IMG/VR virus record: IMGVR_UViG_3300032245_000505
Coordinates: 1-30,004 of that record
Origin: a virus
Length of the DNA: 30,004 bases
Direction: 5' to 3' (one strand)
Under the pieces are notes generated by a model that searched no databases, was not told where the DNA came from, and saw only the letters and a program-made list of their open reading frames with translations. How positions within the stretch are numbered: the stretch's first letter is position 1; the number at the start of each line of letters is the position of its first letter. Below, one piece after another: positions 1 through 30,004 of this stretch. The translations under genes and the position numbers were made by a program.

Positions 1-207
1 GACTACAGCCAGCCTGTCCCGCTGCTCGGTGACGGCGGTTAGTTCTGCTTTATCTTGTAGCTCCAGCGGTGGTATGTATGGCTGCCATGTATCCCCTTGG
101 CAATGATATGTTATTCCATCATCTCCAAGACCAAGCAGGACTCCTTGCCATACGGAGTCGTTCGGTGACATTAGTAATTGTATTATTTTCGGTGTGTCTG
201 TTTTCAT
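1..207 (-). CDS. Partial coiled-coil protein with EQRDRLA segment
   Basis: The 5' part of a gene whose 3' end lies beyond base 1; 69 codons are visible from an ATG at 207. That start overlaps the TGA of the preceding gene as ATGA, which supports it. The visible end reads ELTAVTEQRDRLA, nearly the same as a segment in the upstream neighbour, and the DNA under it (7-45) matches 387-425 at 37 of 39 positions. The charged heptad-like sequence suggests a coiled coil. The product is not recognised and no function is proposed. Confidence 0.7.
   Translation of the reverse strand, partial: MKTDTPKIIQLLMSPNDSVWQGVLLGLGDDGITYHCQGDTWQPYIPPLELQDKAELTAVTEQRDRLAVV
7..45. repeat. 39-bp direct repeat, copy 1 (with 310-328 and 387-425)
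   Basis: This segment matches 387-425 at 37 of 39 positions. A shorter 19-base part also recurs at 310-328. All copies encode the QRDRLA coiled-coil segment in the same frame, so the repeat links one gene to the next as well as lying inside a gene. It fits duplication or recombination between small coiled-coil genes. Confidence 0.8.
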
Positions 208-581
208 GGCTCGTTCGGGGTTAGGGATTGGAGTGCTTCGGCGGCAATGCTTTCTGGATCTTCTTCGGAAAACCTTCCTTGGTAGGAAAGTATTCGCTCA
301 AGAGCCTCCGCCAGCCTGTCCCGCTGCTTAGTGATTTCTTGCAAATTGCACAAAATTTCGTCCTCGCTGTATTGATCGCAAGCCATAGCCAGCCTGTCCC
401 GCTGCTCGGTAACGGTGGTTAGTTCGTCATCTTGCTTATTTAGTAGCTCAACTAATTGATTCGCCTCCGTTCCGTTTTGGAGGTGGAATCCATCATCAAA
501 TCCTCGCTCGTTTTTGCGTCTCACTCTCCACATGTGATAATAGCATTCGTCGCAGTAAGTCTCCCATTCATTTGGTTTCAT
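204..581 (-). CDS. Small coiled-coil protein with two QRDRLA repeats
   Basis: A 125-residue protein that I cannot assign. The N-terminus carries CDECYYH and several aromatic residues, so a partial metal-binding site is possible but not shown. From about residue 45 the sequence is a heptad-like coiled coil with TVTEQRDRLA and ITKQRDRLAEALE repeated about 28 residues apart. Its start overlaps the stop of the ribbon-helix-helix-like gene as ATGA and its stop overlaps the next gene in the same way, so it belongs to a tightly coupled run of small genes. Similar EQRDRLA proteins occur in many phages with no known role (general recollection). Confidence 0.75.
   Translation of the reverse strand: MKPNEWETYCDECYYHMWRVRRKNERGFDDGFHLQNGTEANQLVELLNKQDDELTTVTEQRDRLAMACDQYSEDEILCNLQEITKQRDRLAEALERILSYQGRFSEEDPESIAAEALQSLTPNEP
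387..425. repeat. 39-bp direct repeat, copy 2
   Basis: Second copy of the repeat at 7-45, with two substitutions. It encodes the ELTTVTEQRDRLA segment of the 125-residue protein. The shorter related copy at 310-328 lies downstream in the same gene. Confidence 0.8.
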
Positions 582-766
582 GGCGTTTCAATGGTTGGGC
601 CGGTAAGTTTAACCTCGCCAGCTTTGAGACTGTCGAGAGCATGATCGAGCAGGAGCGTTGCGACCGCATAAACAGGAAGCTGCCGCTTGAGTGCTTCTCG
701 GCGAACCCGTTCGTGGGTTTTTTCGGCGACCTGGATCATGGCGCGTGTTGGTAGTTTGGCAGACAT
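578..766 (-). CDS. Ribbon-helix-helix-like small protein
   Basis: A 62-residue protein. The first third can form a beta strand (AMIQVAEKTHERV) and is followed by two helices (RREALKRQLP and VATLLLDHALDSL). This is the pattern of CopG/Arc-type ribbon-helix-helix DNA-binding proteins, though no invariant residue proves it. I chose the ATG at 766 because it overlaps the TAA of the 47-residue membrane gene (TAATG); a longer in-frame reading would run through that gene. If the fold is right it could regulate genes in this small-gene run. An antitoxin is also possible, but no toxin partner is visible. Confidence 0.65.
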   Translation of the reverse strand: MSAKLPTRAMIQVAEKTHERVRREALKRQLPVYAVATLLLDHALDSLKAGEVKLTGPTIETP

Positions 767-909
767 TATCGTGTAGCGATGGCTAGCAAGATCAGGATGG
801 CACCTGTGACGGCTCCGATTGCAGCGGAGGCGTAATTCCAGCGCACTGATGGACGACGACGATTTAGGCTCAAAGATTGCCCTGTGCGAGCGCGTGTGAT
901 GATTTTCAT
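766..909 (-). CDS. 47-residue single-pass membrane protein
   Basis: A small gene from an ATG at 909 to a TAA at 768-766. The product has an arginine-rich N-terminus (about residues 6-23) and one hydrophobic segment at about residues 27-45 (AAIGAVTGAILILLAIA). By the positive-inside rule the N-terminus should be cytoplasmic. Both ends overlap neighbouring genes (ATGA upstream, TAATG downstream), which is the main evidence that it is real despite its size. The function is unknown. Confidence 0.65.
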   Translation of the reverse strand: MKIITRARTGQSLSLNRRRPSVRWNYASAAIGAVTGAILILLAIATR

Positions 910-1061
910 TGGTGGTCGAGTTTGGGTGAGCGGCGGACCCTGATGCCCTCAGTGCGGGCATATCGGCGAGCGGATGCGGTCGAGGAAAATCCGGTGCGAA
1001 CGTCGCTAAATGCGAGCATCAGGTTCCAGCCAAAGGGTGAGCGGTAGAGAAGTGCGGTCAT
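906..1061 (-). CDS. 51-residue basic protein
   Basis: A short open frame from an ATG at 1061 whose TGA overlaps the start of the 47-residue membrane gene as ATGA. The product is rich in arginine in its second half (ASARRYARTEGIRVRRSPK) and has an aromatic N-terminal half (LLYRSPFGWNLMLAF). It resembles no family I know. The start is chosen because a longer in-frame reading would overlap the whole preceding gene. Nucleic-acid binding is plausible from charge alone, but that is a guess. Confidence 0.55.
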   Translation of the reverse strand: MTALLYRSPFGWNLMLAFSDVRTGFSSTASARRYARTEGIRVRRSPKLDHQ

Positions 1062-1113
1062 GGTCGTTTTGATTTGAGGATTGGCGGAGGGGTCGAACCT
1101 CGCCGGGTGAGGT

Positions 1114-1401
1114 TCAGGCGATTCCGGCTCCGTCACCACGGGTGATGCTGCCATACTCCTCAGCGGTTGGCAGATCGAGCGCAGCGCCGAATCGATCTTC
1201 CTCAGCGTCAAATCTGGACTCCAGCGCCCTGACGCATGCGGAGCGCAGCTGAGTGCGAATCTCGGTATTCCCGCCATCGTGGAGCAGCTCACTCCCGGTT
1301 GCGATGGCGCTTCCATTGGGCGATTCAACCTCATATCCGATTGTGGTTGTCTCATCGGAATTGATCGTGGCGGTGATGTAGAGTGCGTTTTTCATGGTCA
1401 T
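1114..1401 (-). CDS. Hypothetical acidic protein, first gene after the terminator
   Basis: A 95-residue protein from an ATG at 1401; a second ATG at 1395 gives 93 residues and may be the true start. The N-terminal half looks beta-rich (NALYITATI, TTTIGYEVES) and the C-terminal half is helical and acidic. I do not recognise it. It is the first gene after the terminator at 1557-1586, so it probably opens a new transcription unit. Its leader is A/C rich (CAACCGACAACCACC directly before the ATG) and has no Shine-Dalgarno sequence. The 52-base gap after it holds a possible hairpin of AACCTC with GAGGTT and nothing else clear. Confidence 0.75.
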   Translation of the reverse strand: MTMKNALYITATINSDETTTIGYEVESPNGSAIATGSELLHDGGNTEIRTQLRSACVRALESRFDAEEDRFGAALDLPTAEEYGSITRGDGAGIA

Positions 1402-1452
1402 GGTGGTTGTCGGTTGGCGTTGCGTCTTGCAACTGAGAAGACCCTATCCGAC

Positions 1453-1469
1453 GTTTACAGGTTGTAAAC
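1453..1469. promoter_or_regulatory. Operator-like inverted repeat GTTTAC-N5-GTAAAC
   Basis: A perfect 6-bp inverted repeat around a 5-bp spacer, 52-68 bases upstream of the ATG at 1401 on the minus strand. A third TTTACA half-site follows at about 1475. Position and symmetry fit a binding site for a dimeric repressor or activator of the small-gene unit. No cognate protein can be named, though the two-HTH protein (2747-3145) and the ribbon-helix-helix-like protein (578-766) are nearby candidates. Confidence 0.45.
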
Positions 1470-1556
1470 GGAAAATTTACAAGGATGGCAAAAAAAGCCC
1501 GCAATCCCTTGTGGCACTAGGGAAAGATTTTTTTGGCAAAGGTGAATTTTGCCCAC

Positions 1557-1586
1557 AAAAAAGCCGCCCCGGTTTCCCGAGACGGC
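1557..1586 (-). terminator. Strong intrinsic terminator
   Basis: On the minus strand a 10-bp stem (GCCGTCTCGG with CCGGGGCGGC, two G-T wobbles) closes a GAAA tetraloop and runs straight into six T residues. This is a textbook rho-independent terminator. It closes the unit ending with the phosphoesterase gene. Confidence 0.9.
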
Positions 1587-1660
1587 TGATTGAGCGGCAG
1601 CAATCGACGTGATTGCCCGATGGCGTGGTTCTACTCGTTGCCGCTCAAATCTGTTCCGGT
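1587..1660 (-). ncRNA. Candidate structured RNA upstream of the terminator
   Basis: A perfect 10-bp inverted repeat (TTGAGCGGCA at 1648-1639 with TGCCGCTCAA at 1599-1590, minus strand) encloses a second perfect hairpin (GCAATC-N5-GATTGC, 1616-1600). The terminator follows within four bases. Stem, inner hairpin and terminator would make a compact RNA 3' end. It may be the protected end of the late messenger or a separate small RNA. No known RNA family is recognised and no promoter for a separate transcript is clear. Confidence 0.4.
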
Positions 1661-1746
1661 GCTTCCGGGTGCGCCTCTCCAACGCTGTTTCGCACTAGGC
1701 TTGCAGTCTGGATCGCTCAATCCAATCCCACACGCGGGCGGTCTTG

Positions 1747-2754
1747 TCAACCCTTCATTTTTCCATGCAGCGATCCGACTAGGGATTTTCCTTCCCAGAT
1801 CGGAATGTTCAAATGCAAAAATTGCTCGCTCTTGGCCACGAATTGCACGGCATAGCCGTGTGACCAGTTCGTAGGGTTTGAATGCCGCCACAGAGGTGCG
1901 CGTTGGCAAAGGCAACCGGGATTCCAAGCCTTGATCAGGCCGACTCCCGGCAGGACCATGGTGGCCGAGTCCTCTTGGTGAGTATGGGCAAACACGACGT
2001 TCCCAGCCGTTTTTCCAGCAGCGGAAGCGGCAGCGTTCTTTCCGCCGCCTAGTTCGTGAACAAAAAAGATTTTCCCAAGTTTGATCCAGCCTGGCGGAAG
2101 ACCTTGAATGTGATGCTCACCGCGCCCGTAGTAACTGATTCCGCGCTCCTCAAGGCGCAGTAAAACCTTCGGGGAGATCAGTTCCCGCAGGAACGTGGAG
2201 TCCCGTGTGTGGCGCATGGTCTGGTCAACGATCCAACGTTCTACCCGATCTTCGTGGTTTCCTTCAATGTAGTGGATCACCGCTCTCGGTGCGGCCTTTT
2301 GCACCTCGTCGAGAAACCAGTTTCCAGCAGCGATGTCCTCTTGCCATGAGTATTCAGTCTGCGAAACGTAACCAAGGACATGGTGAGCTGCGAGGAAGCC
2401 ACCACACTCAATGATGTCGCCGTTGAGGACGATCTCGTCTGGATTCCAGTCGCGCAGGTCGCCAAGGAACGCCTCGACGGCCTGGCGGTCCATCATCTGA
2501 CCATGCACGTCGTTCGCAATGATGCGGACAAAATCATCCTTTGCAGGTTTCGGTTTCGTCCTCGATGCGTTGCCAGCGTATCGTGCCTTTTGCAAGTCGC
2601 CGTATTCGACCAGTAACTCGTCGCGGTCTTTAGTGACTGCGACAAGCTCCTGCTTGAGCTTCGACAGCGCAGCGCGAGCCTTGGTCACTTCCGAGATGGC
2701 GTCGTTGTCCGAGACGCGCATGGCCGATAAGTCGATTCCATTTGTGTCAGACAT
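1747..2754 (-). CDS. Calcineurin-like metallophosphoesterase with coiled-coil N-terminus
   Basis: A 335-residue protein. Residues 16-58 form a charged coiled coil, followed by a basic linker (KPKPAK). The metallophosphoesterase core then shows the expected metal-binding motifs in order: NDVHG (81-85), GDIIE (112-116), GNHED (165-169), VHE (232-234) and AHTH (256-259). The family hydrolyses phosphomono- or diesters using two metal ions, and the phage substrate cannot be read from sequence. Its start lies 8 bases inside the end of the two-HTH gene, so the two are translationally coupled. It is the last gene before the terminator at 1557-1586. Confidence 0.85.
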   Translation of the reverse strand: MSDTNGIDLSAMRVSDNDAISEVTKARAALSKLKQELVAVTKDRDELLVEYGDLQKARYAGNASRTKPKPAKDDFVRIIANDVHGQMMDRQAVEAFLGDLRDWNPDEIVLNGDIIECGGFLAAHHVLGYVSQTEYSWQEDIAAGNWFLDEVQKAAPRAVIHYIEGNHEDRVERWIVDQTMRHTRDSTFLRELISPKVLLRLEERGISYYGRGEHHIQGLPPGWIKLGKIFFVHELGGGKNAAASAAGKTAGNVVFAHTHQEDSATMVLPGVGLIKAWNPGCLCQRAPLWRHSNPTNWSHGYAVQFVAKSEQFLHLNIPIWEGKSLVGSLHGKMKG

Positions 2755-3145
2755 ATTGCTTGGCAGTTTCTGGGTTCATCACGACCGGCACCCACTCGTC
2801 AGGTTCGACCTCTACATATTTAAGGCAAGAAAGGTCTTTTGCGTGGCGGCGGATTGTCTCCTCGCCCATGCCCCACTCTTGCGAAAGTTTTCTGACATCA
2901 AAACCGCGACCGAGCGGAAGACGCTTGATGTATTTCGCAGCAGATTCCGCAGGTCTTCGCGGTAGGACGCGGAGTTTGCTTAGAAGCAAGCCTTGATCCT
3001 GTTGCGATGCCGTTGGAACATGTCCCATTTCAGCGCGGACCTTGGCGACCTCTTCCGCTGGGACCGCTAGATTATTGGCGATCCGGTAATTCGGCAAAGA
3101 GGGATTCCGATTGATCGAGTTTTGAATGCGTTGCGTATTGTCCAT
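2747..3145 (-). CDS. DNA-binding protein with two helix-turn-helix segments
   Basis: A 132-residue protein from an ATG at 3145, one base after the metallopeptidase stop. Residues 15-40 (SLPNYRIANNLAVPAEEVAKV) look like a resolvase-type HTH. Residues 82-104 (FDVRKLSQEWGMGEETIRRH) look like a second HTH that continues as a short winged segment (YVEVEPDEWVPVV). The two are joined by a basic linker. A role as transcription regulator is inferred. Its place at the end of the lysis region, next to an HExxH peptidase, would suit a late or switch regulator. It could instead be an architectural DNA-binding protein. A longer in-frame upstream reading is rejected because it overlaps the peptidase gene. 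Confidence 0.7.
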   Translation of the reverse strand: MDNTQRIQNSINRNPSLPNYRIANNLAVPAEEVAKVRAEMGHVPTASQQDQGLLLSKLRVLPRRPAESAAKYIKRLPLGRGFDVRKLSQEWGMGEETIRRHAKDLSCLKYVEVEPDEWVPVVMNPETAKQYV

Positions 3146-3146
3146 G

Positions 3147-3425
3147 TCATTCGTTGGTTTGGAGTGATTCCAATGCTGGGAACAAGAGATTGTCGAGGCA
3201 GCGGACCACCGCTTCCTCTTCAAATCGTTTGAGATGTGACAGGCCAGCGACTGCAAAGCAAGCATGAATCATTTCATGGCGAAGGGTTTCTAGCGGGTTA
3301 ATCTTTGCAGACGGACCCAGTCGAATGATCCACTCGTCAGGGCTAAAGGTGCCGTATTCCGCGAGGTCAAGATCCTCGATGACCTCGATGCGTTTGCCGC
3401 CGATTGTGACGTGATCAGGTATCAT
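3147..3425 (-). CDS. Small HExxH zinc metallopeptidase
   Basis: A 92-residue protein from an ATG at 3425. It has the zinc-metallopeptidase motif HEMIH (residues 50-54) in the helix TLRHEMIHACFAV, and a conserved-looking acidic helix (FEEEAVVRCLD, 68-78) that could supply the third ligand. The N-terminus is a short beta-rich part (VTIGGKRIEVIED). The size and layout fit minimal phage peptidases of the SprT/ImmA type. The substrate is unknown. Its close link with the two-HTH gene recalls ImmA-ImmR pairs, in which the peptidase cleaves a repressor, but that is inference. The start overlaps the previous gene by 11 bases. Confidence 0.75.
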   Translation of the reverse strand: MIPDHVTIGGKRIEVIEDLDLAEYGTFSPDEWIIRLGPSAKINPLETLRHEMIHACFAVAGLSHLKRFEEEAVVRCLDNLLFPALESLQTNE

Positions 3426-3603
3426 TTGGCGTAATTTCCGCGCACATCGCGCCTTCCAGAAGCTCGCTAAGGTCGATGGCAAAGTCAGCCGCCGAGTGTT
3501 GTTGGGACTTGGCGAGCTTTTCGGTCTTGATGATGTCACTGAGCCATCCGCGAAGAGAGTGAAGCGTTTCCATTTCTTCGAGTGAGATCATGTAAACTTT
3601 CAT
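3415..3603 (-). CDS. Hypothetical 62-residue helical protein
   Basis: A short, mostly helical and acidic protein (SLEEMETLHSLRGWLSDIIK, then DFAIDLSELLEGAM). It belongs to no family I recognise. The ATG at 3603 overlaps the TGA of the two-helix membrane protein as ATGA, and its end overlaps the metallopeptidase start by 11 bases, so it is clearly within the operon. No signal peptide, membrane segment or metal site is visible. Confidence 0.7.
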   Translation of the reverse strand: MKVYMISLEEMETLHSLRGWLSDIIKTEKLAKSQQHSAADFAIDLSELLEGAMCAEITPNDT

Positions 3604-3794
3604 TTTGGTGCTTTTTTCTTGAGCAGACTCCAGATCGTTAAAAATCCAACTGTGATACCGACGACCAGCGAAAAGATTCTCATCCCCCACTCTATCTGCT
3701 CCTGCATGCTGGTAAGGACTGCAAGCGCATTCACGGTCATTCCGCAAATTCCCGTAACCAGTTTCGACCCGACCGTGAGGTGATCTTCATTCAT
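3600..3794 (-). CDS. Two-helix membrane protein, holin or antiholin candidate
   Basis: A 64-residue protein with two hydrophobic segments, about residues 11-28 (KLVTGICGMTVNALAVL) and 39-57 (RIFSLVVGITVGFLTIW), and a basic C-terminus (LLKKKAPK). This is the shape of a class II holin. It follows directly after the chitosanase-like hydrolase with an ATGA overlap. Another two-helix holin-like gene lies upstream at 4550-4723, so one may act as holin and the other as antiholin. The assignment rests on size, topology and position only. Confidence 0.65.
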   Translation of the reverse strand: MNEDHLTVGSKLVTGICGMTVNALAVLTSMQEQIEWGMRIFSLVVGITVGFLTIWSLLKKKAPK

Positions 3795-4270
3795 GCCGGT
3801 TGCAGCTTGTAGGTGGTGCCATTGACGGTTGCTGGGATGCTTGGCCAGATTTCATAGGTGACCTCGCGCGCGTCGGTTCCTCCATGGTTCGGATTCGGAT
3901 CTAGCCCGATGGCTTGTGCTGCGGCTGGCGATAGCTCTCCAATCTTTCGGCGCGGTCCAATGTCGGCCACTACGCAATCAACTGATCGGCCTCGATAGCT
4001 GGCGCGAGCTTTGCAGCCCATGACGACGCCTTTGGTGCGCTGGATGATGAGCGGAGGGACCACAATAAACGGGACCACGTCCGCGTCGATGGAGCGGCCA
4101 TTGAAGCGCAGCGTTGTGTCCGGTTGCCAGCATGGGTCGTGATGCGGATTGCTTCCTCCATCGCAATCAATCGCGGCTTTGGCTGTCCACCAGGCTCGCT
4201 CTTGCCCGGTCGCTGATTGCTCAAGTCGGATGTCGCATCCTTCGATTTTTCCGATGCTGGTCGAGTTCAT
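3791..4270 (-). CDS. Glycoside hydrolase family 75 chitosanase-like protein, putative lysis enzyme
   Basis: A 159-residue protein with the sequence pattern of GH75 (fungal-type chitosanase): AAIDCDGG (32-39), IDADVVPFIVVPP (61-73) and VADIGPRRKIGELSPAAAQA (101-120). In this family an Asp and a Glu nine residues apart act in catalysis, and D103 and E112 fit that spacing. Characterised members hydrolyse beta-1,4 glucosamine polymers. There is no signal peptide. It sits among overlapping small membrane-protein genes and no other lysozyme, amidase or transglycosylase is visible in the window, so I infer it serves as endolysin. A virion-associated depolymerase is the alternative. Start and stop both overlap neighbours as ATGA. 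Confidence 0.75.
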   Translation of the reverse strand: MNSTSIGKIEGCDIRLEQSATGQERAWWTAKAAIDCDGGSNPHHDPCWQPDTTLRFNGRSIDADVVPFIVVPPLIIQRTKGVVMGCKARASYRGRSVDCVVADIGPRRKIGELSPAAAQAIGLDPNPNHGGTDAREVTYEIWPSIPATVNGTTYKLQPA

Positions 4271-4356
4271 GGCGTGTCATCGTTACCTTCTGGACGGTAG
4301 GTCAACACGTCCCAAAGGACGTAGATGATTGTCAGCACCCATTGGACGAGGATCAT
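4267..4356 (-). CDS. 29-residue membrane peptide in the lysis cassette
   Basis: A very short frame from an ATG at 4356 to a TGA at 4269-4267. The product has one hydrophobic stretch (residues 2-19, ILVQWVLTIIYVLWDVLT) and an acidic C-terminal tail (PEGNDDTP). It exactly fills the gap between the lipoprotein and hydrolase genes, with ATGA overlaps at both ends, the same linkage its neighbours use. That makes a chance frame unlikely. A role in lysis control or as a spanin component is possible but not shown. Confidence 0.65.
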   Translation of the reverse strand: MILVQWVLTIIYVLWDVLTYRPEGNDDTP

Positions 4357-4553
4357 TTCTCGGAGTTGATTGTTGCGTATGTGCGGACCACTAGGCCAGC
4401 GAGCGGCACCGCGGATGGGTCAATTCCACCTTTGATTTCGGTCTTCCGAACGGTGCCATCCAGCAGCGTCTCGGTGATCGTGGTCGAAGGGGCGCAGGAT
4501 GAGAGCGACCAGACGAGCGCGAATATAGCGGCGAGGTAGGCAAGTGATTTCAT
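4353..4553 (-). CDS. Small lipoprotein, possible outer spanin
   Basis: A 66-residue protein with a lipoprotein signal: MKSLAYLAAIFALVWSLSSC, with the lipobox LSSC ending at Cys20. The mature part is about 46 residues with no further membrane segment. Signal peptidase II processing and membrane anchoring are expected, implying a host with an outer membrane or at least a periplasm-facing anchor. Its place between a holin-like gene and the hydrolase resembles Rz1-type outer spanins, though the mature part is not proline-rich. ATGA overlaps link it to both neighbours. An immunity or exclusion lipoprotein is the alternative. Confidence 0.7.
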   Translation of the reverse strand: MKSLAYLAAIFALVWSLSSCAPSTTITETLLDGTVRKTEIKGGIDPSAVPLAGLVVRTYATINSEK

Positions 4554-4723
4554 GGTTTTCCGGTGGCGTTGAAGTCTTTCGAGACGTAGCCCATGATGGC
4601 AATGGCGACCGGGACTACCCAAGTCTTCCAGTCTTCAAGTTTGGCTCCGTTCTGGAGGATGTTGGTCAATGCTACGAGCGCAGCAGTAATGACTCCTGCG
4701 ATGGTTGTTTTGAGGTTCTTCAT
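4550..4723 (-). CDS. Two-helix holin-like protein
   Basis: A 57-residue protein from an ATG at 4723. Residues 6-24 (TTIAGVITAALVALTNIL) and 34-48 (TWVVPVAIAIMGYVS) are hydrophobic, and the ending SKDFNATGKP resembles a common family of small phage proteins with two helices and an AKD..VTG-type tail, often called holins. It would sit in the inner membrane. It is joined by ATGA overlaps to the coiled-coil gene upstream and the lipoprotein downstream. Holin function is inferred from topology, resemblance and position. Confidence 0.7.
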   Translation of the reverse strand: MKNLKTTIAGVITAALVALTNILQNGAKLEDWKTWVVPVAIAIMGYVSKDFNATGKP

Positions 4724-5061
4724 AGGGATTCTAGTTCAGCTTGTTTGGCAGCGATTTCAGCCGCGATTTCGAGTTTGCGTTTTTCCACGGAAGGTAATTC
4801 GGCTTCGGCAAGAACTTGATCGATGGCTGAAACCGTTGCGGCGTCATCGAGATTGGCGTCCTTGATGGCATTCTTGATCGAGTCAATCAGTGAATTCTTC
4901 GCTGCGAGTTCGGCTTGGATGGTGGCTAGTTTGTCTGCATGAGTATCCGTCAGCGACTGCAATTCCGCCGCTTTATCTCGCAGAATATCATCCCGAAACT
5001 CGGAAATCTGCGGGATAAATTGCGGAATGCCCAAGTTAGTCAATAGTGGCTCAAGTTGCAT
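4720..5061 (-). CDS. Coiled-coil protein downstream of the tail fibre
   Basis: A 113-residue protein. Residues 1-20 are mixed (LEPLLTNLGIPQFIPQI) and the rest is almost all helix with heptad spacing, rich in Ala, Glu and Lys, ending AAKQAELESL. No membrane segment is present. It starts one base after the tail-fibre stop and overlaps the holin-like gene as ATGA. A fibre assembly chaperone or a small virion protein would suit this position, but no family is recognised. Confidence 0.7.
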   Translation of the reverse strand: MQLEPLLTNLGIPQFIPQISEFRDDILRDKAAELQSLTDTHADKLATIQAELAAKNSLIDSIKNAIKDANLDDAATVSAIDQVLAEAELPSVEKRKLEIAAEIAAKQAELESL

Positions 5062-5062
5062 G

Positions 5063-6925
5063 TCAGTTTGTAAGTAAGAAGTTCACGCGGGTTTCAGCGG
5101 TAGGTGCAGTTAAGAAATAGATCGTGAACGAGCCAGCGGCAGCAACTACGCGGATACCTGTCGCAGTTGTGTCATTCGTGGCAATCGTAACATTGATCAC
5201 GCTGGAAGTCGTGCAAAGCGAGTTTGTCACGACAAGGGATGTCGCGGCGGCGGCAAAGTTGACTGAACCTGACGGCTTGTTGATCGTTTGCGCTCCGGTG
5301 GTTCCACCTGCTGTAATGGTCTTCGGGATATTAAGAGATGAGCTTGTGGTGATTGTCCCCGCCACAAGCAGATTCGTCGCGCCAGCATCGGTCGTGTTGC
5401 CGATGGACACGCCACCCGATGCGTTCATGTAGAACGAATTGGATGGTGCTTCGTTGGCAAAACTGAAGGGTGTGGAAGTGATCGCCGTTCCTGCGTCGTT
5501 GAGAAGTTGGATCGAAAAGCGGTTGGATAGGTTGCCAAACCGCATGTATCTTTTCCCGGTGGTGTTTGAGAGTGCTATTGCGTTCGCCCACGCCTCTTCG
5601 TAGCCCGTCATCGTCATGTAGGCCCCCGATTGTCCTGTCGCCGCAGGGAAGCCGACGATATTGAAGAAGGCCCTACCGCTCCCGTCCGTTGTAAAGTTGC
5701 AAGCAGTCGCATTAACGTCCTGAGCGACGAATACCTGACCTACCGATCCCCGTGAAATTGTTGGCGTGGTCAGCGTTGGGGAGGTTTTCCCCACGAGCCC
5801 GCCTGTGCCGGATGGTGTGCCAGTAAGCAGCGTTGCCACTCCAGTCCCGAGTCCCGAGACGCCAGTTGAGATCGGGAGACCTGTTGCGTTGGTAAGCGTT
5901 CCCGAGCTTGGCGTTCCGAGTGCTGGAGTCGTTAATGTCGGACTTGTGAGTGTCTTATTTGTCAGCGTCTCTGTGCCCGTCAGTGTTGCCAATGTTCCGC
6001 TCGTCGGCAGTGTGACACTAGTCGATGCAGTCGTCGTCAGAGTCAGCGCAAAGTTGCCGCTCGTCGTCAGATTATTCGCAAGCGAAAGATCGCCAGACAG
6101 AGAAACTGTCCGCGCTGTGCCGGTTCCGTCTTTGATCCCGAATCCGCCCGTGGCACCATAAATTGCAGTGCGTCCTGCTACAAGAGTTGGAGCCGTGCCT
6201 TGCAGCATGACAAAATGCCCAGCCGCACCTCCTGTTGGAATGCTGGCAAAGTGGCCGCTATTGGTAGCGTCGCCGCTGACGTTTGCAGTTCCGTTGAAGG
6301 CAAGTCCGAAGATATTCCGTGAGGTAGCCAGCGCGGTTGCTGTGGCGACGTTTGATTTAGTCAGGGCGAGCGTGCCATAGTCGTCTGGAAATTCAAATAC
6401 ACGATCATTTGTGAGATTGGTCGCCTTAATGGTTCCATTTGTATCTGTCGCATTTCCAATCGTCAATGACGGCGTGCCAGATCCAGTAATTGACACTGAT
6501 TTTGCACTAAATATTCTCGCCGCTAGATCGCCTACCGATGAGAATTTAGCGACCTTATTAGTAACTGACCCATCATTTGCGCCAGATGATGCGTCGGTGA
6601 TGTCCGCACTGACATGAGTGTGGACCAAGGCCGAGTAAACCGTTCCAAAATAGCTTGCCAGAGTCGCCTTGAGATTCGCCCATGTGACCTTCTTGAGCGC
6701 GTTGGATGCTGCCGAGTCGGTCAATGGGATCGTGTCCGCGTCAACCGGAGTCGTCTTCGCTGTCGCTGCGGTTAGGACTGCGCCGATGCTCGCGTTTGTG
6801 ATAACGGCATCGGCCCCGGCTGGGCCTTGATTGATTTCGACAATATCAGGCCCGAATCCACCGTCGATTTCAACTGATGAAGGAACGTTACCTGGAACGC
6901 TGATTTCGATGATTGTCAGTGACAT
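5063..6925 (-). CDS. Tail fibre / receptor-binding protein
   Basis: A 620-residue low-complexity protein rich in Thr, Ser, Gly and Ala. The N-terminus has a short collagen-like spot (GPAGAD) and an HTH-VSADIT segment common in phage fibres. Residues 315-390 carry the repetitive stretch ending in TNKTLTSPTLTTP and again TSPTLTTPTI, typical of trimeric fibre shafts. The C-terminal 200 residues are less repetitive and may hold the receptor-binding tip. It lies at the end of the tail module, just before the lysis genes, as fibre genes often do. I see no clear endosialidase-type chaperone motif. Confidence 0.8.
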   Translation of the reverse strand: MSLTIIEISVPGNVPSSVEIDGGFGPDIVEINQGPAGADAVITNASIGAVLTAATAKTTPVDADTIPLTDSAASNALKKVTWANLKATLASYFGTVYSALVHTHVSADITDASSGANDGSVTNKVAKFSSVGDLAARIFSAKSVSITGSGTPSLTIGNATDTNGTIKATNLTNDRVFEFPDDYGTLALTKSNVATATALATSRNIFGLAFNGTANVSGDATNSGHFASIPTGGAAGHFVMLQGTAPTLVAGRTAIYGATGGFGIKDGTGTARTVSLSGDLSLANNLTTSGNFALTLTTTASTSVTLPTSGTLATLTGTETLTNKTLTSPTLTTPALGTPSSGTLTNATGLPISTGVSGLGTGVATLLTGTPSGTGGLVGKTSPTLTTPTISRGSVGQVFVAQDVNATACNFTTDGSGRAFFNIVGFPAATGQSGAYMTMTGYEEAWANAIALSNTTGKRYMRFGNLSNRFSIQLLNDAGTAITSTPFSFANEAPSNSFYMNASGGVSIGNTTDAGATNLLVAGTITTSSSLNIPKTITAGGTTGAQTINKPSGSVNFAAAATSLVVTNSLCTTSSVINVTIATNDTTATGIRVVAAAGSFTIYFLTAPTAETRVNFLLTN

Positions 6926-7261
6926 TTAAGCGGCGGAAGTTGGAGGCTTTTGCATGAAATTGATTGGTTTCTCAATGATGCAGATCGTGTTTCCTGCCGA
7001 GTTTTTCAGCTTTATTCCGTAAATGTATCGACCTGGATTGATCGTCATTTGGGCATCGGTCTTTAGAACTGAAATAATGCCGTTCGCAGGAGTAGGAATC
7101 GTTGGAATAAGGTCGACAACGTAGGTAGTCGAATTGCTATTGAGTTTGATCCATCCCGTGACAGTGCATCCAGTAAGGTCAAACGCTGTTCCTGCTGCAT
7201 TTTTCGCGGTAAATGACAGCGAGAATGCGGCGTTGCAGTAGGCTCTTGCTATGTTTGCCAT
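6926..7261 (-). CDS. Beta-sandwich tail accessory protein, BppU-N-like
   Basis: A 111-residue all-beta protein. The order of strands (DLTGCTVTGWIKL, GIISVLKTDAQMTINPGRYIYGIKLK) resembles the N-terminal Ig-like domain of phage baseplate upper proteins and similar accessory proteins, where a PG.Y.Y motif is common. It ends directly at the tail-fibre start, so it may connect the fibre to the tail tip. It is preceded by an 83-base gap containing a CTTAG/CCTAA element rather than by an overlap. No Shine-Dalgarno sequence is seen (CCCGCAAATG). Assignment to the family is by pattern only. Confidence 0.6.
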   Translation of the reverse strand: MANIARAYCNAAFSLSFTAKNAAGTAFDLTGCTVTGWIKLNSNSTTYVVDLIPTIPTPANGIISVLKTDAQMTINPGRYIYGIKLKNSAGNTICIIEKPINFMQKPPTSAA

Positions 7262-7280
7262 TTGCGGGAAAGCTAGGGTG

Positions 7281-7321
7281 AAACTTAGGTTTTGGCAAGA
7301 TTTTTAGCTTTTGCTAAGTTT
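7281..7321 (-). promoter_or_regulatory. CTTAG/CCTAAG inverted-repeat element, candidate late promoter
   Basis: The 83-base gap holds a perfect 8-bp inverted repeat (AAACTTAG at 7281-7288 and CTAAGTTT at 7314-7321) that overlaps a small hairpin (TTAGC-TTTT-GCTAA, 7304-7317). The minus-strand block CTTGCC..ACCTAAGTTT resembles the elements upstream of the portal (19152) and protease (16613) genes. It lies 20-60 bases before the start at 7261. Confidence 0.4.
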
Positions 7322-7344
7322 TTTGAGGTGATCGTTGAACCGGT

Positions 7345-8325
7345 TCACTTCCAGAAGATCGGTCCTTGTTGGATTGCAATGCAGGTCGTGCCGTCCGAGT
7401 AAGCAACCGGAATGCTTTTAGCTGTCGCGGTATTTGCTGGCATTGAGCTTGCAAAAAATGGACCTGTCAGCCCGGTGACGACTCCTGCCGAAAGTGTGAC
7501 CGTAACGTAGAGGTAGCCAGCAATCGGCGCTGGAATTGGAACAAGTGAGCAAGACATCGTGAAGTCTTGGCCGGAATTGTAAGTGGTTTTCCCGTAGCTG
7601 GTCGCATTGTAAGCGCCAGTTGGATCATTAATTGTAAAACTGCTTGGAAGAGGGCTTGAATTGATTGCTATAATATTTGTTCCATCATCAATTACTGGGC
7701 AATACGTCAGAGGTTCAAAAGTATCGATCCGCCACCCTCCGTTTTGATATATACCCCATTGGTTTGATGTGTAAATTCCAGCTAGTGCGGTTCCAGCGGT
7801 AACTTCTACCAATAGAGATGGGAAAACATAGCGGCCTTCATAAGCCAGCGCCAACGTGAACGGCGTTCCTCCATTGTAAGTTGTCTCACCGTAAGTGGTA
7901 GAGGTAAACGTTCCAAATGGAGCCTCTGATGACGTTGCTCCTGTCATCGTTGCAATCGTCCCAGTATCATCAGAAAGTGTCGCTGTATCAAGTCCCACAT
8001 CATGAATGATGCTTTGACCGTATCTATTTGTCCATCCGTGCAGAGATTCTTGGTAGAAATAGCCAATTGGTGAGTTCGTTCCGCTAAGAGTTCCACTCAA
8101 GATTAAATTGCGTCCTGATCCACCTAGAAAAACAGGTGGATCATTTTGAGTGACATCTCGCGCTGCAATGCGTGAGACAAACGTTTTTTCGTTTGTGAGT
8201 GCCTTATTGTATCCATCTGGGATCAGTGTGAACCTAGCCGTTGGTGAAACACTAATGTCGATTAGAGATCCTCCGGTCATGTAGATATTCCCCTCTACGT
8301 CTAGCCATGTTTGGAACTGGTTCAT
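7345..8325 (-). CDS. Tail structural protein with duplicated YGxTTYN module
   Basis: A 326-residue beta-rich protein, not assigned to a named family. It contains two related segments: TYGETTYNGGTPFTLA followed by a beta stretch ending VEVTAGT, and SYGKTTYNSGQDFTMS followed by a beta stretch ending VTLSAGV. They lie about 100 residues apart, indicating an internal duplication. No signal peptide or enzyme motif is visible. Its start overlaps the hub-like gene as ATGA, and its place between hub and fibre genes points to a distal tail or fibre-attachment protein. Confidence 0.65.
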   Translation of the reverse strand: MNQFQTWLDVEGNIYMTGGSLIDISVSPTARFTLIPDGYNKALTNEKTFVSRIAARDVTQNDPPVFLGGSGRNLILSGTLSGTNSPIGYFYQESLHGWTNRYGQSIIHDVGLDTATLSDDTGTIATMTGATSSEAPFGTFTSTTYGETTYNGGTPFTLALAYEGRYVFPSLLVEVTAGTALAGIYTSNQWGIYQNGGWRIDTFEPLTYCPVIDDGTNIIAINSSPLPSSFTINDPTGAYNATSYGKTTYNSGQDFTMSCSLVPIPAPIAGYLYVTVTLSAGVVTGLTGPFFASSMPANTATAKSIPVAYSDGTTCIAIQQGPIFWK

Positions 8326-10217
8326 AGATATTCAAAGTTGTCTTGAGGAGTGCGGCGGATGCGGTCTGTAAAGGATCGGAAGTCTAGGCGCGGAGGAGTC
8401 CCTAGCTCGATTGAGGTTCCGCCGCTTTTAATATCGAGCGATTCGGAAGAAACGAGAGCTTTCATTGTGGAGTATGCCGTGAAACTATTGGCGATATTGA
8501 CCACCTTTCCACGATAGCGCGTCCCTCCAACGTCTTGCTCTTTGAGGTCGATTGATCCAGCATAAGGAACAAAGTCCTGCGCTGCTTTTAGGTTTGCAGC
8601 AAGACCGGCAGGTGGTGCAATAAATGAGAAGTCGGCAGGTTTGTAAATCGGACATCCATCAATTAGATAGAACGTAAATCCATTCATTGCGACTGGAAAC
8701 GTTCCCGAAATGGTAGCTCTGCGAGTGCTTCCGACGTAAGTTGTGATCGTGTAAGTATTGGTCGGATTTTCTCCAACTTGAACTCTTGCTCCTAGGTAGT
8801 AATTGTCTGAAACCTCAAACCCAGCTGGCATTGTAAATTGGGTTGTCGTGTTTCCAGTGCCGGTTCCTGCTGTAACAGGTTTTGCTCCGTTTACAAGGTA
8901 TCCACTGATTGAAAATGGCTTGGAGAAGAAATCGTAAGTATATGTGTCAATACCAAAAGTTTGAGAAGATACAGCTACAAGTTTTTTTACCCATGGGATT
9001 TCATACCACCAAGCTGGCAATGAATAAGTGGTAAGTGTTCCTGATCCTCTTGTGCTTTTTGAAGCGGCAAACAAGTAATAGATATCCCCTGTAATTGTGA
9101 CTTTCTCAAAAGTGTATCCAGTATCCCACGACGGTGGATTCTCGCCAGTGATTAAATATTTACCAGTAAGATTTGCATACGTTCCATCTTCAAGCAAATA
9201 GGATGTCGATTTTGCTGTTGCAACACCAGAAGTTCCAATCGAATACGGACCAACCGCAACAGGTAATGGTCCATACTTTTTGATTGCTGCCGCACAGTCT
9301 GAATCTTTTTGGATAATAAAATAATCCGCTAACGATATTGGTGTTGTCTTTAAATTATATTTATCATAAACGCTATTTGGAATAAACGTGTCAAGTTCTT
9401 GACCAGAAACTGTCAGCTTGTGGATTCGTGCCGGTGCCGCAGTGCCACTAGTCTGCGCGACGTATTGGGTCAGTCCGCGAACGTCGTGTTTGTTGTAATC
9501 AAGAACCACCTGATCAACCTTCATTTCCCATAGCGGCTTGATAGAAATGCTTTCAATTGGCGAAGTTCCGACCGTTAGCGTTTCAACTGTAGCCGTTGAC
9601 CGTCGAGTGACGATCATTGTTGGTGGCGTCGTGGAATAGTCGAAATAGGTCATTGTGTCAGGCACAAGCCGGATCAGTTCCGACAACGCCTGGGCGCATG
9701 AGCATTGATTCAGAGTGATTCTGGGAACGTCAAAGAACGTTGCCACACTTCCACGCTGGAATGGTGCGCCCAATACGATAGCTCGGTCCATTAGGTTCTC
9801 AATTGCCGTCTTGAGATTGACGCCACCCGATGTGGTGCCGAAAATGTAGGACATTCGATCCGCCGTTGCTCCGGTCGCGTCTGTTTTTGAGCTTGTGAGG
9901 TTGATTCGATCTAACCACCACCAGGGGCCGGCAATGACAATTGAAATGGTTTGCCCACTGCTTGTGATCTGAACCGGGTTGTCGATTACATGACCGTGGA
10001 AAAAGCGCGTTCCATTACGGAAAAGCGTCACGGTTTGTCCAAGCTCCGCGACCATCGTTGTCGTCACATCCTTTGGAGAAATCGTGATCGTTAGCTCATC
10101 TGCGTCCAATGAACGAAAGTTCAACGATGCAGTATCAATGGCAAGTGATTCTAGCGTCCGAACGGTTGCGTCCAGAGTCTTACCTGCTTCACCTTGGATT
10201 GTCCATGCGACTGGCAT
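8322..10217 (-). CDS. Large minor tail protein, hub-like
   Basis: A 631-residue protein placed directly after the tape measure, where the tail-tip or baseplate-hub gene is expected. The N-terminal 120 residues (ADELTITISPKDV, LGQTVTLFRNGTRFFHGHV) fit the beta-rich first domain of gp27-like hub proteins, in which the phrase describing an altered force or field (FRNGTRFFHG) is typical. The C-terminal 300 residues are beta-rich with no recognised enzyme domain. Its ATG overlaps the tape-measure TAA as TAATG. I infer a tail-hub role by position and N-terminal pattern. Confidence 0.7.
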   Translation of the reverse strand: MPVAWTIQGEAGKTLDATVRTLESLAIDTASLNFRSLDADELTITISPKDVTTTMVAELGQTVTLFRNGTRFFHGHVIDNPVQITSSGQTISIVIAGPWWWLDRINLTSSKTDATGATADRMSYIFGTTSGGVNLKTAIENLMDRAIVLGAPFQRGSVATFFDVPRITLNQCSCAQALSELIRLVPDTMTYFDYSTTPPTMIVTRRSTATVETLTVGTSPIESISIKPLWEMKVDQVVLDYNKHDVRGLTQYVAQTSGTAAPARIHKLTVSGQELDTFIPNSVYDKYNLKTTPISLADYFIIQKDSDCAAAIKKYGPLPVAVGPYSIGTSGVATAKSTSYLLEDGTYANLTGKYLITGENPPSWDTGYTFEKVTITGDIYYLFAASKSTRGSGTLTTYSLPAWWYEIPWVKKLVAVSSQTFGIDTYTYDFFSKPFSISGYLVNGAKPVTAGTGTGNTTTQFTMPAGFEVSDNYYLGARVQVGENPTNTYTITTYVGSTRRATISGTFPVAMNGFTFYLIDGCPIYKPADFSFIAPPAGLAANLKAAQDFVPYAGSIDLKEQDVGGTRYRGKVVNIANSFTAYSTMKALVSSESLDIKSGGTSIELGTPPRLDFRSFTDRIRRTPQDNFEYL

Positions 10218-11662
10218 TAGCGTGAAACTGCTGGAAGTGATTTAATTATTCCTGCTTGGCGAGTAGCCTCTGCAACAAGAGAGTTATTAGACGCAATCAA
10301 AGCATTGGTTACTTTTTGCATTTCTTGGATAACGGTAAGTTGACCTTCTTGACCAGTCTTGATTGTACTTTGAAATAGGTTCAAAGCAGATGCATTTTTC
10401 AACATTTCGCCAGCTGTTACCTGGCCATCGGAGAGGGTTCCTTCAAGAATTGCTTTTGCTTCCTTCTGTTGCGTGTTGATTGGCTCTAACTTCGCAACAT
10501 CGCCTTGCAAAGTCTTTACCCCTTCGGAAAGCTGAGTAAGTCCCTGATTAAGTGCTTGAGTCGATTCTGTGACCTTAAACTTTGTCTCAAGTTCTTGTAT
10601 TTGAGCGGCTGCTCCTTTTTGTGCTAGGTCAAATGATTCTGCTGACGAATAAACGTTTTGTAACGCCTTTTGGATTTGATCAGGAGCTTTATCAGATTGA
10701 CTCTGAAGAGCAGCAATCGCACCTTCCAACTTGGCAAGTTGGCTTTCAAGCTGAGAGGTTCCAGTACTTTGGTATCCTGGTTTTTGAACGCCAGCCGACA
10801 CCATTCCAGCATCAGTTGTTTTACTGATATTTGCTTGCCGATTGACTGTCTGTTGTTGCTGCTGAAGCGTGTTGATCTCTTCTTCAATACGAGCTTTAGC
10901 AGTCTTAGCGTCCTCGTATAGAGTCTGAGCCGTTTTGTATCTGATTTGAGCAGCTGCTGTTCCAGCTTCTATATCGGCAATGGCATTTGATTTCTGCGCT
11001 TCGCGTGAGGCTTTTTGTATTTCAGAAATCTGTTTTTCAGCATCTGTGATTTGTCCAGTAGCTGCCAAATATTTAACGGCTGAAATTGCCAAAGCCTCTT
11101 GAGAACCAATAAGGCTTGCTTGTGATTTAATTCGTTCGCGCTGTTGATTTGCCAAGTCGATTTCGGCATCAGCTCCTTGCCGTGTCATTTCGGCAATTTG
11201 CAGAGACTTATTGAGAAACGCTTCAGCATCTTGGCCTCCAGCCTTCTTGTATGCTTCTGCCGTTTTTGTGGCAAATTCATCCGCAGCCATCCACGCACTT
11301 TCGGCGGCTTTCTTTGCCTCCTCGGTGCTTTTGATCATCGTGGAAAGAATAAGACCACCAAGGGCCACTACTGCTCCAGCAATCGCTCCTTGTGGTCCAA
11401 AGCCCGAGAGGAGCTGTGGACCTTGTTGCGCGAGAATTGTGATGGCAGACGTTCCAGATTGAGCTTGAACCGCAATGTCCTGCATCTGATTTCCGACGTT
11501 ACCAAGAGCAAACGCCATGTTCCTCGATCCCTTGGTAACTTCACTTGATGCGACGTTTGTCGTCGTTCCGATGCTTTGTAACGACTTCGCAGCTTTCTCT
11601 GCCCCGGCTGTGTCAGCCGTGGTATTTATCTTGATATTAACGTTCTTGGATGCGTCGGCCAT
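10217..11662 (-). CDS. Tail tape measure protein
   Basis: A 481-residue, mainly helical protein with long coiled-coil stretches rich in Ala, Gln, Lys and Glu, and one strongly hydrophobic segment at residues 91-110 (QGAIAGAVVALGGLILSTMI). This is the usual make-up of tape measure proteins, which set tail length and reach the host membrane during DNA injection. At about 0.15 nm per residue it would give a tail of about 70 nm (a rule of thumb). The gene is flanked by TAATG overlaps on both sides. I see no separate lytic domain. Confidence 0.8.
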   Translation of the reverse strand: MADASKNVNIKINTTADTAGAEKAAKSLQSIGTTTNVASSEVTKGSRNMAFALGNVGNQMQDIAVQAQSGTSAITILAQQGPQLLSGFGPQGAIAGAVVALGGLILSTMIKSTEEAKKAAESAWMAADEFATKTAEAYKKAGGQDAEAFLNKSLQIAEMTRQGADAEIDLANQQRERIKSQASLIGSQEALAISAVKYLAATGQITDAEKQISEIQKASREAQKSNAIADIEAGTAAAQIRYKTAQTLYEDAKTAKARIEEEINTLQQQQQTVNRQANISKTTDAGMVSAGVQKPGYQSTGTSQLESQLAKLEGAIAALQSQSDKAPDQIQKALQNVYSSAESFDLAQKGAAAQIQELETKFKVTESTQALNQGLTQLSEGVKTLQGDVAKLEPINTQQKEAKAILEGTLSDGQVTAGEMLKNASALNLFQSTIKTGQEGQLTVIQEMQKVTNALIASNNSLVAEATRQAGIIKSLPAVSR

Positions 11663-12426
11663 TACGGTGCGGTGGTCCTCCCGGTAAGTTGAACACTTAG
11701 AGCTACGGTTGCGCCCTTATGAGCGGTTCCGACGTTGGCTTGCACGTCATACAAGGAAAGCGTTGGAGTGATCGTGTCAGCTACTCCTGGGGTCGTGTCC
11801 GCGCTGGATGGTGCCGCAGTAATTCCAGGTGATGGCGAGCCATTGGCAAGTGCTAGATTTAGCGTTGAATCATTTGCTGCCGCTCGTTTAGCCGTCAATA
11901 CAATCGAAGCGCCGGTTCCTCCAATGGTGAATCGTTTTGATATTTCAGTGACACTCGCAAGTGCCGTTCTGACTTTTGCAGCCCATAGTGTTGGCGTGTC
12001 GCCGGAAGCAATCGCAACTGTTGTTGCAATTGGTGATCCGATTACATTTGCTGCTGTAAGCGTGGCAATTACGTTGTTACTTGAGGATGCTGTTCCGGCC
12101 GCTGTTGCGGTTTCTACCTGGGCTGTTCCGCTAACTGTCCTTGCACCAAGAATTGCTGTTGCATCGGTCTGATTGCGTAAATCGGAAGGCAAGGAAAGCA
12201 GGTAGAATTCCGCCAATTCCCGAGAGTCAAAGGTCAGCATCGAATCAAACGACACTGTTACCATCGAGCCTGGACGGAAGAATTGCCGTCCTTCGGTAGC
12301 GCCGATGTAAGAAACCTGCTGGAAATTAGTGCGCGGCTCAATGCGGAGATTGCTCGTCTCCGATGATCGTCCCGAACCTCCAGCGAGGTCTAGTTTGACA
12401 GCCCCGACAGTGAAAGTGCAGACCAT
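11662..12426 (-). CDS. Tail protein with inserted Ala/Thr-rich beta domain
   Basis: A 254-residue protein between the tube and tape-measure genes. Residues 1-85 and the last 30 (LYDVQANVGTAHKGATVALS) seem to form one domain. The middle (about 95-220) is low-complexity Ala/Thr/Ser-rich sequence with VAIASGDTPTLWAAKVRTAL and GGTGASIVLTAKRAAAND, a module I recall from other phage tail proteins. In many siphophages this position holds the tail assembly chaperones with a programmed frameshift, but no such arrangement is seen. A second tube or tail decoration protein is possible. Confidence 0.6.
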   Translation of the reverse strand: MVCTFTVGAVKLDLAGGSGRSSETSNLRIEPRTNFQQVSYIGATEGRQFFRPGSMVTVSFDSMLTFDSRELAEFYLLSLPSDLRNQTDATAILGARTVSGTAQVETATAAGTASSSNNVIATLTAANVIGSPIATTVAIASGDTPTLWAAKVRTALASVTEISKRFTIGGTGASIVLTAKRAAANDSTLNLALANGSPSPGITAAPSSADTTPGVADTITPTLSLYDVQANVGTAHKGATVALSVQLTGRTTAP

Positions 12427-12429
12427 GAT

Positions 12430-13341
12430 TTAAGCGACCGCAGTGATAGTGTAGAGAGCGACCTGCGCACCGGTTGAGAAAGTGCGCTTTGCTTTAAGCG
12501 TGAGCGTTCCCAGTCGGTTTGACTTTGGATCGAAGTTGCGCTCAAGGCTGAGAACCTGCACCGCAGCACAATCAAAGTTCAGACCGCCGCTTGTTGCAGT
12601 AGAAATATCCAACGTTGCGCTTGCAAGCTCTTCACCGGCATCGAGTCCATCGAAATAGGTATCAAAGACCGTATCAGTGACGCCAACTGGAATACAGGTG
12701 ATTGTGCAATCAATCCCGCCAAATGTCTTATCGACTAGGCCAATCCCGTCCACCATTACGTCGTTGCTCGTCATGTCGAAGGCGATTTCAAATCCTCCCT
12801 CAGAGTAGAATGGGGTGCCTCCTGCTAGCGTAGCAGCGTAGGGCGCTGTGATTATCTTGGAAGGTTCAAATGCGGTTCCGATTGATCCTCCTGCTCCAAC
12901 CGTGAAGTAATCCACTTTATTCATTGGATCGCCATTCTTTTTCAAGACGGCCGTAAACGTTACGCTGCCAAATGCGGTCTTCGCCGCGCTCGCTGAGATG
13001 CTTGGGATTTTCGTGATGAAGGCTGAAAGAAAAGTGTAAGTCGCATCAGAAGAAACAATCACCAGTGGCGTATCAGTGCCGGTTGCGAGCGATGCCCCAA
13101 ACGTGGCGTTGCCTTGTGCGAAAAGAACCGTGAGCGCTTCAATCTCACCGACTGGAGTGAATTCGATTGTCTGCGTGAAGTCGGTCTTTCCTCGTCCGAC
13201 AACGCCGTAAGAATCCGTCTCTTTGTCAAACGTAGCATTGGCCTGGGTGATCTTGACGCCTCCTTTAGCATAAAAGGTAGCGCCTCCATAGGTGACCTTG
13301 CATGGTCCTCTGACAATTGTGGTGCGGTCGAAAGTTGGCAT
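12430..13341 (-). CDS. Major tail tube protein candidate
   Basis: A 303-residue beta-rich protein that follows the tail terminator gene by six bases, where the tail tube gene normally lies. Two halves look related: residues 1-140 contain FTPVGEIEALTVLF and residues 165-303 contain CIPVGVTDTVFDTYF, both set in similar beta patterns, so the protein may be a duplicated tube domain. No enzyme motif, coiled coil or membrane segment is seen. Assignment is by position and beta composition; the next gene (254 residues) is the alternative tube candidate. Confidence 0.65.
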   Translation of the reverse strand: MPTFDRTTIVRGPCKVTYGGATFYAKGGVKITQANATFDKETDSYGVVGRGKTDFTQTIEFTPVGEIEALTVLFAQGNATFGASLATGTDTPLVIVSSDATYTFLSAFITKIPSISASAAKTAFGSVTFTAVLKKNGDPMNKVDYFTVGAGGSIGTAFEPSKIITAPYAATLAGGTPFYSEGGFEIAFDMTSNDVMVDGIGLVDKTFGGIDCTITCIPVGVTDTVFDTYFDGLDAGEELASATLDISTATSGGLNFDCAAVQVLSLERNFDPKSNRLGTLTLKAKRTFSTGAQVALYTITAVA

Positions 13342-13347
13342 GAGCGT

Positions 13348-13830
13348 TTAGCGTGAAGGTTCAGTTTGTTGGATGTAAAGTCCGATGGAAAAAGTGACAG
13401 CGTATTGAATGGTTGATTCGTCCGTCTGTGATTTGATTGACTTGAAAATTAGACCGCCGCCTGTGACTGCTGCTCCGTTCTCATCAAGCGGACGGTGGTT
13501 TTGTAGAATGTTAGCAACTGCTTCTGAAATTTGAGAGGCTGGATTCGTCAATCCAGGTTTCTGTCGCCAGATTGCAGGAATCTCAACGCAAGTCACAACA
13601 AACTGGCAATCTCCAAGATCTGGACCAGGTGTATCAGCATCGGAGTCGCCAGTCCCCTCAAAGCTAATCATTACAAAAGCTCCAGTCCTGCTTCCTGCGA
13701 TTTCGATTTGCTTAAAGACTTCCTTTTCGTCATCCTGTAATACCGGAATAATAGGCGAAGTGCGGAAGTAATCGCTCTCTCGCAATGCTTTCCCCATACT
13801 TTCCGTTACCTGTTGGAGAATTGATGGCAT
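13348..13830 (-). CDS. Tail terminator-like protein
   Basis: A 160-residue protein between the head-tail connector and tube genes. The size, alternating strands and helices (FVMISFEGTG, CQFVVTCVEIP, ISEAVANILQNHRP, YAVTFSIGLYI) and position match tail terminator proteins (lambda gpU type), which cap the tail tube for joining to the head. Its ATG overlaps the connector TGA as TGATG. No conserved signature proves the family, so this remains a positional call. Confidence 0.55.
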   Translation of the reverse strand: MPSILQQVTESMGKALRESDYFRTSPIIPVLQDDEKEVFKQIEIAGSRTGAFVMISFEGTGDSDADTPGPDLGDCQFVVTCVEIPAIWRQKPGLTNPASQISEAVANILQNHRPLDENGAAVTGGGLIFKSIKSQTDESTIQYAVTFSIGLYIQQTEPSR

Positions 13831-14282
13831 CAGCGAACGGTGATAAAATCGAGAAGGTCACGACCGCCATAGCGGACTGGATAAACTGTCGATGAAGCGT
13901 AAACAGCGGCACCTGCATCGTCAGAATCCGCATTGTTGTTTCCGAGGTCTTCCAGATACTTTTCAGCAGCATCAGAAGCGGCGGATCTGTTGTCTCCGTT
14001 GTAAGTTGCCAGACCTGGAAAGCTATTTGTAAGCGTTCGCAGAACAAGAGTGTAAGCGTGTCTGACAGCTCCTGGAGGGACAAATAAGCCAGTCGCCAAG
14101 GCGGGAGCCAAGCCCCGTTTCCTTCGACCTGCATTGACGCGTGAGACGATCTCAAGTGCTACTTCGGAAAGTGCCGTTGCGATCTTTGTATCAGGCGTTG
14201 GAGATTCTGCTAAAAGCCCATCATATTCATCACCGTTTACACGGTCACGAAATGCGTCAGCCGATAGAGCAACCCAAGCCAT
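13830..14282 (-). CDS. Head-tail connector protein (gp36/DUF1320-like)
   Basis: A 150-residue protein from the ATG at 14282, beginning MAWVALSADAFRDRVNGDEYDGLLA. The N-terminal ALSADAF..R.....Y and the later ALSEVALEIVSRVNAG helix resemble Mu gp36-like (DUF1320) proteins, which join head and tail. A second ATG at 14318 would add 12 residues, but it lies inside the hairpin that follows the coat gene, so I prefer 14282. The sequence before the start is T rich without a Shine-Dalgarno. It overlaps the terminator gene by one base. Confidence 0.65.
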   Translation of the reverse strand: MAWVALSADAFRDRVNGDEYDGLLAESPTPDTKIATALSEVALEIVSRVNAGRRKRGLAPALATGLFVPPGAVRHAYTLVLRTLTNSFPGLATYNGDNRSAASDAAEKYLEDLGNNNADSDDAGAAVYASSTVYPVRYGGRDLLDFITVR

Positions 14283-14303
14283 TAAAATCAAATTTGAATG
14301 AAT

Positions 14304-14334
14304 GCCCGCGCCATCCACTCGGACAGCGCGGGGC
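14304..14334 (-). terminator. GC-rich hairpin after the coat gene
   Basis: A perfect stem (GCGCGGGC paired with GCCCGCGC, with one further G-C set) encloses a 14-base loop that can itself pair TCC with GGA. It lies 20 bases after the coat protein stop. The T-rich stretch that follows is interrupted (ATTCATTCAAATTTGATTTT), so it is a weak terminator at best. It may lower transcription past the abundant coat gene or protect its messenger from decay. Confidence 0.5.
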
Positions 14335-14354
14335 TATTCATGATGAGCAACCAA

Positions 14355-15527
14355 TTAACCCAGAAGAGTAGCAACAAACTCTGGCTTCCACACTTTCCAA
14401 GCGTAGAAGCAAGTGATGTCAAACATGACCTTGCCATAACCGCGATAGAGCGCGATTTCAAAGGACATACCAGACTTTTCATCATACATGGTCATGCGAT
14501 CCACAGCAGCATCACCACCGTATGGCTGAGAAGGCGGACGCATCACAAGCTCAACGGCGGACTTGTGGAAGCCGAGATTGCCGGTGTAGTTTGCAGCGAG
14601 AGAGAGAGCGCGAGCGGTAGCTCCGGTGGCTTTCTGGAGGCCTGGAGCGTTAAGAACGAGCGTTGCAGCGGTTGAGGCATCGGCCACGCCAGTCTTGACG
14701 ACATAGACGTTTCCAGTGTCGTTGGCGATGCTGAGAGCATCACCTGCAACGATGGTTCCAGTTCCAACCGATGCGGTAAGCGTGATGCTCGTTGCACCGA
14801 GGGCAAAGCCAGCGGCGGCGGAAGTTGGCGAGCTGGCAAGCGTTCCCTTGGTGTGAGCGGCGACACCGGCGGATTCCTTGATCGAGAATCCGAAGATGTT
14901 ACCGAGTTCACCATTGCGGAGCAAATTAGGTCCACCAGCTTCGTTTACCTTGTAAAGGTTTGTGAGCTTGCGGAATCCAGCACCGGCTGTCGTATCAATG
15001 ACGCAGGAGACATCGCTGTCAAGCGGTGCTCCGTTGTCGGTGAGGATCTTGCGAAGATCAGCCAGCGGATTGATGTTGGTGGCAAACGGGCTGGTTCCAG
15101 CGGTGCCAGTGGCGCGGCTCGATCCGTTTTTGATGGCAATACCACCGTCAGCTTCGATTGCGTTGCGGATCTTCCGGAATGCTTGAGCGAACATCTGCAA
15201 CCGGGCGTATTCGCCACCAGCCGTGTTGTCGAGTTGGCGCTGCTGTTCGCCGGTCAGCGGGATCTGAACGTTTGCCACCTTATCGATGGTCATCGTTTCG
15301 TTGTTGAGCGTCTGAGCGTCACCGTCAGGGATAGTCATCGCTGGTGTGTAACTGGTGTTCAGCGTAGGCTGGCCAGTGCGGAGCGAGTTGACAGTGCCGC
15401 CGATGGAGACGCCTTCGCTGCCTCCGTTTACGATTACGGACTGCATAAAGCCAGTCGGTTCAGCGGCGATAAGATCGCGGGCCTGATAGATTTGCTCGGT
15501 GAGCGAGGAGATGGTGAGATTAGCCAT
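14355..15527 (-). CDS. Major capsid protein, P22 coat-like
   Basis: A 390-residue coat protein. The N-terminus MANLTISSLTEQIYQARDLI, the FMQSVIVNG stretch, KVANVQIPLTGEQQRQL, and the VDRMTMYDEKSGMSFEIALY ending fit the P22-coat-like family with the HK97 fold. The region at about residues 225-300 (ATSITLTASVGTGTIVAGDALSIA) would be the inserted domain seen in such coats. It follows the protease/scaffold gene by 42 bases. The leader is A/C rich (CACCAACACTAAAAACACTC) with no Shine-Dalgarno sequence. It is the main structural subunit of the head. Confidence 0.85.
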   Translation of the reverse strand: MANLTISSLTEQIYQARDLIAAEPTGFMQSVIVNGGSEGVSIGGTVNSLRTGQPTLNTSYTPAMTIPDGDAQTLNNETMTIDKVANVQIPLTGEQQRQLDNTAGGEYARLQMFAQAFRKIRNAIEADGGIAIKNGSSRATGTAGTSPFATNINPLADLRKILTDNGAPLDSDVSCVIDTTAGAGFRKLTNLYKVNEAGGPNLLRNGELGNIFGFSIKESAGVAAHTKGTLASSPTSAAAGFALGATSITLTASVGTGTIVAGDALSIANDTGNVYVVKTGVADASTAATLVLNAPGLQKATGATARALSLAANYTGNLGFHKSAVELVMRPPSQPYGGDAAVDRMTMYDEKSGMSFEIALYRGYGKVMFDITCFYAWKVWKPEFVATLLG

Positions 15528-15569
15528 GATGTTTTAGATGTGAGTGTTTTTAGTGTTGGTGAAAATGTT

Positions 15570-16613
15570 TCAATCCTTGATGATTTTTCCACCGGCGCGC
15601 ATGTAGTTGTTGCGGTCGGTAGGGTCCATTGCGTCAAATTCAGCGCGCGAAATTGGATCAGGGATTCCGCTTCCTTTCATGCTAGGTTGAACGCTTTTGC
15701 TAGTTGCGACTTCCTTGCCTGGCAATGCTGCAAGCGCGGCCTTGGTCGATTCTGGATCAATCGCAAGCGACTTGAGCCAGAAGCTCTTTGTAGCTTCATC
15801 CTGCGAAGGAATTGCGCCTCGATTGACAGCGGCTTGAATGAGTTCAGCGTTTGCGGCCTTGACCACTTCAGCTTCCTTGGCTTCAAGTGCGACATTGGCA
15901 GCGGTAACTGCTTCAAGTTCGCCAGTCAAACGAGTGACTTCGGCGTTTGCGGCGTTGATAGCTTCCGTGGCGGATGCGGCGGATGCGGTAACGCTTTCGG
16001 CGGTGCTGGCGGATTCGCGGAGAGAAGCAAGCGCGACCTTTGCGGCGGCAACCGCTTCCTCGGCGGTTTGATTGGATTCAGCCAAGCCAAGCTCGGCGAG
16101 AGTTTCGGTGATTTCCATGTTGGTTTCAGTGTGAGATGCGGCGATGCGCTCGATTGATCGAAAAGCAGGATCGTTGACGAATGATCCGATTTCCCCGTTG
16201 GCAGCTAGGCCAATTGGGATTCCGTCGCGCATCAGATAGGATGGCGACCAGTAAGAATAATTGCGGCCCTCAATAGCGGCTTGACCGGCTTGAGTAAGTT
16301 CGCCTTCAAGGATAAGTCCAACGCCTTGTTCATAACGGTATCCGGTTGGGATCATGCTCGCTGGACCTGCTTTGTGGTCGAAGCCAGCAAATGGGCGGAC
16401 ATTCTCAGAAAGCCGCTTAGTGAGGTCAGATTGAAAGGACGATAAGACACGCTCGTCGACTGTGACAGTGCGCTTTTGAGCCTTACCGTTAACAGTAGCC
16501 TCGATCTGGTGCGTTCCTTCCGGTAAATAGACAATCGCAAAGCCATTCGATCCGGTAGCGGTAAGCTCCGATCCGAAAGCAGCTTGGACTGTCTCAGTTC
16601 CCGTCATTTGCAA
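15570..16613 (-). CDS. Mu I-like head maturation protease with scaffold C-terminus
   Basis: A 347-residue protein. Residues 1-160 match the pattern of Mu protein I-type proteases: RPFAGFDHKAG (73-83, His80), RNYSYWSPSYL (117-127) and NGEIGSFVNDPAF (139-151, Ser144). Residues 165-290 are an Ala/Glu-rich coiled coil, as expected of a scaffold, followed by a C-terminal segment (SRAEFDAMDPTDRNNYMRAGGKI). In Mu the same gene yields protease and, from an internal start, free scaffold. Here Met166 (ATG at 16118) begins MEITETLAELG, just at the domain border, and could play that role. The catalytic residues are inferred from family patterns. Confidence 0.8.
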   Translation of the reverse strand: MQMTGTETVQAAFGSELTATGSNGFAIVYLPEGTHQIEATVNGKAQKRTVTVDERVLSSFQSDLTKRLSENVRPFAGFDHKAGPASMIPTGYRYEQGVGLILEGELTQAGQAAIEGRNYSYWSPSYLMRDGIPIGLAANGEIGSFVNDPAFRSIERIAASHTETNMEITETLAELGLAESNQTAEEAVAAAKVALASLRESASTAESVTASAASATEAINAANAEVTRLTGELEAVTAANVALEAKEAEVVKAANAELIQAAVNRGAIPSQDEATKSFWLKSLAIDPESTKAALAALPGKEVATSKSVQPSMKGSGIPDPISRAEFDAMDPTDRNNYMRAGGKIIKD

Positions 16614-16622
16614 AAGGATTAC

Positions 16623-16677
16623 GCTTTGCCTTACAAAGTATCAAGCGAAAAGTTTAGGCTTGGATAAGTTTTTTAGG
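16623..16677 (-). promoter_or_regulatory. CAAAGT/GCCTAA composite element before the protease gene
   Basis: The 69-base gap before the protease start contains GCTTTG-CCTTA-CAAAGT (16623-16639, one mismatch from symmetry) and, further upstream, AAGTTTAGGC..GGATAAGTTTTTT (plus-strand reading, 16649-16675). The inverted repeat lies 10-26 bases before the ATG at 16613. The same parts recur at 19163 and, in part, at 7281, 21072 and 24978. It is a candidate phage promoter, operator or messenger hairpin. Confidence 0.5.
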
Positions 16678-16682
16678 TTCAG

Positions 16683-17291
16683 CTAAGAAAGCTCGTTTCC
16701 GATTGCATCCAATGCGGCGCTTCCAAATGCATCTGAGATTGTCGCATCGGGTGGCAATGCGCCCTTCCACGGTGCATGAGTAACCGACTTTTTGAGCGCG
16801 TAAGCTGGCGTAATGGTCCCGTCTGGCTTCTTCCAAATCAGGCATCCTTTGGCGGCAAAGAGCGGACCGATATTGACGGAAAAGTCCCTAGCTCTTCGAG
16901 CGTGAGCTTGTGGAATAAGCGGGATAGTCAGAAACTTGCTTCTCTTTGCTGTGATCGTGCCGCCAGTGACCTTATGAGCAAGCCCAGTGGCTTTGTTCTG
17001 GATTGTAGCGCCACTACCACTAACGCTGGCGATGGTCCATCCTGTCGTTACATTTTCGGCAAATCGAGTTTTTTGTCTACCTGGTCCATGCGTCGCAAGC
17101 GCTGGATTGATCCAAAGATTTCGTCCGCTTTTTGCGTAGTAGCTTTGCACGGCATCTTGTGCGGCATCGGCTCCGATAACGTTATGCGCCTTCCGCTTTT
17201 CCGCCGAAAATGTCTTTGCCAGCGTTACATAAATCTTGGTTGCGTCGGTCGCGTCAATATCGACCGAAATGAATGATTTTCCCCCGGTCAT
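16683..17291 (-). CDS. Mu gpG-like virion morphogenesis protein
   Basis: A 202-residue basic protein between portal and protease. The stretch IQNKATGLAHKVTGGTITAKRSKFLTIPLI has the look of Mu gpG / HK97 gp10-type head completion proteins, in which a short loop (A..H..GG.I) precedes an L.IPL strand. These proteins act at the head-tail joint. Its start overlaps the 85-residue gene as ATGA. The order portal, small protein, gpG-like, I protease, coat is close to that in Mu, which supports the assignment. No catalytic motif is expected. Confidence 0.6.
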   Translation of the reverse strand: MTGGKSFISVDIDATDATKIYVTLAKTFSAEKRKAHNVIGADAAQDAVQSYYAKSGRNLWINPALATHGPGRQKTRFAENVTTGWTIASVSGSGATIQNKATGLAHKVTGGTITAKRSKFLTIPLIPQAHARRARDFSVNIGPLFAAKGCLIWKKPDGTITPAYALKKSVTHAPWKGALPPDATISDAFGSAALDAIGNELS

Positions 17292-17545
17292 GGTGTTAGC
17301 CCTCCGATGATCGCCTCTCCTATCGCGGTTTCTAGCTCGTCTTGGATCGGTCTTTGATCCATCAGCGGGTAAAGAGAAGCGGCACGTTCAATGGCGGCTT
17401 CTACCTCCCTTGCAAAAGCTCCAATCGGCATCTTGCCAGCCAGGTCCATTAGTCTCGTAAGTTCGGCGTCAATTGCGGCATAGGAACGCTTTGCCAGTTC
17501 CGGCAAACGCTTCTCGGTCCTTGCCATGATCTCGTCTGAGGTCAT
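17288..17545 (-). CDS. Small helical protein downstream of the portal
   Basis: An 85-residue helical protein (TEKRLPELAKRSYAAIDAEL, FAREVEAAIERAASLYPL) with no recognised family. The ATG at 17545 is chosen because it overlaps the portal TGA as ATGA; an earlier in-frame codon at 17569 would overlap the portal gene further. It lies where small head-assembly proteins often lie and may be a head completion factor, but this rests on position alone. Confidence 0.65.
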   Translation of the reverse strand: MTSDEIMARTEKRLPELAKRSYAAIDAELTRLMDLAGKMPIGAFAREVEAAIERAASLYPLMDQRPIQDELETAIGEAIIGGLTP

Positions 17546-19152
17546 TTGTCGAGTCGTGATTGCACCCACTCATGGCCAGCATCGCCACCATAGGCAAGCC
17601 AGCGTCGTCCCGCCTTGCTGTCATACGTCCACGATGCGGAAACCCGCTCTGATTCGTGCTTGGCGAAGAACTCGGCCATGCGCTTGATTTGCGCTGAATC
17701 AATTGCAGTGCGGTTTGAAATGTCCCGTGCGCGTGAAGATTCAGCAGCGCCAAGACCGGAAATAACGCGATTCCAAACGGGAAGCGAACGGTTGGAGTCC
17801 AATGCAGATTGCGCTGCCATTGCCATTTCTTCCGATGGAACAGCTTCGTCAACTATCTCTTCTTGGGTATTCGGAGCTTGTTGCAGCTCGGGTTGAGTTG
17901 ATCCAAATAAGATCTCGTTCGGCAAAGGCTCTGGCACTCCCAAGGAATCGTAAACCCATTTGCGCGACATTGGAATACCGATGTCGGTCAACAGTTTGAT
18001 TCGTTCGGCATTGGCCTTTTCATCCTCAATCTCTGGGATTTCAACACAAGCATACGGCATTTCTTCAGGCGGAATCTCCCCAAAGTTCATTCGGACGATT
18101 GCCGGAATAAGTTGATCGGTGAGGAAGTTGGAAAGCCAATCGGCGCGGCTCTTTTCGTTTTCTGTGAGCGTGTCGGCATGGATGGCTCCAAGCGCCTGTG
18201 ATCCAACACCGCTTGTGTCGGTTGTCAGTGACTGGCCAAGGAAAAGCAGGTCACACGTCTTGTTGGCAAGCTCGATAATCGTCGCCTGTGGCAGCGTGTC
18301 ACCTGATCCTGACACTCCATCGTGAACGGTCAGCTCAAAGTCTTGATTCGTGACTGCATAACCGGATGCGCCAATATCGGCAAGGAACGATTCGCCCTTG
18401 TCCATGGCTTCTTGAGTTCCATCAGTTTTGACTGTGCGCCACGGTATGCCGTAAAGCTGAGTGTATTGCATATACCACCCGATGCCAAATACAGCGGCCA
18501 TCCAATACTTAACGAGAGGGCGCATTGCTCCAGAATAGAGCGGATGAATACCGCCTTGTGATCGGACGCCGACAAGGACGCCGTTAGGAGCGAAGTCTTG
18601 AAGCTGTCCACTTGCTGCCACCGGCGACCACATAAGGCGATCATCTTCGAGTCCATCATACGGATAGCCAAGGCATCGACCTGGAAATGGAATGTAACAC
18701 CGAGGCGACCAAATGTTGTTTGATAGCTGCCACACAATCTCAAGCGCGACTGGGCCTTTAGCCTCGCACTCAAGAATTGCGTCCATGGCTTCGGTAGTTC
18801 CAAGCTCAAAATAACCTGGGCGAGGAGATGCCGATTCAATCGCTCGTTCAACTATTTCGTGAATAGCTAAAGCCTGTTCGGATGGAGCTTCTTGCCCTTC
18901 GACTTCACCTGGCTTGATTTCTATTTCGAGCTTTGATATTGCCCGAGTCATCTTGTTAACGTTTTGGCGATAGCGCGGCCAAGTATCTAGCATTAGATCA
19001 TGCAGGTCATAGGCAAACGCCATCCTTCCCCATTGCGCTTGTCGCAGGATAGAATTGACGTATTCGGGTGTAATTTCGGCCAGATTGTAACGCCGTATGC
19101 GGTGTGATGCCGTCAATGGTGAAATCATGCTTGCCGTTTTCGCTTTCGCCAT
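17542..19152 (-). CDS. Portal protein, Mu gp29-like (DUF935)
   Basis: A 536-residue protein with the pattern of DUF935 portals: RRYNLAEITPEYVNSILRQA near the N-terminus, ALEIVWQL and the central YMQYTQLYGIPWRTVK, then the helix LANKTCDLLFLGQSLTTD and ADWLSNFLTDQLIPAIVRMNFG. The portal forms the ring at the head vertex for DNA packaging and tail joining. I chose the ATG at 19152 because it follows a purine-rich AAAGGGGGG; an in-frame TTG at 19176 lies inside the inverted repeat. The last 130 residues are hydrophilic and may form the variable crown or wing. Confidence 0.85.
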   Translation of the reverse strand: MAKAKTASMISPLTASHRIRRYNLAEITPEYVNSILRQAQWGRMAFAYDLHDLMLDTWPRYRQNVNKMTRAISKLEIEIKPGEVEGQEAPSEQALAIHEIVERAIESASPRPGYFELGTTEAMDAILECEAKGPVALEIVWQLSNNIWSPRCYIPFPGRCLGYPYDGLEDDRLMWSPVAASGQLQDFAPNGVLVGVRSQGGIHPLYSGAMRPLVKYWMAAVFGIGWYMQYTQLYGIPWRTVKTDGTQEAMDKGESFLADIGASGYAVTNQDFELTVHDGVSGSGDTLPQATIIELANKTCDLLFLGQSLTTDTSGVGSQALGAIHADTLTENEKSRADWLSNFLTDQLIPAIVRMNFGEIPPEEMPYACVEIPEIEDEKANAERIKLLTDIGIPMSRKWVYDSLGVPEPLPNEILFGSTQPELQQAPNTQEEIVDEAVPSEEMAMAAQSALDSNRSLPVWNRVISGLGAAESSRARDISNRTAIDSAQIKRMAEFFAKHESERVSASWTYDSKAGRRWLAYGGDAGHEWVQSRLDK

Positions 19153-19162
19153 ACCCCCCTTT

Positions 19163-19197
19163 ACTTTGTAACGCAAAGTTAGGCAAGACTAAGTTTC
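19163..19197 (-). promoter_or_regulatory. Perfect ACTTTG-N5-CAAAGT repeat with GCCTAA block before the portal gene
   Basis: ACTTTG-TAACG-CAAAGT (19163-19179) is a perfect inverted repeat, 11-27 bases upstream of the portal ATG. On the minus strand it is directly preceded by CTTAGTCTTGCCTAACTTTG, which overlaps its half-site and the end of the large terminase gene. The same parts appear in other late gaps. A site for a phage regulator or a late promoter is inferred. Confidence 0.55.
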
Positions 19198-20584
19198 AAA
19201 GCCGGGAGAAACCTCGGATAGTCGGCTGGCGGAATGCCGATGGCGTGGTTCGGATCTCAACGGCCCCGGTAATCGCCTTGGAAAGCCTAGCGCCGCATCC
19301 GATACATCCCATGATGGCGTCTCCTCGGTCTGGACTATTCAGCCCTTTCGACCGCATCTTGTCTTTGGATTCAAGCCTGAGCTTTCCAGTCTCATTCCAT
19401 TCGCTTTTCCGGCTGGTCATCTGGTCAAACGTCGCCGGGTCCAACTCGCCAAGGTTGATTCGTCCTCGCTCGATCTCCCTAGCGCCAACGTGCCAGACCT
19501 CCGAAATTAGGTTGGCATACTCGGCTTTCTCAGTCGCCGGTTGCCCTCCATGGAAGCGATTGATCCTCCAGCCGCTTTCCGTTAGCGCGTCGATAAACAC
19601 GGTCCCCATACCGTCAGCATCGCCCCATATTTGCCCTGGCTTGAGGTGTTCAGCTTGGAACTGCTTGATGAATTCTCTAACGGCTTGCATCGTGTCAGTT
19701 TCTTTCCAGTGTCGGACGAGTCGGACGACGTTGCCCCGTCTGATTGCAAGCGCATTCTCGTCCCGACCGGCAGCGAAGTCGCAGAATGCAACAGTCTCTC
19801 CATTGATGTCAGGCTTAGGCTGTGCGCTGATCGCATTGGTAAGTTGCGAGGCCGAAAGAACAAGCCGTTCCGTGTCTTCGGTAAACTCAGCAAGGTGCAT
19901 AGACCGGTAGATCGGATGCTCCTCGCCATAAAGTCGCTTGTCGCGCTCGATCTTGAGCGGGTCGATGTGCGGACAGTCGAACGAGGTTGCCTTGACCACC
20001 CGATGCAATGCAGCTTCGCTCGTTTGTGAGCGGTAAAAATTGCCATTGGGTGCGCCAGGTGACGATGCCTTAAGCTGGAACTTGAGCGTGCAGCGTCCAA
20101 TGGCCTCGAAAATGCCGTCTGGAACTGTCTTGGCCTCGTCGGTCACGTAATAGACCGGGTCGATCTCATGGCCCATCCGAGGGTGATATCCTTCTGCTCG
20201 TCCTGGGTTATCGGTAGAAAATCCAAACGCCACTCCTCCAACGTCCGTTTTAATCTCCGTTTGATTGAAGGTCCATTTGCGGAAAAGTGGATTGCCGCGA
20301 AAGGATTGGAGTGCCGGAAATAGCTGTTTCTCGATCTGAGTCCATGAGCCAGAGGTGATCGGACAGGTGCCGCGTGGATAGCGCCAGAGAAACCAGAGGA
20401 CTGATGCAGCAATGACCCGTTGAGTTTTCCCCGATCCGTTTGACGCCACAAGCGAGGTCGGAGGCTTGCCTCCCATTACGCCTCGCCCTACGTCTTCCAG
20501 CGCTTTGACCTGCCATTGGTAGAGGTCAAGCCCCAGGTGCCGGAAGGCGAACCATGCCGGGCTATCTGCCGGATCATCGGTCAT
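19196..20584 (-). CDS. terL: Terminase large subunit
   Basis: A 462-residue packaging motor. The ATPase domain shows Walker A ASNGSGKT (47-54), Walker B VYYVTDEA (144-151) and a coupling motif LKASSPG (171-177). The nuclease domain shows FCDFAAGRDEN (268-277, Asp269), GDADGMG (321-327) and SPDRGDA (417-423), the acidic residues expected of the RNase H-like metal-binding site. It cuts phage DNA and drives it into the prohead through the portal. Its start overlaps the small terminase stop as ATGA. All key motifs are present, so it should be active. Confidence 0.93.
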   Translation of the reverse strand: MTDDPADSPAWFAFRHLGLDLYQWQVKALEDVGRGVMGGKPPTSLVASNGSGKTQRVIAASVLWFLWRYPRGTCPITSGSWTQIEKQLFPALQSFRGNPLFRKWTFNQTEIKTDVGGVAFGFSTDNPGRAEGYHPRMGHEIDPVYYVTDEAKTVPDGIFEAIGRCTLKFQLKASSPGAPNGNFYRSQTSEAALHRVVKATSFDCPHIDPLKIERDKRLYGEEHPIYRSMHLAEFTEDTERLVLSASQLTNAISAQPKPDINGETVAFCDFAAGRDENALAIRRGNVVRLVRHWKETDTMQAVREFIKQFQAEHLKPGQIWGDADGMGTVFIDALTESGWRINRFHGGQPATEKAEYANLISEVWHVGAREIERGRINLGELDPATFDQMTSRKSEWNETGKLRLESKDKMRSKGLNSPDRGDAIMGCIGCGARLSKAITGAVEIRTTPSAFRQPTIRGFSRL

Positions 20585-21060
20585 TCTGCTCTGGCTTTAG
20601 CAAGCATGACAGCGAATTCCAGCTTCTCAGCCTCGGTGCGGCTTGATTCCATTTGCACTGGCCCACCATCAGCGCCGGTGATTTCTTGAGCGATGCGGTC
20701 GCCGTAGCGTTTAGGATCCCATTTGGCCAGCAGCTTGAGCCGGGTATCGACACGCAACCGAGACCGACTGATCCATTCGCTGTTTGGGATCTCCCCACCT
20801 TTGTCTGTCAGGATGGTGTCTTGTTCGCTGTTGTCTGCGATGTTGAGCGCATCAAGGGCAATCTGGTCAAACCCGGCTTCCCTCGCGCGCGCGATGTGCG
20901 CGGAAAGTTCGGCGTCGTTTGCCATCCATTCGTAAACCGTTCTTGTTCCTGGCATTTCGTCAGCTTCGCAAAGCACGGTTAATGGCGTGCCTTTGGAAAG
21001 CCCGTCAATGATTCGCTGAATTACTTCTGGCGTGCGCTTGGTTGGTCGTCCCATTGCCAT
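20581..21060 (-). CDS. terS: Terminase small subunit
   Basis: A 159-residue protein beginning MAMGRPTKRTPEVIQRIIDGL; a second ATG six bases further gives MGRPTK. Residues 4-60 form an HTH-type domain (PLTVLCEADEMPGTRTVYEWMAND, with an RTVYEWM recognition helix) typical of small terminases that recognise the packaging site. The remainder is helical and would support oligomers and contact with TerL. An upstream in-frame TTG at 21066 is less likely. The start is preceded by the inverted repeat at 21072-21088, whose loop contains AGGA, so translation might be affected by that hairpin. Confidence 0.85.
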   Translation of the reverse strand: MAMGRPTKRTPEVIQRIIDGLSKGTPLTVLCEADEMPGTRTVYEWMANDAELSAHIARAREAGFDQIALDALNIADNSEQDTILTDKGGEIPNSEWISRSRLRVDTRLKLLAKWDPKRYGDRIAQEITGADGGPVQMESSRTEAEKLEFAVMLAKARAE

Positions 21061-21071
21061 GCTCAATCATT

Positions 21072-21088
21072 ACTTTGTCCTGCAAAGC
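21072..21088 (-). promoter_or_regulatory. ACTTTG-N5-CAAAGC inverted repeat before terS
   Basis: Third copy of the inverted repeat, with one mismatch in the outer base. It lies 12-28 bases upstream of the terS ATG, the same spacing as at the portal and protease genes. On the minus strand the loop is CAGGA, so a messenger hairpin would hold the only Shine-Dalgarno-like bases. DNA operator and RNA hairpin readings are both possible. Confidence 0.5.
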
Positions 21089-21126
21089 GTTGCAAGCGCG
21101 GATTTTGAGACTGATCGGCAAGCAAA

Positions 21127-21155
21127 TTTACAATCTGTATTCCATTGAGTATCAA
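21127..21155 (-). promoter_or_regulatory. Candidate sigma70-type promoter upstream of terS
   Basis: In the 175-base gap before terS the minus strand reads TTGATA, 17 bases, TGTAAA (five of six and four of six matches to the common bacterial consensus). Transcription would begin near 21120 and the leader would include the inverted repeat at 21072-21088. The gap itself holds no supported gene. The assignment assumes a typical sigma70 in the host. Confidence 0.4.
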
Positions 21156-21235
21156 TCCTCTTCAATTCCATTCTTGACTCGGTCTTTTGACTTTGTTTCC
21201 TCACTGTTTGTCGTTTGCTTCGCCCGTTTCCACTT

Positions 21236-22126
21236 TCACACTCCAGCCTTGCGTCGAAGCTCATTGAACGCCTTTAGTGAAATCTTGCCGTTCTCATTGA
21301 TAAAATCAGAGCCAAATTTAGCTTTGAGTTCGGCTTGTCCCTGTGCGCTAATCTCAAGCGGAATTGCTTTGATGTTGGCTTTTGTGCCGTCTTTGAGCTT
21401 GTCCGCTGGCGCTCCCCAGCGTGAGCCATCTATCGGTTTGACAATCTCGCCGGGTTTAACGAGTCCTAGCCGTTCGGCTTCTTTCCGTTTTACCGGTTCT
21501 TGGAGCATGTAGGAATTAAATCCCCACGGTCCCCATGGAACCTCAAATCCGCCAATGTCGGCGGCATTTTGGAAAAGCCAAAACTCGAAATCATCCCAGC
21601 GTCTGACCTCGTTTTCAGCCTCGATGTGCCTCGGTCGTGGACTGGTCACGCCTGGCGTCCTGATAAATCGAGCGGCCGGGAATTGATTGATGTAATTGGG
21701 ATTGCTTACCTTTCGTTGCCAAGTCGCAAGCTGCTGCGCCTGTTGGATATTCGTATTGAAAACTAGCTTCAATCGCTCAGAACTTCCAATGTTTGAAAGC
21801 CGTTCATCCTTGAAATCCTCCGGTGATGCAAGCCCCTCCTTGATGAGCAACTCCCTAGATTGCAAAACGAAATCCGCTTGGCTTCCGACTTTGTATGCGG
21901 TCGCTTGTCCGTATGGCCCATTTACCTCTTCTGTTGCTCCTTCAATCCAGTCGGTAAGCATCCGCTTGTATGCGGCCAGAACTCTCATTTTGTCCACTGT
22001 TGCAGAAAAAAACGAGACCTGCCGAATGGCGGGAGCAACCGCTTTCCATTGCGCGGAATTGAAGGATGAGGGTGTCAAAACTCGCCTTGAAAGATTGGCG
22101 AGAGACTGAAAGAAAGCGTCTAGCAT
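21236..22126 (-). CDS. MuF-like minor head protein
   Basis: A 296-residue protein. The middle part follows the layout of Mu gpF / SPP1 gp7-type head morphogenesis proteins: LVFNTNIQQAQQLATWQR (about 118-135), then TSPRPRHIEAENEVRRWDD (about 161-179), and a Trp-rich IGGFEVPWGPWGFNSYM (about 190-207). In those families the R..H motif lies in a compact domain of a minor head protein ejected or placed with the portal. The gene usually follows the portal but here precedes terS. It follows DnaB after a 63-base gap. No toxin domain of the MuF-fusion type is visible in the last 90 residues. Confidence 0.65.
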   Translation of the reverse strand: MLDAFFQSLANLSRRVLTPSSFNSAQWKAVAPAIRQVSFFSATVDKMRVLAAYKRMLTDWIEGATEEVNGPYGQATAYKVGSQADFVLQSRELLIKEGLASPEDFKDERLSNIGSSERLKLVFNTNIQQAQQLATWQRKVSNPNYINQFPAARFIRTPGVTSPRPRHIEAENEVRRWDDFEFWLFQNAADIGGFEVPWGPWGFNSYMLQEPVKRKEAERLGLVKPGEIVKPIDGSRWGAPADKLKDGTKANIKAIPLEISAQGQAELKAKFGSDFINENGKISLKAFNELRRKAGV

Positions 22127-22185
22127 GGTTTGAGATTATCAAAAAAAGGTTTGGTTGTCCACGTTGTCTCCTTCATTTCTTCCAT
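22120..22185 (-). CDS. Possible 21-residue reading frame between dnaB and the MuF-like gene
   Basis: A short frame begins at an ATG at 22185, five bases after the dnaB stop, and ends at a TAG overlapping the MuF-like start region (ATGCTAG). The product is charged and aromatic (MEEMKETTWTTKPFF). Its only support is that it bridges the gap and could couple translation of the two genes. It may well be chance. Confidence 0.2.
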   Translation of the reverse strand: MEEMKETTWTTKPFFDNLKPC

Positions 22186-22189
22186 CGGC

Positions 22190-23629
22190 TCATCTGATTC
22201 TCCCTGCTTTGGCTGGTTCTTGTGCTACTTTTGGAATGTAAGCGTTACCCGATACAAATTTTGCGTATTGGTCAATGAACGTGAGGTGAACGTCACCCGT
22301 CTCTCCGTTTCGGTTTTTAACGAGCATCAGCGTTGCCACGCCGTCCAGTGCTACCCGCTCTTCGTCAGTCTCGGCAAAGTAAATCGGGCGGTGGAGTAGC
22401 CCGATATAGTCGGCGTCCTGCTCAATCGCACCCGACTCCCGTAAGTCAGACATTTTCGGGATGCCTCGCTTAGTGATCACCTCCGATGCCCTGTTGCCAG
22501 TTTTCCCCACTCGGCGGTCCGTAGATTGGCGGTTGAGTTGGCAAAGGGCAATGATCGGGATTTCGAGTTCCTTCGCCAGTGATTTGAGTCCCGCTGAGAT
22601 TTCCGCAATTTCCCGCTCCCTGTTGCCGTTGGCCTGTTTGGAGGTTGAACGCATGAGTTGGAGGTAATCGACAGCGATGATCTTCAAACCGTGCCGCCGC
22701 TTTTGTCTCCTAGCCTTGGATCTTAGTGACGTGATCGTAATGGATGGCGTGTCGTCGATCACAAGGCGCGAGTTTTTTATCCTCAGTGCTTCGCGCTGGA
22801 TTTTCTGCTGTTGCTCGGTTGTCAGTGTTCCTCCCATTGCCAGCGACCGTGAATTGATCTTTGCCATCGAATAGAGCATCCGGGAAACGAGGCTTTTGCG
22901 GGACATTTCGAGGCTGAAGATCATCGCGGGTTGCTCGCCCCACAAGCAAACGTCCTCGATCACGTTGCCCATGAACGCGCTCTTGCCCATGCTTGGCCTT
23001 GCCCCGATCACGAAAAGCTCGCCGTCCTTTAACCCGTCCGTCATCCGGTCGAGGTCGTCAAACCCGGTCATTAATCCGGGCGGCTTCCCTTTTCCGGCAA
23101 GTCGGTCTTCGATTTCAGCAACCACCTCGATGATCGCGGTTTTGACATTTCCGGTTTCCTGCTTTTCGCAATTCTCCCTGATGCCGCTTATTTGGGCCTC
23201 AGTTGCATCTAGAACGGCTTGCACGTCGTCCGGTGACTCATTCACCCGCTCAATGGTATCGGACGCGCTGGAGAGCAACTGACGAAGAATGAACTTCTCC
23301 TTCACGATTCGGAGATGCTGCCGGAAATGGCCGTGGGTTGTCGCGTAGGTGAAAATGCCGGTAATGCCCCCCAGCCCTCCAAAGTCGTTAATCCTGCCCC
23401 GATCGGTCATTCTTTGCACAAACTCGATCAGCTCGCAATGACCCTTCTCGTCGTTCATCTCGTGAAGCTCGTCGAAAATGAGCGAATGGGCAGGGATGTA
23501 GAAATGGTCGGAAATCAGTGATTCTTCGGCGGCGACCGCAAACCATTCTTGCGGGTCTTGGATCAGCGACGAAAGCAGGGACTTTTCAGCCTGGATCGCG
23601 TGGGGAAGTGGGTTGAGGTCTGGATTCAT
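22190..23629 (-). CDS. dnaB: Replicative DNA helicase, DnaB family
   Basis: A 479-residue hexameric helicase for unwinding at the phage replication fork. The N-terminal domain (about 1-105) begins LPHAIQAEKSLLSSLI. The RecA-like core has Walker A GARPSMGKS (209-217), catalytic Glu in SLEMS (239-243), Walker B AVDYLQL (319-325), ALCQLNR (361-367) and SDLRESGAIEQDAD (394-407). The stretch between the last two motifs is about a dozen residues longer than I recall for E. coli DnaB. It overlaps the initiator gene as ATGA, fitting an initiator/loader-helicase pair. No primase is visible in the window. Confidence 0.93.
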   Translation of the reverse strand: MNPDLNPLPHAIQAEKSLLSSLIQDPQEWFAVAAEESLISDHFYIPAHSLIFDELHEMNDEKGHCELIEFVQRMTDRGRINDFGGLGGITGIFTYATTHGHFRQHLRIVKEKFILRQLLSSASDTIERVNESPDDVQAVLDATEAQISGIRENCEKQETGNVKTAIIEVVAEIEDRLAGKGKPPGLMTGFDDLDRMTDGLKDGELFVIGARPSMGKSAFMGNVIEDVCLWGEQPAMIFSLEMSRKSLVSRMLYSMAKINSRSLAMGGTLTTEQQQKIQREALRIKNSRLVIDDTPSITITSLRSKARRQKRRHGLKIIAVDYLQLMRSTSKQANGNREREIAEISAGLKSLAKELEIPIIALCQLNRQSTDRRVGKTGNRASEVITKRGIPKMSDLRESGAIEQDADYIGLLHRPIYFAETDEERVALDGVATLMLVKNRNGETGDVHLTFIDQYAKFVSGNAYIPKVAQEPAKAGRIR

Positions 23630-24387
23630 GGATTGTCGATGAAGTAGAGGGTGGCTTTGTCAATTTCGCCGTTCCAGTGGTTCAGCAGGGTTTCGATGGT
23701 TCTTCGTCGGTAGTCCTCTCCTTTGGGAATCTCGACGTTGTAAAATCGACGGAGCAGGTCGATTGCTTCCGTGTCGGGTTGGAGAGACTCAAGCTGCAAT
23801 GCCTCGGCAACAGTCCACCGGGTTGATGGTCTACGGCCAAGAATTGCGCCAACGTCATTCATGGTGGGGGTGTTGGCTTCCATCTGCTGGGTCTTTTGCT
23901 TTGATGGGGTGAACTTGCGCCATTCTGGACGGATTCCAACAAATGGCCCGTCTTGCTCTTCTACCTCTTCTGTACCATTACCTTTACCTATACCTATACC
24001 TATGGGGCTTGGAAGCCCCTTGGAAGCCCCTTTGGGGATTAGGGGTTTTACCTCCTTGAATCTGGCGGATTGATCGACAAGAAAACCGATGATTTGCCGA
24101 TGCGCCGGATTGGCCGGATTGAGTCGATCATTCTTCTGATGCTTGAGGAAATTCTTCACCCAGCACCATCCTCCGCGCTCCACAATGCCCCTTTCAAGCC
24201 CCTTCAAAGCCCCTTCTATGTGCCTTGAATCTAGCTTTGTGTGGAACTGAACTGAATCCATATCGACCTCCCAAAAACCGGCATTGTCGCAGCGGTCGAT
24301 GATGTAGAGGAATACGAGCTTATGCGCCCCGGCTAATCCTCGAAACCAAGGATCATCCCATTTTTGAGTTTCCGTGAAACGGCGCAT
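23626..24387 (-). CDS. Phage replication initiator / helicase loader
   Basis: A 253-residue protein. The first 100 residues have the winged-helix pattern of phage replication proteins (RRFTETQKWDDPWFRGLAGAH, then LVFLYIIDRCDNAGFWEVD). A Gly-Ile linker (residues 129-138, IGIGIGKGNG) leads to an acidic segment and a C-terminal helical domain (residues 170-253) that may contact DnaB. Lambda O and similar initiators have this plan, with origin DNA bound by the first domain. The gene's own DNA contains two clusters of 11-bp repeats, so it probably holds the origin. It lies directly upstream of dnaB and overlaps it by four bases. Its start overlaps the HNH stop as TAATG. Confidence 0.8.
   Translation of the reverse strand: MRRFTETQKWDDPWFRGLAGAHKLVFLYIIDRCDNAGFWEVDMDSVQFHTKLDSRHIEGALKGLERGIVERGGWCWVKNFLKHQKNDRLNPANPAHRQIIGFLVDQSARFKEVKPLIPKGASKGLPSPIGIGIGKGNGTEEVEEQDGPFVGIRPEWRKFTPSKQKTQQMEANTPTMNDVGAILGRRPSTRWTVAEALQLESLQPDTEAIDLLRRFYNVEIPKGEDYRRRTIETLLNHWNGEIDKATLYFIDNP
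23980..24037. repeat. Origin candidate A: hexamer tract and 11-bp GCCCCTT repeats
   Basis: Four ACCTWT hexamers in tandem (23980-24003) are followed by a perfect palindrome GGGGCTT-GG-AAGCCCC (24004-24019) and two tandem TTGGAAGCCCC units (24009-24030, period 11), ending CCCCTTTGGGG. They encode the linker of the initiator protein, as lambda iterons do in gene O. Because 11 is not a multiple of three, the DNA repeat does not come from a protein repeat. Confidence 0.6.
24187..24219. repeat. Origin candidate B: three 11-bp GCCCCTT repeats
   Basis: Three contiguous 11-bp units begin with GCCCCTT: GCCCCTTTCAA, GCCCCTTCAAA and GCCCCTTCTAT. They share core and period with the cluster at 24004-24037, about 150 bp away. 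The reading frame differs in each unit, so coding constraint does not explain the repeat. Confidence 0.6.
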
Positions 24388-24857
24388 TACTTTTGTTCCT
24401 CCCGTTCAAAGATACCCTTCAAGTCCCCAAAGAAATTCTTCAATTCCTCATCGGTTGCCTCCCCGTCCCATTCGGGATCATGCTCCTCAAGATTGTCTTT
24501 AGGTCCGTCGTTGGAAGTGTCAAATTTGAGCGCGGAAAGCTCCAGTTTGCCCGAATTTGCGAGCATCATTGACATCGCGCAAATGTCTCTTGGATGAATC
24601 GACGCGATCATCCGGTAAAGTTCCTCGCGTTCCCATTCGGCCCGACCGTGGCAGGTCTCGCAAAGAACGTGAAGGGTCTTCTGCGGGTAACTCCATGGCG
24701 TCGCGCCTTTCCGGTAGTAGCCGTGATGCACCTGGAGGTTGTTTTTCTTGTCGCCACACCATGAGCAAGTCCATTCAGCTTTTTCTAGGCACTTGAGGCG
24801 AAGTCGCTGCCATCGCGGGTCGCGTAGCTTTTCGATGTAGGTTCGGTATGTTCCCAT
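24387..24857 (-). CDS. HNH endonuclease
   Basis: A 156-residue HNH nuclease. Zinc-binding pairs CSWC (31-34) and CETCH (66-70) flank the HH of the HNH core (QVHHGYY, 42-48). The C-terminal half (80-156) is acidic and helical and not recognised. Phage HNH proteins act as homing nucleases or, when near the terminase, help packaging; here the neighbour is the replication initiator, with which it overlaps as TAATG. The ATG at 24857 follows directly on a T-rich terminator tail, so its expression may depend on read-through or on antitermination. Confidence 0.85.
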   Translation of the reverse strand: MGTYRTYIEKLRDPRWQRLRLKCLEKAEWTCSWCGDKKNNLQVHHGYYRKGATPWSYPQKTLHVLCETCHGRAEWEREELYRMIASIHPRDICAMSMMLANSGKLELSALKFDTSNDGPKDNLEEHDPEWDGEATDEELKNFFGDLKGIFEREEQK

Positions 24858-24863
24858 AAAAAC

Positions 24864-24924
24864 AAAAAACCCGCCCGGATTGCAGCCGACACCCTAGCAA
24901 GCTAGGCACTGCGCCCCGGACGGG
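24864..24924 (-). terminator. Long-stem terminator abutting the HNH start
   Basis: On the minus strand CCCGTCCGG pairs with CCGGGCGGG (9 bp, one wobble) and runs into six T, a G and five T, after which the HNH ATG begins. Nested pairs (GCAG with CTGC, CCTAG with CTAGG) extend the stem. An alternative small hairpin (CCCC-GTCC-GGGG) would break the main stem. An attenuator is therefore possible. Confidence 0.75.
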
Positions 24925-24945
24925 GAAAATAAATTGGTGGTGTGA

Positions 24946-24970
24946 AAGGAACAGGTGTCTGCCGTTCCTT
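24946..24970 (-). other. 7-bp inverted repeat AAGGAAC-N11-GTTCCTT
   Basis: A perfect inverted repeat in the leader between the composite element and the terminator. It could form a hairpin in the HNH leader RNA or serve as a protein site. Nothing else identifies it. Confidence 0.4.
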
Positions 24971-24977
24971 GCTGGCG

Positions 24978-25008
24978 AAACTTTGCCCTTTTTAGGCTAC
25001 TTTGTCAA
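24978..25008 (-). promoter_or_regulatory. ACTTTG/TTTAGGC/ACTTTG composite element
   Basis: The plus-strand reading gives ACTTTG (24980-24985), TTTAGGC (24991-24997) and ACTTTG (24999-25004), the same parts as in the elements before the portal and protease genes, though here the ACTTTG copies are direct repeats. On the minus strand a perfect TTGACA (-35-like) overlaps the element but no good -10 box follows at 17 bases. A promoter for HNH, initiator and dnaB is likely in this area. Confidence 0.4.
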
Positions 25009-25032
25009 TAGATCTGTTTTAATATCCCTGCC

Positions 25033-25111
25033 TCCGCTGCCGCCCTCCCGGCCCTTCTAAGATTAGGCGAGCGGTCAGCGGATGGCGCGACTCGTCGGCA
25101 CACGCCGGGAG
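25033..25111. ncRNA. Possible pseudoknotted RNA
   Basis: TCCGCTG (25033-25039) pairs with CAGCGGA (25076-25082), and CTCCCGGC (25045-25052) pairs with GCCGGGAG (25104-25111). The two perfect helices interleave, forming an H-type pseudoknot on either strand. It lies just after the helicase-methyltransferase stop. The strand order on the plus strand is like that of HDV-type ribozymes, but the spacer of five bases and the lack of a clear catalytic core argue against calling it one. Confidence 0.35.
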
Positions 25112-25126
25112 CCTGGGGAAAGTTAT

Positions 25127-27640
25127 TCAAAGAGCGGAGGCGAGATCGAATAAGGTTGGAACGCAAACCTCATTCTCGGCCATCTCACAATAGCCGACTG
25201 CATTTTTCCAATACTCCTCATTCAGTTCAGTCATCCACCCTTTGCGCTCCATTTTGATAGCCTGGAACGGGACGCTTCCGATGCCTCCGAACGGATCATA
25301 AACGATCTCGCCCTTGTTGCTGTAGCGCGTGATCAGTCGTTTGATAATGTCAAGCTGAAGCGGGCAGACGTGGTTTTCCTGATTGCGGCGTGTTTGCTCG
25401 CTGTTCAGTGTCCGCATGCGGGCAATGTCGGTCCAGATGTCCTTGTTGCGCGAGATCGCAGGGAAGAGCATAAATGATGATGGCAACTTTCCGATGCCTT
25501 CCAGCGCTTTTGCTAGCTGCGCGTGTTGCTCATGGCTGTAGCCGCCTTGCTTACTGTATTCGATCCAGAGTGCCTTGATTGCCTCGTGGCTCATGTGCTT
25601 CATGATCTCAGGATCAGGCAAGCGATTGCCGTTGGAGCGCCACAATCCGGCCGCGTCAAGTTGCCAGTCGGCTCGGGTGTATTCTTCTTTGGGTTTGCTC
25701 ACCGGGATGTCCGCGTAGCCATTCGATTGATCGCTCGGTAGCTTTCGGAAAACCAATACATATTCGGGCATCCCTGCGCCCATCTTGGAGCTGTCCTTGG
25801 CATTCTCAGACCATCCTAAGCGGTAGGTTTGATTATTCTCGCGCACCACATCGGTGTCGATTGTGATGCGGGCAATGAGTCTAAACCCTGCGCTTCTGAA
25901 TGCTGCTGTGGTCATATCGGAAAACGGATCGACGGTTGGGAATCCGTCGCCGGTCACGTTACCGAATCGGATGCGATCCTTTACATGGATTGCCGCGATT
26001 CGACCAGGTTTTAGGACTTTCAAAAGCTGCGGACATAAGTGGTCCATCTGCTTGAAAAACTCTTCGTTGTCGGAATTGTGTCCAAAATCGTTGAAGCTGG
26101 GCGAATACTCATATTGATTCCCGAACGGAATGGACGTGCAAATCATGTCGACCTGATTGTCTTCCCAGTCCATGAGTTCCAAGGTGCAATCGTTTCGGAT
26201 TGCCTTGAACATGTTGCTTTTGATTTCTGTGCGCTCGCCACCGGTGAGCATTGTTCTGATTAGTTCCATTGAGTTGTGAGTTGATAGTTTGTATTCTTGC
26301 ATGATCGCGGTCATTTTCTTTTGCAGCTCCTCATGGCGCGACCATTTCGCCTTGAGTTCTTCCACGATGGCATCTTCGGATTCCATGTGGATGATGTGAA
26401 TGTTTACTTGTTCCGGCTGTTGGAAACGGTGGATTCGGTGGATAGCCTGAATGAAGTCGTTGAACTTGTAGCCGACTCCAAGAAAGATCGCATCGGAACA
26501 ATGCCGTTGGAAGTTGCAGCCTGACCCGGCAATGATCGGCTTTGTTGCAAGAATCCGATATTCCCCACGAGAAAACCCCATGATGAGTTCCTCACGCTTT
26601 TCCAAGTCCTGCGACCCGTAAACCGTCTTGGCTTCCGGTATTTGCTTTTCGATGGCGTCACGTTCCGATTCAAGGTCGTGCCAAACAAGCCAGTGCCGTT
26701 CAAGTCCATTGTCGTCAATTAGCTCTTTGGCTCGCTCGATGCGCTTTTTGATCGTTGCTCGTTTGGTTTCGGCTGAATCTTTTAGACCGATTGACTGATC
26801 GTTCAAGAGCTGCGCTTGTCCCCATGAATCGACTTTTGACCATGCTTGCGTGTGATCATCTTGGAGCCGGTGCCATTGCACGTTTATTGCTGGCAGGTCA
26901 TATCCGCTGTCAAAATAACCGAGGTCGGACGGACGTTGAATGAATGCGGCCCATGATGCCAGCCATAGCCAGAATTGCTTTTCCATGTGTGGATAAAGCG
27001 TAAGGTTGTTGGCTTGGCTGGAATCACGCTGAAAAAATCTGGTAAGAGCTTCACCGGTATCCATGATGCCAAGGAAGCCTCCGTAGTGGATCAATTCTTT
27101 GTAGCGGTTAGGCGATGGCGTTGCCGTGAATACAAAACGATACGGCACGGCCTTGAACAGCGGAAGGAACGTCTGATAGGTCTTGGAACCGAACGAGCGC
27201 AACACGCTAGCTTCGTCCATTCCGACGCCTTGAAATCCGTTCACGTCAATCTTGCCATCTCGGACTGATTCGTAATTCGTGACGTAAATTCCAGGTTGAT
27301 CAATCTCCTCATTTCGACGGATGAACTTTAGATTCATCCCCATTGCCGGCCCATCCGATTGAGTGAACTCTTGCCTCACTCCAAGGGGGCAAATAATCAG
27401 GAACGATCCGTTGGTCTTTTCGCAAACCCACTTTGCAAGTTGCAAATGCATGCGCGTCTTTCCAAGTCCAAAGCTGGCAAAAATTGCGCGACGACCGCCA
27501 CGGATTGCCCATTCGCAAATATCCATTTGATGAGGAAAAAGCGAATGATGGCAAGGTGATGGCGGATCGAATCCGCTGACCTCGGCTTGAGGGACTTTCC
27601 CAAGCAGGAAGTCGATGTAGTCTTGTTTTTCGGTGCTCAT
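25127..27640 (-). CDS. SF2 helicase - DNA methyltransferase fusion
   Basis: An 837-residue two-part protein. The helicase part (about 30-450) has Walker A FGLGKT (57-62), MDEAS (141-145), FTATPS (171-176) and QAIHRIHR (398-405), as in SNF2-like SF2 ATPases. The methyltransferase part (about 475-837) has TSIPF (502-506, the catalytic motif IV), HVCPLQ (757-762) and DPFGGIG (782-788, SAM-binding motif I), giving the beta-class order IV then I for N6-adenine or N4-cytosine methylation. I recall similar phage fusions carrying TSIPF, so this form is not a defect. It may protect phage DNA from host restriction. The ATG at 27640 is preferred over one at 27730, because the longer form would read through the terminator hairpin. 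Confidence 0.85.
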   Translation of the reverse strand: MSTEKQDYIDFLLGKVPQAEVSGFDPPSPCHHSLFPHQMDICEWAIRGGRRAIFASFGLGKTRMHLQLAKWVCEKTNGSFLIICPLGVRQEFTQSDGPAMGMNLKFIRRNEEIDQPGIYVTNYESVRDGKIDVNGFQGVGMDEASVLRSFGSKTYQTFLPLFKAVPYRFVFTATPSPNRYKELIHYGGFLGIMDTGEALTRFFQRDSSQANNLTLYPHMEKQFWLWLASWAAFIQRPSDLGYFDSGYDLPAINVQWHRLQDDHTQAWSKVDSWGQAQLLNDQSIGLKDSAETKRATIKKRIERAKELIDDNGLERHWLVWHDLESERDAIEKQIPEAKTVYGSQDLEKREELIMGFSRGEYRILATKPIIAGSGCNFQRHCSDAIFLGVGYKFNDFIQAIHRIHRFQQPEQVNIHIIHMESEDAIVEELKAKWSRHEELQKKMTAIMQEYKLSTHNSMELIRTMLTGGERTEIKSNMFKAIRNDCTLELMDWEDNQVDMICTSIPFGNQYEYSPSFNDFGHNSDNEEFFKQMDHLCPQLLKVLKPGRIAAIHVKDRIRFGNVTGDGFPTVDPFSDMTTAAFRSAGFRLIARITIDTDVVRENNQTYRLGWSENAKDSSKMGAGMPEYVLVFRKLPSDQSNGYADIPVSKPKEEYTRADWQLDAAGLWRSNGNRLPDPEIMKHMSHEAIKALWIEYSKQGGYSHEQHAQLAKALEGIGKLPSSFMLFPAISRNKDIWTDIARMRTLNSEQTRRNQENHVCPLQLDIIKRLITRYSNKGEIVYDPFGGIGSVPFQAIKMERKGWMTELNEEYWKNAVGYCEMAENEVCVPTLFDLASAL

Positions 27641-27650
27641 ATTTTTAGGC

Positions 27651-27708
27651 AAAAAAAGGCCCACCTGAAGTCGTCCCCGCTCGGAAATCCGAACGGCATC
27701 AGGCGGGC
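27651..27708 (-). terminator. Two-part hairpin terminator just before the helicase-methyltransferase gene
   Basis: On the minus strand GCCCGCCTGA pairs with TCAGGTGGGC (10 bp) around an inner perfect 8-bp hairpin (CCGTTCGG-ATTT-CCGAGCGG), followed by seven T. The start codon at 27640 lies 10 bases after the T run, leaving no space for a separate promoter. Read-through control is likely. GCCTAAA, part of the recurring late motif, lies between T run and ATG. Confidence 0.8.
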
Positions 27709-27780
27709 AAAGTTGTTTGTTGGTTGTCATCGGGACGAACGATGCGGCCTCAAATTGGCCGGGATTCGGGAAAGGTCAAA

Positions 27781-28101
27781 CTAAAAAGGGATATCGCTTT
27801 GATCATCATTCGGATCCGGCTCATAGCCACTTTTCGGCGGCGTAGGTGGTGCCGTCGCGGTTTTCGGCATCACGGTGCGGCCTGGTGCCGTGTTGACATG
27901 CTTCCAGTTGCCAATGATCGGCCCTTTCTGACCGGCTTCCCGGCGTTCCTTTCCGATGTCCTGGACGATAAATCCCGCATTTCCGTATTGATCAATCCCG
28001 TCTTTGTTGTCCATCAGGGTAAGATCGAGATACGTTCCTTTCGCGCCTTCAAACATGGCGGATTTGTCGATTTTCTTAACGTCAATTTTCAGTCGTTGCA
28101 T
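27781..28101 (-). CDS. SSB-like protein with acidic IPF tail
   Basis: A 106-residue protein. The body (KIDVKKIDKSAMFEGAKGTYLDLTL, then YGNAGFIVQDIGKERREAG) matches small phage proteins that accompany replication genes, with a KG.YLDLTL strand. The C-terminal 25 residues are a Pro/Asp-rich linker ending DDQSDIPF, the tail by which SSB proteins bind partners such as exonuclease I and PriA. I infer single-stranded DNA binding in replication and recombination. It lies between the C5 methyltransferase and the helicase fusion. The leader is A/C rich (CACCAACACACAACACA) without a Shine-Dalgarno sequence. The 50-base gap after it has a GGCC-N7-GGCC hairpin. Confidence 0.75.
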   Translation of the reverse strand: MQRLKIDVKKIDKSAMFEGAKGTYLDLTLMDNKDGIDQYGNAGFIVQDIGKERREAGQKGPIIGNWKHVNTAPGRTVMPKTATAPPTPPKSGYEPDPNDDQSDIPF

Positions 28102-28125
28102 TGTGTTGTGTGTTGGTGAGATTGT

Positions 28126-28770
28126 TTAGAAGAAAGATTTAGACCATTGATCGGCCATCGCTTTAGCAATTCCGGCATAGGTCGTTGATCGGAGTTTCCA
28201 CCTATCAGCAGACGGCGGCATCTTGAAGATTCGTTGCTCTCGGCCTTCCATGATTTCCGTGGGTTCCAGCTTCGGTAGGTTCTTGAGCCAGAGGCACGTT
28301 GCCTTTGTCTCGCCATGGCCGAACTGCCACGGCTGAATGATTTGATCCGGCTTGCGCCAGATTGAGGACATGATGCACACCGGGTTTTCGATGGCGATCC
28401 GGGGAATTGGTGAGCGTGCCAGCATCATGAAGAAGCTCACGGCGCTTTGCTGTCGCCCATCCTTGCGCTTCTCCTGGAAGTGCTTCGCGCCACTTACTGA
28501 CAAATGCGTGCAGGGCGGGTGCGCGATCATCAAGTCCCATAGGTAGTCCATCACGTCCCGAACGTCTCCGCAGTAGTGCGGCCCATCGGCATCCGTTGGC
28601 AGCAGATCGCAGCTCATCGCCTCATGTCCCCGCGCCAAGAACGCATCCCTGACAGCACCGGAATACTCGCACGCCACTAATACCCGAAGAGGATGAACAA
28701 GACCTTGCTCACAACCTCTGATAGCGGTCGAGTCAAGGACGAGTTCGGGCTGTAATTGGTTGGCGTGCAT
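28126..28770 (-). CDS. Cytosine-C5 DNA methyltransferase, short phage form
   Basis: A 214-residue enzyme that transfers methyl from SAM to cytosine C5. Motif I is VLVACEYSGAVRDAF (30-44), the catalytic Pro-Cys lies in AHPPCTHLS (83-91, Cys87), ENP (128-130) is motif VI, and IAKAMADQW (201-209) is the closing helix. It is much shorter than typical enzymes of this class and has almost no space for a target recognition domain, so specificity may be relaxed or supplied by another protein. The ATG at 28770 follows the RuvC stop by 11 bases; a longer frame would overlap RuvC. It may block host restriction. Confidence 0.85.
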   Translation of the reverse strand: MHANQLQPELVLDSTAIRGCEQGLVHPLRVLVACEYSGAVRDAFLARGHEAMSCDLLPTDADGPHYCGDVRDVMDYLWDLMIAHPPCTHLSVSGAKHFQEKRKDGRQQSAVSFFMMLARSPIPRIAIENPVCIMSSIWRKPDQIIQPWQFGHGETKATCLWLKNLPKLEPTEIMEGREQRIFKMPPSADRWKLRSTTYAGIAKAMADQWSKSFF

Positions 28771-28781
28771 GGCTTCAAGCG

Positions 28782-29276
28782 TTACAGATTGCAGATTCGT
28801 GCGTATTCCGCGATCAAAGCCGCATCGATCATTCCGTCGTGAGGCTTGGTGCATCGAGGCGATGCGAGCCATGTTTCATCGGGCCAGAGTTGACGAGCCT
28901 TGAGCAAGGCCGCTGGTTTCGTGTCACCCTTAGCGCATCCCGGCAGCATCTTTTTTTGCCATGTCTGCGGCGCGATCCGGTGATGGCGGATTGCTTTGCT
29001 TTCAAGCACACCTCGAATGGCCCCGTAGCTGTCCCACATTGAGCAAAGTGCCTGTGCGCCGGGCGAGTGCTTTCCAGGGGTTTCGAGGATCACGGTAGAG
29101 GAGCTAAGGTCAAATTGAGAGAGCCAGCGCATGATCTCCCACGCATCGACCTCGTTGCCTTTGGACTTGCCCCTTGTCGGCATCGGAATTCCGGCAATCG
29201 GCGGTCCTGGGTGATCGGAGAGCGCGACAAGGCCGCCGGTTAAACCATTGTCGATGCCGACGTAAAGTTGGCTCAT
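28782..29276 (-). CDS. RuvC-type Holliday junction resolvase
   Basis: A 164-residue RNase H-fold nuclease. The metal-binding acids appear in order: Asp9 in YVGIDNGLTGG, Glu65 in VILETPG, and HDGMIDAALIAEY (147-159) with Asp148 and Asp151. It would cut four-way junctions or branched DNA, tidying replication intermediates before packaging. The ATG at 29276 is chosen because it overlaps the zinc-ribbon stop as ATGA. All acidic residues are present, so activity is expected. A DnaQ-like or packaging-linked nuclease is less likely. Confidence 0.85.
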   Translation of the reverse strand: MSQLYVGIDNGLTGGLVALSDHPGPPIAGIPMPTRGKSKGNEVDAWEIMRWLSQFDLSSSTVILETPGKHSPGAQALCSMWDSYGAIRGVLESKAIRHHRIAPQTWQKKMLPGCAKGDTKPAALLKARQLWPDETWLASPRCTKPHDGMIDAALIAEYARICNL

Positions 29277-29476
29277 AATCGGTTGATTTGTTCGGGTGTA
29301 AGTTTCGCTCCGCAATCAATGCAAACCCAGGGCTTTCCATCACCTTGTGGCCGTGGCGTCCCGTGCTTGCACACTGGACAATCTGGCAGTCCGCTCAGAT
29401 CAATCGGCGCGTAAAAACCGTGACCTGCTGGCGAGTCGGCATCTTTCCATATTCCGGTTTGAGGTTGGTGGATCAT
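29273..29476 (-). CDS. Small zinc-ribbon protein
   Basis: A 67-residue protein with two Cys pairs, CPVC (33-36) and CIDC (52-55), spaced as in a zinc ribbon, and a short C-terminal helix (LTPEQINRL). The function is unknown; nucleic-acid or protein binding is typical for such ribbons. ATGA overlaps link it to both neighbours. It has no membrane segment. Confidence 0.75.
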   Translation of the reverse strand: MIHQPQTGIWKDADSPAGHGFYAPIDLSGLPDCPVCKHGTPRPQGDGKPWVCIDCGAKLTPEQINRL

Positions 29477-29850
29477 GCGTTTGGGGTATCTAAGAATTTG
29501 AGGATGTCGGCGGCGGTCCCACCCTTGGCAATGATCGACCGGATCTCATCGAAGTCCTGCTCGCGTAATGCCGACCGCAAGAGTTCTTTGCTCAACTTGA
29601 CATCTAGCGACTTCTCTCGCAGGTCGGCCTCTTCGCGCCATTCGTCCCGATCCTTCTCCAGCTTGCAAATACCTTCAAGCAGCGTGTCGCCTTGCGAATC
29701 ATTGTCAGGGTCGAGGTTCAAATGTTCGCAGCACATTTTGTGCATCTCAGAAGCGTATTCAAGTTGTGCTATGTCCTCGGCGATTTGTCGATCTTGGCAA
29801 ACGTAGCAGGAAGGGTCATCGCCATTACAGCGCGAGCAATTGTTTTTCAT
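29473..29850 (-). CDS. Cys-rich N-terminus and coiled coil, hypothetical
   Basis: A 125-residue protein. The N-terminus has CSRC and CYVC (Cys5, Cys8, Cys15 and Cys18) spaced 10 apart, and a further CC near residue 40, suggesting a zinc-binding knuckle. The rest is acidic and helical (LLEGICKLEKDRDEWREEADL), ending in RSIIAKGGTAADILKFLD. The function is unknown. The start overlaps the DnaA-like gene stop (ATGA), and the end overlaps the zinc-ribbon start. Confidence 0.7.
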   Translation of the reverse strand: MKNNCSRCNGDDPSCYVCQDRQIAEDIAQLEYASEMHKMCCEHLNLDPDNDSQGDTLLEGICKLEKDRDEWREEADLREKSLDVKLSKELLRSALREQDFDEIRSIIAKGGTAADILKFLDTPNA

Positions 29851-30004
29851 GAGGTCGGTTTGTTGGTTTTAGTGATTGCAGATTTGAGCTTATTCACCAT
29901 CTCTCGGAACTCGGCATTGCTGCCGTACAGTTCCCGGCAGCGGATCAGTGCGTGTCGTGCGCTTCCATGGTCCGTCATTCCAAGCTCATTTGCAATGCGG
30001 ATCA
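29847..30004 (-). CDS. Partial DnaA-domain-IV-like HTH protein
   Basis: Only the last 52 codons are visible; the 5' part lies beyond base 30004. The sequence IRIANELGMTDHGSARHALI resembles domain IV of DnaA (the consensus has iarelgkrdHstv.hai), followed by the helix FREMVNKLKSAI. The key His of the DnaA signature is kept. In DnaA this domain binds the origin boxes. Whether a full AAA+ part lies upstream cannot be seen. A DnaA-domain-IV-only phage protein is the simpler guess. Confidence 0.6.
   Translation of the reverse strand, partial: IRIANELGMTDHGSARHALIRCRELYGSNAEFREMVNKLKSAITKTNKPTS

Follow-up and report, generated by a model that had tools for sequence, protein, structure and literature searches.

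The window, a virus record of 30,004 bases analysed at its full length, encodes a Mu-like portal and head-protease, a DnaB helicase and a helicase/methylase fusion, and all the annotated genes examined in it lie on the minus strand. The gap at positions 24858-25126 is bounded upstream by the stop codon (TGA) of the 867-residue helicase/methylase ORF (25127-27730, minus strand) and downstream by the ATG of an HNH endonuclease-like gene (24387-24857, minus strand; phrog_119, E-value 1.7e-12). An earlier note on this DNA had described the 269 bp as free of genes, and indeed no ORF of at least 60 residues occurs between the helicase/methylase stop and the HNH start. The HNH gene is followed by a gene of 253 residues (23626-24387, minus strand), which precedes the DnaB gene (22190-23629, minus strand; PF03796). 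The 253-residue protein did not return any family match, and we infer from its position and from the repeats that the gene harbours that it is a replication initiator. These AAGCCCCTT-type repeats, arranged in two clusters with an 11-bp spacing (~23997-24043 and 24180-24226), are likely replication-origin iterons, and the origin therefore probably sits within the putative initiator gene. Of note, a Shine-Dalgarno sequence is missing at most listed gene starts of the window on the minus strand, a possible sign that the host can do without it; its absence before the HNH gene is thus unremarkable.

The gap comprises two separable structured elements of the minus (gene) strand: block A (25025-25126) and block C (24858-24924) are set apart by a variable spacer, block B (24927-25024). 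The minus-strand fold of the whole gap exceeds that of shuffled sequences (z -2.49, reached by 2 of 200 shuffles), and by part the z-scores are -2.78 for block A, -2.51 for block C (folded as 24858-24926), and -1.17 for block B. The plus-strand fold is not beyond its shuffles (z -0.78), so that the proposed folding above chance holds for one strand and fails for the other. The energy z-scores are modest since GC richness lowers the energies of the shuffles as well, a worry that we share with the earlier note; the energy test would be weak by itself, and it is the comparative evidence that decides the structure question.

Block A is a conserved structured motif of ~100 nt (~97 nt) that starts right after the helicase/methylase TGA on the minus strand. 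Its fold is a three-way junction made of a closing stem P1, a hairpin HP1, and a long hairpin P2. The P1 5' strand (25116-25119), UCCC in the window and UUCCC in most members, pairs with GGGA (25025-25028) both in the minimum-energy folds of members and in the consensus fold. HP1 (25089-25113) reads GGCUC.CGGC-GUGU-GCCG..GAGUC, with a 4-nt loop ending in GU. P2 (25030-25086) exhibits an invariant GCC/GGC base, a bulged A, two helical segments of 7 bp and 6 bp, and a variable tip. Single-sequence folding of the members, performed without any alignment, mostly returns the same three-way junction, L153 and L113 showing a somewhat different pairing around P1. The junction segments CAG, GCGCCA, and GGCAGGGA are near-invariant across members while the stems are rewritten, which suggests that the core may be a binding site. 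The comparison of L127 with the window is telling in this respect: the two strands of the 7-bp segment P2a each share only 1 of 7 letters between the two phages and all 7 pairs are kept, while J1, J2, the GCC/GGC base, the bulged A, J3, and P1 are unchanged. Likewise, in L127 and L124 the inner pairs of HP1 become CGCU/AGCG and its outer U-A pair becomes C-G.

In total, block A was identified in nine distinct phage sequences with varied neighbour genes (the window, L003, L084, L092/L093, L113, L153, L154, L127, and L124), with one copy per phage record. L092 and L093 were found with a 23-base probe from block A, and L084 with a probe from block C. Together with the window and L003 they form the closest group, in which block A is 96-98% identical. 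A covariance model, R1, built from four sequences was then run on the loci around relatives of a 106-residue gene and on loci returned by a pattern scan, and it reports L113 (90 bits), L153 (80), L154 (72), L127 (61), and L124 (56). A doubtful hit in L114 (positions 1700-1812; 23 bits, E-value about 0.001-0.002) keeps the shapes of HP1 and P2 and lacks the junction core; it is possibly a very distant member. The tip sequence of L114, TAACCGGGGTGGTTC, is also found in L127.

The genes around block A differ between members. In L003, the helicase/methylase is 97% identical to that of the window and block A 98% identical, while block B is replaced and the inner stem of block C is new. In L092/L093, block A lies between the 106-residue gene and a ParB-like gene, and in L084 it is located after a remnant of a methylase end and before a different HNH-like gene, these names having been assigned by eye. 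The L084 remnant (~5680-5770) consists of ~90 bp of a methylase 3' end resembling that of the L153 methylase so that a module deletion ended near block A. By blastn, the nearby gene blocks common to the window and to L084 or L092 are mostly 85-91% identical, a few reaching 93-94%. As the 96-98% identity of block A exceeds that of most neighbouring genes, block A is conserved as a unit in itself, beyond a recently shared gene block. In every member it is co-oriented with the genes, and a visual reading of the ORFs places DnaB-like or initiator-like genes downstream of it (an initiator-like gene only in L154 and L127). In the window, L003, L113, L153, and L154, it begins at the stop codon of the upstream gene, or only a few bases away, these upstream genes being unrelated. 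In L127 and L124, it overlaps the end of the upstream ORF, and the next ATG follows ~26 nt further on without a terminator between them.

Covariation among homologues, which the earlier note had named as a check, was analysed by pair counts against shuffled and slid controls, rather than with R-scape, and the outcome is strongly positive. The alignment used, A5, was fitted to the covariance model, and the unaligned single-sequence folds mostly agree with it. Among the nine confirmed members, standard pairs make up 96.9% of the pair cells (86.0% in shuffles) and two-sided changes affect 16 of the 37 pairs (6.6 in shuffles), neither value being reached in any of 500 shuffles. Over eight distinct rows, with L114 included and L153 and L154 left out, 22 of 37 pairs display two-sided changes, which no shuffle reached. 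When the 3' strands are slid by one to three columns, pairing falls from 97% to 32-53%. Because the changes cluster in few lineages (L127/L124; L113/L153/L154; the window group), the independent events are fewer than the counted cells and pairs. By the shuffled and slid controls, block A thus carries the compensatory changes that characterize a structured RNA family, and we consider it very probable that it is a genuine one. This makes the case for a densely structured non-coding region stronger than first claimed.

The pair cells read on the gene strand hold 45 G.U against 5 A.C combinations. Folding of the other strand would predict the reverse, so this excess supports an RNA made from the gene strand; the covariation is accordingly that expected of a gene-strand RNA, single-stranded DNA of the same strand being also possible. 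An element on the plus strand was rejected, given its weaker fold and a pair variation that fits G.U on the gene strand.

The suspected pseudoknot fared differently. The interleaving complementary stretches are present in the window, namely 8 bp between CTCCCGGC (25104-25111) and GCCGGGAG (25045-25052), spanning 25045-25111 on the minus strand, and 7 bp between TCCGCTG and CAGCGGA. The 8-bp helix retains 8 of 8 pairs only in the window, L003, L084, and L092, with G-C changing to G-U. It drops to 7 pairs in L113, 6 in L153, 4 in L127, and 3 in both L154 and L124, and it is mutually exclusive with HP1 and with the tip of P2. An H-type pseudoknot was hence rejected, since its 8-bp helix is not conserved in homologues and a nested folding is supported instead. 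The 8-bp complementarity is best read as chance within a GC-rich element, or at most as a feature of the closest group. The promoter-like element did not hold up either. Block B contains a TTGACA (25003-25008) followed by a weak -10 box, CAAAGT (24980-24985), that matches at 3 of 6 positions, and the promoter scan does not report it. This spacer, which also includes a hairpin AAGGAACGG/CCTGTTCCTT (24946-24970, minus strand), is hardly alignable with L003, L084, or L092.

Downstream of the spacer, the terminator that had been noticed touching the HNH start is confirmed. The block C hairpin (24870-24924, minus strand) has an outer GC-rich stem of 10 pairs (CCCGUCCGGG/UCCGGGCGGG) and an inner hairpin with a 6-nt 3'-side bulge, and is followed by the U tract TTTTTTGTTTTT (24858-24869) that abuts the HNH ATG (24857). 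With a GC-rich hairpin of about -30 kcal/mol and a U tract, it has the make-up of an intrinsic terminator, and a simple terminator scan with a loop limit of 8 missed it. Since the U tract extends right up to the HNH start codon, no room is left for a promoter after block C. The outer stem and the U tract are kept in the window, L003, L084, and L113, whose inner stems differ in their letters yet have much the same shape, including a 5-6-nt 3'-side bulge, and L092 presents an unrelated hairpin of like design at this position. Block C is thus a separate, conserved, bipartite element shaped like an intrinsic terminator. In the window, L003, L084, L113, L092, and the doubtful L114, block A is followed downstream by a strong hairpin with a U tract that immediately precedes a gene start, and no strong intrinsic terminator was found near block A in the examined sequence of L124, L127, L153, and L154. 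Another terminator-like hairpin (27659-27708, within the segment 27640-27760 of the minus strand), with a 3' bulge and a T run, occurs shortly before the ATG at 27640, which is probably the true helicase/methylase start. Counterparts of this hairpin are present before the helicase/methylase start of L003 and L113, as well as before a 740-residue gene in L154. Several accessory genes of these phages thus have a strong hairpin of terminator shape immediately ahead of their starts. Upstream of the hairpin at 27659-27708 are two adjacent small hairpins (CGGCC/GGCCG and CATCG/CGATG) that recur in relatives.

Database searches returned no relative of block A among known RNAs. Rfam 15, including self-cleaving ribozymes and riboswitches, gives no match at gathering scores in the window and ten loci, and the gap searched at E-values up to 10 yields only a weak RybB hit (E-value 5.8). 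A known RNA family or ribozyme was hence rejected, which leaves self-cleavage without family support. Annotated phages report only short matches with E-values of 1 or more, and plasmids none. In a genome collection, a pattern scan run without a positive control returned 45 loci, none of them above chance with the covariance model. Block A was likewise not found in about 1,570 sampled genomes of the phyla of four of these loci, nor was the 106-residue neighbour gene in 388 genomes from the first such phylum, both searches again lacking a positive control. A further relaxed pattern scan of viral sequences gave no new members, relatives of the helicase beyond L003 gave no block A, and no description of a similar element was found in the open-access literature. 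We therefore call block A a new family of phage-encoded structured RNA, within an already known kind of element. Structured RNAs are poorly catalogued in uncultivated phages, and the block A alignment may be used by others to build a search model.

The gap is best read as a regulatory boundary inside a phage early operon, immediately ahead of the replication genes (HNH-initiator-DnaB). In phage lambda, the nutR-tR1 region contains a cis-acting RNA site, followed by a terminator and then by the replication genes, among which the initiator gene carries the iterons. The window shares this order of RNA element, terminator, replication genes, and iterons in the putative initiator gene, and no boxA/boxB-like element such as that of nutR was identified for block A. 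More generally, terminators stand ahead of most early genes of lambdoid phages and call for a terminator-resistant polymerase, and the HK022 putRNA, of roughly 70 nt and two stem-loops, suppresses terminators in cis as an RNA alone (PMC9378689). Compared by architecture and description, putRNA and block A are both phage early-operon RNAs with two hairpins. However, put, which suppresses termination through the zinc-binding domain of the RNA polymerase beta' subunit, has about 70 nt, two stem-loops, and no closing stem, whereas block A has ~97 nt and P1, and is located mid-operon rather than near an early promoter. Block A would be transcribed within the early polycistronic RNA and would act in cis through its near-invariant junction core, which would bind either RNA polymerase during elongation or a factor of phage or host origin. 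Transcription could then pass the terminators guarding the downstream genes, block C in the case of the window, by a put/nut-like antitermination or attenuation. Since lambda nutR-tR1-O-P and HK022 put have a comparable order of RNA element, terminator, and replication genes, this control of transcription in cis is ranked first, tentatively, with a probability of roughly 35%. Three observations speak against terminator passage by block A: for 4 of the 9 members a search near it revealed no strong terminator, the hairpin at 27659-27708 lies upstream, where block A could not serve it, and the architecture of block A is not that of put. An attenuator, with the terminator before the HNH start, is also possible; an alternative pairing between blocks A and C is absent from the minimum-energy fold of the gap, and no conserved pairing of this type was found. 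With its near-invariant core, covarying stems, and steady site before replication genes, block A is a clear and testable candidate for an RNA that controls early transcription in phages outside the lambdoid model.

In the early genes of phage T7, RNase III sites are structured intercistronic elements of polycistronic mRNA, and block A is comparable to them in its intercistronic position. It might thus be a processing or stability element of the early mRNA, the P2 hairpin, of about 20 pairs with bulges, being cut or protecting an end and thereby setting the dose of the upstream and downstream genes. Although its contact with the stops of unrelated genes and its place ~26 nt before an ATG in L127 and L124 agree with such a role, which we hold to be somewhat unlikely, the conserved three-way junction core and the single copy per record set it apart from the T7 sites, and the near-invariant unpaired junction and closing stem exceed the needs of a double-strand cutter.

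Its single copy, its portability between gene contexts, and its strong sequence conservation would also suit a non-coding RNA acting in trans, released from or transcribed within the early region and binding a host or phage protein. Blocks A, B, and C of the window would together be the gene of this RNA, and terminator C would end its transcript. We regard this as unlikely, however, as no clear promoter was found upstream of block A, and in L127 and L124 the overlap with an ORF end and the nearby ATG, with no terminator in between, do not fit a separate transcript. A bolder form of the antitermination reading, in which the block A junction alone modifies the host RNA polymerase, would extend protein-independent antitermination to phages that are not lambdoid, its targets being the bulged terminators that precede accessory genes; this seems quite improbable.

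Alternatively, block A may act as DNA, its single strand folding into a hairpin that serves as a replication-origin, primosome-assembly, or recombination site. Its position next to replication genes, at a mosaic junction of modules, and its single copy are in line with this, yet the G.U-rich pairing on the gene strand and the presence of origin-like repeats in the putative initiator gene, ~0.8-1 kb further downstream, make it a decidedly unlikely explanation. Lastly, that the gap is a mere GC-rich recombination junction with an ordinary terminator, as its mosaic breakpoint and modest energy z-scores might suggest, is highly improbable and largely refuted by the compensatory changes across diverged members, block A being besides more conserved than most neighbouring genes of L084 and L092.

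In L153 and L154, operator-like repeats (GTAACG...CGTTACAGTAACG) are located between block A and the next ATG, upstream of a gene of 263-275 residues that in L153 precedes the DnaB-like ORF.
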